64,000 nt of DNA from an uncultured Oligoflexia bacterium (GTDB taxonomy: Bacteria; Bdellovibrionota; Bacteriovoracia; Bacteriovoracales; Bacteriovoracaceae), in NCBI GenBank assembly GCA_937120495.1, contig CAKZJW010000076.1, forward strand, positions 1 to 64,000, in the 5' to 3' direction. Below are positions 1-64,000 of this stretch, piece by piece. Positions within the stretch are counted from its first letter, which is position 1; the number at the start of each line of letters is the position of its first letter. The notes under the pieces were generated by a model, which was given only the letters and a program-made list of their open reading frames with translations, made no database searches and was not told the origin of the DNA. The translations under genes were made by a program, and so were the position numbers.

Positions 1-352
1 TGGCATTAAAACCAAATTCCTGTACAACACCTGCCCATTGACTGTAAACTCCAATACCTACTGCTGTTTTCTCACTAAGTTTATTACTGAAACCTAAATA
101 GTAATTCTGGCTGTTATCATCAAAAGTGGCATACTGATTCCTATGCAGGATATTTAAATAGGATTTGTTCTCGCGTACCAACGAAAATGTTGGATTTATT
201 AAATACCTATTAAAAAATAATTGGTTATGATAAGTTGTACTAGAATTCAGGGTATTATTTGTTTCCTGACCTTGTACCGATAAGCTTCCAAAAATGACCA
301 TAGCTATTAACAGGAAACCTAATTTTTTGGGTAATATTTTAATGTAGTTCAT
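1..352 (-). CDS. PorP/SprF-like outer-membrane protein, N-terminal part (runs off the window)
   Basis: The frame is open from an ATG at 352 down to base 1, giving 117 residues without a stop. Residues 1-29 form a signal peptide ending in SVQGQE, a cleavage region very typical of Bacteroidota. The mature part has the pattern INPTFSLVRENKSYLNILHR followed by a YLGFSNKLSEKTAVGIGVY segment, which I recognise as the start of PorP/SprF proteins, type IX secretion-associated outer-membrane barrels. No clear SD precedes the ATG, unlike neighbouring genes. Family recognition is from memory; the Bacteroidota origin is inference. It could be a transferred gene or an assembly join somewhere between 352 and 499. 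Confidence 0.6.
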   Translation of the reverse strand, partial: MNYIKILPKKLGFLLIAMVIFGSLSVQGQETNNTLNSSTTYHNQLFFNRYLINPTFSLVRENKSYLNILHRNQYATFDDNSQNYYLGFSNKLSEKTAVGIGVYSQWAGVVQEFGFNA

Positions 353-498
353 GTGAGTAAATTTTAAAATTTGGGCTATAATTTACACGCAAAGGAATGG
401 GTATTGCTCTTCTGATTACTATTTGGGTTCAATAGAAACATTAGAATCCTTTGAAAAGTTCTATTTTATTTTAAGCAGATGTGTTATCTCCGCCTTTA

Positions 499-1434
499 TT
501 ATTGTTCATCTTCAAATACAGATGAAGAATAGTTCATTTGACTTTCACTGTTCAACGCTTCCATGAGTTGGTAATCCCTATTGGACTTTGTATTCTTTTC
601 TCCTATATATGGGAAGGCTACTTTTTGAAGATTCTTGCCATTGGTACCTCGGTTGGATACTACATAGGCCATTTGGTCATTGTTGGCCAATTGAATGGAG
701 AATTCATCTTCATCAAACTCTATAACTTGTGTCTTCTTTCTTCCCATATTTGTTTGTTCAAGTTTCCAATAAACTTCATCAAGGTTTTGATGAATGATAA
801 CTGATTCAATTTGAGGATTTTGATCTTTTACAAGTTTTGGAATTTTATTTGGTGTAAGATGTAATTCTCCATATAGGACAAGTACTTGGGTATTTTGTTG
901 TGTTTTCAGAGTGTGAGAAATAAGGTTTGCTGCAAAGAGATCTCTTTCAATTAAGTTTCCTTTGGTATTCAATCCTATGATTTTAATATCATTTTCTTTT
1001 GCAAGATCAAAAATCAACTTGTAGTGAGTCCAAGGAAAACGCCACGATTCATGGTAGTCAATAGATTCTAGAAACTCTAAGTCAGTAAGGTGACCATCCA
1101 TATAAGTATCAATATAAAATTGAAACTGAGCATCCACCATTTCTAGGGCCACAATACATTTATTCTTAGAGTTTAAAATAACTTTTATAATTCGAAGAAC
1201 ATTTCTAATATTTTGATCAAAGGTGTGAAAATCACCAAGGTATATAGCATCAGTTTCTTTTACTCTTTTTTTAAGCTCTTCGATAGTTGCTTTTGAAAAC
1301 TCTCTTTTAGAAAAAAACTCTTGATCTTTACGATAGTTAATCAATTCTGCAGATACAGAAGACTCAAAGCTTAAAGCTTTTTCTTTGAGATTATCAAAAA
1401 TACGTTTTCTAAGTTCTATTATTTCTTTTTTCAC
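499..1434 (-). CDS. ChaN/Tiki-superfamily protein (haem-binding uptake-like domain)
   Basis: This 311-residue protein has the ChaN-like fold signature (DUF399, Cofac_haem_bdg): YLGDFH at residues 65-70, an ALEM strand near 96-99 with Glu98, and LYGELHL near 188-193. In the wider family these acidic and His residues line a metal or haem site, either for haem binding (ChaN) or metalloprotease activity (Tiki/TraB). No signal peptide or lipobox is visible, so it is probably cytoplasmic, unlike lipoprotein ChaN. The start is GTG at 1434 with AAGG upstream. It lies 48 bases downstream of the 942-residue gene on the same strand and may be co-transcribed. Substrate is unknown. Confidence 0.7.
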   Translation of the reverse strand: MKKEIIELRKRIFDNLKEKALSFESSVSAELINYRKDQEFFSKREFSKATIEELKKRVKETDAIYLGDFHTFDQNIRNVLRIIKVILNSKNKCIVALEMVDAQFQFYIDTYMDGHLTDLEFLESIDYHESWRFPWTHYKLIFDLAKENDIKIIGLNTKGNLIERDLFAANLISHTLKTQQNTQVLVLYGELHLTPNKIPKLVKDQNPQIESVIIHQNLDEVYWKLEQTNMGRKKTQVIEFDEDEFSIQLANNDQMAYVVSNRGTNGKNLQKVAFPYIGEKNTKSNRDYQLMEALNSESQMNYSSSVFEDEQ

Positions 1435-1482
1435 AAAATACCTTAAAGCTATTTTAAATGAAATCGCGAGTATTTGATACGG

Positions 1483-4311
1483 TTATCTTGATGTAATTGT
1501 CTGAGTAAGAATTCTTTCGATTAGTGGAGAAGTTTTCTCTGATATGTCTTCGAGTACTCTTCGCATAGAGTTGAATGATTGAAGTATATTCTGAAGGTCT
1601 TCAAGAGAGGGAACTTCAACTGATTGCAATAAAGTTGCGATTGGAGCACCTGGACAAGAAGTAAAGATAAAGTCTAGAAATTGGATCATTTCTAGAGATG
1701 AATCAATTGTAAGGATTAGTTCATCACTTGAGTAGATCTCTAATGTTTCTCTTGCAAAACCATCCTCTTGTAATGTTTTGTGAATGGCCTTCTCAAAATT
1801 TACATTCACTTCTTTATGAAAATTAAAATATAAATCTTTGTTTGAAGGATAGATTGGTGATGTTTTTGATAAAAGCAGAGGAGTCTTAACAACAGGGTTG
1901 TTAAAATTAATCATAGCTTTTTTCTTTTGAATTCCAAATAGCTCAACGCACTTTTGAATATTTCTTCTAAAAGTCGAAAGTTTTCCAATTGTATTCATTG
2001 GGTAGTGCTTTGAAGTATCAGGAATCAATCGTTCGATAAATTTAAATTGTTTTTCAATATTTGCTGGATGTAGATTAAGAATTTCATCCGAATTTTTATC
2101 CAGTAAATTCATACCTTCAGCAATATGATCCGGAATCATATCATTTTTTATAAATACTTTTGGTAGAAGAAGCTTAGATAAATTAGCTTTTGCTTTTCTA
2201 GCCTCATTATTAAAAGTTAAATCAACAATTTGCTTACCAATAGTACTATTGAGAAAGTCTCGAACAGTGTCCATATTCATATTTGGCCATTTAGGACTAA
2301 TATTAAAATAATGGCATAGGCTATGCCCGTACTCATAAGCTTTTGCTTCAAGACTTGATGAGTTTATAATTTCTATATTAACGGAGCTGTCTTTTGCTCT
2401 ATTATCAACGATTGCAACAAATGGAGCCGCTATCCTTGTCGAGTTCGTAAATGCAAAAATAGGTTCAATCTCTTCAATATGGTCTTCAAATTTGGCTTGT
2501 TGAATATCAAAGAAATAATCAAAAGTTCGACAAGACTTCATAAGGTTATTAAAAAATAATGGGTGTGTTATTTTTGATGAATCCTTTGATGATGAATGTA
2601 TTAGTTTACCATCAACAATTGCATCTTGGAAAAACTCTAATTCAAAACCATTTGTTTCTTTATGATACAAAGAGGGAACATCATTTAAATTTGCAAAGAA
2701 AAAATCTTGCATAAGCATTGTTAAAACATTGAAGTATTGAAATGACTTTAATTCACCATTAAAGCGAAAGTTAAAACAAGATTGTTTAGCACTGTTATTG
2801 TTCATTCTTTCAAAATGTTTAGCTTTTGAGAATATATAAATATGGCAACCAACTTCGCCTTTACCTTTGAGCTCCTCTAGATCAATCGTTCCTTCTAACT
2901 TAAACTTTTTAAGTAAGGCTTCAATTTTGTTCTTTTGGCTGGCAACAAATAATCTTTTTGTACTTATAAGGTAAATAAGCCCATTTTCTTTTAGACAGGC
3001 TGATTGTTGTTCAATTTTATTTATTAAAAAATGTTGAATATTACTTTTAGGAGACTCATTTATATTAATGATAACTCTATCATATGTAGATTGAGTCATA
3101 GAAAGGTCATTAAATAAAAGGCTTCTTTGGCCAGTAGTAGAGTTCTTTCTATTCTTTAGATGTCCACTGGCAACATTTGCAATAAATTGAGTTGTATCTC
3201 TTCCTTGCGTGTTTGCAATCTGAGCCAAGAAAGTAAGGAATTGTAGCTCATTGATGATCTTCATATAAGCGCCAGTATCAAAACCATCACCTTTGAAGTC
3301 TGGGCAAAGAATTTGATCCCACTGTATATCTTTATTATTTTCTTGTGCTAACCAATGAGATAAAGAAAGTGATTCAAGGTAATCACCATCAAATTTACAA
3401 CTAATAACTTCCATCCCATCTTTAGATATTTTAAATGGAGAGTTAAAACGATTGTTAAAGTTGTTTAGCCACAGAGGGAAATTTATTAAAAGCGAATTAA
3501 CAAACAATCCAAAATTCTTATGCGATAGAGCATGTGAATAAAGAGTTGAGTTTTTTCCAAGAATCTTTTCAGATTCCATCGATATATTTTTAGTTATTTC
3601 GGTGATGCTTAACTTATTACTAATCTGATAAAGATTAATAAGATGATCTTTTAAGTGATCACTTGGGCGGTACCAGCTGTAAATGTTTTGCTCAAGAGCT
3701 CTTGATTTTAATTCTTTAGAGCTTCCTTGTTTGAATACACTTGTTAAGAATGAGTTCGGATAGATCAGTTTATTGATATCAAAAGGCTGGTTTGTTTTGT
3801 CTAAAAGGACACTGATAAATCTAATCTTCAGTAAAAAGATAACAGCTATTCTATATGTGTAGATCTCAACAAATTGTTCAAGCTCATCTTTGTATTTCGA
3901 TTCGTCGTTTTGAATCTCAGTAAGTAGTTTAATTGGATCATCAATTCCAGTGAAATTGATTGTTTTATGTTCAGCAAAAGATAAAAATTCCTCAAAGATT
4001 CCATGTCTAACTTTGTTAGAGAGTCTTTGTTTGTTGAACTCTGCTCTTACATCTTTGTGGATATTTTTAAGAGAACAAAGTAAGGTTTTAACTTCTTTTG
4101 AGATTAATGATTCTCCCTTCCATCCAGGAGTGAAGAATTTATTTAAGCCTGTTTGCTCTGTATCTTGTGGAAGGTCTTTATTTTCAAATACAACTGGCTC
4201 TCCAGTAGGGCTTACATATCTACTCAGTTTCTCAGCTGGTAGTGAATGTGTGATACCTTTGGGGGAGTCTTGCAGAAGCCACCCATTGGCATTAAAGCCT
4301 TTTTTATTCAA
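1483..4311 (-). CDS. Large N-6 DNA methylase-like protein with degenerate catalytic motif
   Basis: A 942-residue protein starting at TTG 4311 behind GAGAGG. The middle resembles the second half of type I/IIG adenine methylases. YDRVIININESP (about 410-421) sits where the catalytic NPPF/Y motif is expected. It is followed by ENGLIYLISTKRLF (442-455), then a strand-rich stretch with GEVGCHIYIFSK (485-496), matching the usual order of 'L-NG-hydrophobic' and 'hIhhF-K' motifs after motif IV. The NPPY tetrad is absent and I see no clear SAM-binding FxGxG. No specificity or nuclease partner is adjacent. It is probably a non-catalytic methylase-fold protein; its role is unknown. A more distant relationship than I propose is possible. 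Confidence 0.45.
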   Translation of the reverse strand: MNKKGFNANGWLLQDSPKGITHSLPAEKLSRYVSPTGEPVVFENKDLPQDTEQTGLNKFFTPGWKGESLISKEVKTLLCSLKNIHKDVRAEFNKQRLSNKVRHGIFEEFLSFAEHKTINFTGIDDPIKLLTEIQNDESKYKDELEQFVEIYTYRIAVIFLLKIRFISVLLDKTNQPFDINKLIYPNSFLTSVFKQGSSKELKSRALEQNIYSWYRPSDHLKDHLINLYQISNKLSITEITKNISMESEKILGKNSTLYSHALSHKNFGLFVNSLLINFPLWLNNFNNRFNSPFKISKDGMEVISCKFDGDYLESLSLSHWLAQENNKDIQWDQILCPDFKGDGFDTGAYMKIINELQFLTFLAQIANTQGRDTTQFIANVASGHLKNRKNSTTGQRSLLFNDLSMTQSTYDRVIININESPKSNIQHFLINKIEQQSACLKENGLIYLISTKRLFVASQKNKIEALLKKFKLEGTIDLEELKGKGEVGCHIYIFSKAKHFERMNNNSAKQSCFNFRFNGELKSFQYFNVLTMLMQDFFFANLNDVPSLYHKETNGFELEFFQDAIVDGKLIHSSSKDSSKITHPLFFNNLMKSCRTFDYFFDIQQAKFEDHIEEIEPIFAFTNSTRIAAPFVAIVDNRAKDSSVNIEIINSSSLEAKAYEYGHSLCHYFNISPKWPNMNMDTVRDFLNSTIGKQIVDLTFNNEARKAKANLSKLLLPKVFIKNDMIPDHIAEGMNLLDKNSDEILNLHPANIEKQFKFIERLIPDTSKHYPMNTIGKLSTFRRNIQKCVELFGIQKKKAMINFNNPVVKTPLLLSKTSPIYPSNKDLYFNFHKEVNVNFEKAIHKTLQEDGFARETLEIYSSDELILTIDSSLEMIQFLDFIFTSCPGAPIATLLQSVEVPSLEDLQNILQSFNSMRRVLEDISEKTSPLIERILTQTITSR

Positions 4312-4532
4312 AAATCCTCTCTCTCCAATTAAGTAAATAAAATTAATTGGTTATGTCTCTCTTGTGTGGATCTTAGATACCTCAGCTAGGCAAGAATTGT
4401 CATTAAAAAACTATATATTTCTAATTATGAATTTTATTTAAGTGCTTCTACAAGCTGCTCGATAAGAATTATGTATAAAATTTTTAGGGATTATTCTCTA
4501 AATAAAAAGCATTTTTTAACTAGGAGAGTCAA
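4312..4532. other. Divergent intergenic region
   Basis: These 221 bases separate the methylase-like gene (minus) from the 148-residue gene (plus) and must hold promoters for both directions. It is AT-rich. The SD AGGAG, about seven bases before ATG 4533, is clear. I see no RNA gene, long repeat or terminator hairpin here. Confidence 0.5.
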
Positions 4533-4979
4533 ATGGAGAAGGGATTCAATGACGATGAACTTGCAGACATCATGAATGAAATCGAAAATCTAGAGCAGGA
4601 ATTTACTGACGAGGAAGTTGTTGATGAACAACCTCACCTAGATGAAGTCGCAGAATCTGTTGCTCAAATGGCTAAAGAAGAAGAGTCAGAGCATGAAGTA
4701 TTTCAAGAGGTTGTAAATATGCCTGTTGAAGATGTTATTCCACTACAAAAACATAGAGAGTCAGATATGAAACCAACGCATAAGGTTAAAGAGTCAGCAG
4801 CAAAAACAGCAATGAATTTTTGTGTTGAAGGCGAAATGAAGTTAGATATGTCATTCTTAATTAATGGCAGTGAAGTTAAACTTCAGATTAGTGACGAAGG
4901 ATTTGAAATTGAAATGGAGGGCGGAGCAAAGTTTACGCTACCTGTTCATCAGCATAAATCTGGATCTCAAGCAGCTTAA
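4533..4979 (+). CDS. Acidic protein of unknown function upstream of rsmD
   Basis: A 148-residue soluble protein with SD TAGGAG before its ATG. The first 80 residues are strongly acidic and low-complexity (runs such as ENLEQEFTDEEVVDEQ) and are probably disordered or coiled. From about residue 95 the sequence becomes strand-like (FCVEGEMKLDMSFLINGSEV, then KLQISDEGFEIEMEGG), suggesting a small beta domain. It lies five bases upstream of rsmD and probably shares its transcript. I do not recognise a family; a role tied to ribosome or rRNA modification would be inference from position only. Confidence 0.6.
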   Translation: MEKGFNDDELADIMNEIENLEQEFTDEEVVDEQPHLDEVAESVAQMAKEEESEHEVFQEVVNMPVEDVIPLQKHRESDMKPTHKVKESAAKTAMNFCVEGEMKLDMSFLINGSEVKLQISDEGFEIEMEGGAKFTLPVHQHKSGSQAA

Positions 4980-4984
4980 TATAA

Positions 4985-5578
4985 ATGTCTATTAAAATAA
5001 TTGGGGGGGAGGCAAAAGGCTTCTCCCTTAATGTTCCACATGAGTCTATAACTAGACCCACATCAATCCTTCTTAGAAGAAGGCTATTTGATTTCTACCA
5101 GAACCTTCAAGGTTACTATTTTATTGATCTTTGTGCCGGAAGTGGCTCAGTTGCTCTTGAGGCAGCATCAAGAGGCGCAAATCCAATTCATTGTTTAGAG
5201 TTAAACGAAAAAGCTTTTTCTACTTTGAAAGTAAACATCTCTAACTTTCAAGAAAAGTTTGAGAACTTAGAGGTTGAAATTAACTATGAAAAAGATGATT
5301 TTAGAAAATGGTTTATTAGATTCGAAAGATTTTATAAAGGCCTCTCTGATGATGAAAAAAAACAAGTAATCCTTTATTTTGACCCACCATATGAGCAGAT
5401 CGAACTCTACAGCTCTTTTTTTGATTGTATTGAAAAAATCAACTTTAAAGGAATAGCTGTTTCAGAAGCATGTAAGCAAAAAACAATGACTCAGGAAGCC
5501 TTTAGTCAACGTTTCGGAGAACCGACAAGAAGATATAAACAAGGTACTAGCTTTTTATTTCTTTATGATTACAATTAG
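4985..5578 (+). CDS. rsmD: 16S rRNA (guanine-N2)-methyltransferase RsmD
   Basis: RsmD methylates G966 of 16S rRNA with S-adenosylmethionine during 30S assembly. The 197-residue length is normal. Visible motifs are the N-terminal RPTSILLRRRLFDF block (family: RPT...vRe.lFN), the SAM-binding FIDLCAGSGSVALEAASRGA and the catalytic YFDPPYE. The replacement of the usual RE before LF by RR is a mild divergence. It is followed after 27 bases by coaD; rsmD-coaD adjacency is common in bacteria and supports the call. Confidence 0.88.
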   Translation: MSIKIIGGEAKGFSLNVPHESITRPTSILLRRRLFDFYQNLQGYYFIDLCAGSGSVALEAASRGANPIHCLELNEKAFSTLKVNISNFQEKFENLEVEINYEKDDFRKWFIRFERFYKGLSDDEKKQVILYFDPPYEQIELYSSFFDCIEKINFKGIAVSEACKQKTMTQEAFSQRFGEPTRRYKQGTSFLFLYDYN

Positions 5579-5605
5579 ATAGTAAGCAATAAGTTTGGAG
5601 AAATT

Positions 5606-6088
5606 ATGCAAAAAAAATCGGCAGTGTATGCAGGTTCGTTTGATCCGTTTACAAATGGTCATATGGATATTGTAAAACGTGCTTTATCTATCTTTGATGA
5701 AGTCGTAATATTACTCGCTGTTTCTCCAAGTAAAAAGTCTCATTGGGATGTTGATAAGAAAAAAGAAGTTTTAGAAAAAGTCTTTGAAGGCGATAATAGA
5801 GTTGTTATTGATACATGGGCTGGTTTATTAGTTGATTATGCAAAAGAGAAAAAAATAGATTCAATCGTAAGAGGACTTCGTCCAACAGGAGACTTTGAAT
5901 TTGAATTTCAAATGGCTTCTATGAACAGAAAATTATGTCCAGAGATAGAAACAATCTTTTTAATGACTGGGGAGAATCATTACTATGTTTCTTCGTCCCT
6001 TGTTAAAGAAGTTTTTAACCATGGTGGAGATATTAAAGACTTTGTTCCTAAAGCAGTATACGATGAACTTATTAAAAAGAGGTCTTAA
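5606..6088 (+). CDS. coaD: Phosphopantetheine adenylyltransferase CoaD
   Basis: CoaD converts 4'-phosphopantetheine and ATP to dephospho-CoA, the penultimate step of coenzyme A synthesis. The 160-residue length is typical. Motifs are YAGSFDPFTNGHMDIVKRA with the nucleotidyltransferase (T/H)xGH signature as NGH, RGLRPTGDFEFEFQMASMNR, and the C-terminal YYVSSSLVKEV, the equivalent of the ISSS/SSSxVKE motif. The SD GGAG lies before ATG. Its stop codon overlaps the ATG of the aminotransferase by one base (TAATG), so the two are translationally coupled. Confidence 0.95.
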   Translation: MQKKSAVYAGSFDPFTNGHMDIVKRALSIFDEVVILLAVSPSKKSHWDVDKKKEVLEKVFEGDNRVVIDTWAGLLVDYAKEKKIDSIVRGLRPTGDFEFEFQMASMNRKLCPEIETIFLMTGENHYYVSSSLVKEVFNHGGDIKDFVPKAVYDELIKKRS

Positions 6089-7320
6089 TGAATTTAAGTT
6101 CTAGAGTTAAAGAAGCTAATGAAAGTGAAACGTTACGTGTTAATGATAAAATCAATGAGCTTTCAAAAAGTGGAAAGCACATTTACAATTTAACAGCTGG
6201 ACAGCTTCCTTTTAAACCCTCGACAGAGTTCATTAAAGTTATTGCGAATCAATTAAATTTTCTAAAAAGTTATCAGTACAGTCCTATACAAGGATTTAGT
6301 GATTTAAAAAATAAATTTATAAATTACGTAGAGAAAAAAAGAGATATCAACTTTTCAGATCTAGATACAGAGATGGGATCGATCATAAGCAATGGTTCAA
6401 AACATACTCTTTATAATGTTTTTGGAGCTCTCCTTGACCCAGGTGACGAAGTTATTTTACTTACTCCTTACTGGGTTTCTTATCCTGAGATGATTAAGTT
6501 TTGGGGAGGAGTTGCTCAACCTGTTAAAGTAAATGCTTTTGATGGATTTACTCCACATATTGAAGATATAAAAAAATTAATATCAAATAAAACGAAAGCA
6601 ATTCTTATTAATAGTCCAAATAATCCAGCAGGAATTCATTATAGTGATGATTGGATGAAAGAGTTTGCAACTTTTTTAAAAGACTACCCCGAACTAACTG
6701 TAATTTCAGATGAGCTTTATAGTGAGATTTGTTATTTCGATCCAAAGCCAACATATTTTTATCAATACGATAAAACACTTCTTAAGCAAACTGTTATTGT
6801 TGATGGTATTTCAAAGTCATTCGCTTGTACCGGTTTGAGGGTAGGGTTTTGTATTGCTGATAAAAAGCTAACAGATGCAATGGGGAAGATTCAATCTCAA
6901 ACAACATCTGGACCCAATAGTTTAATTCAAAAGTCTTTGATTGATTTTAATTTTGATCTTTTGGAAAACTTCTTTGATCCAGTGAAAGTTCAATTTAGAG
7001 AATGTGCCCAAATTGTTCGTGAGAGTTTTAAAGAACAAAACTTATCTCATTGTTGGTATCAAACAACTTCAGGATTTTATTACTTTTTAGACTTTAGTAG
7101 AATGCCAATTTTTGAAACTTATAAAGCATCAAATCCAGAAATGAATGATTTTTCTGAGAAAATTGTCGATGATATACTTGATCAAACAGGTGTGGCATTG
7201 GTTCCAGGATCTGCATTTGGCTTTGAAAATTCAGCAAGAATGAGTATGACCATTGAGTTAGCCCCTTTTGCTGAGGCCATGCAGAAGCTTATAGGCTTTT
7301 TAGCTCAAAAACCTAAGTAG
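6088..7320 (+). CDS. Class I/II pyridoxal-phosphate aminotransferase (aspartate aminotransferase-like)
   Basis: A 410-residue fold-type I aminotransferase. Landmarks: GSKHTLYNVFGALLDPGDEV (cofactor phosphate region), YWVSYPEM, the SPNNPAG motif with the PLP-contacting Asn, ISDELYSEI with the Asp that pairs with the PLP pyridine nitrogen, and VDGISKSFACTGLRVGF with the Schiff-base lysine in SKSFA. The carboxylate-binding Arg is probably in ARMSMTIELA near the C terminus. This pattern is closest to the AspC/AatA Ig-type group, but the amino-acid substrate cannot be fixed from sequence alone. Coupled to coaD by overlapping TAATG. Confidence 0.88.
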   Translation: MNLSSRVKEANESETLRVNDKINELSKSGKHIYNLTAGQLPFKPSTEFIKVIANQLNFLKSYQYSPIQGFSDLKNKFINYVEKKRDINFSDLDTEMGSIISNGSKHTLYNVFGALLDPGDEVILLTPYWVSYPEMIKFWGGVAQPVKVNAFDGFTPHIEDIKKLISNKTKAILINSPNNPAGIHYSDDWMKEFATFLKDYPELTVISDELYSEICYFDPKPTYFYQYDKTLLKQTVIVDGISKSFACTGLRVGFCIADKKLTDAMGKIQSQTTSGPNSLIQKSLIDFNFDLLENFFDPVKVQFRECAQIVRESFKEQNLSHCWYQTTSGFYYFLDFSRMPIFETYKASNPEMNDFSEKIVDDILDQTGVALVPGSAFGFENSARMSMTIELAPFAEAMQKLIGFLAQKPK

Positions 7321-7366
7321 ATTTTTCCCTCTAATACCGCATCTAGAAAGGCTTTAAACTATATAG

Positions 7367-8344
7367 GTGAAAGCTTTATATTTTGTAGTCATTTCAATTT
7401 TCGTTCTGTCTTGTGCTAAGTCCAAAGAAGAGGAAAACTTGTCTCTAAAACATGAGGCCCTTTACTATTTAACGTCTGGGGACTGTGACAAAGCTCAAAG
7501 CGCACTAGATGATATGGATCCAGATAGTGAGGATTCAACTTATTATTCTTTATATGCTTCAGTCTACGAATGCAAAGCGGGCTTTAGCCAGATAAATACT
7601 GTTTTAGATAATATTGATGATCTTGAAGCAAGTAGTAATAATCTTTTTAAAACCTTGGCTAGTTTTCGCTCGGCTCAAGAGGTTACAGCGCCAGATGATT
7701 CAAAGTATACAAACTTGTTAAAGGCCTTAGCCGTAATTAATAGCTCAACTTCAGTTGGTGGTGCTACTCAACGAATTAGCCAATTTGGTGAAACGAGAGC
7801 TTCAGACTTAAATTTTCAAGCACTTTTAATAACAACTATTGCCCTGTCTAAATATCTTGGAGCTTATGGAAATATTGATGTAGATGGAACTAAAGGAGCG
7901 GGGACAGGAGCTCAAGTTTGTCTAGCTCAGTATAATTATAACAACGTAAATAATATTTATCTTGATGCTGCAAATTTAGATTTATGCACAAGTGCAACAA
8001 CTAGCAATGCAGAGACTTCTATCAACACAGGTGATAGTGAGTACACGAGGAAACTTTGTGAGGGCATAATCCTTTATAATAACTTCTTTGATCTTCTTGC
8101 GAACTTAACTCTACCAGCAGATACCTCAGAACTTGGTGAGTTGGAGGATGTAGAAGCAATTTTAGAAACTTTTAAAGTTGCAGCAACAGCAGCTTTCTCT
8201 GGGCCAGGAGACGGACCAGCGATAACTACTTATGAAAATATTCGAGATGTTTCTTCTTGCGAAACAACAGCTCAGTTAAATGCGACAAATGCAAATTATC
8301 TAGAGGCATACTACTCAGCCTTTTTAGAAGGAAATCATAATTGA
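7367..8344 (+). CDS. Lipoprotein with TPR-like region, partner of the next outer-membrane gene
   Basis: A 325-residue protein with a short signal and lipobox VLSC (lipidated Cys16). The N-terminal 100 residues look helical and TPR-like (ALYYLTSGDCDKAQSALDD), followed by a cysteine-containing helical domain. The start is GTG at 7367; its SD is poor and AGAAAGG lies about 15 bases upstream, so the start is less certain. The stop overlaps the start of the outer-membrane protein gene at 8344 (TGATG), so they are coupled. Function unknown; assembly or partnership with the barrel is inference. Confidence 0.7.
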   Translation: MKALYFVVISIFVLSCAKSKEEENLSLKHEALYYLTSGDCDKAQSALDDMDPDSEDSTYYSLYASVYECKAGFSQINTVLDNIDDLEASSNNLFKTLASFRSAQEVTAPDDSKYTNLLKALAVINSSTSVGGATQRISQFGETRASDLNFQALLITTIALSKYLGAYGNIDVDGTKGAGTGAQVCLAQYNYNNVNNIYLDAANLDLCTSATTSNAETSINTGDSEYTRKLCEGIILYNNFFDLLANLTLPADTSELGELEDVEAILETFKVAATAAFSGPGDGPAITTYENIRDVSSCETTAQLNATNANYLEAYYSAFLEGNHN

Positions 8345-9444
8345 TGAAAATTTTATTCCTTCTAATATTTTCATCAACTGTTTTTGCAGCTAACAATAGA
8401 TATTTTGCACGGTCTCCGAAAGCTTTATTGATGGGGGACGCTTACACCTCAATAGCTGAAGATGAATATACTCTTTATTACAACCCAGCGATTTTAGCTC
8501 GTCATAAAAATTTTTCCTTTTGGGCCATTAACCCACAAATTACAGTTTCAAATCCTCTTGAGGCTGAAGATCAATTTGAAGACAGTGGATCAACAGCGAG
8601 TGAATTTACCGATACTTTTTTAGATACACCAATTCATTTTGGACTTAATGGAGCTCCTGGTTTTAAGATGGGCCGTTTTGGTTTAACAGCAATCTTAAAC
8701 AATCAAACAAACCTAAGTGTTATGAATGAATCTACTCCAATGCTAAGTATTGATCATCACTTTGATAAAGGGTTTATTGCAGGCTATGGCTTTCCCGTTA
8801 ATGGAGATATGGCTCTTGGTTTAAGTATAAAATATATAGAAAGAGAATCAATATTTGGAATTTATAATGTTGTGAGTGCGAGAACTCTAGACTTAATCAG
8901 AGAGCTTGAGGATGCTGATGATATTTCGGAGTACTCTGAGCTTATAGCTGATGCTTTTGGCAAAACGAAAGGTTCCGGTTGGGGAGTAGATATTGGTTGG
9001 GATTATGTCAAAGGACATAGCGGAAATCTTTTTACGATGGGTTTCTCTTTAATAGATGCTTATACAATTCTTCATACGGAAGATAATGAAGAAAATAAAG
9101 AAGTTCAGGCACAACCACTTAAAGCAAACTTTGGAACTTCGTATTCGATGAAAAAATCAGGATTTGGATTATTGTTTTCAGGAGATCTTAGAAACCTAGA
9201 GGATCTTGAGTTAGACTTTCAAAAAAGATTAAAACTTGGTTTTGAATTAATGATTTCACCAGCTCTTTCTGCATTAGCAGGATATAATAGTGGACAGTAC
9301 AGCTACGGTATAAAGTTTAACTTTGGTCTTCTAAAGACCTATCTTGGTCTATATGGCGTTGATAGCGGTGAAAAGCTAGGTCAACAAATTTCTAAAAGAG
9401 GCGTTGTTTATGTCAGTCTTTTTGATTTCAATTTTGATGTATAA
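8344..9444 (+). CDS. Outer-membrane beta-barrel protein (PorV/UPF0164/FadL-like)
   Basis: About 366 residues with a signal peptide ending TVFAA. The mature N terminus ARSPKALLMGDAYTSIAEDE then YTLYYNPAIL matches the 'GA..lgmGga..A.add..a.y.NPAgl' start of PorV, UPF0164 and TraF-like barrels. The rest alternates aromatic and glycine residues typical of strands, and the chain ends in an aromatic-rich strand (SLFDFNFDV). ATG 8344 overlaps the preceding stop; a TTG at 8341 is an alternative with similar SD spacing to GAAGGA. It is likely to sit in the outer membrane with the lipoprotein as partner. Cargo or ligand unknown. Confidence 0.72.
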   Translation: MKILFLLIFSSTVFAANNRYFARSPKALLMGDAYTSIAEDEYTLYYNPAILARHKNFSFWAINPQITVSNPLEAEDQFEDSGSTASEFTDTFLDTPIHFGLNGAPGFKMGRFGLTAILNNQTNLSVMNESTPMLSIDHHFDKGFIAGYGFPVNGDMALGLSIKYIERESIFGIYNVVSARTLDLIRELEDADDISEYSELIADAFGKTKGSGWGVDIGWDYVKGHSGNLFTMGFSLIDAYTILHTEDNEENKEVQAQPLKANFGTSYSMKKSGFGLLFSGDLRNLEDLELDFQKRLKLGFELMISPALSALAGYNSGQYSYGIKFNFGLLKTYLGLYGVDSGEKLGQQISKRGVVYVSLFDFNFDV

Positions 9445-9513
9445 ACTTTGAAGTTTAGTTCTTTTTCTTCTACAATTTAGGTATTACAAACAACACCACG
9501 GTAGGAGATGTTT

Positions 9514-10833
9514 TTGAGCGCAAGTAAAACTTTTATTCTAGACACCAATGTACTTCTTTTTGACCCGTTATCGATTAACAAATTTGGAAATAACAAAGTG
9601 TTTATACCACTTGTTGTTGTTGAAGAATTAGATCGATTCAAGAAAGATCAAAATGAAAACGGAAGAAACGCCAGACACTTTGCAAGACTTGTTGATGATC
9701 TAAGACAGGAAGGCTCTTTAGTTAAAGGAGTCTCAATTAATGGAAGAGGAACTCTACAAATTTCAATTTTGAGAGAACCAGCAACAACTCACACCGGAAT
9801 AGATCTTTCTATTAATGATAATTTAATTCTGGCTAACGTTCTATCTTTAAAAGAAGGTGGAGAAGATGTTGTTTTAATTACTAAAGATATCAACTTAAGG
9901 CTTAAAGCAGACGCTCTAGGTGTTGATGCTCAAGACTATGAGACAAGTGAAATCTCAATTGAAGAGCTGTATCAAGGACATAGAGTCTTTGAAGTAGACG
10001 CTTCAAGATTATCAGAGTTTGAGTCTAATAGATTTTTAAATTTAACAGAAGAAGAAAAGAAAAGTTTTTATCCAAATGAATATATTATTCTAAATGAAGA
10101 GAATAATCCTCAAAGACGCCAGCTAGGTAGATACTATGAGAAAAAAGGTGGGATCGTACCTCTTATAAAAACGAGAGAAGGTGTTTGGGGGGTTCATCCG
10201 AAAAATGTTGAACAACAATTTGCTTTTGATGCGCTTTTAAATAATGAGGTAAACCTTGTAAGCCTTGTCGGTAAAGCTGGTACGGGTAAAACTCTTCTTG
10301 CTATTGCAGCCGGACTTGAGAGTACTATTGGCCAGCAAAAGTTTTCAAGAGTTCTTGTATCTCGTCCAATTATTCCAATGGGAAGAGACCTTGGATTCTT
10401 ACCAGGAGACGTTAATGAAAAACTTGGGCCATGGATGCAACCGATTTTTGATAATATTGATTTTCTTTTTGGAAACCAAAGATCAAATAATGAAGCGACA
10501 ACTTGGGATGAATTAATCAACCAGGGACTTCTTCATGTTGAGCCCTTAACTTATATTAGAGGGCGTTCTCTTCCAAACCAATATATGATCGTTGATGAGG
10601 CTCAAAATTTAACCCCTCATGAAATTAAGACAATTATCACTCGTGCTGGAGAGGGGACGAAAATTGTTCTAACTGGAGACAGTGAACAAATTGATAACCC
10701 TTACCTTGATGCAATTAACAATGGTCTTGTTTATTGTATTGATAGACTTAAAGGTGAAGATATTGTTGCGCATACAAAATTAAAGCAAGGTGAAAGATCT
10801 AGACTATCTGAAATCGCAAGTGAGCTTCTATAG
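9514..10833 (+). CDS. PIN domain-PhoH family ATPase (YlaK/PhoH2 type)
   Basis: About 439 residues fusing an N-terminal PIN nuclease domain (FILDTNVLL, VVVEELDRFK, NDNLILA acidic residues) to a C-terminal PhoH helicase-like ATPase. The ATPase shows Walker A VGKAGTGKTLLA, the PhoH signature SRPIIPMGRDLGFLPGDVNE, Walker B YMIVDEAQN and sensor LTGDSEQID. Such PhoH2 proteins are reported as RNA-unwinding, RNA-cleaving enzymes. I chose TTG 9514 because AGGAG is about six bases upstream; the in-frame ATG 9508 lies directly on the SD. The PilZ gene starts at the stop codon (TAGTG overlap). Confidence 0.9.
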   Translation: MSASKTFILDTNVLLFDPLSINKFGNNKVFIPLVVVEELDRFKKDQNENGRNARHFARLVDDLRQEGSLVKGVSINGRGTLQISILREPATTHTGIDLSINDNLILANVLSLKEGGEDVVLITKDINLRLKADALGVDAQDYETSEISIEELYQGHRVFEVDASRLSEFESNRFLNLTEEEKKSFYPNEYIILNEENNPQRRQLGRYYEKKGGIVPLIKTREGVWGVHPKNVEQQFAFDALLNNEVNLVSLVGKAGTGKTLLAIAAGLESTIGQQKFSRVLVSRPIIPMGRDLGFLPGDVNEKLGPWMQPIFDNIDFLFGNQRSNNEATTWDELINQGLLHVEPLTYIRGRSLPNQYMIVDEAQNLTPHEIKTIITRAGEGTKIVLTGDSEQIDNPYLDAINNGLVYCIDRLKGEDIVAHTKLKQGERSRLSEIASELL

Positions 10834-11408
10834 TGCAACAAAAGAAGGATTACCAAAGAACACATTTACGTGCGCCATACTTTGATTCGGTTTTATATGT
10901 AGATGATAATTTTGTTTTTAAGGCAAGTTCTTTAAATATTTCTCAAGGTGGAATGCTGCTTGACCAGGTTCCACATTTTCCTGAAAGTGATCAGGAAGTT
11001 CCAATAATGCTATCTTTAAAGCAGCATCCGTATTTTAAAAATTTTTCTATCGAAAGACTAGAGGCGTATTCGGATGATATGTCTCCCAAAAATGTTGTTA
11101 GGGTTAAGGCAAAGCTTGTTAGAAAGATTGGAATTCAATCAAAAACAGATGAAGCTTTTGTTTCAAGAATCGGTCTTCGCTTTACTGATATTTCTCATGA
11201 AGCGACTATCGCGATTAAAGATTATGTGAATGTCTTCTCGAGTAACTTGATTTACTTGCAAGTCTTGATCGATTCACTAAATACTGAAAAATCAAACCTT
11301 CAAAAGGTGAGAGTACTTAGCAGAATACTTGGCTATGATCCTGATCAGAAGATCGCTCTTTTATATAAAAAAGTAAGCCATGACTATATAAGCTTGCAGT
11401 GGTTGTAG
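10833..11408 (+). CDS. PilZ domain protein
   Basis: A 191-residue protein whose first 130 residues match PilZ: RTHLRAP provides the RxxxR motif and LNISQGGM the (D/N)xSxxG motif that together bind cyclic di-GMP. SRIGLRFTDIS is the usual 'vGvrF.di' strand, followed by a C-terminal helix. The helical extension after residue 145 has no motif I recognise. The start is GTG 10833 overlapping the phoH stop, so translation is coupled. Both binding motifs are intact, so dinucleotide binding is plausible. Partner unknown. Confidence 0.8.
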   Translation: MQQKKDYQRTHLRAPYFDSVLYVDDNFVFKASSLNISQGGMLLDQVPHFPESDQEVPIMLSLKQHPYFKNFSIERLEAYSDDMSPKNVVRVKAKLVRKIGIQSKTDEAFVSRIGLRFTDISHEATIAIKDYVNVFSSNLIYLQVLIDSLNTEKSNLQKVRVLSRILGYDPDQKIALLYKKVSHDYISLQWL

Positions 11409-11409
11409 T

Positions 11410-11607
11410 TTAATTTTGATGCAGATGCGACTTTATTTCTTTTAAGAGATTAATTTCTTTTTGCAGAAAATCTTCTAAATCATTAATGTGTTGATCATTA
11501 AGCTTTTCATTCTTGTTCAAACTTTCACACACTAATCTTGAAATAACCTCAATTCTGAGACTATTGTTTATAAAGTCATGTTTTAAGTTTGCATTAATCT
11601 CTTTCAT
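11410..11607 (-). CDS. Small helical protein with an HDFxN motif
   Basis: A 65-residue all-helical protein starting immediately after the stop of the upstream gene (TAA directly followed by ATG), so it is the second gene of a two-gene unit. Its N-terminal helix KHDFINNSLRIEVISRLV resembles the phosphoacceptor helix of HisKA/Spo0B-type dimerisation domains (H-D-hydrophobic-x-N). The rest is a second amphipathic helix. A two-helix hairpin acting as a stand-alone phosphotransfer module is an inference from one motif. The gene could equally be an unrelated small regulator. It is convergent with the PilZ gene, one base apart. Confidence 0.55.
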   Translation of the reverse strand: MKEINANLKHDFINNSLRIEVISRLVCESLNKNEKLNDQHINDLEDFLQKEINLLKEIKSHLHQN

Positions 11608-11904
11608 TTAGTGAGTCGTTTCAGGAGTATCCAGTTTACCTCTTAAGTTCTCAGCATATTTATTGATAGTGTGAGACATATTGGATGCAGTAACTCTTTT
11701 TGCGAGTTCATCCATTAATAAAGCACTTTTTAAAAGGTACTTGTCATCACATTTGTCTGAAAATTGGTTAAGTAAGTAATTGGCTTCAGTTTGAAGCTGC
11801 TCTTGTTTAAGAGATGATAAATAATTTTTAAATTGAGCTTCTGTTTTTTTTAGTTCAATTTTTTTTCTTCTAGCTTGTAAATCAACTACGTTCGACTGGT
11901 TCAT
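11608..11904 (-). CDS. Small basic helical protein of unknown function
   Basis: About 98 residues from ATG 11904, chosen because AGGAGAG lies ten bases upstream; a longer frame extends to 11949 without a better SD. The N terminus NVVDLQARRKKIELKK is basic and helical, and the remainder (LLNQFSDKCDDKYLLKSALL, then MDELAKRV) is predicted helical. I do not recognise a family. It is followed without gap by the HDFxN gene, suggesting a joint regulatory function, but this is unproven. Confidence 0.55.
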   Translation of the reverse strand: MNQSNVVDLQARRKKIELKKTEAQFKNYLSSLKQEQLQTEANYLLNQFSDKCDDKYLLKSALLMDELAKRVTASNMSHTINKYAENLRGKLDTPETTH

Positions 11905-12259
11905 GCGCTCTTCTCTCCTGATAATCATTCCTTGATAAAATAAAGACAAATCTTTTGTCTTTGTTCTTATTTAAAAGCAATCTTTGTGCCAAGCTCTCAC
12001 TCAAGGCCAAATAAAATAATTGCTTGTTTTTTTTAGTACTTATAGGTTTCTCGTTGCATATGTTCAATTTCAATTGAAAATGTTTCACAGTCGTTTTGTC
12101 TCCGGTAATTTTTACCGGTGAAGTAATGGCTCCAAGTTACTGAAATATAAAGACTTTTCTTCCCTTATTTTCCCTTAAGTTACTGAGAATATTAGCCGAA
12201 AAGTAGAGATAAGAACTAATAAAAAGTATGCGTTTATTTGCATGCAAAAGGAAACCTGA
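11905..12259. other. Intergenic and promoter region upstream of clpP
   Basis: About 355 bases between the divergent small-gene pair and clpP. It contains a 12-base palindrome TTTCAATTGAAA (12068-12079), the inverted repeat CCGGTAA-3-TTACCGG (12102-12118), and a direct repeat AAGTTACTGA (12134-12143 and 12177-12186). No CIRCE element was seen. Open frames here (11882-12088 and 12137-12328, minus) lack convincing starts or protein-like composition and I regard them as spurious. Confidence 0.5.
12102..12118. promoter_or_regulatory. Inverted repeat CCGGTAA/TTACCGG upstream of clpP
   Basis: Perfect 7-base arms with a 3-base spacer, about 140 bases before the clpP ATG. There is no T-tract after it, so it is unlikely to be a terminator. 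It could be an operator or form a leader hairpin; the regulator is unknown. Confidence 0.35.
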
Positions 12260-12886
12260 ATGACAGCACCAAAAATGTATATCCCAAACCCAATTGTTAT
12301 TGAACAAACGGCAAGAGGTGAGAGGCAATACGATATTTACTCAAGGCTACTTCTTGATAGAATTATTTTTTTAGGAACAGAAGTAAATGATGCTGTTGCA
12401 AATCTTTTGATGGCACAAATGCTATTTTTAGAACAATCAGATGCAGAAGCGCCAATTCATTTTTATATTAATTCACCAGGGGGAAGTGTTTACGCGGGCC
12501 TTGGTATATACGATTTAATGCAACATATTTCTTGTCCAGTCTACACATATTGTGTAGGGCTTGCAGCTTCAATGGGATCACTTCTATTGTCAGCTGGTCA
12601 TAAGGGAAATAGATACTCAATGCCACATTCAAGAATTATGATTCACCAACCTTTAGGTGGAGCACGTGGACAGGCAAGTGATATTCAAATTCAAGCACAA
12701 GAGATTCAAGACTTAAAACAACAATTAACTCAAATTTATGTTGATCATACTTCTGAGGGAATTACATATGATCAATATGAAGCCGCTATGGATAGAGATA
12801 ATTATCTAAGTCCTTCAAAAGCAAAAGAGCTTGGATTAATTGATCAGATCATCGAGCCAAAAGGTAAGATTGAAGCTAAAGACTAG
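12260..12886 (+). CDS. clpP: ATP-dependent Clp protease proteolytic subunit ClpP
   Basis: ClpP forms the double heptameric serine-protease chamber that degrades proteins fed by ClpX. At 208 residues it has normal length. The catalytic Ser104 lies in [10 protein letters not shown] and His129 in SRIMIHQP; the 25-residue spacing matches the E. coli pair (97/122). The substrate-binding block [16 protein letters not shown] precedes them. ATG 12260 follows AAGGAAA. clpX follows after 48 bases, forming the standard clpP-clpX operon, with lon downstream beyond one unrelated gene. Confidence 0.97.
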
Positions 12887-12934
12887 AATAAAAGTTAGAT
12901 AAAAATAAATACCTAAATTAGAGAAAGGAATTTT

Positions 12935-14260
12935 ATGAGTAAGACAAAACAAGGCGGAAATTACGGAGCATTACACTGTAATTTTTGTGGGAAATCTCAA
13001 AAAGAAGTTAAGAAGTTAATCGCAGGACCAGGTGTTTATATTTGTGATGAATGTATTGAACTTTGTAATGATATTATTTATGAAGATTCAGTAAAACAAG
13101 TTTCAAAAACGGCACTAGATAACGTTCCTAAGCCTCATGAAATCAAAGAACATCTTGATAACTATGTTATTGGCCAAGATAGAGCAAAGAAAATTATTTC
13201 TGTTGCTGTTCATAATCACTTTAAGAGAATTGCTCATAGACCAGGTGGAAAAGATGGTGATGGAGTAGAGCTTGCAAAGTCTAATATTTTACTAGCAGGG
13301 CCTACGGGTTCAGGTAAGACATTAATTGCACAGTCATTAGCAAAATATCTAAACGTACCTTTTGCTATCGCAGATGCAACATCTTTAACTGAAGCCGGTT
13401 ATGTAGGCGAGGATGTTGAGAATATTATTTTAAGTCTTCTTCAAAATTGTGATTACGATATTGAAAGAGCTCAAAGAGGAATCGTGTATATTGATGAGAT
13501 CGATAAGATTGCTAGAAAATCAGAAAATCCATCAATTACAAGAGACGTTTCTGGTGAAGGTGTTCAGCAGGCACTTCTGAAATTAATTGAAGGAACTGTT
13601 GCTTCTGTACCTCCAAAGGGTGGACGTAAACATCCTCAGCAAGAATTTTTACAAGTGAATACAAAGAATATTTTATTCATTGTTGCCGGAGCTTTCGTGG
13701 GCCTTGATAAGATTATCGAGCAAAGACAGAATAAAAAACCAGCTCTTGGTTTAGCAGGTAAGAAAGATAATAAAAAGCCTGAGAAGAAAACAGCGATTGA
13801 AACTCTTGGTGGAATTGAAGCTGGAGATTTATCAAAGTTTGGATTGATCCCAGAGTTTATTGGACGTCTTCCAGTAAATGCTATGCTTCAAGAATTAGAT
13901 GAAGATGCATTAGTACAAATTCTAACAAAACCCAAAAATGCTATTACAAAGCAATATCAAAAGCTATTTGAATTCGATGGGATTGAGCTTGAATTTGAAG
14001 AGGAAGCTCTTCTAGAAGTTGCTAAGGTTGCCATTCATAAAAAGACTGGTGCTCGTGGACTTCGTTCAATTCTAGAGCAGACGATGCTTGATGTAATGTA
14101 TGAGATTCCAGGTAATGATAAAATTGCAAAATGTATTGTTACTAAAGAAGCGATTGAAGGTGTTGAAAGACCTAAGCTTGTGGAAGGAGAGAGAAAAGTA
14201 GCTCCCGAGGCAAATAAAAATGGAATTGCTACAGCAAAAAATGTTGAAGACGCTTCTTAA
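12935..14260 (+). CDS. clpX: ATP-dependent Clp protease ATP-binding subunit ClpX
   Basis: ClpX is the AAA+ unfoldase that recognises tagged substrates and threads them into ClpP. The 441-residue protein has the N-terminal zinc finger (Cys15, 18, 37, 40), Walker A GPTGSGKT, Walker [11 protein letters not shown], the pore-region YVGEDVENI, the RKHPQQEF segment and the C-terminal TGARGLRSI arginine sensor. A Lys-rich insertion ([15 protein letters not shown]) sits before the second half. SD GAAAGGA precedes ATG. Co-transcribed with clpP and terminated by the hairpin at 14287. Confidence 0.97.
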
Positions 14261-14286
14261 TTGAAGTTCTTTATATAAAAAAGAAA

Positions 14287-14309
14287 GGGAGCTTAAAGCT
14301 CCCTTTTTT
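14287..14309. terminator. Bidirectional intrinsic terminator after clpX
   Basis: The stem GGGAGCT-TAA-AGCTCCC (14287-14303) is followed by six T on the plus strand. On the minus strand the same stem is followed by TTTCTTTTTT. It sits between the convergent clpX and repeat-protein genes and probably serves both. Confidence 0.85.
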
Positions 14310-14312
14310 ATT

Positions 14313-14963
14313 TTAATATTTGTAACATGTACCTTGTCTATCGTAGTTAGTTAAAACTCTTTTAAGGTTATACTTCTCTGAGTAGTTTGAGATATCGTAG
14401 TTACCTTTGAACTGACCGTTTACATATACTTGATGGTATCCGCCAACGTTTGGCTCAACATAACAATTAACATAAACATCACTTACGTAATCTTGAATAA
14501 TATATCTTGAAGGGTCATGTTGCTGACCATTTCTGTTATAATCACAAGAGCCGTTTCTTACATAATTATTTAAAACACGAGATAAATTTCTTTCTCCATG
14601 TCTATTTGTTACATCGTAGTTCCCTCTGAATTGACCATTAATGTATACTTGATGATACATTCCATTTACGTATGGCTGAATATTACAATTTCTCGAATGA
14701 CCGTTAATAAAATCTTGAATAATAGTTCTGCTTGGTCCTTGAGGATTTGGAGTTGGATATGGATTGTAGTTACGATCAACAATAGTACATCTTGATCCCA
14801 TTTGATTTGATTGACGTCTATATTTACTACATTGCTTCATGGCTTCACGGCATTGAGCTTTGATAAAAGGTTGTGTATTCGAACCTTGTAGTTCTACAAG
14901 ACAATCAGCCATAGCTGGTGCTGCTATCGATAATAATAGTGATACTATTGCTAGTTTTTTCAT
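14313..14963 (-). CDS. Secreted cysteine-containing protein with two tandem repeats
   Basis: A 216-residue protein with a signal peptide ending APAMA. The first 45 mature residues contain four Cys. Two tandem repeats of about 65 residues follow: each opens with RxIIQD, has a central Cys, then YHQVYxNGQFxGNYD, then NLxRVLxNYxRxGxCxY. Strand-rich repeats with paired Cys suggest a disulfide-stabilised periplasmic or secreted beta protein. SD AAGGAG precedes ATG 14963. Its stop is three bases past the terminator it shares with clpX. No family recognised. Confidence 0.7.
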   Translation of the reverse strand: MKKLAIVSLLLSIAAPAMADCLVELQGSNTQPFIKAQCREAMKQCSKYRRQSNQMGSRCTIVDRNYNPYPTPNPQGPSRTIIQDFINGHSRNCNIQPYVNGMYHQVYINGQFRGNYDVTNRHGERNLSRVLNNYVRNGSCDYNRNGQQHDPSRYIIQDYVSDVYVNCYVEPNVGGYHQVYVNGQFKGNYDISNYSEKYNLKRVLTNYDRQGTCYKY

Positions 14964-15248
14964 TAGTTCTCCTTAAAGGGGTTAGGGGTGAAAAGTAAAT
15001 ATCACTTATCGTTGCGCGTCGCAATAATTAGTTCTGAACTAGGTAAAAAGGTAATGATATTGGGGGATTTGGTGTCACTCAGATACCAAAGTTTGTAAAA
15101 ACTACCCAGATTTCTAATAAAATTAAACAAATTGCTCTTAGGACATATTTGCCTTCGATTTTTTTTTGCATTCAATCCCGATTTCTGGGACAATATTAAT
15201 AGTATAGCTCTGGGAGGGTCCAACTAGAGTTAAAGCGCAGGAGGTGCT
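14964..15248. other. Divergent intergenic region upstream of lon
   Basis: 285 bases with promoters for the secreted repeat protein (minus) and lon (plus). A 13-base palindrome TAGTTC-T-GAACTA lies at 15029-15041. TTGCAT at 15166-15171 with GACAAT 17 bases later is a weak sigma-70-like candidate for lon. I see no heat-shock sigma-32 consensus. An open frame on the minus strand here (15002-15223) looks spurious. Confidence 0.4.
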
Positions 15249-17666
15249 ATGTCGGACAAGAAGTCATCAAAAAACTACCCATTACTTCCACTTAGGGATG
15301 TTATTATCTTCCCTCACATGGTTGTTCCTCTCTTCGTAGGAAGAGAAAAGTCCATTGCAGCACTTGAGAAAGCAGCAAAATCCGGAAATGAATTATTCTT
15401 AGTTACTCAAAAGGATGCAAGTGTATTGAATCCAGAAAGAGGCGACGTTTACGACATTGGTACAGTTGTAAATATAATTCAAATGCTAAGGCTTCCAGAT
15501 AATACTGTTAAGGTTCTAATCGAAGGTAAGCATAGAGCGAAAATTACTGACTTTGAATGTCGTGCAGAAGGTTACTTCGCAGACGTTGAGCAGTGTGAAG
15601 ATGTCTCTAGCTCTGAAGTTGAAACTGAAGCAACTGTTAGAAGTGTTAAAAACATTTTTGAACAATACGTAAAACTTAATAAGAGAATTCCACCTGAATT
15701 ATTAATGAGTATCTCATCAATCACTGATCCTTCAAGATTGGCTGATATTATTGTTGCTCACTTAACAATGAAGATCCCTGAAAAGCAAGAAATCTTAAAT
15801 GCTGTAAATGTAGAAGATAGACTTCAGCTTTTACTTGAGAAAATGCAAGGGGAGATTGAGGTTATTAACGTTGAGAAGAAAATCAGAACTCGCGTTAAGC
15901 AACAGATGGAAAAATCTCAAAAAGAATATTATTTAAATGAGCAAATGAGCGCAATCCAAAAAGAACTTGGAAGCAAGGAAGATGGAAAAAGCGATATTGG
16001 TGAGATGGAAGATAAGCTTGCATCTAAAAATATGCCAGAAGAAGCTCGTGCAAAAGTTGCTAAGGAAATTAAGAAGCTTAAATCAATGTCTCCAATGTCT
16101 GCTGAATCAGCGGTTGTTAGAAACTATATTGATTGGATGACTTCACTTCCTTGGGAAGAATACTCTGAAGATGACAATAGTGTAAAACATGCGAAGCAAG
16201 TTTTAGATGACGAGCACTATGGTCTTGAAGATGTAAAAGAAAGAATCTTAGAATATATGGCCGTAAGATCTCTTGTTGAAGAGAATAGTGCAAATGGAAC
16301 AATCCTTTGTCTAGCTGGTCCTCCAGGTGTTGGTAAGACATCTATCTGTAAATCACTTGCAACTTCAATGGGAAGAAAGTTTGAAAGAATTTCTCTTGGT
16401 GGTGTAAGAGACGAAGCTGAGATTCGTGGACATAGAAGAACTTATGTTGGAGCTATGCCAGGTAAAATCATGCAAGCAATGAAAAAGGCAGGAACTGGAA
16501 ACCCAGTAATCCTTCTTGATGAAATTGATAAAATGAGCTCAGACATGAGAGGGGATCCAAGTTCAGCAATGCTAGAAGTTCTTGATCCAGCTCAAAATAT
16601 TAACTTTACTGATCACTATATCGAAACAGAATATGATCTTTCAAAAGTTATGTTCGTTATGACTGCAAATGACCTTGGTAAAATTCCTGGACCTCTTAGA
16701 GATAGAATGGAAATCATAAATATTGCAGGATACACGCCAGCTGAAAAACTTCAAATTGCTAAGAAGTATTTAATTAAAAAAGCTGTAAAAAATCATGGAC
16801 TTCAAGAGTACCCAGTAACTATCTCTGATAAAATCTTTATGCAGATCATTAGAGGTTATACAAGAGAAGCTGGTGTTCGTGGACTTGAAAGATACATGAA
16901 TACAGTTGCTAGAAAAATCGCTACAGATGTTGTTATGAACGATGTAGAGAAAGGTAAAAAGTATAGCGTTACTCAAAAGGTAATGGAAAAATATCTTGGA
17001 CCAGTTAAGTTTGAAACAACTATAGTGGAACAAGCACCTGAGGTTGGATTGGTAAATGGTCTTGCTTACACAAGTGTTGGTGGTGAAATGCTAAACATTG
17101 AAGTTGTAACAGTTCCAGGTACAGGAAGAATTCAAGTTACAGGTAAACTTGGAGACGTAATGCAAGAATCTGCAAAAGCAGCTCTAAGTTATGTTAGATC
17201 AATCAGTGACAGACTAGGTGTTGATCACGAATGGTATAACAAAAATGATATTCATATTCACGTACCAGATGGGGCAACTCCAAAAGATGGTCCTTCTGCA
17301 GGTATTACAATGGCAACAGCACTGACTTCAGCGATTGCTAATATACCGGTAAGACAAGATGTTGCTATGACTGGTGAGATCTCTCTACGTGGACGAGTTA
17401 TGCCGATTGGTGGTCTAAAAGAGAAACTTTTAGCAGCTAAGCAATCAGGTGTACAAACAGTTATTATTCCTAAAAAGAATGAAAAAGACCTTGTTAAAGT
17501 ACCAGAAGAAATTAAACAAGGACTTGATATCCATCCTGTATCTGAGGCAGAAAAAGTTCTAAGAATAGCACTAGAGCTTAGTCAACCTGAGGAATTCATG
17601 AAGGGTAGATCTCTACGCGTACTGGAAGGTAGTGCAGAGGATGCGCAAGCACAAGTTGCAAACTAG
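15249..17666 (+). CDS. lon: ATP-dependent protease Lon
   Basis: Lon is a cytoplasmic AAA+ serine-lysine protease for misfolded and regulatory proteins. The 805 residues show the N-terminal domain (YPLLPLRDVIIFPHMVVPLF), the AAA+ module with Walker A GPPGVGKT (357-364), the signature GGVRDEAEIRGHRRTYVGA and Walker B VILLDEIDKM. The protease domain has catalytic Ser683 in DGPSAGIT and Lys726 in LKEKLLAA, with the family's 43-residue spacing. A strong SD (GGAGG) precedes ATG 15249. It ends in its own terminator at 17695. Bacterial-type LonA of normal length. Confidence 0.97.
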   Translation: MSDKKSSKNYPLLPLRDVIIFPHMVVPLFVGREKSIAALEKAAKSGNELFLVTQKDASVLNPERGDVYDIGTVVNIIQMLRLPDNTVKVLIEGKHRAKITDFECRAEGYFADVEQCEDVSSSEVETEATVRSVKNIFEQYVKLNKRIPPELLMSISSITDPSRLADIIVAHLTMKIPEKQEILNAVNVEDRLQLLLEKMQGEIEVINVEKKIRTRVKQQMEKSQKEYYLNEQMSAIQKELGSKEDGKSDIGEMEDKLASKNMPEEARAKVAKEIKKLKSMSPMSAESAVVRNYIDWMTSLPWEEYSEDDNSVKHAKQVLDDEHYGLEDVKERILEYMAVRSLVEENSANGTILCLAGPPGVGKTSICKSLATSMGRKFERISLGGVRDEAEIRGHRRTYVGAMPGKIMQAMKKAGTGNPVILLDEIDKMSSDMRGDPSSAMLEVLDPAQNINFTDHYIETEYDLSKVMFVMTANDLGKIPGPLRDRMEIINIAGYTPAEKLQIAKKYLIKKAVKNHGLQEYPVTISDKIFMQIIRGYTREAGVRGLERYMNTVARKIATDVVMNDVEKGKKYSVTQKVMEKYLGPVKFETTIVEQAPEVGLVNGLAYTSVGGEMLNIEVVTVPGTGRIQVTGKLGDVMQESAKAALSYVRSISDRLGVDHEWYNKNDIHIHVPDGATPKDGPSAGITMATALTSAIANIPVRQDVAMTGEISLRGRVMPIGGLKEKLLAAKQSGVQTVIIPKKNEKDLVKVPEEIKQGLDIHPVSEAEKVLRIALELSQPEEFMKGRSLRVLEGSAEDAQAQVAN

Positions 17667-17694
17667 TAACTCAAAAAATTAATTGATGACTTTA

Positions 17695-17718
17695 GGGCCA
17701 GGAAACTGGCCCTTTTTT
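17695..17718 (+). terminator. Intrinsic terminator after lon
   Basis: Stem GGGCCAG-GAAA-CTGGCCC with a GNRA-type tetraloop (17695-17712) followed by six T. It lies 28 bases after the lon stop. Confidence 0.92.
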
Positions 17719-17736
17719 ATTTTTGAAAACTAAAAG

Positions 17737-18615
17737 TTATTGAGCAGTTAAAAAGTCACTTAAAATAAATCCAATGCCAATTCTTGAATGATTGTGGTCG
17801 TAATCCTGTAGCGAAAGTCCATAGCCGTGACCAATTTTTGTGTAAAACCTTAGTCCTTCTTTCCAAGGACTGCTATAGCTAAGTTCAAGGCCTTGCTTTT
17901 CTACTCCAGGGATAATACGCAAATTGTAACTTTGTCCTTCCCAGATATATCTAAAGTCAAGCTCACCGTATCCTAAGTATTTATAAAGGTCAGGATTGTC
18001 ATCTTCTTCTCTTTCCTCAGTGACTCTATGCCAGAGCGTTAGCTTTAGAAAAAGTCGATCAAAGTGCATAAGAGTTCTAAAGAAGATTCTGTCCCAGCTT
18101 CGAGAAAGCTCTTGAACTTGGCCATTTGATTGATGAACATAGCCAAAGTCATAGACCTTAATTTTTCCACCAAAGATAGTATCTATGGAATTTTCAAAAT
18201 GATCTCGAACGAATACTTCGGGTTTGTAGTTTGACTCTCTAAAGGGCCTGGACCAATCGCCATTATAAACTTGCCAGTAGGATCTTTGAGTAAAGCCAAT
18301 AAAGAGATCATACTTTGATTCGAATGCCTCTTGGGCCATCATAACAAGAAAGCTAAATTGAAATTCGGCTTCCATTTTTTGTGCAAAATCGCCTCTGTCT
18401 TTTCGCTCTGGTGAAGACTTTGATAGGGCCTCATAGGGTTTATTATTTGGTTTTTCTGAGTAGCTTACAGGTAAAATATAAGTACCTTCATGAGGGATAA
18501 GAGCAATTTTATTGTGAATAAGATTATTATAGTTTTTTTCAATCTCTCCAATCTTTACGGCAAAGGCTGTATTTATGAATGAAGAAGACAGAAGTAATAG
18601 AAGTAAAATTTTCAT
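17737..18615 (-). CDS. pldA: Outer-membrane phospholipase A1 (OMPLA)
   Basis: OMPLA is a 12-stranded outer-membrane barrel that hydrolyses phospholipids in the outer leaflet, normally as a calcium-dependent dimer. The 292-residue protein has a signal peptide (to about residue 19), the family block FIGFTQRSYWQVYN with SRPFRESNYKPEVF, and the catalytic HQSNG (His161, Ser163) followed by SRSWDR. In E. coli the third catalytic residue is Asn156 in SRSWNR; here the aligned position is Asp175, giving a Ser-His-Asp set. Lysis or envelope remodelling roles fit a predator, but that is inference. Convergent with lon. Confidence 0.87.
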   Translation of the reverse strand: MKILLLLLLSSSFINTAFAVKIGEIEKNYNNLIHNKIALIPHEGTYILPVSYSEKPNNKPYEALSKSSPERKDRGDFAQKMEAEFQFSFLVMMAQEAFESKYDLFIGFTQRSYWQVYNGDWSRPFRESNYKPEVFVRDHFENSIDTIFGGKIKVYDFGYVHQSNGQVQELSRSWDRIFFRTLMHFDRLFLKLTLWHRVTEEREEDDNPDLYKYLGYGELDFRYIWEGQSYNLRIIPGVEKQGLELSYSSPWKEGLRFYTKIGHGYGLSLQDYDHNHSRIGIGFILSDFLTAQ

Positions 18616-18709
18616 TTCAGAAGTTTATGATTATTCTGTAAATATTAAAAGAGTAAATGGAGTTAGTTCTATTAACACGGGTAGCCATATAAAATATTTT
18701 TTTTTAGTA

Positions 18710-18738
18710 TTGACAGTTTTAGGTCACTAATCTAAATT
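18710..18738 (+). promoter_or_regulatory. Sigma-70-type promoter of tRNA-Val
   Basis: TTGACA (18710-18715), a 17-base spacer and TAAATT (18733-18738), placing the start about 12 bases before the mature tRNA at 18757. Confidence 0.65.
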
Positions 18739-18756
18739 ATTATCTCACTAAGAAAT

Positions 18757-18832
18757 GGGCGTTTAGCTCAGCTGGGAGAGCGCTACCCTTACAAGGTAGA
18801 TGTCGGCGGTTCGATCCCGTCAACGCCCACCA
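18757..18832 (+). tRNA. tRNA-Val (anticodon TAC)
   Basis: A 76-base cloverleaf: acceptor GGGCGTT pairs with AACGCCC, D arm GCTCAGCTGGGAGAGC, anticodon stem CTACC/GGTAG enclosing loop CTTACAA (anticodon TAC at 18790-18792), T arm with GGTTCGATCCC, and an encoded CCA end. No integrase or attachment-site repeat is seen nearby. Confidence 0.97.
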
Positions 18833-18925
18833 TTTCTTCTCAAAAAAATCATTTTATATTTATAGGTAAACAAAATAAGCAAAAAGCCTTATGCTATTTC
18901 TGATTAATTTACATACGGAGTATAG

Positions 18926-19489
18926 ATGGAATATTTAGAATACGGGCCTTTAAAATCTTTAATAGGGTCTTGGGAGAGTGAGGGATTTTTAGGAGAAAAT
19001 AGAGCTCCTGATCCTCAAAGAAATGTAGAGAATACAAAGTTTAGACAAGAGATGACCTTTGAGCCAATCGGTGATGTGAATAACCATGAGCAGGTTCTCT
19101 ATGCTCTTCGCTATAGCACAAAGGCTTGGGAAGATGGTGATGATTCAGGTCCTTTCCACGAGGAAGTGGGGTACTTTATTTGGGATCAAAAAAATAATGA
19201 GGTTATGAAAAGTTTCATTGTTCCTAGAGGAATTTCAGTTAATGCCGGGGGAAGTGCTAAGAGCGGCGATAAAAAGTTTTCTGTAAAAGCTGAGCTTGGT
19301 TCTGCGACTTACGGGGTATGTTCAAATAAATTTCTAGATGAAGAATTTCAAACAGTAAGCTATGAGATTACTTTTGATTTAGAACAAGAGAATAAACTCC
19401 AGTATGATGAGAACACTCGAATCAAGATAAAAGGTCAATCAAAAATATTTGATCACACAGAAAAAAATATTCTTGTTAGAAAAAAATAG
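18926..19489 (+). CDS. Nitrobindin/THAP4-like haem-binding beta-barrel protein
   Basis: A 187-residue cytoplasmic protein resembling the FABP-like DUF1794/nitrobindin family. It opens with PLKSLIGSWESEGFLGENR (family start 'l..L.G.W.G.G'), continues with FEPIGDVNNHEQVLYALRY, HEEVGYFIWDQ and a C-terminal strand block, all consistent with a ten-stranded barrel. Known relatives bind haem through a single proximal His and interact with nitric oxide; I cannot identify the haem ligand with certainty here. ATG 18926 follows CGGAG. It precedes a small protein and SelO with an 18-base gap. Confidence 0.68.
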   Translation: MEYLEYGPLKSLIGSWESEGFLGENRAPDPQRNVENTKFRQEMTFEPIGDVNNHEQVLYALRYSTKAWEDGDDSGPFHEEVGYFIWDQKNNEVMKSFIVPRGISVNAGGSAKSGDKKFSVKAELGSATYGVCSNKFLDEEFQTVSYEITFDLEQENKLQYDENTRIKIKGQSKIFDHTEKNILVRKK

Positions 19490-19507
19490 TTTTAAAAGGA
19501 TCTCGAG

Positions 19508-19774
19508 TTGAAAAAAGCAAGGCCAACAAAAGCACAACAAACAAAAGAGGTAAGAACGATATTAAATAGATTTAGTGTCGATATATCAGAAGTTCAAGTT
19601 TCCACGTCTGGAACAAGGATTGCTCTTTATGGAACGCTTATGAAAAGAAGTGGAGAGGATTTCAAAACAGAGGCTTTGAATAATATGTTAAGTGAGCTAG
19701 AAAGAATTGGTTATGTAACATCAGAGCTAACAAATTGGGATCTCAATGGCGGTGTCCGCAAGATTGAAAGATAA
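19508..19774 (+). CDS. Small BON-like protein coupled to selO
   Basis: An 88-residue basic cytoplasmic protein starting at TTG 19508 behind AAAGGA. The pattern VRTILNRFSVDISEVQVS, then GTRIALYGTLMK, then a helix LNNMLSELERIGYV and a final strand resembles the alpha-beta-beta-alpha-beta order of BON domains, but the match is weak and no signal peptide is present. Its stop overlaps the selO ATG by one base (TAATG), so translation is coupled. Function unknown. Confidence 0.55.
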   Translation: MKKARPTKAQQTKEVRTILNRFSVDISEVQVSTSGTRIALYGTLMKRSGEDFKTEALNNMLSELERIGYVTSELTNWDLNGGVRKIER

Positions 19775-21219
19775 TGAATCTCTTTAAGTTTAAAAATACA
19801 TATAACCAGCTTCCCTCGAGCTTTTTTAGTCAAGCAATTCCAGAAAAATTTCCAAATGGAAAATTACTTAGAGTAAACGAAGATCTTTTCACCGAATTAT
19901 CAAATGAAAAAATAACATCTGAAGATAAAGAAAAGTTAGAACTCATAATGAATGGTCAAAGCCAATCTGAAGATCTTGCAAATATTGCAATGGCATACTC
20001 TGGTCATCAATTTGGACACTTCTCTCCAGTTCTTGGTGACGGACGTGCTTATTTAGTAGGGGAAATTTCTGATTTTGAAAAAAAGAAATTTGATCTTCAC
20101 CTAAAAGGAAGTGGTAGGACAATATTTTCTAGAGGTGGAGATGGTAAGTCACCACTTGGGCCAGTTGTTAGAGAGTATATAATTTCAGAAGCCATGCACA
20201 GCTTAGGTATTCCAACAACAAGGTCTCTAGCAATCTTTGCAACAGACCAAGATGTCCAAAGAGAAAAGGTTCTTAAAGGTGGTGTCCTTGCAAGAACGGC
20301 TAAAAGCCATATTAGAATAGGGACCTTTGAGTTTTTTGCCTCCCAGGAGGATTTGTCCTCGTTACAAACTCTCGTCGATTATACAATTGATCGCCATTAC
20401 CCAGAAATTTTAAAACAACAAGATCATAATCAAAAAATAATAATGCTTATTGAATCTGTTGCTCGAGCTCAAGCTTCAATGGTTGCTAACTGGATGCGTG
20501 TTGGATTTATCCATGGTGTTATGAATACAGATAATATGACTATCACTGGAGAGACGATTGATTATGGGCCTTGTGCCTTTATGGATTATTATGAACAGAA
20601 CAAAGTGTATAGTTCGATTGATAGGCATGGAAGGTATGCATATAATAATCAGATAAAAATCGCTGTGTGGAACTTATACCGTTTTATAAGTTGCTTAATT
20701 CCACTTATAAAAGCTGATTCAGAAGAGGGGCAACTAGAATATCTACAAGAAAATACAAATCATCTTGAAGCTATATATCGAGCGGAAAACTTAAAGCAGA
20801 TGGCCAAAAAATTTGGAATTGAAAAGCCAGTTGCGATGGATGAAATACTTATTGATGATTTTCTTAGCTATCTTGAATCTGAATCCTTAGACTTTACAAA
20901 TAGTTTTACTCTTCTAAGAATGAACCCTAAAGAATTGAAACAAACACAGAAACTCGATGCGTTTTTAAAACAGTGGTATAAAAGGCTAGAGGGCATTTCA
21001 AACTTTAAAGAAGTAATGAAAAATAATAATCCTTCTATCATTCCAAGAAATCATCACGTCGAAAAAGCAATTTCAAATTGTTATGAAGGCGATTTCTCAT
21101 TTTTTGATCAGCTAAATTTAAACTTAACGACGCCTTATCAAGATGATAAGATTGAGGACGATTTCACAAAGCCTCCTGAAGAAGATCAGGTCGTTAAGAA
21201 TACATTTTGTGGAACGTAA
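19774..21219 (+). CDS. selO: Protein adenylyltransferase SelO (YdiU/UPF0061)
   Basis: SelO is a pseudokinase-fold enzyme that transfers AMP from ATP to Ser, Thr or Tyr of redox proteins. The 481-residue protein contains SGHQFGHFSPVLGDGRAYLV, the nucleotide-binding KGSGRTIFSRGGDGKSPLGP, REYIISEAMHSLGIPTTRSL, and VGFIHGVMNTDNM with IDYGPCAFMD for the metal and catalytic residues. The C terminus ends TFCGT: Cys479 occupies the place of the terminal Cys/Sec of the family. It is coupled to the upstream 88-residue gene and followed by an ArsC-like gene. Confidence 0.93.
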   Translation: MNLFKFKNTYNQLPSSFFSQAIPEKFPNGKLLRVNEDLFTELSNEKITSEDKEKLELIMNGQSQSEDLANIAMAYSGHQFGHFSPVLGDGRAYLVGEISDFEKKKFDLHLKGSGRTIFSRGGDGKSPLGPVVREYIISEAMHSLGIPTTRSLAIFATDQDVQREKVLKGGVLARTAKSHIRIGTFEFFASQEDLSSLQTLVDYTIDRHYPEILKQQDHNQKIIMLIESVARAQASMVANWMRVGFIHGVMNTDNMTITGETIDYGPCAFMDYYEQNKVYSSIDRHGRYAYNNQIKIAVWNLYRFISCLIPLIKADSEEGQLEYLQENTNHLEAIYRAENLKQMAKKFGIEKPVAMDEILIDDFLSYLESESLDFTNSFTLLRMNPKELKQTQKLDAFLKQWYKRLEGISNFKEVMKNNNPSIIPRNHHVEKAISNCYEGDFSFFDQLNLNLTTPYQDDKIEDDFTKPPEEDQVVKNTFCGT

Positions 21220-21243
21220 TAAATAAATAATGATGAGGTTTTT

Positions 21244-21594
21244 ATGTCTGACTATGTATTAATTCACAACCCAAGATGTTCAAAAAGTAGAGAAGCCTTA
21301 GGTATACTTGAAGCAAGTAATATTCAACCCGAAATACTATTATATCTTGAGGCCAAAATGGACAAATCCTTTTTGGAAAATTTATTTAAAGCTTTATCTA
21401 AAAAACCTAAAGATTGTCTTAGGACTAAAGAAGAAGACTATAAAGCATTAAATATTAATTGGGATGATGATGCTCAAGTAATTGATGCGATAATAAAATA
21501 TCCCAAAATCTTAGAGAGACCTATTCTTTTAAAGGGGAATAGAGCTGTTGTTGGGAGACCACCAGAATTAATTAAGAGTCTTATTTCTGAATAG
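21244..21594 (+). CDS. ArsC/Spx-family arsenate reductase-like protein (YfgD-like)
   Basis: A 116-residue thioredoxin-fold protein of the glutaredoxin-type ArsC family. Cys12 in HNPRCSKSREAL is the catalytic cysteine. The second family block, ILERPILLKGNRAVVGRPPE, supplies the conserved Arg and cis-Pro region. With no arsenite pump or ArsR gene nearby, a dedicated arsenic-resistance role is uncertain, and a YfgD-like general thiol reductase is as likely. It lies 24 bases after selO. Its 3' end overlaps the convergent HAAS-domain gene by 14 bases. Confidence 0.8.
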   Translation: MSDYVLIHNPRCSKSREALGILEASNIQPEILLYLEAKMDKSFLENLFKALSKKPKDCLRTKEEDYKALNINWDDDAQVIDAIIKYPKILERPILLKGNRAVVGRPPELIKSLISE

Positions 21595-22492
21595 AACCAT
21601 TGTCGATAAAGATTTTAATTTCAAAAGCATCTTTTGAGTCAATTGAATTAAACTTATCTACCGTACCATTTTTTACATTTAGTTCGTAATTATAGTCGAC
21701 TTCAGGATTTGGAGAAAAATGAACTTGTCCATTTTTCATTTCAATATAAGTGTCAAACTCACTGTCTGTAACTGTTATTTTGGCATCTTTACCATCGACA
21801 GTTAGTTTTAGGTTTGAAGGAATTTGTATATCACAGTTTGCCCCTTCGAAGTCTTCTAAGTCAATTTCAACTGTATCCGCTTGGTTGAGAAAACCTTTTG
21901 TCGGGGGTGTATCAAGTTTACAGTTCCAACTAAGTTTGTCATTGGCTGCTGTTGAAAAATTAAAGATTCCAGATTTAAAATTAACAACAACTTCGTCAGT
22001 TTCAGACCTCGGAAAATCGATAGATCCATCGAATTGATTTGCATAATTATTTTCGGAAAAGTGGTATTGATCCATAATCTTAACTTTACCGCTTGAACTA
22101 TTGATATCAATTAAACCACCAAGAAGTATTACTTTTCCTTTTTCTTCATCTAGTTCAAAAACAGGAGTGAATTTCCACACAAGTATTCCAATAAAAAGAA
22201 GGAAAAAAGCAAACGTAGAAATAAACGTGATTGATAGCCATTTTAAAATAGGATGCTTCGCTGGCTTGAAAAGTTTAAGACCTTTGTTTAGTCGGTAATG
22301 ATTAGCAACTTTTTGAGGATGTCCTAAATCATTCAATATTTCAGAGATTGATTGTTCAGGATATTTTTGAAGAGCTTCTTGGATATGTTCGTGAATCTCA
22401 ACGATGATACTTGAGCGATCAATAGGCCCAATATCCATAAGGTTCTTTTCCAGTTCATACAGATAATTATTTAAAACTTTTAGCTTCTCCAT
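21581..22492 (-). CDS. HAAS/DUF1700-like membrane protein with extracytoplasmic beta domain
   Basis: A 303-residue protein with three parts. The N-terminal helical domain (ELEKNLMDIGPIDRSSIIVE, then IHEHIQEAL and LNDLGHPQKVANHY) matches the HAAS/DUF1700 pattern. A single transmembrane helix spans about residues 84-107. The C-terminal region of repeated short strands resembles DUF4097-type adhesin folds. HAAS domains in other bacteria often pair with PadR regulators; no padR gene is present here. Probably anchored in the inner membrane with the beta domain in the periplasm. Start ATG 22492. Confidence 0.6.
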   Translation of the reverse strand: MEKLKVLNNYLYELEKNLMDIGPIDRSSIIVEIHEHIQEALQKYPEQSISEILNDLGHPQKVANHYRLNKGLKLFKPAKHPILKWLSITFISTFAFFLLFIGILVWKFTPVFELDEEKGKVILLGGLIDINSSSGKVKIMDQYHFSENNYANQFDGSIDFPRSETDEVVVNFKSGIFNFSTAANDKLSWNCKLDTPPTKGFLNQADTVEIDLEDFEGANCDIQIPSNLKLTVDGKDAKITVTDSEFDTYIEMKNGQVHFSPNPEVDYNYELNVKNGTVDKFNSIDSKDAFEIKIFIDNGSIQK

Positions 22493-22632
22493 TGTTAAAT
22501 CATAAACTTAAGTGCTTGGAAATACAAGGAATATGAGAGGGGATGGCCATTTGTGCCGCTCAGTATAAATCATCAAAATTTTTGAAAAAAATGCCGATAA
22601 GTATATGAAATTAATAAATGCTAGGAGATAGG

Positions 22633-23088
22633 ATGAGCAAGGTAATAGATTTTCAAAAAAAGAGACAAGATTCAATTGAGAAAAGAAAAAGGTCTTTTGA
22701 GAGAGTTTTGTTTTCTGAGTTCCTAGGCTCATATGCTGAAATTGATAATAATGGAACAAAGTATTCGGTTTCTCTGGTAGATATTTCGAGAGAAGGGTGT
22801 TTGTTTCAAGTGCCGTTTACAAAAAATGCAAAGGATACTTTTGCACAAGGAAGCGACACAACAATTAGGGTATACTTTACCAAAGATGACTTTTTGCCTC
22901 TCGTTGTAAGTATTAAGCATGCCACAGAGTATATTGATGAAAAAGGCGATGCATATATGCGATTTGGTGGGGAGTTTGATAAATCACTACCGTCATTTCA
23001 AGCTTTTGAACCATTTATCGAATTTATTTATAAATTTGCAGAGTTTTCTTGCATTGATAAGGGCGAGTCGAAAGTTTATTTTCTTTAA
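22633..23088 (+). CDS. PilZ-like domain protein
   Basis: About 151 residues from ATG 22633, chosen because AGGAG lies six bases upstream; the in-frame ATG 22618 precedes the SD. A basic N terminus (FQKKRQDSIEKRKRSFERV) supplies Arg residues where the RxxxR motif is expected. LVDISREGCLFQVP corresponds to the DxSxxG motif with EG replacing xG, and YMRFGGEF to the 'vGv.F' strand. Cyclic di-GMP binding is plausible but the motifs are less perfect than in the PilZ protein at 10833. Confidence 0.6.
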   Translation: MSKVIDFQKKRQDSIEKRKRSFERVLFSEFLGSYAEIDNNGTKYSVSLVDISREGCLFQVPFTKNAKDTFAQGSDTTIRVYFTKDDFLPLVVSIKHATEYIDEKGDAYMRFGGEFDKSLPSFQAFEPFIEFIYKFAEFSCIDKGESKVYFL

Positions 23089-23133
23089 AAATCTTAATGC
23101 CAAAGTAATTCTTTAATTGATAGAGTTTCGTCT

Positions 23134-23871
23134 ATGAGATTTTTACTTTTAACTATTCTAATTACATCTTGTTCAACATCAAATAATGGTGTCCAAAAAA
23201 AAGATTTAGACCAATTATACATTGGTTCGGGGATTGAGAAATATTATCTTCCAGACCTTCCGACTTGGGCAAATTTCTCGCAGTCAGCCCAGTGCAAACA
23301 AGAAACTTCTATTCGTTATATTAATTTTAGAGATATGCATTTAAGTTATGCCATGAACTATGAGCAGTTAGTTCAGTATCAGTTAATGCTAAATCGAAAA
23401 TTTGAGATGTATAAAAAATCTACTGGAAGAAAAACAATTTTTCTAAAAGATGAATCCTTCATTACTTTTAATGTTCATCAACAAATTGTTGGAGGGGGGA
23501 GAGACTTTCTAATTCCTAAATTTAATAAGATTCATCTCGTCTGGATTGATGATGCAATTAAAAATAGTATCAAGTTAGAATCTCTTAGAAAGCTTATGAA
23601 ATCTGAAAAAATGAGCAAGGGACACCCGATCTTTGTTTCAATGTGTTTATCCTCTTTTGAGATGGAAGAGTTTATTAATAATAATGGTTTTTCAAATATT
23701 GGTGTAAAAGGAATTTCGCAATCAATGTTTTCTCCATATGATTCAAAGCTAGAGATGGACTTTTTGTTTTCAATCGATGTTCACGAATTATTTAAAGGTA
23801 AAGATATTGTTCTATTTGGAACAAAAGAGACAGCTTCAATTAAGGGTTATAAGAAATTTATTAAATATTAG
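23134..23871 (+). CDS. Lipoprotein of unknown function
   Basis: A 245-residue protein with a very short signal and lipobox ITSC (Cys13). The mature part, including LPDLPTWANFSQSAQCKQE and MNYEQLVQYQLMLNRKFEMY, is mixed alpha/beta with no family I recognise. Start ATG 23134. It ends nine bases before the cyclophilin gene, so the two may share a transcript. Confidence 0.65.
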   Translation: MRFLLLTILITSCSTSNNGVQKKDLDQLYIGSGIEKYYLPDLPTWANFSQSAQCKQETSIRYINFRDMHLSYAMNYEQLVQYQLMLNRKFEMYKKSTGRKTIFLKDESFITFNVHQQIVGGGRDFLIPKFNKIHLVWIDDAIKNSIKLESLRKLMKSEKMSKGHPIFVSMCLSSFEMEEFINNNGFSNIGVKGISQSMFSPYDSKLEMDFLFSIDVHELFKGKDIVLFGTKETASIKGYKKFIKY

Positions 23872-23879
23872 GAGATAAG

Positions 23880-24404
23880 ATGAGTTTTTCAAAAAATGAT
23901 TACAAAGAAGATTTAGACCGAGTTAATGCAAAATTTCAAACAAGTATGGGAGACTTTGAAGTTGAATTGTACGCTAAAGAATGCCCAGAGACAGTTTGGA
24001 ACTTTGTTAATTTAATCGAAGGCAGACAAGAGACTGTAAAAGAAGGACCATTTTATGATGGTTTAATTTTTCATAGAGTAATATCAGGGTTTGTTATTCA
24101 AGGTGGATGTCCTCAAGGTAGCGGAATGGGTGGCCCAGGTTACCAATTTGAAGACGAGTGTCTCCCTGAGTTAAAGCATGATGATAAGGGAATCTTATCA
24201 ATGGCAAATGCAGGTCCAGGTACAAATGGTTCTCAATTCTTTATTACTCTAGGAGCAACTCCACACCTAAATGGTAGACATACTGTTTTTGGAAAAGTGA
24301 CTTCTGGATTAGATATTGTTGAAAAAATTGGTTCGACAAAAGTTGGGGCTATGGATAGACCTCAATACGATATCGTGATGGAAAAAGTAACTATACTAAA
24401 ATAA
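23880..24404 (+). CDS. Peptidyl-prolyl cis-trans isomerase, cyclophilin type
   Basis: A 174-residue cytoplasmic cyclophilin that accelerates proline isomerisation in folding. Core motifs are present: FHRVISGFVIQGGCPQGSG with the catalytic Arg and Phe, then SMANAGPGTNGSQFFITLG, then LNGRHTVFGKV. No signal peptide, so PpiB-like rather than PpiA-like. SD AGGAG precedes ATG 23880. It is convergent with truA, two bases apart. Confidence 0.93.
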   Translation: MSFSKNDYKEDLDRVNAKFQTSMGDFEVELYAKECPETVWNFVNLIEGRQETVKEGPFYDGLIFHRVISGFVIQGGCPQGSGMGGPGYQFEDECLPELKHDDKGILSMANAGPGTNGSQFFITLGATPHLNGRHTVFGKVTSGLDIVEKIGSTKVGAMDRPQYDIVMEKVTILK

Positions 24405-24406
24405 TT

Positions 24407-25240
24407 TTACTCTGATGCTTGAAGACTAAGGTTTTTAAGCATCAGTCCACTTGCTGGAGCAATAAATGAAGCAAGTTTAAACTCCTCTCCAACTAAGCTT
24501 TCCTTTAATTCCTCTATACTCATCTGATTTGTTGCAACCATTATAATTGCACCCATCATAAGTCTAATTTGATTCCTTAAAAAACCAGAACCTCGTACTT
24601 CGTAAACATAGCTTTTACTCGGAAAGAAGCTAGCACTTATTTCTGTGTTCACTCTTACCTCTGAGAAATCAATTGTTCTTATATATTGCTTTGTGGGTGT
24701 TGGTCTAAAGCAGTAACGACTGAAATTGTGCTCACCTTCAAAAATCTTAGCTGCCTGTTGCAGAAGGTCCATATCGAGCTTATCGCTAAAATTAGTCATA
24801 AACGGTGCGCTGAAAGGATGAGGTTTTTGCTCGTTACAAAAGTAATAATGGTAAACCTTCGATTTTGAATCATTAATAATTCGAAACTCTTTAGTTGTTA
24901 CTTTTACATCAAGAACTTTGATATCTTGAGGAAGGCTCTGGTTTAGGTTTTGAAAAATAAAGTTGGCATCAAATTCTGTTTGTGTCGTTAGTTTACAATA
25001 AGATTCCTCTGCCGAAACCATGGAGTCTGTTCTGCTAGCTCCCATTGTTTTAAATTCAACCTCTTCTTTGAAGATAAAATTTAAAGTTCTCTCAAGCATC
25101 CCTTGAACAGTTCTATAGGTATCTTTTTGTTTTTGCCAACCATGAAATCGAAATCCGAGATATTGAAATTTGATTAAATAGTAAAATTCTTCAAAATCTT
25201 TTTTTTGTTTTTTTGATGGTTTTGTATTTGCTATGTCCAT
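24407..25240 (-). CDS. truA: tRNA pseudouridine synthase TruA family
   Basis: TruA makes pseudouridine at positions 38-40 of the tRNA anticodon stem. The 277-residue protein has FQYLGFRFHGWQKQ at the start, MGASRTDSMVSAE with the catalytic Asp72 (the usual form is GRTDAGVHA, so the flanks are diverged), and VRGSGFLRNQIRLMMGAI near the C terminus, the standard second motif. It lies four bases after recJ on the same strand and is probably co-transcribed. The altered loop after Asp leaves open a different target position. Confidence 0.85.
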   Translation of the reverse strand: MDIANTKPSKKQKKDFEEFYYLIKFQYLGFRFHGWQKQKDTYRTVQGMLERTLNFIFKEEVEFKTMGASRTDSMVSAEESYCKLTTQTEFDANFIFQNLNQSLPQDIKVLDVKVTTKEFRIINDSKSKVYHYYFCNEQKPHPFSAPFMTNFSDKLDMDLLQQAAKIFEGEHNFSRYCFRPTPTKQYIRTIDFSEVRVNTEISASFFPSKSYVYEVRGSGFLRNQIRLMMGAIIMVATNQMSIEELKESLVGEEFKLASFIAPASGLMLKNLSLQASE

Positions 25241-25244
25241 AGAT

Positions 25245-26960
25245 TTAAGAGCTTCCTAGAAAAATTTTATCAACCATAAGTTGGATGATTTCATTTCCTC
25301 TGAATCTATTAATACCTAAATTAAACTGAACGCAAAGTCCCTCTTCTTCTTGTTTCGCAAATAGCTCATCGGGAAGAAGTGTGTTCCATTTTCCGATAAA
25401 GTTAAAACTTATACCTCCAATCTTTTGACCTGGAAGATCATCAGATACAAAGGTCCATTTTACGTGGATATCTTTTAAAATTTTATAACTTTCAATTCTT
25501 GCATTAAGCATTCGAAACTTGGGTCTTTCATTACCCATCCCAAATGGCTCCATCAATTCGAGTTCTTTAATCAGTTTGCGATCAATCTCTTGAAATTTTA
25601 AAAATACGTCGAATTGATCTTGTACTGTTCGTTCCATTTCTGGAATTTGAACAAGCATATTATTCATTCGCTCTTTAAATGCTGGTAGGTTCTCTTTAGG
25701 CATAGAGAGCCCTGCTGCAGCTTTATGCCCACCAAATTTTATAAATAAATCGGAACAGTTCTTTAGACATTCGTATAGATTTAAGTCTCCAGCTGATCTG
25801 CAACTTGCCTTAACGATATTCGAATCTTCAGAGTCGGTAAAAACCATTGCTGGAACTTCAAATGTTTCCACTAACTTTGAAGCAACAATTCCAATAACAC
25901 CTTCGTGCCAGTGAGGCTCATATACAATACTAGAATAAATTTCGGATGATTTTATTTCTTTAACAACGTTTCGTTTCGCTTCTTCAAATACTTCGCTTTG
26001 TATAATCTTTCTTTCTTTATTTGAAATTTCCAGGTGAGAGTAGTTGGCAAATGCTTCTTTATAATCAGAGCTAATTAAAAGGTTAAGTGCCTTTTCTGGG
26101 TGATCAAGACGTCCCTTTGAATTAATAAGTGGACCAACATAGAACGAAATCTTTTCACTGGGGATAACATCAAACCCTCTATCTTCATCGCTAAAGAAGC
26201 TTGCGACACCTGAAAATTGTGTTTTCGGAATTTGTTTTAAACCATGTCTCGTAAGTTTCATATTCATTGGAGTCAGCTTCGCTAAATCACAAATTGTTCC
26301 AATTGCTACAAATTGCAAAAGAGGGTAGATTGAAGGAATTTCTTTTCCTTCTTTTGCCCAAGTATTTTTTATTGCAAGACATACGGCAAAAGCGACACCA
26401 ACTCCAGCGAGGGGTTTTAATATTTCATCCTCTTCATCACGTCGATTGGGATTTATAACAGCATATGCCTTGGGCATATGTTCTCTGGCATCTTTATGGT
26501 GATCAGTTATGATAAGGTCTAGGCCTTTTTCTATTGCATAGTCACATGTCTCAAGATTTGTAATACCACAGTCGACAGTTATAAGAAGATTTACTCCTTT
26601 CTCCATTGCTGCATCTACACTTGAGGGATGAACACCATAACCTTCGACAAAACGGCTTGGCTGAAATAGATCAACTTCGACACCAATCATTTTAAAGAAG
26701 TGAAAAAAGAGTGCACATGAAGTTGTACCATCAACGTCATAGTCTCCATAAATACCAATTCGTTCATTATTTTTAATAGCGTCAGTTATTCTTTGAACAG
26801 TTTTGTCCATGTCTTTCATTGCAGTAAGGTCAGGTAGAGCTTTTAGGTCCCATGAAAAGAACTCATCAGCATTTTGAAAAATTTCTCTTTTTTCAAAAAG
26901 CCTAACAATTGCAGGGTGGAGTTTGTTTTTTTGGTTTGTGTCAATTTGTGTCGTATTCAT
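25245..26960 (-). CDS. recJ: Single-stranded-DNA-specific exonuclease RecJ
   Basis: RecJ is the 5'-3' single-strand exonuclease of recombination and mismatch repair. The 571 residues contain the DHH phosphoesterase motifs in order: GDYDVDGTTS, VDCGITN, ITDHHKD (the DHH motif), INPNRRD and GVGVAF. The DHHA1 domain has KFGGHKAAAGLSM, and a C-terminal OB-like region follows. Length is normal. The order zinc ribbon-recJ-truA with short gaps suggests an operon. Confidence 0.94.
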   Translation of the reverse strand: MNTTQIDTNQKNKLHPAIVRLFEKREIFQNADEFFSWDLKALPDLTAMKDMDKTVQRITDAIKNNERIGIYGDYDVDGTTSCALFFHFFKMIGVEVDLFQPSRFVEGYGVHPSSVDAAMEKGVNLLITVDCGITNLETCDYAIEKGLDLIITDHHKDAREHMPKAYAVINPNRRDEEDEILKPLAGVGVAFAVCLAIKNTWAKEGKEIPSIYPLLQFVAIGTICDLAKLTPMNMKLTRHGLKQIPKTQFSGVASFFSDEDRGFDVIPSEKISFYVGPLINSKGRLDHPEKALNLLISSDYKEAFANYSHLEISNKERKIIQSEVFEEAKRNVVKEIKSSEIYSSIVYEPHWHEGVIGIVASKLVETFEVPAMVFTDSEDSNIVKASCRSAGDLNLYECLKNCSDLFIKFGGHKAAAGLSMPKENLPAFKERMNNMLVQIPEMERTVQDQFDVFLKFQEIDRKLIKELELMEPFGMGNERPKFRMLNARIESYKILKDIHVKWTFVSDDLPGQKIGGISFNFIGKWNTLLPDELFAKQEEEGLCVQFNLGINRFRGNEIIQLMVDKIFLGSS

Positions 26961-26992
26961 GTGCTAAAGCTAGCATAGAGAACACTTTTAGG

Positions 26993-27241
26993 CTACCAGA
27001 TGACGTAGAGGCCTTTAATTAAATCTTCTTCTTCTAACTCATAGGAATCAGCAAAAAGTTCGTCATATTTATACTGTGCATCGGAGTGGATTTTTTCGAA
27101 GTAATTTAATGGTAGAAAAGATTTTTGGCATTTTACACATTTTTGAATCTCTTTTTGAGCTTCTGTGATCTGGCCACAGCAGTGACATTTCTTAATAATC
27201 TTTTTCGTGTTCTTTGTTTTTGCAGGGCTTATACTATTCAT
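26993..27241 (-). CDS. Small zinc-ribbon protein upstream of recJ
   Basis: An 82-residue protein with two CxxC pairs (KCHCCGQITEA, then QKCVKCQKSF) 14 residues apart, a likely zinc ribbon, followed by an acidic C-terminal tail ending GLYVIW. SD AGGAT precedes ATG 27241. It is 32 bases upstream of recJ. No family name known to me; nucleic-acid binding is plausible. Confidence 0.65.
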   Translation of the reverse strand: MNSISPAKTKNTKKIIKKCHCCGQITEAQKEIQKCVKCQKSFLPLNYFEKIHSDAQYKYDELFADSYELEEEDLIKGLYVIW

Positions 27242-27324
27242 TATTATCCTTTCTTAATAACTTCTTAAGACTTTTCGACTCTTAAGAAATATTCATTAGG
27301 TAAATATTGCCGCTTTATTTGATA

Positions 27325-27355
27325 AAATAAAAAAGCCCCTGAAAAACAGGGGCTT
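27325..27355 (-). terminator. Intrinsic terminator after the Met-rich coiled-coil gene
   Basis: On the minus strand AAGCCCCTG-5-CAGGGGCTT (27333-27355) is followed by a T-rich tract (27325-27332). It lies 35 bases beyond the stop at 27390. Confidence 0.88.
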
Positions 27356-27389
27356 ATTGTTTGTAGTTGATTGATGTACTCGGCTTTTA

Positions 27390-28688
27390 TTAGCTTAAGC
27401 CTGACTCTGCACCGTCTTCTATTTCACGTTGCTCTTGTTCTGTTAGAGTCTCTGTACTTTGCTCAGATGTTGTATCTGTATTTGTTGCTTCTGGCGTATA
27501 CGGCTCGTTAGAAGTAACTGCAGGGTGCATGTTAAAAGCAAATGGTGTCATTGTATTTGCTGCATTCATGTTTTGCCCCATCATTGGACTAGCAAATGGT
27601 GAAGCTGCTCCATTATAAAAGTCACCAGCGATCGAATAAGTAGGTTGAGTATTATTCATAAGCCCCATCATTCCATACATTCCGTGTTGGAAGTTACTCA
27701 TTCTATTTTCATATTGCATTGATTGCATCATCATTTCCATTCTAAGCATATTAGTATTGTCATTAGAAAGGCTTGGAGAATATGTAGTTGGGAACCCTGA
27801 GTTCATCATACTAAGCATACTCATCATCATTGTTTGTTGTTGCATCATCATTGCCATCATTACAGAGTCTGAACTTGAACTTTGAGCAACTTGTGCTTGT
27901 AATTTTTCAAGTTGATCTTCTTGTTTACATGTTACAGCAGTTAATTCTAATTTTTCTTCTTCTAGTTTTTTCTTATCTTCTTCAAGAACTAGTTTTTCTT
28001 CTTCAAGGCTTTTCTTCTCTTCTTCAAGAGTTGCAATTTTAGTTTCTTTTTCTTCAAGAAGTTTCTTTAGCTCGTTAAGCTTATCAGTAACCTCAACAAC
28101 TTTTGCAGTAAGAGTCTTCTTGTTTTCTTGAAGTACTTCAGTTTCAATTTGAAGGTCAGAAACTCTTGATTGAAGAAGACTGATTTCCTTGTCACCATTT
28201 AAAATTTGCTCTTTTAATGTCGCAATTTCATCTGCTGATAGAATTGAGTCAACTTCAATTGTTTCTCTTAATTCTTCAATCTCTTTTTCTTTTTCCTCAA
28301 GTTTTTTCTTAAGCTCGGCGATTGTATCTTGCTCTGCTTGCATTTCCTTTTTTACTGTAGGATCAACATCAGAGTCAGCAATTGATATTTCAATTTCTTT
28401 TTTCTCTTCTTTTTTCTCCTCTTGAAGCTTTTCTTTAGCAAGCTCTTCAAGTTCTCTTGGACTTATTGTTGCGTATGGATTTGGTTCTTTATCTCCCCAA
28501 GTTCCATGAACGTCGTATACTTCAGAAGTCGCCTCATCATCAGATTCAGTTACAACAACTTCTTTTGTCTTTCCATCAACTACAGAAGGGTCTCTGTCTT
28601 GAGCAAAAGAGCTTACACTCATTAGTACTACTAGAGCTACTGGTGATAGCTTTAAAATGTCTTTAAAATTTCTCATTTGTTTTTTCAT
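27390..28688 (-). CDS. Secreted coiled-coil protein with Met-rich C-terminal region
   Basis: A 432-residue protein with a signal peptide ending SSFAQ (about residue 30). A long heptad-rich coiled coil of Glu, Lys and Leu runs from about 115 to 268. A methionine-rich segment at about 277-380 follows (26 Met in about 104 residues, with clusters such as MMAMMMQQQTMMMSM), and then a Thr/Glu-rich tail. SD AGGAG overlaps the start region and ATG 28688 was chosen. Met-rich segments can bind copper or form hydrophobic contacts; neither is shown here. Not a family I recognise. It has its own terminator. Confidence 0.7.
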   Translation of the reverse strand: MKKQMRNFKDILKLSPVALVVLMSVSSFAQDRDPSVVDGKTKEVVVTESDDEATSEVYDVHGTWGDKEPNPYATISPRELEELAKEKLQEEKKEEKKEIEISIADSDVDPTVKKEMQAEQDTIAELKKKLEEKEKEIEELRETIEVDSILSADEIATLKEQILNGDKEISLLQSRVSDLQIETEVLQENKKTLTAKVVEVTDKLNELKKLLEEKETKIATLEEEKKSLEEEKLVLEEDKKKLEEEKLELTAVTCKQEDQLEKLQAQVAQSSSSDSVMMAMMMQQQTMMMSMLSMMNSGFPTTYSPSLSNDNTNMLRMEMMMQSMQYENRMSNFQHGMYGMMGLMNNTQPTYSIAGDFYNGAASPFASPMMGQNMNAANTMTPFAFNMHPAVTSNEPYTPEATNTDTTSEQSTETLTEQEQREIEDGAESGLS

Positions 28689-28918
28689 CTCTCTCTCCTA
28701 AAAAAAACATAAAATTATATACCACTCTATATACAAGTATGATGCCAAGTGTAATTATTCTTGCCTTCTGTGTTTTCAGCTACTTAGGGGCGATGGATAC
28801 TTTGGGATATATGTAGATGTGACTATAGAAAATTCACTGTGTTTAAAGTTTAAACAATATTTTTAATTCCATTGATGATCGGGTATATTTGCTTGATTTC
28901 ACTTTAGGAGAAAATTAC
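28689..28918. other. Divergent intergenic region before nhaC
   Basis: 230 bases with promoters for the coiled-coil gene and nhaC. The only notable element is the 17-base palindrome at 28840-28856. No RNA gene was recognised. Confidence 0.5.
28840..28856. promoter_or_regulatory. 17-base palindrome upstream of nhaC
   Basis: TGTTTAAA-G-TTTAAACA, perfect 8-base arms around one base, 63 bases before the nhaC ATG. It could be an operator. The 8-1-8 geometry equals that of the palindrome before napA, but the sequence differs. Confidence 0.35.
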
Positions 28919-30367
28919 ATGCATAAGAGAGAACCTTCATTTTTAGTTTCATTGATACCTGTGGCGGTATTAGTTTTATTACTTACAGGTAATGTAATTG
29001 TCTTTAAGGATGACTCGTCAGTGGGTCCTAACCAATTAGCTCTTTTAATAAGCTCAATGGTTTGTGCCGCTATTGGTGTCTTTTATTTAAAAAGACCTTA
29101 TAAAGACTTTGAAAAAAAGGCACTACATTCAGTTAGTGTTTCTACTCAAGCCATACTTATATTAATGATTGTAGGTTCGCTAATTGGTGTGTGGATTCTT
29201 AACGGTGTAGTTCCAACAATGATTTACTATGGAATAAAGCTTATAAGTCCTGAGGCATTTTTACCTATCTCTCTTGTAATCTGCGGTGTGGTATCTGTAG
29301 CAACAGGTAGCTCATGGTCAACGGCAGGAACAGTAGGTATTGCACTTATTGGAATTGGGAAGACTCTTGGTATACCAGAGGGAATGGTTGCAGGTGCAAT
29401 TGTCTCTGGAGCCTATTTTGGTGATAAAATGTCTCCGTTATCAGATACAACAAACTTGGCTCCAGCAATGGCCGGAACTGATTTGTTCTCACATATTAGG
29501 CATATGATCTTTACAACAGGTCCTGCAATAATTATCTCATTTATAATCTTTTTAGTTTTGGGGATTTCCTATTCAAGTGAAGCTTTAAACGACACTCAAA
29601 TTCAAGAAGTAATGGGAGTTATCGCAAAAAACTTTAATATATCGTTATGGTTATTTTTGTTACCACTGATTGTTGTTGTTCTTGTTATGAAAAAAGTTCC
29701 AGCTGTACCGGCTTTATTTATAGGGACAGTCTTAGGAGTTGTGTTTGCTTTAATATTCCAACAAGACCTCCTTCTTCGTTTAACAGCAGGGGAGCTAAAT
29801 TTTAACAACCTATATCACGTAATTCTAAAAGTATCCTTTGCAGGGTTTGAAATTGAATCTGGCAATGCAATGATTGATAAACTTTTTAGTCGAGGTGGAA
29901 TGAGCGGTATGATGAATACTGTTTGGATGATCCTTATGGCCATGATTTTTGGCGGAATGATGGAAGCAACCGGAATGCTTACTACCATTGCAAACTCTAT
30001 TCTAAAGCTTGTAAAGGGAACAACATCTCTTGTTACAGCAACAATAGGCTCAGGTATCTTCTTAAACTTAACAACGAGTGATCAATATATTGCGATTGTT
30101 GTTACGGGAAGAATGTTTAAATCAGCGTATGAGAAATTTGGTCTAAAACCTAAGAACTTATCACGTGCTGTTGAGGATGGATCAACTGTAACAAGCGTAC
30201 TTGTACCTTGGAATACTTGTGGAGCCTACTTTAGTACAATTCTTGGAGTAGCAACCACTGCTTACCTTCCATTTGCATTTTTTAATCTATTAAGTCCATT
30301 GTGCTCAATTGCTGTCGCAGCAAGTGGTAAGACAATGGAAAAAATTGATGACGAGCAAACAAGCTAA
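28919..30367 (+). CDS. nhaC: Na+/H+ antiporter NhaC family
   Basis: A 482-residue inner-membrane protein with about eleven hydrophobic segments. The NhaC core motifs are clear: ATGSSWSTAGTVGIALIGIG, AGAIVSGAYFGDKMSPLSDT with TNLAPAMAGTDLFSHI, and the late NLTTSDQYIAIVV and VPWNTCGAYF. NhaC proteins exchange sodium for protons, matching a marine sodium economy. ATG 28919 is preceded by TAGGAG; a frame upstream to 28889 lacks an SD. Its stop overlaps the convergent phoX stop by four bases. Confidence 0.92.
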   Translation: MHKREPSFLVSLIPVAVLVLLLTGNVIVFKDDSSVGPNQLALLISSMVCAAIGVFYLKRPYKDFEKKALHSVSVSTQAILILMIVGSLIGVWILNGVVPTMIYYGIKLISPEAFLPISLVICGVVSVATGSSWSTAGTVGIALIGIGKTLGIPEGMVAGAIVSGAYFGDKMSPLSDTTNLAPAMAGTDLFSHIRHMIFTTGPAIIISFIIFLVLGISYSSEALNDTQIQEVMGVIAKNFNISLWLFLLPLIVVVLVMKKVPAVPALFIGTVLGVVFALIFQQDLLLRLTAGELNFNNLYHVILKVSFAGFEIESGNAMIDKLFSRGGMSGMMNTVWMILMAMIFGGMMEATGMLTTIANSILKLVKGTTSLVTATIGSGIFLNLTTSDQYIAIVVTGRMFKSAYEKFGLKPKNLSRAVEDGSTVTSVLVPWNTCGAYFSTILGVATTAYLPFAFFNLLSPLCSIAVAASGKTMEKIDDEQTS

Positions 30368-31935
30368 GAAGATTTTTTAGTATATTCCTCTAGGGCTTTG
30401 CCCGTTATCGCAATGACTGAAGGCTTTGGATCTTTTCCTGTGGGCCATGTACTTGTTGGGTTCTTTGAGTCAGACGTTAACTCACCAGGGTGTTGTACTG
30501 ACAGAAACAATGTTTTTTGATCCTCAGAGAAACACAAGCCTGTAAATTCAGCTTCTTTAGGAGCTGATGCAATTTGAATGACTTTACCCATGTCTTTACC
30601 AGCGATTGGTATTACGAATAAAGCATTATTTCCAAAGGCTTTATAAGGAGCATTGCCAATATCTTTTCCTGAAATATCATTACAAATCCAAAGATTTCCA
30701 TTTTGATCGAAGGCAAGATTATCTGGACATGCAATTCCTGAATCTTTTCCCCCAAGGACATAAGTCTCAGCCTTAAATTCTAAAGATGTATGATCTTTAT
30801 TTTTTTCAGAAATTTTTAAAATACTTCCATAGTAGTTCTCTCGATCTTTATTATTTGATAAGGATACAAAAACATCTTTAGTTATAGGATGTATTTCAAT
30901 ATCTTCTGGACGAGCAAGTGGAGTTGCACCTACAAGTTTCGCGGCTTCTCGAGTATATGTTTGAATCTCTAATTGGTTTTTAAACTTTGATTTTAAAATA
31001 GGAGAGTCTTCTCTGTTTAAAGATAACCATTTACCATTTTCAATATCTGCAACATAAAGCTTACCTGAATCTATACTATCATTAGTGTCTGACACAAATT
31101 TATAAACGTGCTCATCTTTTTTATCATCACCAGAGTAGACGACTGTCCTCTCATTGGTTTGGATACAAGTTGCACATTCATGCGCAAAGCGACCAATAGA
31201 TGTGTGCTTAACTGCATTTCCAGTTTTAGGATCTATTTCTAAAACCCAACCATAGTGTTCAGGAGGGTAGTCATAAATTGTTTCCCATCTCCCAATTGTA
31301 GATGGCTTTCGCTTACCTGTTTTGAAGTCTCTTTCTCCATAGGATTTGTAATAGTTTTCTTCACAACTCAAGAATGTACCCCAAGGAGTTTTTCCTCCAG
31401 CACAATTTGAGTTTGTACCTATGGCATAGTCTTGTCCCATGATTTTGGTTTTATTGCTAAAGGGAATTTTTGTATGCCCCCTAATTCCTTTGTTGTATGA
31501 AGACTTTGAATTAAAGATCCAGTTATCATCAACTTTATTTATTTCGATAATTGAACCTCCTACAGATTGAAGTTCTTTATCGATATTTTCTTTTGTTCTC
31601 TCTGAGCCACTTACAAAAACTGGAAGTGCGTATTCATGATTTACCCAAAGAAGAGCTTTATCACTGCTTAGTGATTCAATTGCAATATAGTCATTATTAA
31701 AACCAAATGTTTCTTTTTCATTAATTTGATCTCCCCATGAAACAACTATTTTGTAGTTGAAGTTGGGGGCCAAGATTAATTTGTCTTCAAAGCTAGGCTT
31801 GATTGAATTAATTGGCATCGTAGTATTGGTGTCAGAGTTACAAGAAGTCATGGAGCTTAATAAGCTAATTTGACTTGCTGTTAATGTCGTTGCGCCTAAA
31901 AATTTAAGAAAATCTCTTCTATCTAATTGTTTCAT
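30364..31935 (-). CDS. PhoX-family (DUF839) alkaline phosphatase-like protein, Tat-exported
   Basis: About 523 residues from ATG 31935, chosen because DRRDFLKFLG, a twin-arginine motif, follows directly and AAAGAG precedes. After the hydrophobic stretch comes SSMTSC, which could be a lipobox, so the product may be a Tat-exported lipoprotein. The body shows the PhoX/DUF839 propeller pattern: WVNHEYALPVF, TPWGTFLSCEENYYKSYGER, YGWVLEIDP, KHTSIGRFAHECA, YKFVSD, ARPEDIEIHP and CPDNLAFDQNGNLWICND. PhoX enzymes are calcium-iron phosphomonoesterases induced by phosphate starvation. Catalysis here is inferred. Confidence 0.82.
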   Translation of the reverse strand: MKQLDRRDFLKFLGATTLTASQISLLSSMTSCNSDTNTTMPINSIKPSFEDKLILAPNFNYKIVVSWGDQINEKETFGFNNDYIAIESLSSDKALLWVNHEYALPVFVSGSERTKENIDKELQSVGGSIIEINKVDDNWIFNSKSSYNKGIRGHTKIPFSNKTKIMGQDYAIGTNSNCAGGKTPWGTFLSCEENYYKSYGERDFKTGKRKPSTIGRWETIYDYPPEHYGWVLEIDPKTGNAVKHTSIGRFAHECATCIQTNERTVVYSGDDKKDEHVYKFVSDTNDSIDSGKLYVADIENGKWLSLNREDSPILKSKFKNQLEIQTYTREAAKLVGATPLARPEDIEIHPITKDVFVSLSNNKDRENYYGSILKISEKNKDHTSLEFKAETYVLGGKDSGIACPDNLAFDQNGNLWICNDISGKDIGNAPYKAFGNNALFVIPIAGKDMGKVIQIASAPKEAEFTGLCFSEDQKTLFLSVQHPGELTSDSKNPTSTWPTGKDPKPSVIAITGKALEEYTKKSS

Positions 31936-32065
31936 TTTTATCTCTTTAAGTAATATAAATATAATCACTCTTTTCGGAGATTCAAAGAAAAATCTTGAGA
32001 TAGATGGTTTGGTTTTGAGGAGTCGTTTAGTTGAGCTGTACTAGCTCAACTAATATCAATTTCTT

Positions 32066-32623
32066 TTATAATTTTGAAAACGAGCAGTTTAAACTTTGCT
32101 TGTTTTTAAATGGTACAAAATAAATAAAACCTTTGTTCTTTTTTAAAACATTTAGTTTCAATTCATTATTGCTCTTAGATAAAGTTAGAGTACTAATTTC
32201 TTTGCTTCTTCCACAAAGTCCCATATCGCATCCAGAGGCAATTTCTTTAGAGCTAATAATTACTTTACCTTTTTTTAATTTTGATACTTTAAATGTCATT
32301 GTAACTGTTTCTTGTGGGTCAAACATACTCTGACCTTTTTTAGCACCTAGGTAGCTAATTGAAATATTTTTACAATTGTTTGAAGCTTGAACTTTTATTT
32401 GTGAGTTGGCTTCCATATATCCATTTCTTGATTCAGTACTATAACCTGGAAAGAAAGTATAAAGGGGAGAGTCATCTCCAGGAAAATATCCTATTCCTGA
32501 TTCTGTACAGCTTTGTGCCATTGATGGAAAATCATAAGTTCCATTTAATTGGCTACAATCTTTTGAAAAACTACTAGTAGAAAAAAGAGTAGTAACTGCA
32601 ATAATGATAAATGATGTTTTCAT
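32066..32623 (-). CDS. Small secreted protein of unknown function
   Basis: A 185-residue protein with a signal peptide ending TSSFS and a strand-rich mature part containing six Cys (for example DCSQL, SCTES, SGCDMGLCGRS), probably disulfide-bonded. SD AGGAG precedes ATG 32623. Family not recognised. It is between phoX and moaA on the same strand but separated by about 100 bases on each side. Confidence 0.6.
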   Translation of the reverse strand: MKTSFIIIAVTTLFSTSSFSKDCSQLNGTYDFPSMAQSCTESGIGYFPGDDSPLYTFFPGYSTESRNGYMEANSQIKVQASNNCKNISISYLGAKKGQSMFDPQETVTMTFKVSKLKKGKVIISSKEIASGCDMGLCGRSKEISTLTLSKSNNELKLNVLKKNKGFIYFVPFKNKQSLNCSFSKL

Positions 32624-32747
32624 GTGATCTCCTAAGTTTAGAGTTTTTTAGCACAGAAATAGATGATTCTTGGTCGTATTTGTAAATTTTACAGTTGTGT
32701 ACGTGTCAAAGAGATTATAGAGGGGGAAGAGCTCGGTTTAGAGGATA

Positions 32748-33722
32748 TTACCCACCAATCTCATTCATCTGATGTATTGTTTGCTCAAGTCTTTCGATTG
32801 GTTTTTTATTAATTAAATCTGCTAGAACAAATTCATATCCATTTACATCAAGGTCTCTGATACTTGGCCCCTCGTTAATCATAATACAAGGTCTAAGAAT
32901 TCCTTCGTTACTAAGTCTTAATCTTGAACAACCACTGCAAAAAGGCTGTGTCTCTGAGGCGATAAAGCCAAGCTGTGCTGAGGAGTCATTTTGTTTTGCT
33001 ATATAGTTAAATGAGGTTGAGTCTTGAGGCATTTGTTTTTGATCTAGGGTCCAAGTTTTAGAAACTCTATCAATTGCCTCTTTTGCACTTACAAAATGGC
33101 GATCAAAATATTGGCGAGCATATCCAATTTTCATCATTTCTAAAAAACGTACTTCAATATCGTATTTAGAACTAAATGCCAGAAAGTCTTCAATTTCTTC
33201 AAAATTTATGTTTTTTAGCATTACGGTATTTGTTTTTATATTAAAGCCAAGCTCTTTTGCTTTTAGAGTTGCACCTAAAACTTTTTTAAAAACATCTTTC
33301 TTAGTAATATAGGCAAATGATTTAGCTCTTAAACTATCGAGGCTAATATTTATATCTTTTATATTGTGGTCTTTTAAAAAATCAAGATGCTTATCGAGCA
33401 AAATAGCATTCGTTGTTACTGATAACTTTTTTAGCTTTAATTTTGAGAGTTCTTTGATGACTTCCTTAAACTGTGGATGCATTAATGGCTCTCCGCCAGT
33501 AAGCCGTACTTCTTCGATTCCAAAGCCTTTAAGATTCGCTACAATCTTTTTCATTTCAATTGGAGATAAAAGGTCTTCAAGTGGTTTAAACTTTTGATCT
33601 TCAGGCATGCAATACATGCAGCGCATATTACAAGTATCTAAAAGATTTAATCTTAATTTCTTTATATGACGACCGTGGTCATCAATTAATTTTGTTGTTT
33701 TGTCTTTCAAGTTCTTATCCAT
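32748..33722 (-). CDS. moaA: GTP 3',8-cyclase MoaA
   Basis: MoaA is the radical SAM enzyme starting molybdenum cofactor synthesis from GTP. The 324 residues contain CNMRCMYC (Cys31, 35, 38) for the SAM cluster, EVRLTGGEPL, and the C-terminal second cluster CSGCSRLRLSNEG with RPC. The chain ends in the diagnostic Gly-Gly (NEIGG). It is divergent from napA, which needs this cofactor, and no other moa or mob gene is in the window. Regulation may be shared through the FNR-like site at 33786. Confidence 0.95.
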   Translation of the reverse strand: MDKNLKDKTTKLIDDHGRHIKKLRLNLLDTCNMRCMYCMPEDQKFKPLEDLLSPIEMKKIVANLKGFGIEEVRLTGGEPLMHPQFKEVIKELSKLKLKKLSVTTNAILLDKHLDFLKDHNIKDINISLDSLRAKSFAYITKKDVFKKVLGATLKAKELGFNIKTNTVMLKNINFEEIEDFLAFSSKYDIEVRFLEMMKIGYARQYFDRHFVSAKEAIDRVSKTWTLDQKQMPQDSTSFNYIAKQNDSSAQLGFIASETQPFCSGCSRLRLSNEGILRPCIMINEGPSIRDLDVNGYEFVLADLINKKPIERLEQTIHQMNEIGG

Positions 33723-33785
33723 TTAGCCTAGTGGACGTTATACTAGGACATCTTCCAATTTCTGCCTATATCTATTTTTACAAAT

Positions 33786-33799
33786 ATGATTTAAATCAT
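33786..33799. promoter_or_regulatory. FNR/CRP-family-like operator between moaA and napA
   Basis: ATGATTTAAATCAT is a perfect 14-base palindrome. Its core TGAT-N4-ATCA fits the FNR/DNR consensus TTGAT-N4-ATCAA except for the outer base of each arm. It lies 64 bases upstream of moaA and 112 upstream of napA, so it could control both under low oxygen or nitric oxide. The assignment is by consensus only. Confidence 0.55.
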
Positions 33800-33870
33800 G
33801 TCTAGTATCGAGTCAACTTAGTAAAATTCAGTATTAAAATATTGGTTCGTGTGGTCAAATACACTAAATA

Positions 33871-33887
33871 ATTTAATGACATTAAAT
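33871..33887. promoter_or_regulatory. 17-base palindrome just upstream of napA
   Basis: ATTTAATG-A-CATTAAAT, 8-base perfect arms around a single A, 24 bases before the napA ATG. At that position a bound protein would probably block transcription or translation initiation. The regulator is unknown. Confidence 0.4.
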
Positions 33888-33910
33888 ATATTAATACTTG
33901 GGAGTGTTAA

Positions 33911-36634
33911 ATGAGTGATGATAAGTACAAAGAGTTGAAGAATTCGGAGATTATGCATGAAGCTCCAGATCAACCCGTTGAAGATGGAAAAAGACCAGGA
34001 AGAAGAAATTTCTTAAAGGGAATGCTTGGTGCCGGAGCAGCTGTTTCTGTTGCCTCTGAGTTTAAACCAAAAGAAGCTCATGGAACGATCTCAACGAAAC
34101 CAGAAAAATATGATTTAACTTTTAAAAAATCTAATGAAGATTGTCTTGCAGCTTGTCCATATTGTGGAGTTGGTTGTGGAACGATTATTAAAGTTAAGGA
34201 TGGTAAAATTTCTGGAGTTGTTCCAGATCCAAAGCATCCAACAAATAAAGGTTTGCAATGTATTAAAGGTTTAGCGTCAGCTGAAGCTATCTACGTAGAC
34301 CGTCTAACAAAACCTCTTATTCGTAAAGATATGAGTGACCCTTCAAAAAACCATATTTCAAAAACAAAAGGCTCTTATAATCTTAGTGATTTTAGAGAAG
34401 CTTCTTGGCATGAAGTTGAAGAATTAATTGCAGATAAAGTTGTTGATATCATTAAAGCAAAAGGTGGAAACGCTGTTGGGCTTTATGGTTCAGGTCAATT
34501 AACAGTTGAGGGACAATACCTAGAAAATATTTTTATGAAAGGTGTTATTGGTTCAAATACAATTGAGGCAAACGCCAGAATGTGTATGACTTCAGCGGTT
34601 ACTGGATACTTTAAAACTTTTGGTTCTGATACGCCTCCAACTTGTTATGACGATGTTGAGCAAGCGGATATGATTTCTTTTTGGGGACATAATGCTAGAG
34701 GGTCACATCCAATTTTATTTTGGAGAGCAGCAGATCATAAAAAATTAAAAAATATTCCAACTCTTGTTGTTGATCCTAGAAGAACGGGAACAGTTCAAGG
34801 TCTAGAGGAAATAAATCCGAAAAATTCTTATCACTTTGAAACAATCAATGGTGATATCTCAATTCATAATGCAATCGCTTATGCAATTTTAGAGAAATAC
34901 CCTGATGCTGTAGATTGGAAGCTTCTTAAGAATCACGTTAAGGGGTGGGAAGATTATATTAAGCAGGTAAAAGCAAAGTTTGATCCTAAAAAAGTTGAAG
35001 ATAAAACAATGGTACCGGCAAAAGAAATTTATAAGATCGCTAAGGTTTGGGCCGAAGCATCTATTAAAGGTAGAAAAAACGGTAAAGGTGGAGTTTTATC
35101 AATTTGGGGGATCGGTTATAACCAACATCTACATGGACAAAATAATACAGTTTCTCTTGTAAACCTAATGGTTTTAACTGGGAATATTGGTCGTCCAGGT
35201 TGTGGGCCACACTCTCAGACAGGGCAGCCAAATGCGATGGGTGAGAGGTTGACTGGTGGTTTAACGGGTAGGCTTCCATTTAATGTTGGTATTGATGATG
35301 TAAAACACAGAAATAGAATGGCAGATGAATGGGGAGTACCAAGAAGTAGACTAAAAGAAGTTGCAGGAATGAGTAATAAAGGGATGGCCGTTGGAATGAT
35401 GGAGAGGGCCCTTAAAAAAGAAGTCGATGCAATGTTCTTAATCTATGCAACTCATATTGATCTTCCAGAGACGAATACTCTCGTTAGACCGGCTCTTGAG
35501 AGAATGTTTGTTGTAAGTCAGGAAATTTATCATTCAGCTCCAAATAATCTTTACTCAGATGTAATCTTACCTGCGGCAACGTGGGGAGAGTGGTTTGGTG
35601 GAACATATATTCAATCAGAAAGAAGGTTCTATGTTTGTGATGGTACGGCCAACCCAATTAAGGGAACTAGACCAGATATGGACATGGTTATTGATAAAGG
35701 TAAACTTATTGCTAAGAAGCTTGGTCTAAATGTAGATAAGATTTTTCCATATAAGAGAATGAAAAATGGATTCTATGATCCAGAAGATATCTTTAGAGAC
35801 TTCTGTAAGGCATCTAAAGGAACTGATGCAGATATGTCTGGACTTCTAGATGTTGAAAAGAAAACAGGAACATCACCTTATCAACAACTAAGAGATCTTA
35901 GAGGTATTCAGTGGCCAGCACCTACGGCTGAAATAGCGATGAAAGGTGGTACTAAAAGAAGATTCCTATCTCAAGAAGATGGTTGGAAAGATAAACCGTA
36001 TGGTGAATTCAGACATAAAGATGGAAAGATGCATATGCATTTTTGTGATCAAGATTACTCTAAAAGAAAAGAGATCACAGATCAGCTTATGAAGTTTGGT
36101 GTGGAAAAAGATTTCTATGCTGAAGATAATATGGACCTATTAGTTAAGGCCCGAGATATGGCTCTAACTCCAGATCTTCCTGATGCTGAATTCCAAGGGA
36201 AAAAAGCTGCAGACATACCTAAAGACAAGTATCCATATTGGATTGGTCTTGGAGTTGTTTATGAGCATTTCCATACAGCGAAAACAATTAGATCAGGTAC
36301 AACAAGAAAGCTTGTTCCTGAACAATACGTAGAGATGCATCCTGATGATGCAAAAAATCTTGGCGTAAAAGATGGTGAGTGGGTTCGTGTTGTAACGAGA
36401 AGAGGGCACTACGAGGCGAGAGTTTCTATCGGTCTCGATTCAGTTGTTAAGCCAGCAAGAAATACTGTTCCTCAAGGTTATATGTTCAGCCCATGGAACT
36501 TATCGGTTGCGGATTCAGCAGATCCTAAGAAAAACAAATGGCTTGTTAACGCAGTTTCTAACAGAGCATTTGATCCAGTTTCGGGTCAAGTAGATTTTAA
36601 AAAACTTGCAGCAAGAATTGAAAAGATTTCTTAA
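33911..36634 (+). CDS. napA: Periplasmic nitrate reductase catalytic subunit NapA
   Basis: NapA reduces nitrate to nitrite in the periplasm at a bis-MGD molybdenum centre plus one [4Fe-4S] cluster. The 907-residue protein has a Tat motif GRRNFLKG (residues 30-37) after a longer than usual N terminus, cluster ligands Cys82, 85, 89 and 117, and the NapA signature NARMCMTSAVTGYFKTFGSD, in which Cys225 is the expected Mo ligand. The C terminus carries the molydopterin-binding barrel. SD GGGAG precedes ATG 33911. It heads a cluster extending to 41548 with very short spacings. Length is nearer epsilonproteobacterial NapA than E. coli NapA. Confidence 0.92.
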   Translation: MSDDKYKELKNSEIMHEAPDQPVEDGKRPGRRNFLKGMLGAGAAVSVASEFKPKEAHGTISTKPEKYDLTFKKSNEDCLAACPYCGVGCGTIIKVKDGKISGVVPDPKHPTNKGLQCIKGLASAEAIYVDRLTKPLIRKDMSDPSKNHISKTKGSYNLSDFREASWHEVEELIADKVVDIIKAKGGNAVGLYGSGQLTVEGQYLENIFMKGVIGSNTIEANARMCMTSAVTGYFKTFGSDTPPTCYDDVEQADMISFWGHNARGSHPILFWRAADHKKLKNIPTLVVDPRRTGTVQGLEEINPKNSYHFETINGDISIHNAIAYAILEKYPDAVDWKLLKNHVKGWEDYIKQVKAKFDPKKVEDKTMVPAKEIYKIAKVWAEASIKGRKNGKGGVLSIWGIGYNQHLHGQNNTVSLVNLMVLTGNIGRPGCGPHSQTGQPNAMGERLTGGLTGRLPFNVGIDDVKHRNRMADEWGVPRSRLKEVAGMSNKGMAVGMMERALKKEVDAMFLIYATHIDLPETNTLVRPALERMFVVSQEIYHSAPNNLYSDVILPAATWGEWFGGTYIQSERRFYVCDGTANPIKGTRPDMDMVIDKGKLIAKKLGLNVDKIFPYKRMKNGFYDPEDIFRDFCKASKGTDADMSGLLDVEKKTGTSPYQQLRDLRGIQWPAPTAEIAMKGGTKRRFLSQEDGWKDKPYGEFRHKDGKMHMHFCDQDYSKRKEITDQLMKFGVEKDFYAEDNMDLLVKARDMALTPDLPDAEFQGKKAADIPKDKYPYWIGLGVVYEHFHTAKTIRSGTTRKLVPEQYVEMHPDDAKNLGVKDGEWVRVVTRRGHYEARVSIGLDSVVKPARNTVPQGYMFSPWNLSVADSADPKKNKWLVNAVSNRAFDPVSGQVDFKKLAARIEKIS

Positions 36635-36651
36635 TTTTAGGGGAAGAGTTT

Positions 36652-37344
36652 ATGCGTTTTAATATATTTTTATTTTTAGTGATAGTGGGTGTGAGCTGTA
36701 CATCAAAACAGATGCAGTCAATTCCTCAAGTTGAACACGAACTAGTTGATAAACCAGTTGTGCTAGATGCAAAACTTGTAAAAAACGGTAAAAAAGTTTT
36801 CAAGAAAAAATGTGCTAGTTGTCACGGTCAAGAAGGTGTTGGAATCACCGGAATGGGCGCAAGACTTAATAGTCCTGATTTTCTTGGTCTAGCGGATGAT
36901 GAATTCATTCTAAAGACTATTGAAAACGGAAGACCAGGAACAACAATGGCTTCTTATAAAAAGGCCAGAAGAGTTAAAAAGCATATTCCAAGTCTAGTGG
37001 CGTATATCAGATCTTGGCAAAATGACTATGAGGTCTTTAAAAAGTATAAAGTTGATAAGACAATTGTATTAAAAGGTAATGTTGAGCACGGTAAAAAAGG
37101 GTATCAAACATACTGTTTATACTGCCATGGGCCAATAGGAGAAGGCTTCTCTTACGGTGGACCGGGGACAGGGATTGGACTTTCTGGATTTCTAGATGTA
37201 GCTAGTGATGACTATATTAAAAAGACGATCCAAGTTGGTAGAGCAGGTACTGCGATGAAGCCATTTGGACACGGTAGGGGACTAGCTAGATTAAACGAAA
37301 CAGAAATCGATGATATCGTAGTCTACCTTAGGAGTTTGAAGTAA
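36652..37344 (+). CDS. Diheme c-type cytochrome lipoprotein of the nap cluster
   Basis: A 230-residue protein with lipobox GVSC (Cys16), so anchored in a membrane and facing the periplasm. Two cytochrome c class I domains follow: CASCH at 54-58 with probable axial Met99 in TTMASY, and CLYCH at 155-159 with probable Met202 in TAMKPF. This is not NapB, whose fold and haem spacing differ. It sits directly after napA (17 bases) and is the obvious candidate electron donor to NapA in place of NapB. SD GGGGAAG precedes ATG. Confidence 0.88.
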   Translation: MRFNIFLFLVIVGVSCTSKQMQSIPQVEHELVDKPVVLDAKLVKNGKKVFKKKCASCHGQEGVGITGMGARLNSPDFLGLADDEFILKTIENGRPGTTMASYKKARRVKKHIPSLVAYIRSWQNDYEVFKKYKVDKTIVLKGNVEHGKKGYQTYCLYCHGPIGEGFSYGGPGTGIGLSGFLDVASDDYIKKTIQVGRAGTAMKPFGHGRGLARLNETEIDDIVVYLRSLK

Positions 37345-37920
37345 TTGAATAGAAGGCGTTTGTTAGCTGGGATAATTGCATTTTTAGCTTATATCCCAGT
37401 CCTATTTATAGGCCTTAAAAAAAATACAACAAGTAGTAATCGAAAGCGTTTTTTGCGTCCGCCTGGAGCATTAAAAGAAGATGACTTTCTACAGCAGTGC
37501 ATTGGTTGTTTTAAATGTGCAACTGCATGTCCAAATGATTGTATTAATATGGCAAGCTTTGAGTATGGCTTTGAAAATGTTCATACTCCTGTAATCAATG
37601 CTCGAGCGAAGGGTTGCACCCTTTGCATGATTTGTACTGAAGTTTGTCCAACTGGAGCCCTGACTGAAATAACGAGAGACCTTGAAGTTGCCAAAAAAGA
37701 AGTGAAGATGGGAACAGCTTATGTCGATAAAGATCTGTGCTTTTCATTTCACGGTAGAACTTGTGGGGTTTGTTATCGCGCTTGTCCTCTTCCAGGTGAG
37801 GCGATCAAAGTTGGCCTATATGAGCAGCCAACAGTTAATCCGGATAAATGTGTAGGTTGTGGTTTATGTGAGCAGGCGTGTATTCATATGCCTCAGGCCA
37901 TACGGATAAAACCCGCATGA
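37345..37920 (+). CDS. napG: NapG-like ferredoxin, four [4Fe-4S] clusters
   Basis: A 191-residue protein starting at TTG 37345 right after the cytochrome stop. The N terminus NRRRLLAGIIAFLAYIPVL is a twin-arginine-like signal or anchor, indicating a periplasmic position. Sixteen cluster cysteines form four sets: 52/55/58/62, 91/94/97/101, 132/140/143/147 and 169/172/175/179, with the RPPGA motif before the first, as in NapG. NapG with NapH transfers electrons from quinol towards NapA. Its stop overlaps the next gene start (ATGA). Confidence 0.85.
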   Translation: MNRRRLLAGIIAFLAYIPVLFIGLKKNTTSSNRKRFLRPPGALKEDDFLQQCIGCFKCATACPNDCINMASFEYGFENVHTPVINARAKGCTLCMICTEVCPTGALTEITRDLEVAKKEVKMGTAYVDKDLCFSFHGRTCGVCYRACPLPGEAIKVGLYEQPTVNPDKCVGCGLCEQACIHMPQAIRIKPA

Positions 37921-38861
37921 AAAAAATCAAAAAATCAAAAATCCAATACTTTCGCTATTTCACTTTGATTGCGGTGATTGCATTTTTTTGTTTGATTCCA
38001 ATAAGTAATTGGTACGCAAATAATAAGATCGCCTTTAATAATCCAAGACTTGTTGGCCTCGCAGATGGAGCACTTGCAGGTTATGTGTATTACGCTTTAG
38101 ATTTATTTTATTCTTTATTTGATGATCCCGTAACTGCAGCAACTTCAAGTAGTGGATCGATGTGGGCTTTTAGTATATTAGGCGTTCAATTTTCAGATCC
38201 TTTGGGATTAATCTCTGAGGTTATAAATTCCGTTAAATTTCCTATTAAATATTTTTTAGGTGGAATTGGTCCTGTTATTTTAGCTTTTACTTTGGGACGC
38301 GTTTTTTGTTCTTGGCTTTGTCCAATGGCATTTTTTTTTACTCTTACTGAAAAGATAAAAGAAGTTTTCAAAAAAATTGGAATTCCCATTTTAGAATTAA
38401 AAATACCAAGAGAGACAAGAATCTTTATATTCTGGTTTGGTCTTATTATAAGTTATTTTATGGGAATGTGGGTTTGGCATTTTATTTTGCCTTATATTAC
38501 CTTTAGCCATGAGGTTTTCTCTATTATTGTTTTTAATACTTTCACTGTTGGAATCTATTATTTCGTAGCCATTATTGTTCTTGATATTGGTCTCATCTCG
38601 GGAGAGTTTTGCAATAGTGTCTGTCCTACGGGGTGGTTACTTGCTCAATTTGGAAGATTTAGTCTATTTAAATTAAAAGCGGATAGTGCTAATTGTCCCA
38701 GCCGCTGCAAGGTTTGTTATACCGTTTGTCCGGTAGATCTCTTTCCAAAAGAAGATATTTTATTTAGCTGTCACCTTTGTTATAAGTGCGTGGATAATTG
38801 TCCCAAACAACATATCAAGTTAGACATTAATAGCTTATACACTAAGAAGGCGTTTAAATGA
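37917..38861 (+). CDS. napH: NapH-like membrane polyferredoxin
   Basis: About 314 residues from ATG 37917, which overlaps the preceding stop. An upstream in-frame start lies inside the preceding gene and was rejected. There are about four to five transmembrane helices with two cytoplasmic-side CxxxCP motifs (FCSWLCPMAF and FCNSVCPTGW), then a C-terminal double [4Fe-4S] ferredoxin region (CPSRCKVCYTVCP and CHLCYKCVDNCP). This is the NapH layout. With the NapG-like partner it would form a quinol dehydrogenase. It overlaps the next gene by four bases. Confidence 0.85.
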   Translation: MKKIKKSKIQYFRYFTLIAVIAFFCLIPISNWYANNKIAFNNPRLVGLADGALAGYVYYALDLFYSLFDDPVTAATSSSGSMWAFSILGVQFSDPLGLISEVINSVKFPIKYFLGGIGPVILAFTLGRVFCSWLCPMAFFFTLTEKIKEVFKKIGIPILELKIPRETRIFIFWFGLIISYFMGMWVWHFILPYITFSHEVFSIIVFNTFTVGIYYFVAIIVLDIGLISGEFCNSVCPTGWLLAQFGRFSLFKLKADSANCPSRCKVCYTVCPVDLFPKEDILFSCHLCYKCVDNCPKQHIKLDINSLYTKKAFK

Positions 38862-39439
38862 GAAATAAATATTTATCTTTATCTCTTTTTTTGTTTTTTT
38901 GTTTAACTTCATTTTCATGGGCCCACCACTATAAAGGGCTTCCTCATAATGATTACTTTGAAAACTATCCTCAGGTTCCAATATTAGAGTTTCTTCATGA
39001 AGATGATAAATGGGAAATCTTTTTAACTGTTTATAATTTTCAGGGGATTAACCTAGAGAATGTTGCTGATAGTGATATGGTGAGACTCTATATTTTTCTT
39101 TATGATGTAAGAGCAAATAAGGTTTATGGTAAGGCCGTAAAACTAGAGATCTTCTCAAGAGGAGAAGTTGTCTATTCTCAAGACGGGCACCTTCCTGAAG
39201 AGGAGAGTATATACTCTGTACATAAAAAATTAGTTCATCAAGATGATCTTGAACTCCATGTACATTTTAAAACGGAAGATGGAAAACTTGATATCGTAAA
39301 ACTTCCTTTCAATGTAACAAAACCATTTATTGAGAAATACGGACTTGCAATTGCGATAGTTCTTTTCTTTGTTTTCGTTGGAATTTTGAAGAAATTCTAT
39401 ATTAAAGATCAAGAGGATACTCGTGGTAAGAACGCCTAG
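38858..39439 (+). CDS. Periplasmic His-rich, membrane-anchored protein in the nap cluster
   Basis: A 193-residue protein with a signal peptide ending SFSWA. The mature N terminus is His-rich (HHYKGLPHNDYFENYPQVP), a strand-rich domain follows, and a C-terminal transmembrane helix (about 154-176) precedes a charged tail. The layout recalls FixH/YtkA-like periplasmic beta domains, but I cannot assign a family. The N-terminal histidines could bind haem or metal. It is translationally linked on both sides (4-base overlap upstream, 17-base overlap downstream), so it is probably part of the complex. Confidence 0.6.
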   Translation: MRNKYLSLSLFLFFCLTSFSWAHHYKGLPHNDYFENYPQVPILEFLHEDDKWEIFLTVYNFQGINLENVADSDMVRLYIFLYDVRANKVYGKAVKLEIFSRGEVVYSQDGHLPEEESIYSVHKKLVHQDDLELHVHFKTEDGKLDIVKLPFNVTKPFIEKYGLAIAIVLFFVFVGILKKFYIKDQEDTRGKNA

Positions 39440-40982
39440 AGTATATTGTGATGGGAGTACAGAATTCTCCCAGATTAATATTGGAGAATATTCATTTGAT
39501 ATTTATTGGCAGCTAGTTTTTGTTTTCTTTGTTCTTTTTCTTGGATTCTATTTTTATTTTCGCTATCCCAAAAAGAAATTTTCCTTTATCGCTTCTCGCT
39601 TTTCAATTTTTGAATTTGAATTTCTTGAAAGTCTTGTGCGCTTTAAATATTTTTCGCCTTTAATTCGTTTTATTCCAGCTTTAATTTTTATTGTAGTTCT
39701 TGTGACGGGCTTTTTTGGAAGAGATAGAGCAAGCTTTGCAGCTCCTTTTGTCTGGATGTTTTGGTGGACACTACTTATTTTCTTTGTCGCATTTTCAGGG
39801 AAAATTTTTTGTGCCTTTTGTCCTTGGGATTTTTTTGCAAATCTATTTCAATACGGTTTGGTATTTAATAAAAAGAAATATAAAGCAAAGAAACTTTTAA
39901 AATGGCCAAAAGCCTTAAAGACAGTTCTTCCGGCGACAGTATTTTTTATTATTATCACTTGGCTTGAACTTGGATTAGAAATAACAAAAAGCTCATATTG
40001 GACAGCTGTCTTGGGTCTAATCGTTGTATCGATGGCCGTTGTAATACCAATGTTTTTTGAAAAAAGGGCCTTTTGTCGCTATCTTTGTCCGGTTGGAAGA
40101 ATTAGTGGAGCTTATTCTCTTTTTGCTCCTTTAGAGATTAGAGTAAAAGAGCCAACAGCTTGTCTAGATTGTAAAACAAAGGACTGTGTAAAAGGAAATG
40201 AATACTCAACGGCTTGCCCAACAGGTCTTATTCCATATAAATTACAAGAAAATACTTATTGTACCTTATGTACAGAGTGCATTCGTTCTTGTGAAAAAAA
40301 TAACTTAACAATTAATATGAGATCGATGGCTGCAGATGTCGATACGATGAAAAAATCAAATAAAGATGAAGGTATCTTGTATCTTATAATATTTGCATTA
40401 ACTTATTTTCACGGAATCACAATGGTGGATACGTGGTTTGAATTTATAGATATGATTAGAAATTCACTTAACGCTTCTTATCTTCTATCTTTTACTATTT
40501 TATTTGCCATCTATATTGTCCTCTTTCTCTTTGGTGTATTCATTGTAAATAAAGTGATTGAAATATTAAGTCGAAAAACTATTTCAATTTTTGATCTTTG
40601 CATCTCATTAATCCCAGTGACTCTGGCGTATCACTTAGGTCATAATATTATGCACCTTCTTGGTGAGTTAGAGTTTTTAATAAAGCCTCTAAATGATCCT
40701 TTTGGTTTTGGTATGAACCTTTTTGGATTAAAAGACTTTGTTCCAAAACAAGGAATTAATCATGTTGATTTACTTGAGTCTCAACTCGTTATTTATGCGA
40801 TAGGATTATACTACTCAGTAAAAACATTACGAGTTCGTCTGCAAAAGCTCAATATCTCTTTAGATAATAAACTGGCCTACTCTTCAAGCTATTTTATTGT
40901 TTATTCGATTCTTTTTATGCTTTCCTTCTTTAGCTTGTGGCTAATCTCGCAGCCTATGGTCTATCGCGGGGGGATTCTATGA
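39423..40982 (+). CDS. NapH/NosR-like polyferredoxin with extra histidine-bearing membrane domain
   Basis: A 519-residue membrane protein starting at GTG 39423 within the previous gene's end. The N-terminal half has several helices with FCAFCPWDFF (Cys130, 133) and FCRYLCPVGR (Cys218, 222), then two [4Fe-4S] sets (Cys247/250/255/265 and 280/283/286/290). Unlike plain NapH, a further C-terminal block of about five helices (320-515) carries His330 in TYFHGI and His404/407/411 in YHLGHNIMH, positions suited to haem b or quinol chemistry. This could replace NapC as quinol oxidant; that is inference. It overlaps the next start (ATGA). Confidence 0.7.
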   Translation: MVRTPRVYCDGSTEFSQINIGEYSFDIYWQLVFVFFVLFLGFYFYFRYPKKKFSFIASRFSIFEFEFLESLVRFKYFSPLIRFIPALIFIVVLVTGFFGRDRASFAAPFVWMFWWTLLIFFVAFSGKIFCAFCPWDFFANLFQYGLVFNKKKYKAKKLLKWPKALKTVLPATVFFIIITWLELGLEITKSSYWTAVLGLIVVSMAVVIPMFFEKRAFCRYLCPVGRISGAYSLFAPLEIRVKEPTACLDCKTKDCVKGNEYSTACPTGLIPYKLQENTYCTLCTECIRSCEKNNLTINMRSMAADVDTMKKSNKDEGILYLIIFALTYFHGITMVDTWFEFIDMIRNSLNASYLLSFTILFAIYIVLFLFGVFIVNKVIEILSRKTISIFDLCISLIPVTLAYHLGHNIMHLLGELEFLIKPLNDPFGFGMNLFGLKDFVPKQGINHVDLLESQLVIYAIGLYYSVKTLRVRLQKLNISLDNKLAYSSSYFIVYSILFMLSFFSLWLISQPMVYRGGIL

Positions 40983-41548
40983 GTGATAAGAAGATAGGAC
41001 GTAGAGACTTATTTAGAAAGACCATGCATTCAGCAAAGAAGGTTACTTTTGATCTTCTTGATGCAGGAATGAAAATTAAATTTAGAAGAAAAATAATTCG
41101 ACCACCTGGGGCCATAGCTGAAGATCAATTTTTAATGGCCTGTTCTAGATGTGATTCATGTAAAGATGCATGCCCGTATAATGCAATTCACAAGGTAAGC
41201 TCTGTGAGTGCTGGAGTATTATTCAACACTCCCTTTATTGATCCTCATCACGAAGCCTGTCGTTTTTGTGAAGACATGCCTTGTATTAAAGCATGTGATG
41301 ATAACGCATTAATCTTAACAGATATAATAAAACCTATAGGTCTTGCTGTTGTACACAGAGAGCACTGTTTAGTAGAGCAGGGGCAATACTGTGATTATTG
41401 TTATAACTCGTGCCCTAATTCACTTAAGGCAATTATAAAAGGCGAAGATGGTGTTCCTGTTATTGATGCAGATGCGTGTGTTGGATGTGGTAAATGTGCC
41501 TATATCTGTGTTTCTCAATCTGGTCCAGCGATTAAGATTACTCCTTAA
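40979..41548 (+). CDS. Second NapG/NapF-like ferredoxin, four [4Fe-4S] clusters
   Basis: A 189-residue protein from ATG 40979 (GGGGGGAT upstream). Cys sets: 55/58/61/65, 94/97/102/106, 130/138/141/145 and 167/170/173/177, preceded by RPPGAIAEDQF as in the first NapG-like protein, so the two are paralogues. GRRDLFRK resembles a twin-arginine motif, but no hydrophobic stretch follows. It may therefore stay cytoplasmic like NapF or be exported with a partner. It ends the cluster, three bases from the convergent DUF255 gene. Confidence 0.78.
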   Translation: MSDKKIGRRDLFRKTMHSAKKVTFDLLDAGMKIKFRRKIIRPPGAIAEDQFLMACSRCDSCKDACPYNAIHKVSSVSAGVLFNTPFIDPHHEACRFCEDMPCIKACDDNALILTDIIKPIGLAVVHREHCLVEQGQYCDYCYNSCPNSLKAIIKGEDGVPVIDADACVGCGKCAYICVSQSGPAIKITP

Positions 41549-41551
41549 TAA

Positions 41552-43354
41552 CTATTTAAATAGTGTCTTCGATTTTTTTAGAAAATCTTTAATATTTGTT
41601 TGAGGCAAAAAACACATCGAGCTGCTACAAATATAGAGCCTCGTTTTACTCTTTGTTTTTTTATCTTTAAAAAATGGATAAGAGGCATTGATTTCATTTT
41701 TTTTAATAATGGCTCCAAAAGGAAAAAGAGTTCCAAATACTTTTTTCTCTAAGGTTGTTTCTTCCTTTCCTGTAATAACCACAAAGTAAGATGAAGGGGA
41801 GAGGTTATCTGTTTTATCCGCTTTATCAAAGAAAAGATTAATCATTGAATATAAATGCTTAAGTCTTTTATTCTTCGTTCCTTTTAAATTTAGAGATGTG
41901 AGTTTTTGAATTGATTGTATTTTTTTAAAAGAATCAAAAGTTGTCTTAAAGGAGGATAACTTGAAATTAATTTCAAGAAGACTTAAATAGTCCTCATCAG
42001 AAGCTTTATCATAACACTTCTTTTTTCCACAATTTTCAAAAAGAATGTCATTCTTCATAAAGCGATTGAGTATGTTTTTATTTAAACTATATGCCTTATG
42101 AATATATACCTCTTTATTTGTTTTTACTCCAAATTCGAATAATGCTCGAGTGAGAGAAATCATATCTTTTATTCTTGCCCTTTGATCATTTAAAGGGCGG
42201 ATATTTGAGATCGGTTTTGCCTTCTTATAATACTTTTTACAAAATTGAATATTCTTTTTCGTTAAGTTCTTTAAAGAAGTAGTTGAGTAAGCTGTCTTTA
42301 GATATTTCTTAAAACAGTCTTTTGGAAGATTCTTATTAGAATATAAATAATAAGCACCCTCTTTATGAAGACCTTTTTCGATAACATCAGCAGAAATAAT
42401 TGAAGCATAGAGATTATCTTCTATCTTTAAAGAGCTTTCAATAAAGTTAATCGTTTGAATTCCAAAATCAAAATATTTTTTGTCTTGTGTTTGATAGAAC
42501 TTATTTGCTAAGGCCATGATTAAAAAAGAATTATCATGTAGTCTCTTTTCAAAATGTGGCGTTTCCCAGTTTGAGCTTGCAGAGTAGCGATGAAGGCCAC
42601 CGTTAACCTTGTCATATATTGCAGCTTTTAAAATCGAGTCGAGAGTTTTTGTATTATGTTTTTCTAAATTTTTATCTTGATTTATATAGGCTTTTATTTG
42701 ATTTTCAATTAGTGGGTACTCGGTAACAAACTTTGCTTCTTTTTTATAGCCACCAAATACTTCATCTTTTTTTAAGTTGATAATCTCTTTATTGAGAGAG
42801 GCCTTCTCAACTCGCCTTGCCAATTTTTCCGCCTTCTCATATTGAGAATGGAATTTATCGGAGAAAATTTTTAAAAGCTGGATAAAACTTAATCTGTCTT
42901 CCAGAGTTGCTGAGTTTGAAACATAAGAGCTTGCATAGTAGGGAAGAAGATTTGGAAGAAGCCAAAGATTTGCGGGCCATCCCTTACTGCCAATCAGATT
43001 TAATTGGTAGTTTAGGTACTTCTCATTTACTTTTGGGTGTTGATCTTTATCAACAATAATTGAGATATACTGCGAGTTTAAAATCTTTATAACTTTTTCA
43101 TCAGTAAAATTGTCTTTAGACATTTTATTGCACCAATGACAGCCATAATAACCAATATGTAGAAAAATAGGTTTCTTTGATTTTTTTAAAATTTTAAGAT
43201 TATGATCATTCCATTTATACCAATTAATTTTTTGATTAAGGTGATCTTTTATATATTGTGAGTTTGTTTTTGAGTCTATTGGTTGAAGCTTGTTAGCAAT
43301 TGAACTTGCTGCAGAGACATTAATGAATATAGATATAAGCAAAATTATTTTCAC
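41552..43354 (-). CDS. Secreted DUF255 thioredoxin-like protein (YyaL/SSP411 family)
   Basis: A 600-residue protein. After a signal peptide (to about residue 16) comes the DUF255 N-terminal domain: INWYKWNDHNL, KKPIFLHIGYYGCHWCNKM (Cys72-x-x-Cys75), VDKDQHPKVNEKYLNYQL and GSKGWPANLWLLPN, matching the YyaL pattern with CHWC. The helical alpha/alpha barrel-like C-terminal part is present but diverged. YyaL-type proteins normally lack export signals, so a periplasmic thioredoxin-like version is notable. It is convergent with the nap cluster; the last bases form a palindrome ACTATTTAAATAGT. Confidence 0.8.
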   Translation of the reverse strand: MKIILLISIFINVSAASSIANKLQPIDSKTNSQYIKDHLNQKINWYKWNDHNLKILKKSKKPIFLHIGYYGCHWCNKMSKDNFTDEKVIKILNSQYISIIVDKDQHPKVNEKYLNYQLNLIGSKGWPANLWLLPNLLPYYASSYVSNSATLEDRLSFIQLLKIFSDKFHSQYEKAEKLARRVEKASLNKEIINLKKDEVFGGYKKEAKFVTEYPLIENQIKAYINQDKNLEKHNTKTLDSILKAAIYDKVNGGLHRYSASSNWETPHFEKRLHDNSFLIMALANKFYQTQDKKYFDFGIQTINFIESSLKIEDNLYASIISADVIEKGLHKEGAYYLYSNKNLPKDCFKKYLKTAYSTTSLKNLTKKNIQFCKKYYKKAKPISNIRPLNDQRARIKDMISLTRALFEFGVKTNKEVYIHKAYSLNKNILNRFMKNDILFENCGKKKCYDKASDEDYLSLLEINFKLSSFKTTFDSFKKIQSIQKLTSLNLKGTKNKRLKHLYSMINLFFDKADKTDNLSPSSYFVVITGKEETTLEKKVFGTLFPFGAIIKKNEINASYPFFKDKKTKSKTRLYICSSSMCFLPQTNIKDFLKKSKTLFK

Positions 43355-43390
43355 TTGTTTATTCTAGCTTATTTTATTTGAAAGAAAAAA

Positions 43391-43466
43391 TGGAGCGGTA
43401 GATGAGACTCGAACTCACGACCTTCTCGATGGCAACGAGATGCTCTACCAATTGAGCTACTACCGC
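43391..43466 (-). tRNA. tRNA-Gly (anticodon GCC)
   Basis: Read on the minus strand: acceptor GCGGTAG pairs with CTACCGC, D arm GCTCAATTGGTAGAGC, anticodon stem TCTCG/CGAGA around TTGCCAT (anticodon GCC), T arm with GAGTTCGAGTCTC, and an encoded CCA. Confidence 0.97.
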
Positions 43467-43525
43467 GTAAGAGTCAGTAATTTAGTTAATTCACTCTGTT
43501 TTGTCAATGGCTTAGAAAGCTTGTT

Positions 43526-44854
43526 CTAGTTGATTTTGAGCTCTAGGACCTTAGTAATCTTATGGTAGCTGTCCTGAGTGAACCTTGCGTAAATTATTGA
43601 AAGAATATCTTTTTTATTTTTAGGTGCTTTAGGATCAAGCATAAGTTTCACAAAATAATCAGCAACTATAAACACTCTTGCAATAGGGTGGATATCTTCA
43701 GTCGGATCTTCCGGAAAGCCGATCCCATCCATGCTTCCTTGGTGTTGTTGAATGACTGCAAATAGATATTCAGTATAAAGAGGTGTTCCAACAATAAGTT
43801 GTGCAGCATCTGCAGCATGGGTATTTACGTGATCGAGTTCAGCTTGTTCAAGCTTCGAAGCTTTTGCGTCATCATCAGAATTAATTCTAATTTGTTCAGG
43901 GCTTTTTAAAGTGATGTCGCTAAAGAAGGCTGCTGTTGCAAATATCTCTAGGTGCTTTTCTTTATACCACTGCTGCTTTGATAAAATAAAGTTTCCAATA
44001 ACACAAACGAGGTGAGCGTGTTGATACGCATATGAAATCTTTGATGATAATAACATCTTAAGAAGACTCGCAAGTTTAGGAGCTTGCTTTGTCGTTGCTA
44101 TCATCGACTTAATACTACCTTTAGCAAGGTCTTGAATTCCCTCGTCAATCCCAAAGTTCTCTATGTGGTCGGCAACTAGGTCGTACCCGACAGAGTTAAC
44201 ATTAAGTCTATCTTCAATATCAAGACTAGAGATTTCTAGTTTTTGAATTAAAGAATTTGTAACAAAGTTCACAAAGTACTGTTGATAGTCTTTAGGAATA
44301 TAAAAATCCTTCAGACCCTGAGCTTCGTATTTATCGATATCATTACTGTCAAAACTATCTTGAGCATATAAACGCTTAACGTAATCAAAATCTCCTGTTC
44401 CTTTTTTTATTCTAATATAAACGTCACAAGGAGTGTGATCAATTTCGTAGAAATAGCGCAAAGCGATTGGAACGTGATTTGGTTTTACTTTCTTTTGAAC
44501 ATCTTCTTCTGTAATACCAAGAAGCTTCGCCGCATGCTTTATGAGGACTTCCCAATCGGCAGGGGATTTTAAACAAAGTGTATCTTGAGATATGGCAGGA
44601 CAATCTCCGAGAACAATAAGGGGGATTTCAAGCTCATTCTCTTTCAAATATTTATGAAGAACTACAGCTGTCTGTTCGTTTTCAATACTATTTGTCGTAA
44701 TAATTAAATCTATAGATGGAAGTATCGCTAGAAGAGATATTGCATCAGCTGCATTTCCACGCTCTACAATATCTGTTCCAGCGTAAGTTTTTAGATTTAA
44801 TGAGTATAATTTTTTTAAGTCTTCATTATCATGAATAAGTATTGTTTGGCTCAT
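43526..44854 (-). CDS. Degenerate receiver plus HD-GYP-like protein
   Basis: A 442-residue cytoplasmic protein. Residues 1-110 resemble a response-regulator receiver, but the phosphoacceptor position in SIDLIITTNSI is Thr, not Asp. Residues 270-420 follow HD-GYP cyclic-di-GMP phosphodiesterases: AFFSDITLKS stands where 'LLHDIGK' is expected (His to Ser312), His346 is kept in NTHAADA, and QHQGSMDGIGFP replaces 'HHE..DGsGYP'. Loss of several metal ligands suggests a non-catalytic effector or sensor. Bdellovibrionota use such proteins widely; the target is unknown. Confidence 0.75.
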   Translation of the reverse strand: MSQTILIHDNEDLKKLYSLNLKTYAGTDIVERGNAADAISLLAILPSIDLIITTNSIENEQTAVVLHKYLKENELEIPLIVLGDCPAISQDTLCLKSPADWEVLIKHAAKLLGITEEDVQKKVKPNHVPIALRYFYEIDHTPCDVYIRIKKGTGDFDYVKRLYAQDSFDSNDIDKYEAQGLKDFYIPKDYQQYFVNFVTNSLIQKLEISSLDIEDRLNVNSVGYDLVADHIENFGIDEGIQDLAKGSIKSMIATTKQAPKLASLLKMLLSSKISYAYQHAHLVCVIGNFILSKQQWYKEKHLEIFATAAFFSDITLKSPEQIRINSDDDAKASKLEQAELDHVNTHAADAAQLIVGTPLYTEYLFAVIQQHQGSMDGIGFPEDPTEDIHPIARVFIVADYFVKLMLDPKAPKNKKDILSIIYARFTQDSYHKITKVLELKIN

Positions 44855-44900
44855 AGTGATATTTTAAACTAAATAGCCGAAAAATGGTACAGGAACTTAA

Positions 44901-45932
44901 TTACTCAATTGAAAAAGAGTGAGTCTGTCCAAAACGGTCAAGCATTTGCCCTGAGTAGTCTAAAGACTCGCTATTGTAGGCCAATTTTTTACCCGTTCCA
45001 TCTGAAGAATCAACTACATAGTGAGGAATGAGCCAACCAGGTAGATGCTCTCTAAGTTCACCGTAAAGAATACGGCCTTCTTTAATTGGAAGATAAAAAT
45101 GCATAGCACCTCTTACTTGGTCGGGATGATGAAGATAGTAGGGCTTTATTTTATGCTTATTTAACTCTAGAAAAAGATCTATCAAAGACTGGGTATTATC
45201 ATTAACATTTTTTAATAAAACTGATTGGGAAATAAGGTTAAAGTCTTGAAATGGTTTTAGGTTTTCTATTAGCTGTTCGCTGAATTCAGTTTTGTGATTA
45301 ATATGTATTGCAATCGTGATTGTATCAAATTGATCTTTAAAAGATGAGAGTACTGCATGCAAACTCTCTGTAAGTCTTTGAGGTAAGATAACTGGTGTTC
45401 TAGAGTGAAATCTTACAAACCGAATATGTTTGAAATTTGAAATCGTATTTAGAATTGATTCAATTTTTGAATCAGAAAGAATAAGTGGATCTCCTCCGGT
45501 GAGGATGACTTCCGAAATTTCACTGTGATTTTCCAGGTACTCAGATAGATCGTTAAGAGATGCTTTAAAGGTGTCTAGGTTTTGTTGGAGTTCATTTTTT
45601 CTAAAACAATACCTACAATTAATAGGACAAATTTCAGTTGGACTAAAAAGAATTCTCGATTTGTATCTATGGATAATCCCTCCACCTTTTTGATGTATTT
45701 GATCACCAATAGGGTCAATTAAACCTTGCTCAGAGTTCTCTTGGGGACTTGGAATAAATTGGTTCCATAAAGGGGAGCCAACTCCATCTCTTTTTATTTT
45801 CTTTGCAAATTGTTTCGGGATAAAAATTGGATAATCAGAAATCTTAACGTCCATCTCAAGAAAGTTTGATAAATCTTTAGACGACTTAAAGCTTTGGCCA
45901 AATTCTTTTTGCCAGCTTTGTTCAGTACTCAT
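44901..45932 (-). CDS. KamA-family radical SAM aminomutase (EpmB-like)
   Basis: A 343-residue radical SAM enzyme. SAM-cluster cysteines are Cys102, 106 and 109 in CPINCRYCF. Family blocks are VILTGGDPLIL, RFVRFHSRTPVILPQRL, YYLHHPDQVRGAMHF, and the C-terminal SSDGTGKK that holds the PLP lysine. The length matches EpmB (lysine 2,3-aminomutase acting on the elongation factor P pathway) better than long KamA enzymes. No efp or epmA gene is in the window, so the EpmB role is unproven. ATG follows the previous stop immediately (TAAATG). Confidence 0.85.
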   Translation of the reverse strand: MSTEQSWQKEFGQSFKSSKDLSNFLEMDVKISDYPIFIPKQFAKKIKRDGVGSPLWNQFIPSPQENSEQGLIDPIGDQIHQKGGGIIHRYKSRILFSPTEICPINCRYCFRKNELQQNLDTFKASLNDLSEYLENHSEISEVILTGGDPLILSDSKIESILNTISNFKHIRFVRFHSRTPVILPQRLTESLHAVLSSFKDQFDTITIAIHINHKTEFSEQLIENLKPFQDFNLISQSVLLKNVNDNTQSLIDLFLELNKHKIKPYYLHHPDQVRGAMHFYLPIKEGRILYGELREHLPGWLIPHYVVDSSDGTGKKLAYNSESLDYSGQMLDRFGQTHSFSIE

Positions 45933-46139
45933 TTAGTCTTTTAAGATTCTTTTATTTAAAAGAAATAGAGTGATAACGATTGGTGAAATTAATGAGTAAT
46001 TTATAAACAGTGAAGAGTATGAAATTTGTTTTGTATGAGTGATTAAAAATATTATCCAAATAAAAACACCAACGTTTAAACCAAGATATAAAAATTGTGA
46101 TGTCTTTAACCAATCAATGGATCTTACTAATGCAGTCAT
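45933..46139 (-). CDS. Small two-helix membrane protein
   Basis: A 68-residue protein with two hydrophobic segments (about 15-34 and 43-62) and a basic C terminus. The stop directly abuts the KamA-like ATG, so the genes are translationally linked. SD GGAGAG precedes ATG 46139. Function unknown. Confidence 0.55.
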   Translation of the reverse strand: MTALVRSIDWLKTSQFLYLGLNVGVFIWIIFLITHTKQISYSSLFINYSLISPIVITLFLLNKRILKD

Positions 46140-46193
46140 ATTCTCTCCGAGAGAAAAATGTAGTATATCTGATTGTTTTTGTCTAGTTTGGAG

Positions 46194-47081
46194 CTATGCT
46201 TCAAGCTTTAATTCTTTGATCTTCTTAACCATAAAGTGCTTATTAAGATTGTCTTTTAGGCACTCCGCGTAAAGAATTAACCCCTGAGGCATTGGAATAA
46301 ATGCAATGGGCTTTATTGGTCTGAAGTTATCACCAGTACTTGATCCTTTATACTTAATGAAAACTTGAGATCGAGTTTTTAGAGATGCTCTAATGGGAAT
46401 TAGCTTCTTAGGTAGCTCGTACTCGATAGGTTTTTTGAATGAATTTAGTTTAAATAAAAAACTTAAATCTCGAAGGTTTCGTTTACCAGTGTAATTTTCA
46501 AATTTTTCTAAGCATTTAATAAAAACCTTAAGGCTTATATAGGCGTCATCTAGAGCTTTGTGATGAGTGAAATTAAAACTGAAAAACTCTGCAAGATCTG
46601 AAAGCTTAAAACTCTTTGGTTTATTATCTTTTTCTTTTTTATAAAGAGCACGACCAAATTTACAGCTATCAAATATATCACTAAGAGAAAAAGGATAGTT
46701 ATATTCGTGATTTCCTTTAACTATAAAACCCATATCAAATTGTGCATTATGCGCTAGGAGAGGAAGATTTCCATAAAAATTATTAAATTCTTTTAACGGG
46801 GACTTGAGTGTCGGACAATCTCTAACCATTTCGTTAGTAATTCCATGATACTCAATAGTGTAATCGGGGATAGTGACTAAGGGGTTAATCATTTGATGAA
46901 ATGTAGACACCTCACCCTCTGCTGTGACCTTTACGGCTGCAATCTCGATGATCTTATCAAATACTGGAGAGAGTCCCGTCATCTCCAAATCAAAGGCAAC
47001 AATCCCTTTAGGAAAGTGCTTAAGGAGTGAATCAATTTCAGCTTGTTCGATATTTACAGAGCTATTAGGTCTATTAGTCAT
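46194..47081 (-). CDS. DEDDh-family 3'-5' exonuclease (DnaQ/RNase T-like)
   Basis: About 295 residues. Exo I IVAFDLEMTGL gives the DxE pair, exo II LLAHNAQFDMGF the second Asp, and exo III HKALDDAYISL the His-Asp, so the DEDDh set is complete. The C-terminal 120 residues are not assigned. Members act in DNA proofreading or RNA maturation; which applies is unclear. I prefer ATG 47081; a TTG at 47099 extends the frame by six residues and neither has a strong SD. Confidence 0.82.
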   Translation of the reverse strand: MTNRPNSSVNIEQAEIDSLLKHFPKGIVAFDLEMTGLSPVFDKIIEIAAVKVTAEGEVSTFHQMINPLVTIPDYTIEYHGITNEMVRDCPTLKSPLKEFNNFYGNLPLLAHNAQFDMGFIVKGNHEYNYPFSLSDIFDSCKFGRALYKKEKDNKPKSFKLSDLAEFFSFNFTHHKALDDAYISLKVFIKCLEKFENYTGKRNLRDLSFLFKLNSFKKPIEYELPKKLIPIRASLKTRSQVFIKYKGSSTGDNFRPIKPIAFIPMPQGLILYAECLKDNLNKHFMVKKIKELKLEA

Positions 47082-47219
47082 TGGAAAGAGACTTACCAAA
47101 GCAGCACGTAGACGACTAATCTCAGTGCGTTAATTATTGCATAGTGTGATTGACATAACCCCTCGTTTTTTCTAATTCTTAATGCATAAATTTACTAATC
47201 AATTAAAGAGGAAAACTAT

Positions 47220-48596
47220 ATGAGTAAGAAGTTTGATGTTGTAGTTCTTGGTGCTGGTCCTGGTGGATATGTTGCTGCTATTCGTGCCGCACAACTTGGT
47301 AAGAAAGTAGCGATTATTGAGAAGGAAAAATTGGGTGGAGTTTGCCTTAACAAAGGATGTATTCCAACAAAGGCCGTTTTAAAATCTGCTCACTCTGTTC
47401 ATGAGATTGCAGACTTCAAAGATCTTGGGATTGACGTTGACCTTAAAGGTTTAGATGGAGCTCAAGCTGTAAAAAGAGCAAAGAAAATATCTGAAAAAAT
47501 TTCTGGTGGTGTTGGCTACCTTATGAAGAAAAATAAAATTGAAGTGTTCAGCGGGCATGGAGAATTTGTTTCTAAAACTTCAATTAAAGTTGGAAAAGAA
47601 AAGATTGATTTTAAAAATGCAATTATTGCAACAGGTGCTAAATACAGATCATTCCCAGGTCTGGAGCATAATGGAAAAAATTTAATTGGTGCATGGGAAG
47701 CAATTAAAATGGAAAAACTTCCAAAATCAATTGGTATCATCGGTGCTGGTGCAATTGGTGTCGAGTTTGCTTATTTTTGGAATGCATTTGGTGTTGATGT
47801 TCATATTTTTGAACTTCAAAAAAACCTTCTTCCAATTGAAGACACAGACTCATCAAAAGAAGTTGAAAAAGCCTATAAAAAATACGGAATAAAAATGAGC
47901 CTTGGAGTTGAGAAAGTTGAAGCTTGCGACAATGGTAAAAACATAACGGTTACGGCCATAGAGAAAGGTAAAAAAGTTGAGTACAAATTTGATAAAGGTC
48001 TAATCGCAGTTGGTATGACTGGAATCCTTGAAGGTTATGGTCTTGATAAAGCGGGAGTAAAATCTGATAGAGGATTTATTTCTGTAAATGATATGCACCA
48101 AACAAACGTGCCTCATATTTACGCAATCGGAGATGTTTCTGGAGCGCCTTTACTTGCACACGCTGCAAGTCATGAGGGTGTTGTTGCTGCTGAACATATC
48201 GCCGGAAAAAAACCTCATGCAATTGATAAAATGAATATTGCTGGTTGTACTTATTGTCAGCCTCAAGTTGCATCAGTTGGTTACACTGAAAGAGCATTAA
48301 AAGAAAAGGGTATTAAATATAATGTTGGTAAACTTCCATTTACAGCAAATGGAAAAGCACTGGCATCAAATGAGACAGCAGGATTTGTAAAAACTCTTAT
48401 GGGTGAGCATGGAGAAATGCTTGGCGCTCATATCGTTGGAACTCATGCGACAGAACTTATTCATGAATATGCATTGTTTAGAACAATGGAAGGAATTGAT
48501 GAGGAAATTTTTGCCACGGTTCATCCGCATCCAACACTTGGAGAGTGGCTTGCTGAGGCAGTTTTAGCATCTAAGGATAGAGCTCTTAATTTCTAA
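47220..48596 (+). CDS. lpdA: Dihydrolipoyl dehydrogenase (E3)
   Basis: LpdA reoxidises the lipoyl arms of 2-oxo acid dehydrogenase complexes, using FAD and NAD. The 458 residues show the FAD-binding VVVLGAGPGGYVAAIRAAQLG, redox-active Cys42 and Cys47 in GGVCLNKGCIPT, the NAD-binding IGIIGAGAIGVEFAYFW, AIGDVSGAPLLAHAASHEG, and the C-terminal HPHPTLGEW with the catalytic His-Glu pair. SD GAGGA precedes ATG. The E2 gene follows after 64 bases; an E1 gene is not in the window. Confidence 0.95.
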   Translation: MSKKFDVVVLGAGPGGYVAAIRAAQLGKKVAIIEKEKLGGVCLNKGCIPTKAVLKSAHSVHEIADFKDLGIDVDLKGLDGAQAVKRAKKISEKISGGVGYLMKKNKIEVFSGHGEFVSKTSIKVGKEKIDFKNAIIATGAKYRSFPGLEHNGKNLIGAWEAIKMEKLPKSIGIIGAGAIGVEFAYFWNAFGVDVHIFELQKNLLPIEDTDSSKEVEKAYKKYGIKMSLGVEKVEACDNGKNITVTAIEKGKKVEYKFDKGLIAVGMTGILEGYGLDKAGVKSDRGFISVNDMHQTNVPHIYAIGDVSGAPLLAHAASHEGVVAAEHIAGKKPHAIDKMNIAGCTYCQPQVASVGYTERALKEKGIKYNVGKLPFTANGKALASNETAGFVKTLMGEHGEMLGAHIVGTHATELIHEYALFRTMEGIDEEIFATVHPHPTLGEWLAEAVLASKDRALNF

Positions 48597-48660
48597 GAGA
48601 GTACTTTGATCTAGAGCTAAATAGAGTAAAATAGAAAGATAATAAAATTAGGAGATAAAT

Positions 48661-49938
48661 ATGGCACGTGTTGAAGTTGTTATGCCTCAGATGGGTGAGT
48701 CGATTACAACAGGAACGATTACAAAGTGGAATAAGAACGTTGGAGATACAATTGAGATTGATGAAATCTTACTTGAAATCTCTACAGATAAAGTTGAATC
48801 GGAAATACCAAGTCCTACAGAAGGAAAAATTGTTGAACTTCTATACCCAGAAGGTGAGACAATTGATGTTGGTAAATTAATTTGTGTTATTGATGATGAT
48901 TTAAATGCTGAAGTTTCAGCTTCAACTCCCGCTCCAGCTGCAGCTCCTAAAGAGGAAGCTTCTGCTGCAAAAGTAGAAACAAAATCAGCCGCACCAGCGA
49001 CTCAGGTTGCTAGTGGAGAGAGAAGGTTCTATACGCCACTTGTAAAAAGACTTGCAAGTGAAAATGGTGTTGATATAAATGAGCTTGCAAACATTTCAGG
49101 TTCAGGTGCTGGCGGACGTGTAAATAAAGATGACTTTATGAAGTTCCTATCAACTAGAGGAAGTGCTCCTGCAGCATCAGCTTCAAGCTCTTCTTCAAGT
49201 GTTCAGCTATCAACTGTTCCAGCGTTTACTTCAAGTGAGAAAGTTGAAATCGTACCGATGGATAATATGAGAAAGGCGATTGCTAAAAATATGCAAGCAA
49301 GTAAGCTTACTTCTCCACATGTAAATTCAATCGTTGATATTGATATGACAAACCTTGTGACAATAAGAAATACAATTAAAGATAGCTTTAAAAAAGAAGA
49401 AGGCTTCTCTTTAACTTATTCTCATTTTGTAATGTATGCACTTATTCAAGCTCTTAAAGAGTTCCCAACAGTTAACGCATCAATTGACGGAACAAATATC
49501 GTTTATAAAAAAGATATAAATATCGGTTGTGCAGTAGCAGTTCCAGGTAATGGTTTAATTGTTCCAGTTATTAAAGGAGCGGATAACCTAAATCTGACAG
49601 GACTTGCTAGAAGTCTGAATGAGCTTGTTATCAAGGCAAGAAATAAAAAACTTACGATGGATGATTTAAGTGGAGGTACTTATACTTTTACGAATAACGG
49701 ATCATTTGGAGTAATTGCAGCCACTCCAGTTATACTTCAACCTCAGGTTGGTATTTTCTGTGTTGGTACAATCAAAAAATCTGTTGAGGTTATGAAAGAT
49801 AACTCAATGGCCATCAGAGATATTATGTATGCAACTCATACATATGATCACAGATTAATTGATGGTGAAGTTGGATCTAAATTTTTAATGCATGTTAAGA
49901 ATACTCTAGAGACAATGGACCCTAAAGACCTTCTATAA
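48661..49938 (+). CDS. Dihydrolipoamide acyltransferase (E2) of a 2-oxo acid dehydrogenase complex
   Basis: A 425-residue E2. It has one lipoyl domain with the lipoylated Lys44 in ISTDKVESEIPS, an Ala/Pro/Ser-rich linker, an E3-binding domain (YTPLVKRLASENGVDINELA, then GSGAGGRVNKDDFMKFL), a second linker, and the catalytic domain ending THTYDHRLIDG (His397, Asp401). One lipoyl domain fits 2-oxoglutarate or branched-chain complexes more than multi-lipoyl pyruvate complexes, but the substrate cannot be set without E1. SD TAGGAG precedes ATG. Confidence 0.92.
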   Translation: MARVEVVMPQMGESITTGTITKWNKNVGDTIEIDEILLEISTDKVESEIPSPTEGKIVELLYPEGETIDVGKLICVIDDDLNAEVSASTPAPAAAPKEEASAAKVETKSAAPATQVASGERRFYTPLVKRLASENGVDINELANISGSGAGGRVNKDDFMKFLSTRGSAPAASASSSSSSVQLSTVPAFTSSEKVEIVPMDNMRKAIAKNMQASKLTSPHVNSIVDIDMTNLVTIRNTIKDSFKKEEGFSLTYSHFVMYALIQALKEFPTVNASIDGTNIVYKKDINIGCAVAVPGNGLIVPVIKGADNLNLTGLARSLNELVIKARNKKLTMDDLSGGTYTFTNNGSFGVIAATPVILQPQVGIFCVGTIKKSVEVMKDNSMAIRDIMYATHTYDHRLIDGEVGSKFLMHVKNTLETMDPKDLL

Positions 49939-49958
49939 ATTAAAATTATTATAGGTGA

Positions 49959-49985
49959 TTCCACGTTTCTATTTGGGACGTGGAA
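49959..49985 (+). terminator. Candidate terminator hairpin after the E2 gene
   Basis: TTCCACGT-11-ACGTGGAA is a perfect 8-base stem 20 bases after the E2 stop. The following T-tract is interrupted (CCTTTTGATTTTT), so it may be a weak terminator or a 3' stabilising hairpin. Confidence 0.5.
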
Positions 49986-50107
49986 GTAACCTTTTGATTT
50001 TTAACCCTGAAATACTCCTTTGTAACTACCTGTAACTCCGTCGATTAGTTGCAATCTTTTCATCATTTTCAACCAACTATTGAGTCAAGTTCCTATTTAT
50101 TGTAGTT

Positions 50108-51091
50108 ATGCCCTCTATGATTAGAATTTTAATGATTATTCTTTTAGCTATCTTCTCTGTGAAGTCCTTCTCTCAGGATAGAGTTGTCCTGTTGACGAGC
50201 CTTGATGCGAAGAAAAATATCCCATTTGCAAGAAGTTCTAGTTGGGACATAAATAAAAAATTAGAAAAGATCTTTAAAAGAAAACTTAAACATATTCACG
50301 AAAATCTTGTCGTTGTTCATCATGTAGATAAGGAAACTCTTTTTAAAGAACTTTCTAATAAAAACAATAAAGCAATTTTCTGGGTCTCACATTCAAATGG
50401 ATCAGAAGGCGATATTATAAACAACAACACGATTGTTGATTACCGTGGAGTTGATGTTTCTGAAGTCTTTCAGGCCCCTTCAAAAGGTCTTCAGTTTTTA
50501 GGTTTTGTTGGGTGTAATGCTAAATTTTTAGTAGAGAAGTTTAAACAGCTTAAAACTATGAATAATAATGAAAACCTTTTAACTTATTCGAGAGCTAAAA
50601 AAATTGATGCAAGAATTGGACTTAAAAAAGCAATAAAGTCTTATTTGAAAGCGCAAAAAAATCAGCTACTAAAAAAATCAAATAAAAAATGTGAAGAATT
50701 TCAAAAAGTTGAAGTCACTATAACTCGAACTATTCCAGAAAAAAATAGTTCAATCGACTCAGAAGCTCTTTCACTAAAGGTTCTTCAGTCAGGAAAATTA
50801 GTGGGGTTGTTTCCAAAAGGTTCTGCTGGAGAAGTTCAATCAATTAAAGTGTTCTTGGATAATCCAACTCGAAAAAATGACTTAAAGCTTGTTCTGGATT
50901 CAGGCATAACATCAAAGAGTGTTGTTATGGGAAAAATTGAATTCGAAAATATGAATTATAAATTGTTTGCTAATAGATTAGGGATTCCTTTTGGCGTTGG
51001 AAGACATGTCTTTAGATATAAAGGAAGTCTAGATCTTGAAATATATAAAATAAATAAAAAATCAATTAATTGTTCCTTGGAGGAAAAATGA
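50108..51091 (+). CDS. Secreted protein with caspase-like (clan CD) His/Cys pattern
   Basis: A 327-residue protein with a signal peptide (ending about SFSQ). In the first half, AIFWVSHSNGSEGD (His95) is followed 41 residues later by LQFLGFVGCNA (Cys136). That order and spacing, with a strand before each residue and IVDYRGVDVSEVF between, resembles clan CD cysteine peptidases such as caspase, gingipain or CHAT domains. The C-terminal half is strand-rich and unassigned. Peptidase activity is inference. The next gene starts inside its stop (ATGA). Confidence 0.55.
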   Translation: MPSMIRILMIILLAIFSVKSFSQDRVVLLTSLDAKKNIPFARSSSWDINKKLEKIFKRKLKHIHENLVVVHHVDKETLFKELSNKNNKAIFWVSHSNGSEGDIINNNTIVDYRGVDVSEVFQAPSKGLQFLGFVGCNAKFLVEKFKQLKTMNNNENLLTYSRAKKIDARIGLKKAIKSYLKAQKNQLLKKSNKKCEEFQKVEVTITRTIPEKNSSIDSEALSLKVLQSGKLVGLFPKGSAGEVQSIKVFLDNPTRKNDLKLVLDSGITSKSVVMGKIEFENMNYKLFANRLGIPFGVGRHVFRYKGSLDLEIYKINKKSINCSLEEK

Positions 51092-51609
51092 AAAACTTTT
51101 TAATGACACTTACACTTTTTAGTACGCTCTTTGCTTCAACGCATTCAAATGCGATTGTAGGAGCAACAAATGACAATAGAGCACTTGCTTTAACAGGACT
51201 TGCATTAATGGATCTTTCAACATTTGTTGTTGCTGAAAGAAGACCTGTTCGTTATAGAAGAGGAGTTGGATATGTTGGTTATACCGTTTATAGAGTTGTA
51301 ACTCTTCCAGTTCTTCTTGTAGCTGGTCTTGTTCTACTAGACGATAATGGAAGATTTGATATCTCTGCTGACATTACTGGTGAGGCTGCAGATAAAGCGA
51401 ATTTAAGTAATGAAGAGAAGTTTGCTCTTGAAGATAATATTGAAGAAGTAAATGCTTTATTTGATTCAATTTCAATGGAAGTTCAAGAAACAAAAGCTTC
51501 TAAGCAAGAAAAAATTGAATTAGCAAAAGACCTTTGGGAAGATTACTCTCAAGAACTAGATCAGAATGTAATGAGTGGTTTAGTGAAGGTTTTAAATCTT
51601 AAAAAGTAA
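51088..51609 (+). CDS. Secreted/membrane-associated protein coupled to the clan CD-like gene
   Basis: About 173 residues from ATG 51088, which overlaps the previous stop and follows TTGGAGG. A signal peptide ends THSNA. A Gly/Tyr/Arg stretch (RRPVRYRRGVGYVGY) precedes a hydrophobic segment (LPVLLVAGLVLL), and an acidic helical tail makes up the last 80 residues. No family recognised. Coupling suggests it acts with the upstream secreted protein, for instance as inhibitor, chaperone or anchor; none is shown. Confidence 0.6.
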   Translation: MKNFLMTLTLFSTLFASTHSNAIVGATNDNRALALTGLALMDLSTFVVAERRPVRYRRGVGYVGYTVYRVVTLPVLLVAGLVLLDDNGRFDISADITGEAADKANLSNEEKFALEDNIEEVNALFDSISMEVQETKASKQEKIELAKDLWEDYSQELDQNVMSGLVKVLNLKK

Positions 51610-51632
51610 TTATTTTTTAGCATAAAGTAATA

Positions 51633-51667
51633 AAGCCCCAAGTCTAATATGCTTGGGGCTTTTTTTA
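51633..51667 (+). terminator. Intrinsic terminator after the secreted pair
   Basis: Stem AAGCCCCAAG-9-CTTGGGGCTT (51633-51661) followed by a T-run. It lies 23 bases past the stop at 51609. The minus-strand side is less T-rich but could serve the convergent VOC gene. Confidence 0.88.
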
Positions 51668-51668
51668 T

Positions 51669-52073
51669 TTAGAGACCACCAGCGATTTGTTCAGTAAGTT
51701 CTATTTCGTTACCGTCTGGATCACTGATATAAATTGATTTTGACTCTGGGTACTCAATTATAGCGCTTCCATTAATATAGTTAATCTTTACTTCCATCCT
51801 TTCTAAGTCTTTGACTATTTCATCATAAAAATCAATATTAAACCCAATATGGTTTATTGAACTTTTCTGCTTTTCCGAGTCAATTGGTGACTTTTTGTTT
51901 TGGTAGAGACAAAGCATTGCCGCGCCACTTTTTCCAATGATTTTATATGGTGTTTTATTATAAGTACTATCTTCATATATTTTAAATCCAAAAACACGTG
52001 AGTAAAAATCAACACTTTTTTCTAAATTATTAACAGTTATATTTATATGATCTATTTGATTAAATTTTAGCAT
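51669..52073 (-). CDS. VOC/glyoxalase-fold protein
   Basis: A 134-residue vicinal-oxygen-chelate fold protein: IDHINITVNNLEKSVDFYSR at the start (His and the paired-strand helix), SINHIGFNI as the second metal His, and YISDPDGNEIELTE at the end supplying the Glu. This pattern fits dioxygenase or lyase-like small VOC enzymes, but the substrate is not predictable. SD AGGAG lies before ATG 52073. Confidence 0.87.
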   Translation of the reverse strand: MLKFNQIDHINITVNNLEKSVDFYSRVFGFKIYEDSTYNKTPYKIIGKSGAAMLCLYQNKKSPIDSEKQKSSINHIGFNIDFYDEIVKDLERMEVKINYINGSAIIEYPESKSIYISDPDGNEIELTEQIAGGL

Positions 52074-52221
52074 TTTTTTCTCCTTTGCTACTTTTAAGTA
52101 TGCATTAACTCAGTAAGTTGTAGAAATTGTTTGTTTTTATGAGGGCATAGAGAAAAAAGATGATCTATATATTAAATATGTAATATAATTATATATTGAC
52201 TCACTTATAGAAGAGGTGATT

Positions 52222-53223
52222 ATGATAAAAATTTTATTGTTAATAATAAGTGCAAATATTTATGCTGGAGCTATTGATTGGAAAACAAAAAAGCCAATTA
52301 AGAATTTGAAAAAGAAGTTAACATCATTACAGTATGAAGTGACTCAAGAAGAAGCTACAGAGAAACCTTTTCAAAATAAATATTGGGATAACAAAGCTGA
52401 AGGGATCTATGTTGATATCGTTTCAAAAGAGCCATTGTTTAGTTCTGTAGATAAATTTAAATCAGGGACTGGGTGGCCCAGTTTTACTAAGAAGTTAGTT
52501 AAGTCTAATATAAAGGAAGAAACAGATTTTAAATTAATCTATCCAAGAACAGAAGTTAGATCAAAATTTGGTGACTCGCATCTTGGCCATTTATTTAAGG
52601 ATGGACCAAAGCCAACAGGACTTAGATATTGTATTAACTCCGCAAGTTTAGAGTTTATACCTAAAGAAGATCTTGTTAAAAGAGGTTATGGTGAGTTTGA
52701 AAAGCAATTTATAAAAAAGGAAAAAAAATTGAAAAGTGCATATTTAGCAGGTGGTTGTTTTTGGGGAATGGAAAAGTATCTAAGAAAGCTACCAGGTGTG
52801 CTAGCAACAGAAGTAGGATATACAGGTGGAGATAACGAGCGAGCACAATATGAGCATGTTAAAACTGGCTCTACTGGGCATGCTGAAGCTATTCGCGTTG
52901 ATTACGATGAAAATAAATTGAGCTATAAAGAAATAATCCGTTACTTTTTTCGTATTCACGATCCAACGACTTTAAATCAACAGGGTAATGATAAGGGAAC
53001 GCAATATAGAAGTTCAGTTTTTACAAACGATGAAAAAGAAAAAAGCATTGTTCTTGATATGATAAGAAAAATCGATCAAAGTAAATCTTTGTCAAAACCA
53101 GTTGTAACAAAAATTGAGCCTCTAAGTAAGTTCATAGATGCTGAAGATTTTCATCAAGATTACTTAGTTAAAAATCCTAATGGCTATAATTGCCATCTTC
53201 TAAGGCCAGACTTTAAGTTTTAG
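52222..53223 (+). CDS. Periplasmic methionine sulfoxide reductase MsrB-MsrA fusion
   Basis: About 333 residues from ATG 52222 (AGAGG five bases upstream). A signal peptide (NIYAGA) is followed by an MsrB domain: [25 protein letters not shown] and the catalytic Cys137 in [12 protein letters not shown]. The usual zinc CxxC pairs are missing. An MsrA domain follows with catalytic Cys179 in [12 protein letters not shown], then GYTGGD and [10 protein letters not shown]. The B-then-A order with export signal indicates repair of both sulfoxide stereoisomers in envelope proteins. Reductant supply would need a membrane thiol carrier, not in the window. Confidence 0.93.
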
Positions 53224-53309
53224 TCTTGGTGAGAAGTTCCAACTCATTGTTTTTACATAGGTCGTTATGAAAAATTAAAGGTTTACCTGATTTTACCGAT
53301 CAGGATCTG

Positions 53310-55319
53310 ATGAAGAAAATTTTATTTTTTACATTCATATTAGCTTTTAGTCATGCTTTTGCTTATGACTTTAAGGAATGCAAAGAGAAATTCATCTCAG
53401 AATTTCAAACGTCTTTATCTAAGGACCGTGGTCTTGTTGAAGCTCAGTTGACTTTAACAGGCTTAAAGCTCGCATCAAAAATTAAAAATCGTAAGGGGCT
53501 TCAATCTTCTTCAATTGAATCTTATGCAAAATCAATAATTGGAAACAAAACAATTGAGCGACTGAGACTAAACTCAAATATAGAGCAAGAAGTATTAGAG
53601 CTAGGAAACAAATATCTAGGTAAATCAAAATTAATTGATCCAAAGATACAACTGGAATTAATAACACAGAAAAAGAAATTATCTGATAAAGATATTTCAT
53701 TAATGATGGTAGGGCTACAGACAACGTGGAAGGACAAAGATGACTTTGGCTTTTCTGAATCAGATATTGCATTCACAGCTTTCATCTCTTCTGCTTCTAG
53801 GGTAGCAGATGGGAAAGACTCATATATACTAAGTAACTTTGTAAATAAAGTCCTTCAAAGTCAAAATCCAAAAGAAGAAGCTGCATTATTTAAAAAAGCA
53901 AAGCTTGATATTAAAAGAGAAATTAACAGAATTAAGGGCAAGGTTTATTCTCGCTTTAAGGATGAATGCTTGGATTACTTTGGAAACTCTGATTTTGAAG
54001 GACAGAAAGCCTCTATTTTTAATATAGGACTTTGTAAAAAGAGTGAAGATGAAATTCTTAATGAAACTCTTTTAAAATCAATTGAGCGTATTGTTTCTCA
54101 AAATGAACTCTCTATTAAGATAGATCCACTTAAAACGAATGTATTAATCCAGAAACCTAAAACTCAGGCTGATTTTAGAGAATTACAAGATAGAATCAAC
54201 TCGTTTGATTCGGATAAGAATAAGATTATTTCTTTCTATAAAGAGGGAATGGCTAAAACAAAATGCGAAGGCTTTGTCATTGTCGATAAAAAGAATACGA
54301 TAACAACTCTTTATACCTCAGATGGAAATGAGGTAATGACTGTTAAGTCTATAATTGGAAAAGGAAAAATGAATGAATTTAAGAGATTTAATCCAGATTC
54401 GGTTTTAAGAAAATGGCCAGTAAAAGACTCATCAGGAAAGATCCTTAAAAGAAACGGAAAAGTCCATTATAAATATAGTAAAACGACAGGAGCTGGAACA
54501 TACTTTCTGGATAAAACACTAACCCCCCAAGAAAGAGGGAAGAGTAATCGAAATTACACAGGCGAGTTTAACGATAGAGTAATGGTACTATATTCTAAAA
54601 ATAAAGATGGAAGGCGAGAAGAAGTTCAGGCAATCCATGGAATCCCAGGAAGTGATTGGATAAGTAATAGAGAAGAGAGAATGAGCTCTTTTGATACCGA
54701 AGACGCTTCTATGAAACTCTCTACAGGTTGTGTAAACCTTGAGGGCTATAGCTATGATATTATAGATGAATTTTTAGGAAATAGTTGTCCCATTTATATT
54801 TTACCTGAAGATGAACAAAATTTTTATAATATTAAAAATGGTGAACTCGAATTTACAACTAACAATCAGATAAGGAAGAGAGATAAAGAACATTCTGAGA
54901 TGATAAAAAGTACCGGAGCTACAAGCAAGGATCCATCTAATATTAATACATATCGATATACCCCAATTAATAAGGAAAATAAAATTTTAAGACCAATTGG
55001 TGAAGCTTCTAAAAATAAAGTTCTTCTCACGCTTATTGAAGATAAAGAGAATCTATATAAGAGAGCTAAGCAGATGGAAAGTGATGACTTTGAAGACTTA
55101 CTTTCACTAACGGCATCAATAACAAGTGATGAAACTCAAGCTACAAAAGTGTTCATTGACCTTTATAATTCTATGTATAGAGAAAGTCTCAAAGAACAAA
55201 TTTCACGTTCACTAAAAAGAAAAATGATATTAGAGAGGTACAGCAAAGATTTTGATAGTTCAATTGATTCAAAGAAAATACTTATTAAGTCTTTAAAGGT
55301 GGATTATGAACTTGAATAA
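53310..55319 (+). CDS. Secreted YkuD-type L,D-transpeptidase with long N-terminal domain
   Basis: A 669-residue protein with a signal peptide ending SHAFA. A helical N-terminal region of about 290 residues precedes a YkuD catalytic domain (about 318-500): CEGFVIVDKKNTITTLYTSD, TGAGTYFLDKTL, the His443-Gly of AIHGIPG, and LSTGCVNLEG with nucleophile Cys474. This is the HG...[ST]xGCxN signature of L,D-transpeptidases, which form or remove peptidoglycan crosslinks and attachments. The C-terminal 170 residues are helical. It overlaps the paralogue downstream by 14 bases. Confidence 0.85.
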   Translation: MKKILFFTFILAFSHAFAYDFKECKEKFISEFQTSLSKDRGLVEAQLTLTGLKLASKIKNRKGLQSSSIESYAKSIIGNKTIERLRLNSNIEQEVLELGNKYLGKSKLIDPKIQLELITQKKKLSDKDISLMMVGLQTTWKDKDDFGFSESDIAFTAFISSASRVADGKDSYILSNFVNKVLQSQNPKEEAALFKKAKLDIKREINRIKGKVYSRFKDECLDYFGNSDFEGQKASIFNIGLCKKSEDEILNETLLKSIERIVSQNELSIKIDPLKTNVLIQKPKTQADFRELQDRINSFDSDKNKIISFYKEGMAKTKCEGFVIVDKKNTITTLYTSDGNEVMTVKSIIGKGKMNEFKRFNPDSVLRKWPVKDSSGKILKRNGKVHYKYSKTTGAGTYFLDKTLTPQERGKSNRNYTGEFNDRVMVLYSKNKDGRREEVQAIHGIPGSDWISNREERMSSFDTEDASMKLSTGCVNLEGYSYDIIDEFLGNSCPIYILPEDEQNFYNIKNGELEFTTNNQIRKRDKEHSEMIKSTGATSKDPSNINTYRYTPINKENKILRPIGEASKNKVLLTLIEDKENLYKRAKQMESDDFEDLLSLTASITSDETQATKVFIDLYNSMYRESLKEQISRSLKRKMILERYSKDFDSSIDSKKILIKSLKVDYELE

Positions 55320-58300
55320 AGTGATTCTACTTCTTTTAATTAGCTTTTTTTCTTCTCCTACATTTGCAGGTAACGATTGTCTTGATTCTTTAGATGCCAT
55401 TGTTCGTGGTGATGAAGTCAAAGAGGAGAAGCTTCAAGACTTTTTGAAACTACAGTCTGAATTAACTTTGCATAAATTATCTTATGCACTTTTAAAAAAT
55501 AGTAAAAAAGATGGGTTTCGAGTTGAGAATAAAATTCTGAACCTTCTAGAACAAATGAAATCTGAGAAAGAGTCAGATGAGAATTTTAAACGAATCTACG
55601 AATTGTTTGAAAATCCAAATAATAAACTTTCAAGAACTGCCTTGGCCGAAGTATTACCCTATGTTTCAAATATACTAAATGAACAGAATAAGGAATTAGA
55701 TCCAGGGAAAAGAGCTTTGTTGAATCTCGGTGAAAGTGACATAAAGATGCTTGCGATTCTTTTTGAAAAAGAAAAAAAAGATGAACTTGGAAACTATGCT
55801 CATCTTCTTTCAAAAAATAAAAACTCAAACAATAGTATTTTAAACTTTACTAAGATCATAAATTCTTCAATTCGCAACACTAATAGTGACAAAGAAAGTA
55901 TCCTTACGGTAATTCAAAAACGCTTAAAGGAAGTGCAGAAAAAGGCTCAAGAACTACTTGAAGAAATCCTTGTCGGAGCAAATTGTAATAATAAAAAAAT
56001 CTCATGTGACTTAGATCATTCTGAAAGTATTATTCCTGAGATGAATTTAGTTTCAATTCTAAAGGCAGTTGATAAAGTTGATTCTTTGGATAAACAAAAG
56101 TATCTACGTTACGACGATGTTTGGCTTCACACGAAAAGAAGCACTAATAAACAAAGAAAGCAGCGTTCAAAAGCTTCAAGGGTCAAAAAAGAAGTCGTAA
56201 AAGCTATTAGTAATGAAGATTTCGTTCATGACTATCTTATAGATCATGTTTTAGATCACATGCCTTATTTTTTAACTCGAGAAGAACTTAAGGCTGATAA
56301 ATCCTTAACTCTTTCCCTGGCCCAAGCTATAGACTTGGGGAATCTAGCAAAAAAGGGAGAAGAACGAGTCTTCATTTATAAAGGGACGAAGTATATTATC
56401 CCTGAACTTTGGAATGAAAACTATACAGGTAATAGACTTAGTAAAAAGTTTTGGAAGGCGATTGATGATGTCGATAGCTTCTTTACTGGGGATGATTATG
56501 TAGTACCTCAAGGAAATGGAGTTAAAGATAGTGAAAAAGAAAGCTTCATAGATATGTGGCAAAATAAAAAAGAGCATAAGAATCAAAAGTATGCATTTTC
56601 TTTTAAAGGGAAGCTGTTTTCAATTGAAACGGGGAAGTTAATTGCCCCAACAAAAGAATCTCTACTTTCTATCAAAGCAAAAGATCAAACAATTACAGAG
56701 ATCGACTTTCATGAAGATAAACTCAAGGATATGACTATTGAGATAAAAAATGGAAAGAGATCATATATCAAAGGTAATAAAGCATTTCATATATCGGGCG
56801 TTGAAGTTAAGTTAGATAAAGAATATGCAAGAGCCAAGAAAAAATATAATGAAGGAAATGCTCAGGCAAATAAGGAAGTAAAAACTCTAGAGTTTCCAAA
56901 ACTAGATGATGTAAAAAGTTTTATTGCGAAAAATCCTTCTATGAAAAGTAATATATCTAAGGCTCTTGCGGATCGAGATAAGGGAGTCGCATCTGGTGAT
57001 AAGCTTGTTAACTTAATAACTTTAAAAGTAGTTACAAATGGAGAGGCAAGCAAGATTGTAGATGATTATAGAGAAAAATTCTATCTTCCATCTTCTTCAA
57101 ATCTTAATAAGAGTACAGCCTTTATTAATAGAAATGCTCAAGCAGTGTTAAACGGAAAAGATTATTTTTATGTAGATAACAAAAAATATGATACAAGAAC
57201 AGCGATTGAAAAAAGTTCAAATAGACGTATTAGTTCAAGTTCTAAAGGTTACTTACCGCACTCGGAAGTTATTCGACTCAGAGATGAAATTAATTCTCAA
57301 AAAAATGAAGTTGATAAGATTAAAATGTATCACAAAAACTTTGAACAAAAATGTTCAGAGTATACCGTGATTGATAAAAATAGAAGCTTATTTACAGTCT
57401 ATTCTAATACAGGTCAGATCATCTTTGAGAAAGAAGCTCTTATTGGTAGTAAAGAAGGGGATGAGAGAACCCTTTATCGCGATAATGAAGGAAAAGATAC
57501 AAACAATAAAACAGGAGCAGGAATTTACTTCATAGGTGATAATATTCTGAACCTATATAAGCCTGAGTTTGAAGGCAATGCTCTTAGTTTAAACACTCAA
57601 AACAAGAATTCTAGACTAAGTATTTCTCAAATCTCAACTAGTACTCCTCAAAGAATGTTTTTATTCAATGATAATGATCCTACTAACAATAGAGTTACTA
57701 ATGGAGGAGTTGTTCTTCAAAAAGAAGATATGAAAGAATTTATAAAGAACTTTTCAAAAAAAGATTGTCCTTTATATGTTTTACCTGAAACTAATAGTGC
57801 TGAATTTTTGTTGTCAGAAAATCAATTAGTATTTAAACCAAAGTGTAAAAACTGTGACAAAAACTTTAATATAAAAACCCCTACAGTTGAACCAAAACAA
57901 ATTAAAGCTTATATAGTAGATGACAGATATAAAAGTGAGCTCTCTGAGAGATTTGTAGCCGCTCTCGTGGCAGAAAAAGAAGATATGTTACCCCTTCTTG
58001 GAATTACAAATGAAGAGTATGACGAATTGATGAAGCTGTCTTTTGGTATTCTTGGTGTTGAGTCAGACTTTGCAACATCAAAGCTTTATAAATTTAAAGA
58101 AACAGAAATTGGTCAAGCTGGAATTGATGTTCTTAGGGATGATCGAATATTTGTTTCTCCTATTTCCCTTCCACTTTCTCCATTCACAATTAATCCTGTA
58201 AAGTCTCTCTTTGGAGATAATGCGAATAATAGTAGAGGCCCAACTCAAATAAAGCATGTGGATGACTACTTGAAAGGTCGTTATAAAAAAATGGTGACAA

Positions 58301-58554
58301 CTGGAACTTTAGATAATCCTAAAAATGCGGCAATCGCTACAATGTTTGTCTTAGCAAATAAGCTGAAAAGTCTAAAAAATATAGAAAAGAATCATCCTAA
58401 TATAACTTCTGCAAACCGAATGGAATACCTTTATTATTTGTATATGGGATCAACTGATCAAATAAAAAATAAAGCGGCTACGCCAAAGTTAAATTCTAAA
58501 ACGCTAGAAGTTCTGAGTTATTCAAAAGGACTTGTAATAGATACGAAATATTAA
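55306..58554 (+). CDS. Paralogue with inactive YkuD-like domain and transglycosylase-like C terminus
   Basis: A 1082-residue secreted protein (signal peptide ending PTFA; SD AAAGGTGG). Residues about 682-826 align with the upstream L,D-transpeptidase: SEYTVIDKNRSLFTVYSNTG, KTGAGIYFIGDN and DCPLYVLPE correspond block by block. However, the nucleophile Cys becomes Gly801 in VTNGGVVLQ and the HG pair is absent. Residues about 878-1080 look like a lysozyme/SLT-type domain: FGILGVESDFATS with candidate catalytic Glu919 and NNSRGPTQIKHV. The long middle part is unassigned. A bound but non-catalytic YkuD domain could target a muramidase to peptidoglycan; this is inference. Confidence 0.7.
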   Translation: MNLNKVILLLLISFFSSPTFAGNDCLDSLDAIVRGDEVKEEKLQDFLKLQSELTLHKLSYALLKNSKKDGFRVENKILNLLEQMKSEKESDENFKRIYELFENPNNKLSRTALAEVLPYVSNILNEQNKELDPGKRALLNLGESDIKMLAILFEKEKKDELGNYAHLLSKNKNSNNSILNFTKIINSSIRNTNSDKESILTVIQKRLKEVQKKAQELLEEILVGANCNNKKISCDLDHSESIIPEMNLVSILKAVDKVDSLDKQKYLRYDDVWLHTKRSTNKQRKQRSKASRVKKEVVKAISNEDFVHDYLIDHVLDHMPYFLTREELKADKSLTLSLAQAIDLGNLAKKGEERVFIYKGTKYIIPELWNENYTGNRLSKKFWKAIDDVDSFFTGDDYVVPQGNGVKDSEKESFIDMWQNKKEHKNQKYAFSFKGKLFSIETGKLIAPTKESLLSIKAKDQTITEIDFHEDKLKDMTIEIKNGKRSYIKGNKAFHISGVEVKLDKEYARAKKKYNEGNAQANKEVKTLEFPKLDDVKSFIAKNPSMKSNISKALADRDKGVASGDKLVNLITLKVVTNGEASKIVDDYREKFYLPSSSNLNKSTAFINRNAQAVLNGKDYFYVDNKKYDTRTAIEKSSNRRISSSSKGYLPHSEVIRLRDEINSQKNEVDKIKMYHKNFEQKCSEYTVIDKNRSLFTVYSNTGQIIFEKEALIGSKEGDERTLYRDNEGKDTNNKTGAGIYFIGDNILNLYKPEFEGNALSLNTQNKNSRLSISQISTSTPQRMFLFNDNDPTNNRVTNGGVVLQKEDMKEFIKNFSKKDCPLYVLPETNSAEFLLSENQLVFKPKCKNCDKNFNIKTPTVEPKQIKAYIVDDRYKSELSERFVAALVAEKEDMLPLLGITNEEYDELMKLSFGILGVESDFATSKLYKFKETEIGQAGIDVLRDDRIFVSPISLPLSPFTINPVKSLFGDNANNSRGPTQIKHVDDYLKGRYKKMVTTGTLDNPKNAAIATMFVLANKLKSLKNIEKNHPNITSANRMEYLYYLYMGSTDQIKNKAATPKLNSKTLEVLSYSKGLVIDTKY

Positions 58555-59180
58555 AAAATGCTTGTATCTCCAGCGCCCTCTCTAATGACTTCTGGAATTT
58601 CGTTTAAAAAGCTAATAATTGAGCTCACTCCTGCAAATTCAATTTCACCTGGATCTATAATTAGATCAATTTGAGATTTTAACTCGCAGTCCTCAATCAT
58701 ATAAGAATAAATAGGCTCACCTTCATTAATACCGAGAGCGTTTATAGGAATATTGGTTGAGATTAATATATCATCAATAGCTTCAAGTAGTTTATCAACA
58801 AGTAAAGATGGGACAAAGCGAATACCAATTTCTTTATCAGTCTTAGATGCTTTAATTACTTTTGCTATCTTTTTATTCGCTTCGAATATAAAGGTGTAGT
58901 GACCGGGGATTGCCTTTTTGAGTAATTTGAATGCTTGATTATCTATAAGGGCTACATCTGAAGCCATTGCGATATCTTTACAGAATAGTGAAAAGTGTTT
59001 ATTCCCATTTTCTTTTTTTATTTTATAAAGCTTATCAAGCGCTTCTTTTTTATAGGGATTAGCAACTAATATCCAATTCGTATCAGTAGGGAGACAAACC
59101 AATCCACCTGAGTTTAAGATATCTCGTGCCTTTTGAAGAACTCTGTCATCAGGACTATGGGCAATTATATATTCGATCAT
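58551..59180 (-). CDS. YrdC/YciO/Sua5-family protein
   Basis: A 209-residue protein with the YrdC fold signature: ILNSGGLVCLPTDTNWIL, LYKIKKENGNKHFSLFC (the KxR-like nucleotide-binding patch), GHYTFIFEA, and EIGIRFVP with STNIPINA. Sua5/TsaC proteins make threonylcarbamoyl-AMP for tRNA t6A; the length and pattern here fit the YciO branch at least as well, whose role is less defined. It overlaps the convergent transglycosylase-like gene by four bases. RarA lies nine bases upstream, so they are probably co-transcribed. Confidence 0.8.
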   Translation of the reverse strand: MIEYIIAHSPDDRVLQKARDILNSGGLVCLPTDTNWILVANPYKKEALDKLYKIKKENGNKHFSLFCKDIAMASDVALIDNQAFKLLKKAIPGHYTFIFEANKKIAKVIKASKTDKEIGIRFVPSLLVDKLLEAIDDILISTNIPINALGINEGEPIYSYMIEDCELKSQIDLIIDPGEIEFAGVSSIISFLNEIPEVIREGAGDTSIF

Positions 59181-59189
59181 ATATAAATA

Positions 59190-60437
59190 TTAGTGCGCTC
59201 TTTTGATTTTGTCTAAATATTCCTTTTGCATCCTTTCATAGCCAATATTACTTGATGTAAAGAAATTAAAGCTAAAGCCTTGGTAGTCTTGCTCTGTCCA
59301 GTGGTTTGAAAAGCTGTGAGGGTATTTGTAGTTTTTCTTGTCTGGATGGTGATTTCTAAGGTGAGTAGGCACTTCTATAGTTGGATTGTTTTTAACAAAG
59401 CTTAATGCTTCGTCAATTGCTAGATAACTTGAATTACTTTTCGGGGCTTGGGCCAAGTAGGTTGTTGCTTGTGCTAGAATTATTCTGGCTTCGGGCATTC
59501 CTATATTCTTGATTGAATAATGGCAGCTTGTTGCTACTTGAAGAGCTCTCGGGTCAGCATTTCCAATATCTTCACTGGCACTAATTATTAACCTTCTTGC
59601 TATAAACTCTGGAGTTTCACCACCATCAATCATAACAGCAAGCCATAAGATAGCTGCGTTAGTGTCAGAGCCGCGAATAGATTTTATAAATGCTGAAATA
59701 ACATCATAGTGTCTTTCTGAGTTTTTATCATACTTTCGCTGTACGTTTAGAATATTAGTTTTTATCTCATCAATTGATAAGTCTTCATAACCTTTATGGT
59801 TAATAATAAGTTCTAATTCGTTTAGAGCACTTCTAGCATCTCCGTTACAATAATTAGCAATATATTCCAGAACATCTCTATCTATTTTAATCTTTTCCAA
59901 GTTAACAGCGTTATCGAGTAGACTTAGAAGACTTTTAAAATCTAGTTTTTCAAAAGCCCATAGTTGAACTCGTGAAAGAATGGCTTTGTTTAAACTTGTT
60001 TGAGGATATTCTGTTGTTGCTCCAAAAAGAACAAAATCTCCAGCTTCCAAATAGGGAAGAAGAGCGTCTTGTTGGGCTTTGTTAAATCTATGGATTTCGT
60101 CAATAAATATTGCTGACTTTATACCACTGCTTGATTTTAGTGTAAGAGCTTCTTGAATAATTTTTCTTAAATCATTCACTCCTCCAAGAACGGCATTAAA
60201 GTTAAAGAGCTGAAGCTTCGCTTTTTGAGCAAGTATTTTTGAAAGAGTAGTCTTTCCAGTACCAGGAGGACCCCATAAAATTATGTGTGGAATATTTTCA
60301 ATATTCAGTGAATTGAATTTATTTTTAATCTTACTTTGACCAAAGAAGTAATCAATATTCTCTGGCCTGAGCCTATAGGCCAGGGGTTTAGAGTTTACGT
60401 TATTATCAGTTTCAAATAGTCCAAATTGTTTATCCAT
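59190..60437 (-). CDS. rarA: Replication-associated recombination protein RarA (MgsA/WRNIP1 family)
   Basis: About 415 residues from ATG 60437, selected because RarA proteins normally begin shortly before PLAYRLRPENIDYFFGQ; TTG 60476 and ATG 60464 extend it without family support. Walker A GPPGTGKT is at 56-63 and Walker B AIFIDEIHRFN at 110-120. LLPYLEAGDFVLFGATTEYP and the C-terminal clamp-loader-like helical domain with SYLAIDEAL follow. RarA acts at stalled replication forks. SD spacing for the chosen start is poor (AGAGG 15 bases away). Confidence 0.92.
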   Translation of the reverse strand: MDKQFGLFETDNNVNSKPLAYRLRPENIDYFFGQSKIKNKFNSLNIENIPHIILWGPPGTGKTTLSKILAQKAKLQLFNFNAVLGGVNDLRKIIQEALTLKSSSGIKSAIFIDEIHRFNKAQQDALLPYLEAGDFVLFGATTEYPQTSLNKAILSRVQLWAFEKLDFKSLLSLLDNAVNLEKIKIDRDVLEYIANYCNGDARSALNELELIINHKGYEDLSIDEIKTNILNVQRKYDKNSERHYDVISAFIKSIRGSDTNAAILWLAVMIDGGETPEFIARRLIISASEDIGNADPRALQVATSCHYSIKNIGMPEARIILAQATTYLAQAPKSNSSYLAIDEALSFVKNNPTIEVPTHLRNHHPDKKNYKYPHSFSNHWTEQDYQGFSFNFFTSSNIGYERMQKEYLDKIKRAH

Positions 60438-60487
60438 AATATTGACTATATACCTCTTATGCATTATTTTATCCAAACTAATTTTTC

Positions 60488-60502
60488 TCTGGTTTTACCA
60501 GA
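60488..60502 (+). promoter_or_regulatory. Leader hairpin upstream of the rpsU SD
   Basis: TCTGGT-TTT-ACCAGA, a perfect 6-base stem ending 15 bases before the rpsU SD. Its place in the leader suggests a translational or stability element, but a chance hairpin is possible. Confidence 0.35.
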
Positions 60503-60517
60503 CTTAATGCTACGCGG

Positions 60518-60527
60518 AAGGAGGTGA
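60518..60527 (+). promoter_or_regulatory. Ten-base Shine-Dalgarno of rpsU
   Basis: AAGGAGGTGA lies six bases before the ATG and is complementary to the whole anti-SD core of 16S rRNA. Most other genes in this window use four to six matching bases. Confidence 0.85.
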
Positions 60528-60533
60528 ACTCAA

Positions 60534-60752
60534 ATGCAAAATATTCATATTAAAATTGATGAAAAATATGGAGTAGAAAGATCACTAAGAAAGTTTAAAA
60601 GACTATGTGACTCTTATGGAATCGTTAGAATGTACCGAGCTAAGCAAGAGTACAAGAAACCCTCTATCCAAGCAAAAGAGAAATCTGAAGCTGCTGAGAA
60701 AAGACGCAGAAAAACAAGTTTCAAAAATTACCGATCAAAAGGTAAAATCTAA
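60534..60752 (+). CDS. rpsU: 30S ribosomal protein bS21
   Basis: A 72-residue basic protein with the bS21 pattern: an N-terminal strand (IHIKIDEKYGVERSLRKFKR), a helix, and the Arg/Lys-rich C terminus (KSEAAEKRRRKTSFKNYRSK). bS21 sits on the 30S platform near the anti-SD helix and helps initiation. The exceptional SD upstream is consistent with a message sensitive to anti-SD accessibility. It is monocistronic, closed by the terminator at 60758. Confidence 0.93.
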   Translation: MQNIHIKIDEKYGVERSLRKFKRLCDSYGIVRMYRAKQEYKKPSIQAKEKSEAAEKRRRKTSFKNYRSKGKI

Positions 60753-60757
60753 ATAAG

Positions 60758-60780
60758 GGCTCCGATAAGGAGCCTTTTTT
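60758..60780 (+). terminator. Intrinsic terminator after rpsU
   Basis: Stem GGCTCC-GATAA-GGAGCC (60758-60774) followed by six T (60775-60780), six bases after the stop codon. Confidence 0.92.
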
Positions 60781-60928
60781 GTTTAAGTCCCCGAAAATAC
60801 ATTGAATTATATCTTTTTTTTGAAATCTTTTCAGTTTTCTTGAGTGGTGCATCATCGCGTGCTAGAACCTGCCTACGGAAAGATACCTTGTAGGTGGCTT
60901 TGGTTTCTCAAGGCTAATTGGAGTGAAT

Positions 60929-61885
60929 ATGAATAAAGTTTTAATGTTGTTAAGCGTATCAGCTTTTTCTTTAACTGCTAGTGCAGACCCTAAGATAATT
61001 TATGGAGACGACAATCGTGTTGATGTCTATGCTTCGACGAATCCTGAATTTGTTAAGCTATCTAAGTCGACAGCGGCAATGATTTCAAATTCAAAGATGA
61101 GTAAATCCATCCTTGGATTAAACTTTAAGCTTGATCCTGCTACACTGACGCAGAAAATGAGAGCGTGTAGCGATGAAAGGTTTGCATCTCAACCAGCAGT
61201 TGCTCGTTGTTCGGGGTTTCTCATTTCTGACAAACTTCTTGTTACAGCCGGACATTGTATGAGAAAGCCATTTTTAGATCCTAAGACTGGAAAAATGGTT
61301 GATGACTGTAAAAATAATAGCTGGGTCTTTGACTATAAAATGGACAGTGAAACTGAAATTAATCTAAATAAATCAGCAAGTACTGTTTATAAATGTAATA
61401 AAATTATCTCTAGGGAGCTAAATGACCAAACTCTTAATGATTATGCTCTAATTGAACTAGATAGAGCCGTAACAGATAGAGAGCCTCTAAAATTTAGAAA
61501 AAGAGGTAAAATTAAAAGTGGATCTGAAATTGTTGTTATTGGTCACCCAAGTGGATTGCCAACAAAAATAACAGACGATGCTCAAGTAAAAGACTTAAAG
61601 AAAAATTACTTTACTGCAAATCTTGATACATATGGCGGAAATTCAGGTTCTGCAGTGTTTAACGTATCAACAGGTGAAGTTGAAGGAATCCTTGTACGAG
61701 GAGATACTGATTATAAGTACAGATATAGAGGGATGACTCTTACTGCGGAAGATATGTATTATTTGACTTCATTGATGCCAGTTGATCCAAAAGAGATTTG
61801 TATGGAATCAAATAAAGTTTCTCATGATAAAGCAGGTGAGAGTGTTACTTATATTACAAATATAAAAGAGATTAAGAACTTATAG
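60929..61885 (+). CDS. Secreted trypsin-like serine protease
   Basis: About 318 residues from ATG 60929 (TTGGAG five bases upstream; GTG 60923 is an alternative). A signal peptide ends LTASA. The chymotrypsin-fold triad is complete: His109 in LLVTAGHCM, Asp171 in NDYALIELD and Ser239 in TYGGNSGSAVF. IVVIGHPSGLP precedes the serine, as in Glu-V8/S1B-like and DUF-type bacterial trypsins. A propeptide-like region of about 70 residues precedes the first Cys. Secreted proteases suit a predatory lifestyle, but self-maintenance is possible. Confidence 0.88.
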   Translation: MNKVLMLLSVSAFSLTASADPKIIYGDDNRVDVYASTNPEFVKLSKSTAAMISNSKMSKSILGLNFKLDPATLTQKMRACSDERFASQPAVARCSGFLISDKLLVTAGHCMRKPFLDPKTGKMVDDCKNNSWVFDYKMDSETEINLNKSASTVYKCNKIISRELNDQTLNDYALIELDRAVTDREPLKFRKRGKIKSGSEIVVIGHPSGLPTKITDDAQVKDLKKNYFTANLDTYGGNSGSAVFNVSTGEVEGILVRGDTDYKYRYRGMTLTAEDMYYLTSLMPVDPKEICMESNKVSHDKAGESVTYITNIKEIKNL

Positions 61886-61892
61886 AATAAAA

Positions 61893-62693
61893 TTATTTCG
61901 TAACTAATGAGACCTTGAGAATACTGTTCCATCTATTGTGAGCAACTATTATCAAGGTCTTTATTTTTTTTTCAATTGGAAAATTCAACTTTGTTATTCT
62001 CATTGCGATAGTATTTATCCTAATATTTAGCTCGTTGAGATTATTAATAAAGACTTGTTTTCTGTTCCTCGTTAAAACGTACTTCAAAACTGGATTTATA
62101 AAGTGAAGAGTGTACTTCTCAAGCTCTTTTTTGAAACGATTGTCACAAGCTGAGAGTAAAAAAGTATCAAGCTTTTCTATTGCTGTGAGGGTAAACTTCT
62201 TTAAGTTAAGAGTCGAGAACGAATCATCCTTTGACAGGGTAGCATTTAATTTCAGTGATCGAAGCTCCTGTAGAGCTTTAATTATTTGAAGACGAAAGCT
62301 TGTTTTATGTGATTTTATTAAAATTTTCTCATCCATTGATAGATACTTTATTTCTTTTATATCGATCTTCTTTTTTAAAACGTTAATTATATCTTCAAGT
62401 CGGCTTTCAAGCTGGTCTAATGCTTGGTTGCAATTATTAGCCTGCTTAACAAAGCACTTCTTAGGTAGACGAAATTCAAGTTTATAAAGGTCTGTTTTTA
62501 TATTTAACAGAGAAGAAACGTCCTTCAATTGTGGGGTAAGTCCAACTAAAAGAGATTTGTAACCTTGGGTTATACTTTTTAGTTGAGGTTTTACATAGCG
62601 ATTAAACTCATAGTTTGTAATATCAATTTCCTTTGCTGTATATGCAAAAGTGTTAAAGGAAAAAAATACTAAAATAAAGAAAGTCTTAACCAT
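61893..62693 (-). CDS. Secreted helical protein of unknown function downstream of ileS
   Basis: A 266-residue protein with a signal peptide ending NTFAY and a helical, lysine-rich mature part containing three Cys (CFVKQANNC and a later SACDN). Family not recognised. Its ATG lies inside the end of the scramblase-like gene (8-base overlap), making it the third gene of an ileS-led operon. It is convergent with the protease gene. Confidence 0.6.
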   Translation of the reverse strand: MVKTFFILVFFSFNTFAYTAKEIDITNYEFNRYVKPQLKSITQGYKSLLVGLTPQLKDVSSLLNIKTDLYKLEFRLPKKCFVKQANNCNQALDQLESRLEDIINVLKKKIDIKEIKYLSMDEKILIKSHKTSFRLQIIKALQELRSLKLNATLSKDDSFSTLNLKKFTLTAIEKLDTFLLSACDNRFKKELEKYTLHFINPVLKYVLTRNRKQVFINNLNELNIRINTIAMRITKLNFPIEKKIKTLIIVAHNRWNSILKVSLVTK

Positions 62694-63336
62694 TTAAAAA
62701 ATCCAATAAGCTAGCACTTCCTTGATTATTCTCAAAATAGTCAAAGTCTATAGATATACCACAACTAAAGAGAAGAACTTTTTGTTCTGGTGTGAGACTA
62801 TTATTTAGCTTAATTAGATATCCATCACTGTCTGTAAAAACTTCTTTTACAAAACCTTGCCACTTTTTTGTAATAATACCTACATTTTGGTTCATATTAT
62901 TAAAAATTGGAAAGCTCCATATCCTCCAAAAAGGACTTTTAACTCTAAATATTTCTCGTTCGCTAGAGTCTAGTACTGAATATACCTTAGAGAACAGTGA
63001 AAAACGTCTGTGGATTGATCCATACTTTTTGTTTTCTAATTGAATATTGAGATCAGAGAAAAACCAAAAGAAACGTCTATTAAATTGAAGAAGTTTCTCT
63101 CCCGAATTATCCATCACAATAATCTCAAATGGCCTATGTGACCTTAAAAAAATGCGCTTCAATGTATGAAGTATCCCGCTTCCTTGTTCAATGATAAAGC
63201 CAAGCTCGTTTTTTTGTTCATCTAGGATTTGGTATTTGTTTTTTGTTTCAAATCCACTGAAGATTTCAATCCATTCTTTTTTCTGTTGAATTATAAAGGC
63301 ATCACTTTTTTTAATGAAATCTTCGATAGAACTCAT
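62686..63336 (-). CDS. Phospholipid scramblase-like (LURP-one-related) protein
   Basis: A 216-residue protein with the scramblase/tubby-like beta-barrel pattern: NKYQILDEQKNELGFIIEQ, HRPFEIIVMDNSGEKLLQFN, RFFWFFSDLNIQ, YSVLDSSEREIFRVKSPFW and NVGIITKKWQGF, i.e. repeating 'Y.i.d..g..' strands ending in a Trp-rich segment. The final hydrophobic helix seen in the family is weak here. Bacterial members are poorly characterised. ATG 63336 overlaps the ileS stop (ATGA). Confidence 0.65.
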   Translation of the reverse strand: MSSIEDFIKKSDAFIIQQKKEWIEIFSGFETKNKYQILDEQKNELGFIIEQGSGILHTLKRIFLRSHRPFEIIVMDNSGEKLLQFNRRFFWFFSDLNIQLENKKYGSIHRRFSLFSKVYSVLDSSEREIFRVKSPFWRIWSFPIFNNMNQNVGIITKKWQGFVKEVFTDSDGYLIKLNNSLTPEQKVLLFSCGISIDFDYFENNQGSASLLDFLNG

Positions 63337-64000
63337 TTACTGATTCCAATATTGATCCAGAAGTCTTCTTGTTCAATCTTATGTTCTAAAGATTTCTCAT
63401 TCTTCTTATCAACAGATGCAACTTTTATTTCTGTGGTAAGAGTTTCAGTCTGTATATAGTTTGAGAACTTTGAAACAATGTTCTCAATAAGGTCAGATGA
63501 CTCTAGTGTTACAATAATTCGATCTTCAACATTGAATCCCAGGTCTTTTCTAGAGCGCTGAATTCTGTTTACAAACTCACGGGCCATACCTTCATCAACT
63601 AGCTCTTGTGTAAGATTTGTATCAAGGTCAATAGAGATCCATCTATTTGAGATTGCGTTTGAACCTTCATGGGCCTCTCTGTAGATCAATAAATCTTCCG
63701 GTTCAAGAGTTTGATCCATAAGTGTAATGTTTTCTCCTGCCTCAACAAGCTTCAATTCACTTGATTCAATCTTAGAAATTGGTCCAAAGAATTTTTTGAA
63801 TTCTTTTCCTAATTTTTTTCCTAAAACTCTTGAGTTTGGCTTTGCATATAGTTTGATGTGCTTGTCTTCATTATTGTCGTACTTCACAGTCTTTACGTTT
63901 AATTCAACTTTCAAAAAGTCTTCAAGTTCACTAACAGCATCTAATAAATCTTGATCTTGATGGATAACAGTCAAGCTCGATAGAGGAGTTTTAACTTTTA
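63333..64000 (-). CDS. ileS: Isoleucyl-tRNA synthetase, C-terminal part (5' end beyond the window)
   Basis: The open frame continues past base 64000 (codons for KVKTPLSSLTV upstream of the first internal start), so only the last 220 or so residues are present. They match the C-terminal anticodon-side domain of long-type IleRS: KLYAKPNSRVLGKKLGKEFK, an insert with LEPEDLLIYREA, and SIDLDTNLTQELVDEGMARE with FVNRIQRSRKDLGF. The catalytic HIGH and KMSKS motifs lie outside. It heads an operon with two small downstream genes. Confidence 0.88.
   Translation of the reverse strand, partial: KVKTPLSSLTVIHQDQDLLDAVSELEDFLKVELNVKTVKYDNNEDKHIKLYAKPNSRVLGKKLGKEFKKFFGPISKIESSELKLVEAGENITLMDQTLEPEDLLIYREAHEGSNAISNRWISIDLDTNLTQELVDEGMAREFVNRIQRSRKDLGFNVEDRIIVTLESSDLIENIVSKFSNYIQTETLTTEIKVASVDKKNEKSLEHKIEQEDFWINIGISK

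Follow-up and report, generated by a model that had tools for sequence, protein, structure and literature searches.

Judging from the sequence, we lean towards reading the seven-gene operon at 33911-41548 of the window (the whole 64,000-nt stretch of DNA that was analysed) as encoding a periplasmic oxyanion reductase for respiration, from a distinct NapA-related clade that has been widely transferred; the enzyme would be fed by quinol and probably reduces nitrate. The operon appears to work like a Nap-type respiratory system, yet it departs from orthodox NapA and Nap clusters in the features tested for membership, and it is apparently undescribed. ORF analysis of the window showed seven overlapping ORFs on the same strand, of 907, 230, 191, 327, 193, 519 and 203 aa in gene order, and this bore out the layout given in the first-pass annotation. 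The genes are named here, in order, A, C, G1, H1, X, H2 and G2. They and the divergent neighbour of the operon are as follows:

32748 to 33722, - strand: MoaA-like protein (molybdenum cofactor synthesis) with Radical_SAM and Mob_synth_C.
33911 to 36634, + strand: A, NapA-like Mo-bisPGD [4Fe-4S] catalytic subunit, 907 aa, with Tat signal GRRNFLK and Cys ligand C225.
36652 to 37344, + strand: C, diheme cytochrome c with a lipoprotein-like leader, 230 aa, CxxCH at 54 and 155.
37345 to 37920, + strand: G1, NapG-like periplasmic ferredoxin, 191 aa, with a TTG start, a Tat-like leader and 16 conserved Cys.
37917 to 38861, + strand: H1, NapH-like membrane polyferredoxin (ORF listed from GTG 37878).
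38858 to 39439, + strand: X, 193 aa, with a signal peptide, a beta-sandwich domain and a C-terminal membrane helix, outside any Pfam family.
39423 to 40982, + strand: H2, large NapH-like polyferredoxin with a second membrane domain, 519 aa.
40979 to 41548, + strand: G2, second NapG-like ferredoxin with 16 Cys and GRRDLFRK (ORF listed from GTG 40937).

The best starts of H1 (ATG 37917) and G2 (ATG 40979) overlap the stops of G1 and H2, respectively, each in an ATGA overlap. A was matched by Pfam Molybdopterin, Molydop_binding and Molybdop_Fe4S4, and C by Cytochrome_CBB3/Cytochrom_C; the two CxxCH motifs and the leader of C agree with its earlier description as a diheme lipoprotein cytochrome. 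The MoaA-like neighbour, whose homologues lie near the operon in 5 other loci, probably supports the operon enzyme, and its membership of the operon is only putative. A DUF255 thioredoxin-like gene (41552-43354, - strand) adjoins the operon in the window, and a long thioredoxin-like protein of a similar type is found downstream of the operon in L062, L064 and L081. Promoter and terminator scans of the operon performed no better than chance.

The first gene had been called NapA. It is indeed a Tat-signal MopB enzyme with NapA as its nearest characterised relative, but it does not reach the level of NapA itself. Against the NCBIfam NapA models (NF010055 / TIGR01706), A scored 344.6 bits (cut-off 904) and 322.5 bits (cut-off 930.55). 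The curated Nas/NasA models gave 288.6 and 256.6 bits (cut-offs 1000 and 1100), and the formate dehydrogenase alpha model gave 318.6 bits, near the NapA score. Among solved enzymes, NapA proteins come closest to A and formate dehydrogenases next. In the alignment, C225, M226, Q439 and R446 are invariant across the clade and common to NapA, so that A has the Cys Mo ligand and the conserved active-site Gln/Arg of NapA. C225, the Mo ligand, matches C140 of D. desulfuricans NapA, and in the same numbering we take M141, Q346 and R354 to be the counterparts of M226, Q439 and R446. Other features set the clade apart: T227 next to the Mo ligand is clade-invariant where NapA has Ala, a clade-specific insert lies near 707-765, and 334 positions are near-invariant within the clade. 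The loop before R446 (TGQPNAMGxR) is one residue shorter, as in Nas. This is the likeness of A to NasA/NarB; however, Nas enzymes are cytoplasmic and have other partners, whereas A carries a Tat leader, has its partners in the periplasm and lies apart from the Nas group in the tree.

When 84,980 species were scanned, 80 orthologues of A were kept, 58-80% identical in the best segment, in records that carry 11 phylum labels (by record title). All 80 rows formed one group in the tree (SH-aLRT 100) on a very long stem, outside the 6 NapA and 3 Nas-type rows. This was a quick tree in which the program flagged long branches, so only the separation of the clade is relied on and not its exact position. 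Alignment and tree together make A a member of a clade of its own, next to NapA and Nas and distinct from orthodox NapA. The rows nearest to the A of the window came from two MAGs, one of Pseudobdellovibrionaceae (81%) and one of Cyclobacteriaceae; no orthologue turned up among 58 sampled relatives, a pattern consistent with horizontal spread or with repeated loss. In composition, the cluster differs only slightly from the remainder of the window (0.967 versus 0.974-0.990 for control pieces). Searching plasmid records with A by tblastn gave only NapA and Nas relatives at approximately 30%. Nearly identical operons were seen in L034 (a MAG labelled Gemmatimonadetes) and L036 (Latescibacterota); since such sequences stand under different phyla, one of the two labels is probably wrong.

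The partners of A are conserved with it. C adjoins A in 63/63 loci with enough sequence, and G1, H1 and X are each present in 51/52 loci, the second NapG-like protein in 47/52 and H2 in 42/52. The recurrence of this gene set in dozens of distant genomes puts it far beyond chance. NapB and NapD were found in 0/52 loci with enough sequence, and a NapC-type tetraheme gene occurred in the neighbourhood of 22/52, in Pseudomonadota only. Thus, the earlier suggestion that the cytochrome and the polyferredoxins replace NapB and NapC holds clade-wide as far as gene content is concerned, and the electron path itself is predicted. H2 is apparently missing in several Alphaproteobacteria and one Rhodocyclaceae record, where breakage of draft ORFs is possible. 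Several loci have a fused H1-X gene. In the Myxococcota loci L051 (13240-16548), L053, L056 and L059, one long ORF gives matches to both H1 and H2, which suggests that H1, X and H2 were fused into one protein. Some homologues of C have four heme domains.

Genes 3 and 7 had been described as NapG-like, with RPPGA and sixteen Cys, and the alignment confirmed this: both G1 and G2 contain RPPGA and the cysteines needed to bind four 4Fe-4S clusters, which are invariant with respect to E. coli NapG. Both also have the twin-Arg leader of a NapG-like ferredoxin as read from the sequence, that of G2 without a clear hydrophobic stretch. G1 and G2 scored 139 and 124 bits against NapG (PRK09476, cut-off 269), and H1 and H2 scored 87-91 and 46-49 bits against the NapH models (cut-off 234). 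The NapH-like assignment of genes 4 and 6 stands as a match below the cut-off. A NosR identity for H2 (part of the name given to gene 6) or a CcoG identity is unsupported, as NapH models alone matched and a fold search against the PDB returned zero matches. The second membrane domain of H2 contains H404, H407, N408, H411 and E415, invariant in the alignments. The view that the module was duplicated did not survive. G1 and G2 are only 34% identical, and in other phyla each is represented by a counterpart of its own, so they did not arise by a recent local duplication; the idea that the NapG/NapH pair was recently duplicated in tandem was rejected, and the copies are old paralogues. On these identities, the system has had its double G/H module for a long time. 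Plasmid records searched with H2 gave no informative operon, only polyferredoxins standing alone and a pair in Deinococcus ficus. In this pair (L110:6931-9212, on a plasmid), a His-rich membrane-anchored protein lies beside an H2-like polyferredoxin, and no A gene accompanies them. The motif HxxHNxxH is common to this polyferredoxin and the H2 of the window.

X had been described as a His-rich anchored protein. The anchor is supported by a signal peptide and a C-terminal membrane helix, but the His content is only 4.7%, and the distinguishing mark of X is an invariant HH straight after the signal peptide. X had no NCBIfam match, and no Pfam match over the cut-off was obtained among 24 members, across which H23, H24, G27, P29 and P150 are invariant. 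Because the His pair directly follows the predicted signal peptide, HHxxGxP would be the mature N-terminus. In a Foldseek search with the AF2 model of X (pLDDT 82.7, pTM 0.64), the best match was the copper-resistance protein CrdA (E 2.6e-4), a weak match with modest TM-scores; PmoD, CopC and SoxYZ ranked lower in the list. X thus resembles the copper-binding beta-sandwich proteins CrdA, PmoD and CopC in a weak fold match and has an N-terminal His pair; it differs from them in that no sequence family matched it above the cut-off, and copper binding by X is putative. The first ~10 mature residues were modelled at low confidence, so a metal site cannot be claimed. Plasmid records searched with X yielded no informative operon.

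We propose the following route. Electrons would probably pass from menaquinol to H1 (and H2), then to G1 (and G2), and from there through the diheme cytochrome C to the [4Fe-4S] cluster of A, where the Tat-exported Mo-bisPGD enzyme would probably reduce nitrate to nitrite. In Pseudomonadota, a NapC cytochrome may provide a second entry point from quinol. X, which is often fused to H1, would probably work on the outer face of the H1-H2 module, as an assembly or metal-binding factor. NapC-independent nitrate respiration through NapGH in Wolinella, as cited in PMC12780646, is a precedent for such a route, and a NapB-less Nap is known from Caldithrix (PMC5317091).

The evidence for nitrate comes from the Nap-like active site and the neighbours of the operon; the conserved partners, the H1-X and H1-X-H2 fusions and the NapC of Pseudomonadota support the preferred reading as a whole. 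Genes for a NarX/NarQ-type kinase and NarL lie immediately beside the operon in divergent orientation in L075 and L082, at the edge of the L079 locus and downstream of the operon in L067; the first three represent one lineage and L067 another, independent one. The NarL of L075 scored 290 bits (cut-off 250). NapB-NapA is the next locus downstream of the operon in L046, NirK lies near the operon in L026, and RIC/YtfE in L027, L046 and L087. In L087 (2938-4424), RIC/YtfE is upstream of the operon together with an Rrf2-type regulator, which resembles NsrR by eye. The same electron-transfer architecture may instead serve another oxyanion or an N-oxide, with nitrate left to an orthodox Nap where one is present, a possibility that we regard as real but doubtful. 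In its favour are the deep split from NapA on a long stem, T227, the insert and the strong internal conservation of A. It also suits the coexistence with orthodox enzymes: NapA exceeded the cut-off in 17/42 carrier genomes, a few more were close and some had two, so that in about half of the carriers a second nitrate reductase would duplicate an orthodox or near-orthodox NapA. NarG over the cut-off was found in 0/42, and 14/42 carriers showed none of NapA, NarG, NirS, NirK and NrfA; these counts are descriptive and cover carriers only, most of which are draft MAGs. The NarXL link amounts to two cases. Against a different substrate speak the Nap-like Mo ligand, Q439 and R446, as well as the NarXL, nap, NirK and RIC neighbours, and among the recurrent neighbours no gene pointed to a substrate other than nitrate.

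The first-pass annotation regarded the enzyme as an ordinary NapA whose NapB, NapC and NapD had been lost and replaced within the lineage, and it reported none of the three. They are absent from the cluster. Elsewhere in the same genome, contig C94 carries an orthodox nap locus:

L002, 443 to 11952: NapD-like protein, NapA, NapB, multiheme c and NrfC/NrfD-like proteins.

Its NapA (960 bits including neighbouring pieces) and NapB (34.8 bits) are over their cut-offs, and NapD is a weak match (23.3 bits, cut-off 28). A NapC/NrfH-family gene was not found in the genome, which is 90.8% complete. Therefore, the argument from missing napB and napD fails at the genome level, and the cluster itself is truly without both. 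Near this locus are a Cu nitrite reductase gene, a Sco-like gene and molybdenum cofactor genes. Misbinning of C94 is unsupported, since its GC and tetranucleotides match those of the window. NapA is the closest characterised relative of A, and the cytochrome and polyferredoxins could take over the roles of NapB, NapC and NapD; nevertheless, the score far under the NapA cut-off, the clade split with SH-aLRT 100 and the orthodox locus in the same genome make the earlier view quite improbable, and the same gene content in 11 labelled phyla argues against a lineage-specific loss. It is very unlikely that the enzyme runs as an oxidase, that is, a periplasmic dehydrogenase passing electrons to cytochrome C and the quinone pool, for although Nas, NapA and formate dehydrogenase share a fold and the formate dehydrogenase alpha score nearly equals that of NapA, the clade has MCMTSAV at the Mo ligand in place of VCHGPSV of formate dehydrogenase (FdhF), and the NarXL and NapC links suit a reductase.

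With a nitrate-reducing respiratory system as the preferred reading, the operon can be compared with known types. It shares with orthodox Nap (E. coli napFDAGHBC and the NapGH-dependent, NapC-independent Wolinella system) a Tat-exported, Cys-ligated Mo-bisPGD [4Fe-4S] enzyme and NapG/NapH partners, but it has a diheme c, a second NapG-like protein, H2 and X and has neither NapB nor NapD, and its catalytic subunit with the extra insert stays under the NapA cut-off in a separate clade. The NapM-type Nap of Desulfovibrio and Caldithrix (PMC5317091) likewise lacks NapB and NapC, uses another cytochrome and has NapGH; its NapM is tetraheme, whereas a class I-type diheme c, two G/H-type sets, X and a catalytic subunit of another clade are found here. 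The NapD-NapA-NapB-cyt-FeS-NrfD type, seen on C94 of the same genome and on a Flammeovirga plasmid (L103), also has a NapA-related catalytic subunit; it differs in an NrfC/NrfD-like instead of a NapGH-like quinol module and in its orthodox NapA, which on C94 is 36% identical to A. No description of the operon type, as a nap subtype or otherwise, was found in the open-licence literature searched, and a term search of a MopB survey of 47,000 sequences (PMC10100899) likewise gave none; one elsewhere is possible. Tentatively, the operon could represent an undescribed, widespread periplasmic respiratory system with a new MopB clade, a dual polyferredoxin quinol dehydrogenase, a metal-binding-like X and possibly a substrate other than nitrate.

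Because enzymes of this clade are readily mistaken for NapA or annotated simply as generic oxidoreductases, their numbers may be wrong in surveys of nitrate respiration. The cultured strains Photobacterium profundum and Shewanella benthica carry the operon, which makes it directly testable. If A does not reduce nitrate, a common marine respiratory substrate is still to be found. If A does reduce nitrate, many Verrucomicrobiota, Myxococcota and Pseudomonadota without NarG and NapA would gain a route for nitrate respiration.

Follow-up and report, generated by a model that had tools for sequence, protein, structure and literature searches.

Two overlapping open reading frames lie on the forward strand at positions 53310-58554 of the window (the whole 64,000-nucleotide stretch that was analysed, taken from a draft genome of 150 contigs). 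The preliminary description had reported such a pair, and its extent was confirmed: the first gene, P0001, ends 14 nt inside the second, P0002. The features of the two genes are as follows:

53310..55319, + strand: P0001, ORF of 669 aa with an ATG start; signal-like segment, type-A N-domain, YkuD domain and C-terminal tail
53367..54149, + strand: type-A N-domain of P0001 (aa ~20-280)
54210..54815, + strand: active-looking YkuD domain of P0001 (aa 301-502), from profile score and fold match
54636..54638, + strand: codon (CAT) of the putative catalytic His443 of P0001
54729..54731, + strand: codon (TGT) of the putative nucleophile Cys474 of P0001
54987..55169, + strand: possible remnant of the start of a glycosidase domain in P0001 (aa ~560-620), a weak match
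55294..55319, + strand: P0001/P0002 junction, including the 14-nt overlap
55306..58554, + strand: P0002, ORF of 1082 aa with an ATG start; signal-like segment, type-B N-domain, linker, inactivated YkuD domain and GH23-like domain
55369..56205, + strand: type-B N-domain of P0002 (aa 22-300)
57307..57801, + strand: inactivated YkuD domain of P0002 (aa 668-832), from profile, fold and conserved columns
57625..57627, + strand: codon (TCT) of Ser774 of P0002, at the catalytic His position
57706..57708, + strand: codon (GGA) of Gly801 of P0002, at the nucleophile Cys position
57883..58539, + strand: predicted lysozyme-superfamily (GH23-like) domain of P0002 (aa 860-1078), from invariant residues and a match to MltC
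58060..58062, + strand: putative catalytic Glu919 of P0002, in the ES motif (GVESDF)
58099..58101, + strand: Glu932 of P0002 (E919+13), a conserved second acid

A Shine-Dalgarno-like sequence, AAAGGTGG, is found just 5' of the P0002 ATG at 55306, and the P0001 stop codon (TAA) occupies 55317-55319; the two genes are apparently translationally coupled. No Rfam matches were found in the region, and a promoter and terminator scan gave the same counts as in shuffled sequence. Both proteins begin with a hydrophobic signal-like segment, judged by eye, and are predicted to be exported. They are related to each other well above chance (BLASTP E-value: 2e-11).

The YkuD domains of P0001 and P0002

P0001 scores 86.4 bits against a YkuD profile built solely from active relatives. 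The HG (443-444) and TGC (472-474) motifs noted in the preliminary description are encoded exactly at those positions, with H443-G444 read as CAT GGA from 54636. His443 and Cys474 align with a His and a Cys that are each invariant in 17 active relatives, Asn476 occupies C+2, where every active relative likewise has Asn, and the H, P, R783, C and N of the active family (P0002 numbering) are all kept. An AlphaFold2 model of P0001 matches Bacillus subtilis YkuD (4a1i) with a Z-score of 11.9 over 113 residues at 2.4 Å; confidence in this model is moderate (pLDDT 62.6 overall, higher in the YkuD core). P0001 has no match to the Pfam YkuD model PF03734 up to an E-value of 10, while 14 of the 29 rows of the family alignment match it at E ≤ 1 (best 2.4e-9). 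P0001 was therefore classed as a YkuD-fold protein by homology and fold rather than by the Pfam model.

The second protein had been described as aligning with the first while having Gly in place of the nucleophile Cys and no HG, and this holds: the corresponding residues are G801 and S774. In addition, V and S take the place of the N803 and P777 seen in the active family. P0002 nevertheless scores 129.6 bits against the profile of active-YkuD relatives used for P0001, and a model of residues 640-1082 (pLDDT 88.6) matches 4a1i with a Z-score of 13.3 over 112 residues at 2.0 Å. Structure prediction, which had been suggested as a check, thus supports a YkuD fold in both proteins, contrary to the refuting outcome (a second domain of another fold) that the preliminary description had named. 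P0002 keeps 27 of the 33 conserved YkuD columns, the lost ones being D668, A772, H774, P777, C801 and N803. Of the seven conserved columns in the active-site loops (772-777 and 800-803) five are lost, versus one among the remaining 26 (hand-calculated p, about 5e-4), and the Cys pair 683/821, the TGAG motif and the LPE motif are still present. The nearest relatives of P0002 have G/Q (L099), G/N (L100) and A/D (L121) at the H774/C801 positions, and all three also lack P777 and N803. P0002 is a member of the YkuD fold, but it does not qualify as an L,D-transpeptidase with a known mechanism. Because both His and Cys are retained by single-copy homologues from about 14-20 genomes, the loss is derived. 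The scaffold has probably been kept as a module that binds or positions stem peptides.

Compared with known YkuD-fold L,D-transpeptidases (B. subtilis YkuD 4a1i/1y7m and LdtMt2), the pair is similar in fold (Z-scores of 12-13) and in the His/Cys positions and (S/T)xGC motif of P0001. It differs in that P0001 is too diverged for Pfam and has Asn at C+2, P0002 lacks the His and Cys, and both proteins are longer and carry unannotated N-domains. P0002 clearly exemplifies a YkuD fold retained after loss of the active site.

The glycosidase-like domain and its relatives

The preliminary description had cast the pair as an enzyme and a pseudo-enzyme. This stands for the YkuD domains, a dead fold beside an intact one, but not for P0002 as a whole, as this protein also bears a lysozyme-superfamily domain, apparently intact, that the description had missed, along with the two kinds of N-domain and the fused bifunctional homologues. 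P0002 has GVESDF followed by SRGPTQIK, equivalent to a catalytic-Glu ES motif and then a G-x-x-Q motif, both near-invariant in the family. Residues E919, S976, G978, T980, Q981, I982 and K983 (SRGxTQIK) are invariant across the glycosidase family, E919 in 29/29 aligned sequences. Position 932 is Glu in 28 of 29 sequences of one alignment and invariant among the 20 of another; since this second acid is conserved, the domain could be either a lysozyme or a transglycosylase.

YkuD proteins fill the list of structural matches of the 640-1082 model, so that the lack of further transglycosylases among those listed carries no weight. The best listed for the C-terminal half is MltC (4cfo; Z-score 10.3, 145 residues, 3.5 Å), a score that for a helical domain can reflect a common arrangement, and phage LT_GEWL and SLT models are among the weak Foldseek matches. 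At the sequence level, Pfam gave no match for the domain (~220 residues), the SLT profile PF01464 gave no significant one (a single family-alignment member at E 0.07), and an HHalign comparison with SLT domains encoded in the phylum's genomes gave a probability of 4%, with the ES motif nevertheless aligned. Searches of PDB sequences with family alignments returned nothing useful and, for the glycosidase, no chain at E ≤ 10. As there is no significant SLT profile match, we refer to the domain as GH23-like rather than as a GH23 transglycosylase; model and motifs together point to a probable GH23-like fold. Like the GH23 lytic transglycosylases (MltC and Slt-type enzymes), P0002 has the ES motif and S-x-G-x-x-Q, with MltC as its best listed match; unlike them, it has no detectable sequence relation, a stretch from ES to GxTQ longer than in the Slt type, and the second acid E932. 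The Bdellovibrio lysozyme DslA (Bd0314), which uses a second acid 11 residues past the first (PMC7511926), resembles P0002 in the ES motif and the predicted lysozyme-superfamily membership; the conserved Glu of P0002 is at +13. DslA differs in that no YkuD domain has been described for it, and the P0002 family profile found no PDB chain (E ≤ 10).

Single proteins with an N-domain, YkuD and glycosidase, both sites intact, were identified in about 14-20 relatives. Fused proteins with a type-B N-domain and intact H, C and E919/Q981 are L098, L101, L103-L108, L110, L112, L117, L060, L068 and L069; L102, L109 and L059 are partial fused homologues. A match to the joint YkuD-glycosidase profile is carried by 88 of the 368 genomes searched, spread through the Bdellovibrionota. 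The relatives belong to the Bacteriovoracaceae and Halobacteriovoraceae, and nearly all were found within the Bdellovibrionota. In Halobacteriovorax-type proteins the YkuD domain lacks the catalytic loops, and in other Bdellovibrionota YkuD is reduced to a stub (L180) or absent. The LysM-YkuD-glycosidase architecture also occurs in uncultivated viruses: a homologue on a virus contig (L096) has LysM (E-value: 3.6e-11), a YkuD domain (29.7 bits, Pfam cutoff 23.4) with SNGC intact, and the glycosidase, and a BFVD model of a LysM protein from "Virus NIOZ-UU157" was matched (E-value: 4.8e-18, TMq 0.69). A tblastn search of phage records with P0002 and with L096 gave no match, and a scan of viral contigs with P0001 found no relative. 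The open-access literature searched for fusions of YkuD with a lytic transglycosylase, or for YkuD pseudoenzymes, contained no account of this architecture.

Two lineages and the origin of the pair

The N-domains of P0001 and P0002 are of different kinds. A profile of P0001, L065 and L056 finds L073/L115 (2.9e-29), L113 (5.7e-26), L193 (2.8e-20) and others, with matches to 12 ORFs outside the training set (some being one gene fetched twice). This type-A domain is common to P0001, the G125 genome, Halobacteriovorax-type proteins and G109, where it precedes an active YkuD domain and the start of a glycosidase (a gene split across two contig ends, its continuity assumed). The type-B domain of P0002 is common to the bifunctional relatives, and its profile fails to recognize the P0001 N-domain. 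The type-B domain also forms the end of several other secreted-looking proteins. G125 has a P0001-type N-terminus, truncated at a contig end, beside sucB, and the P0002 orthologue beside Sua5/RarA, the same arrangement as in the window. As judged by their N-domains, P0001 and P0002 are members of two paralogous lineages, A and B. In the YkuD tree P0001 is on a long branch and is not placed; sisterhood with P0002 is not favoured (AU p 0.053), and grouping with G109 is formally rejected (p 0.033), which conflicts with the N-domain grouping. A recent tandem duplication giving rise to both genes was considered and put aside, as the N-domains come from different lineages and the YkuD tree gives sisterhood no preference.

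P0001 alone lacks the glycosidase, and reciprocal loss is seen in one genome only. A weak match to the start of the domain (10.3 bits to the LT profile) remains in its C-terminal tail, in a region of low AlphaFold2 confidence. None of 1967 shuffles of aa 505-669 reached this score, but with shorter cuts 6 of 1933 and 2 of 1875 shuffles did; the rest of the domain, including SRGxTQIK, is absent. Together with the G109 homologue, this remnant hints that a complete glycosidase may once have been present in lineage A.

Drawing on the gene overlap, the domains, the residue losses, the bifunctional relatives and the two N-domain lineages, we consider it probable (roughly 0.6) that the pair goes back to a family of two-headed enzymes, exported and acting on peptidoglycan, and that paralogues A and B have each kept a different active site. 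The ancestral protein would have joined a YkuD domain to a glycan-cleaving domain of the lysozyme superfamily, and two old paralogous lineages with this architecture would have come to lie side by side in the window genome. P0001 would then have kept the YkuD site and lost the glycosidase; in P0002 the glycosidase would have survived, and the YkuD scaffold would have persisted without its nucleophile and His. If the two are made together through coupled translation and exported, P0001 may act on stem peptides, editing or cross-linking them, and P0002 may cleave the glycan strands of the same wall; catalysis by both is predicted from their motifs. If the pair derives from enzymes with two active sites, of which each protein keeps a different one, P0002 is probably still an enzyme, a glycan-cleaving one with an inactivated YkuD module. 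We also put forward, as an unlikely extension, that the family is an undescribed two-headed class coupling stem-peptide editing to glycan cutting. In several predator-related lineages the dead YkuD head would read (L,D-modified) stems and steer the glycosidase, and in the window genome a writer (P0001) and a reader-cutter (P0002) would be separate and co-translated.

Lytic transglycosylases, unlike lysozymes, were recently shown to be inhibited by L,D-crosslinks, in a study that also raises the question of how such enzymes cope with walls crosslinked in this way (Alvarez et al. 2024, PMC11390936). In that system the same two activities are linked but reside in separate proteins, whereas here they appear to have been joined in one protein and then separated in the window genome. 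The family variants (both sites, YkuD only, glycosidase only) would offer a ready test set for this question, and they add an unannotated glycosidase-like family of Bdellovibrionota to the known predator wall enzymes.

The preliminary description proposed a role in predation, which is plausible from taxonomy; whether the target would be the cell's own wall or that of prey bears on one alternative, itself compatible with the two-headed origin. This is that the pair remodels its own wall (shape, turnover) and is unrelated to predation, which we regard as possible, though short of even odds. In Foldseek, both YkuD models are matched best by Bd1075 (from Bdellovibrio) and Pgp2, two LD-carboxypeptidases that determine cell shape, and Csd6 is among the structural matches listed; the wall on which Bd1075 works is that of the predator itself (PMC8938487). 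G018, a sister genome of the same genus, was found to have neither gene, which also favours such a role. Bd1075, Pgp2 and Csd6 possess an NTF2 domain, and their C+2 residue is Val or Ala (PMC8938487), whereas P0001 has Asn there, P0002 has no Cys and no NTF2-like domain was identified in the pair. Counting against the own-wall reading, a further YkuD protein encoded in the genome (C120; SKGCVV, extended at its C-terminus) resembles Bd1075, and by its GCVV motif it looks closer to Bd1075 than either P0001 or P0002. The near restriction of the relatives to the Bdellovibrionota fits a predation role but does not show one.

A rather doubtful explanation is that the YkuD domain of P0002 is merely decaying towards loss, with the glycosidase as sole function and P0001 an incidental neighbour from an old tandem. 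The repeated degradation of YkuD in the family while the glycosidase is retained (Halobacteriovorax-type proteins, L180 and those without YkuD) agrees with this, as do the g46 relatives, in which YkuD is less conserved than the glycosidase (identities of 32% versus 42% for P0002-L099 and 29% versus 50% for L099-L100). It also agrees with G123 and G124, where a P0002-type gene is present and no P0001 was detected. A freely drifting domain, however, would not be expected to remain full-length with a confidently predicted fold, to keep most of its conserved columns and to confine its losses almost entirely to the active-site loops.

The same two genomes bear on the proposal that P0002 serves as a pseudo-enzyme regulator, binding and controlling P0001 as a heterodimer or by presenting substrate. 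Such regulation, like the competition also raised in the preliminary description, is conjectural. The apparent coupling across the overlap and the common YkuD fold, dead in P0002, would suit such a regulator; it becomes very unlikely given that P0002 has its own conserved enzymatic domain and that dead-YkuD genes of its type occur in G123 and G124 with no P0001 detected, so that P0001 is not an obligate partner. Finally, a sequencing error or pseudogene, conceivable for a gene from a draft assembly and raised in the preliminary description should intact-Cys orthologues exist, has next to no probability, as five separate codons are changed within an open 1082-codon frame, YkuD inactivation is repeated in other lineages, and corresponding losses in L099, L100 and L121 refute it.

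A degenerate YkuD domain in P0002

Both open reading frames of the pair and their 14-nt overlap are present as claimed in the preliminary description:

53310-55319 (+): P0001, 669 aa, with an active-looking YkuD domain
55306-58554 (+): P0002, 1082 aa, with a degenerate YkuD domain

The active-site motifs of P0001 (H443-G444 and T472-G473-C474) were likewise confirmed. In P0002 both catalytic residues are indeed missing, with S774 and G801 in their places. Alignment with active relatives indicates that P0002 has also lost the Asn two positions after the Cys (C+2) and a Pro close by. Structure prediction and profile comparison both bear out the YkuD fold of P0002. Using a profile built solely from relatives with an intact site, P0002 scored 129.6 bits and P0001 86.4 bits. 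The AF2 model of P0002 residues 640-1082 (pLDDT 88.6, pTM 0.85) matches B. subtilis YkuD with Z 13.3 (112 residues, 2.0 A), and the lower-confidence P0001 model with Z 11.9 (113 residues, 2.4 A). For both models the top Foldseek matches are the cell-shape LD-carboxypeptidases Bd1075 and Pgp2, but with scores that cannot tell a carboxypeptidase from a transpeptidase. Pfam finds just one further YkuD protein in the window genome (L081, contig C120, 311-733); with LHST...SKGCVV and a C-terminal extension, it looks similar to Bd1075.

Thirty-three YkuD columns are conserved (kept in ≥85% of 17 active relatives), and P0002 retains 27 of these. The six lost are D668 and, in two active-site loops, A772, H774, P777, C801 and N803: 5 of 7 conserved loop columns versus 1 of the 26 outside the loops (p about 5e-4, calculated by hand with all seven loop columns). 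Conservation of the Cys loss among relatives holds in part: H774, P777, C801 and N803 are also gone in L099, L100 (the P0002 orthologues of genomes G123 and G125) and L121, while the YkuD site is intact in other single-protein relatives. Because the losses concentrate in the loops and the Cys pair, TGAG and LPE motifs largely persist, the sequence pattern fits a scaffold retained without catalysis. Slow decay is a serious rival to this reading, as the YkuD domain of the nearest relatives is diverging faster than the glycosidase.

The C-terminal domain of P0002

The preliminary description missed a second domain of P0002 (residues 860-1078), which is helical and mostly well predicted in the same model. 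Its ES motif (E919) and SRGPTQIK are near-invariant across the family. Among the structural matches listed, MltC is the best (Z 10.3, 145 residues, 3.5 A). Since the domain has no Pfam family or PDB sequence match and an HHalign probability of just 4%, we call it, from the model and motifs, lysozyme-superfamily and GH23-like, a label that fits a transglycosylase as well as a lysozyme. Thirteen residues after E919 (E919+13) stands a conserved Glu reminiscent of the second acid in DslA (acids E143/E154; PMC7511926); by analogy, it would argue for hydrolysis.

Relatives and likely origin of the pair

Relatives were sought across the order and phylum and in named genome contigs. Those from named contigs belong to Bacteriovoracaceae, Halobacteriovoraceae and other Bdellovibrionota; all are metagenome assemblies, and genome counts rest on drafts.

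Architectures of relatives (type-A N-domain, P0001 kind; type-B, P0002 kind)
(i) Type-B N-domain, active YkuD and intact glycosidase in one protein: all three parts read in 14, others partial
(ii) Layout of (i), dead YkuD: P0002, L099, L100 (partial); L121, also dead, broken frame
(iii) Halobacteriovorax-type; type-A N-domain, degenerate YkuD without catalytic loops, intact glycosidase: L111, L113-L115, L119, L193, L135
(iv) Glycosidase with a YkuD stub or without YkuD: other families of the phylum
(v) Type-A N-domain, active YkuD, glycosidase start: genome G109 (remainder probably on another contig)
(vi) Type-A N-domain, active YkuD, glycosidase absent except for a weak remnant: P0001

LysM, an active-looking YkuD and a glycosidase also occur together on uncultivated viral contigs, and a BFVD virus protein matches this layout by structure. 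On this distribution the two-headed YkuD-glycosidase form is widespread, and the pair most likely descends from it, although the YkuD trees are unrooted. These trees call for a minimum of two changes in YkuD state; the position of P0001 in them is unsettled and partly conflicts with its N-domain. The reciprocal loss of the two sites comes from a single genome.

The LysM-YkuD-glycosidase proteins of the viral contigs (L096, 4773-7175; L169-L171) have both sites apparently intact; L096 gave no match in a phage record collection. L099 carries one in-frame TAA (7895-7945) between the N-domain and the remainder, so it may encode two proteins, be a pseudogene or reflect an assembly error. The type-B N-domain recurs C-terminally in other secreted-looking proteins (L075, L077, L078, L079, L125, L127, L131), and a Pfam scan of four (L075, L077-L079) outside it gave no convincing match; within this order it is a mobile domain with no assigned function.

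Possible role and gene context

On our best reading, P0001 and P0002 would be an exported, co-translated pair (signal segments were judged by eye), with P0001 editing or cross-linking stem peptides and P0002 cutting glycan and perhaps gripping the stems with what was once its YkuD head. Because L,D-crosslinks inhibit lytic transglycosylases and not lysozymes (PMC11390936), the class of P0002 would decide whether P0001 restrains it or leaves it free. According to work cited in the same paper, Bdellovibrio applies L,D-transpeptidases to the walls of its prey, and by this analogy the predation role proposed earlier is possible.

In G125, a lineage-A (P0001 kind) N-terminus adjoins sucB and the P0002 orthologue adjoins Sua5/RarA, with flanks as in the window and contigs broken between. 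At this location in G123 and G124 the lineage-B (P0002 kind) gene alone is seen, and in G018, from the genus of the window genome, the Sua5/RarA region is present with neither gene. It follows that the two genes need not occur together and that the pair is not essential.

Directly upstream of the pair, on the same strand, lies a gene for a methionine sulfoxide reductase that fuses MsrB and MsrA and opens with a signal-like segment (52216-53223, +). A trypsin-like protease gene, also with a signal-like start, lies nearby (60923-61885, +; Trypsin_2, 2.9e-18). At 62689-63336 (-), a 216-aa protein strongly matches Pfam Scramblase (1e-47), a family better known from eukaryotes.
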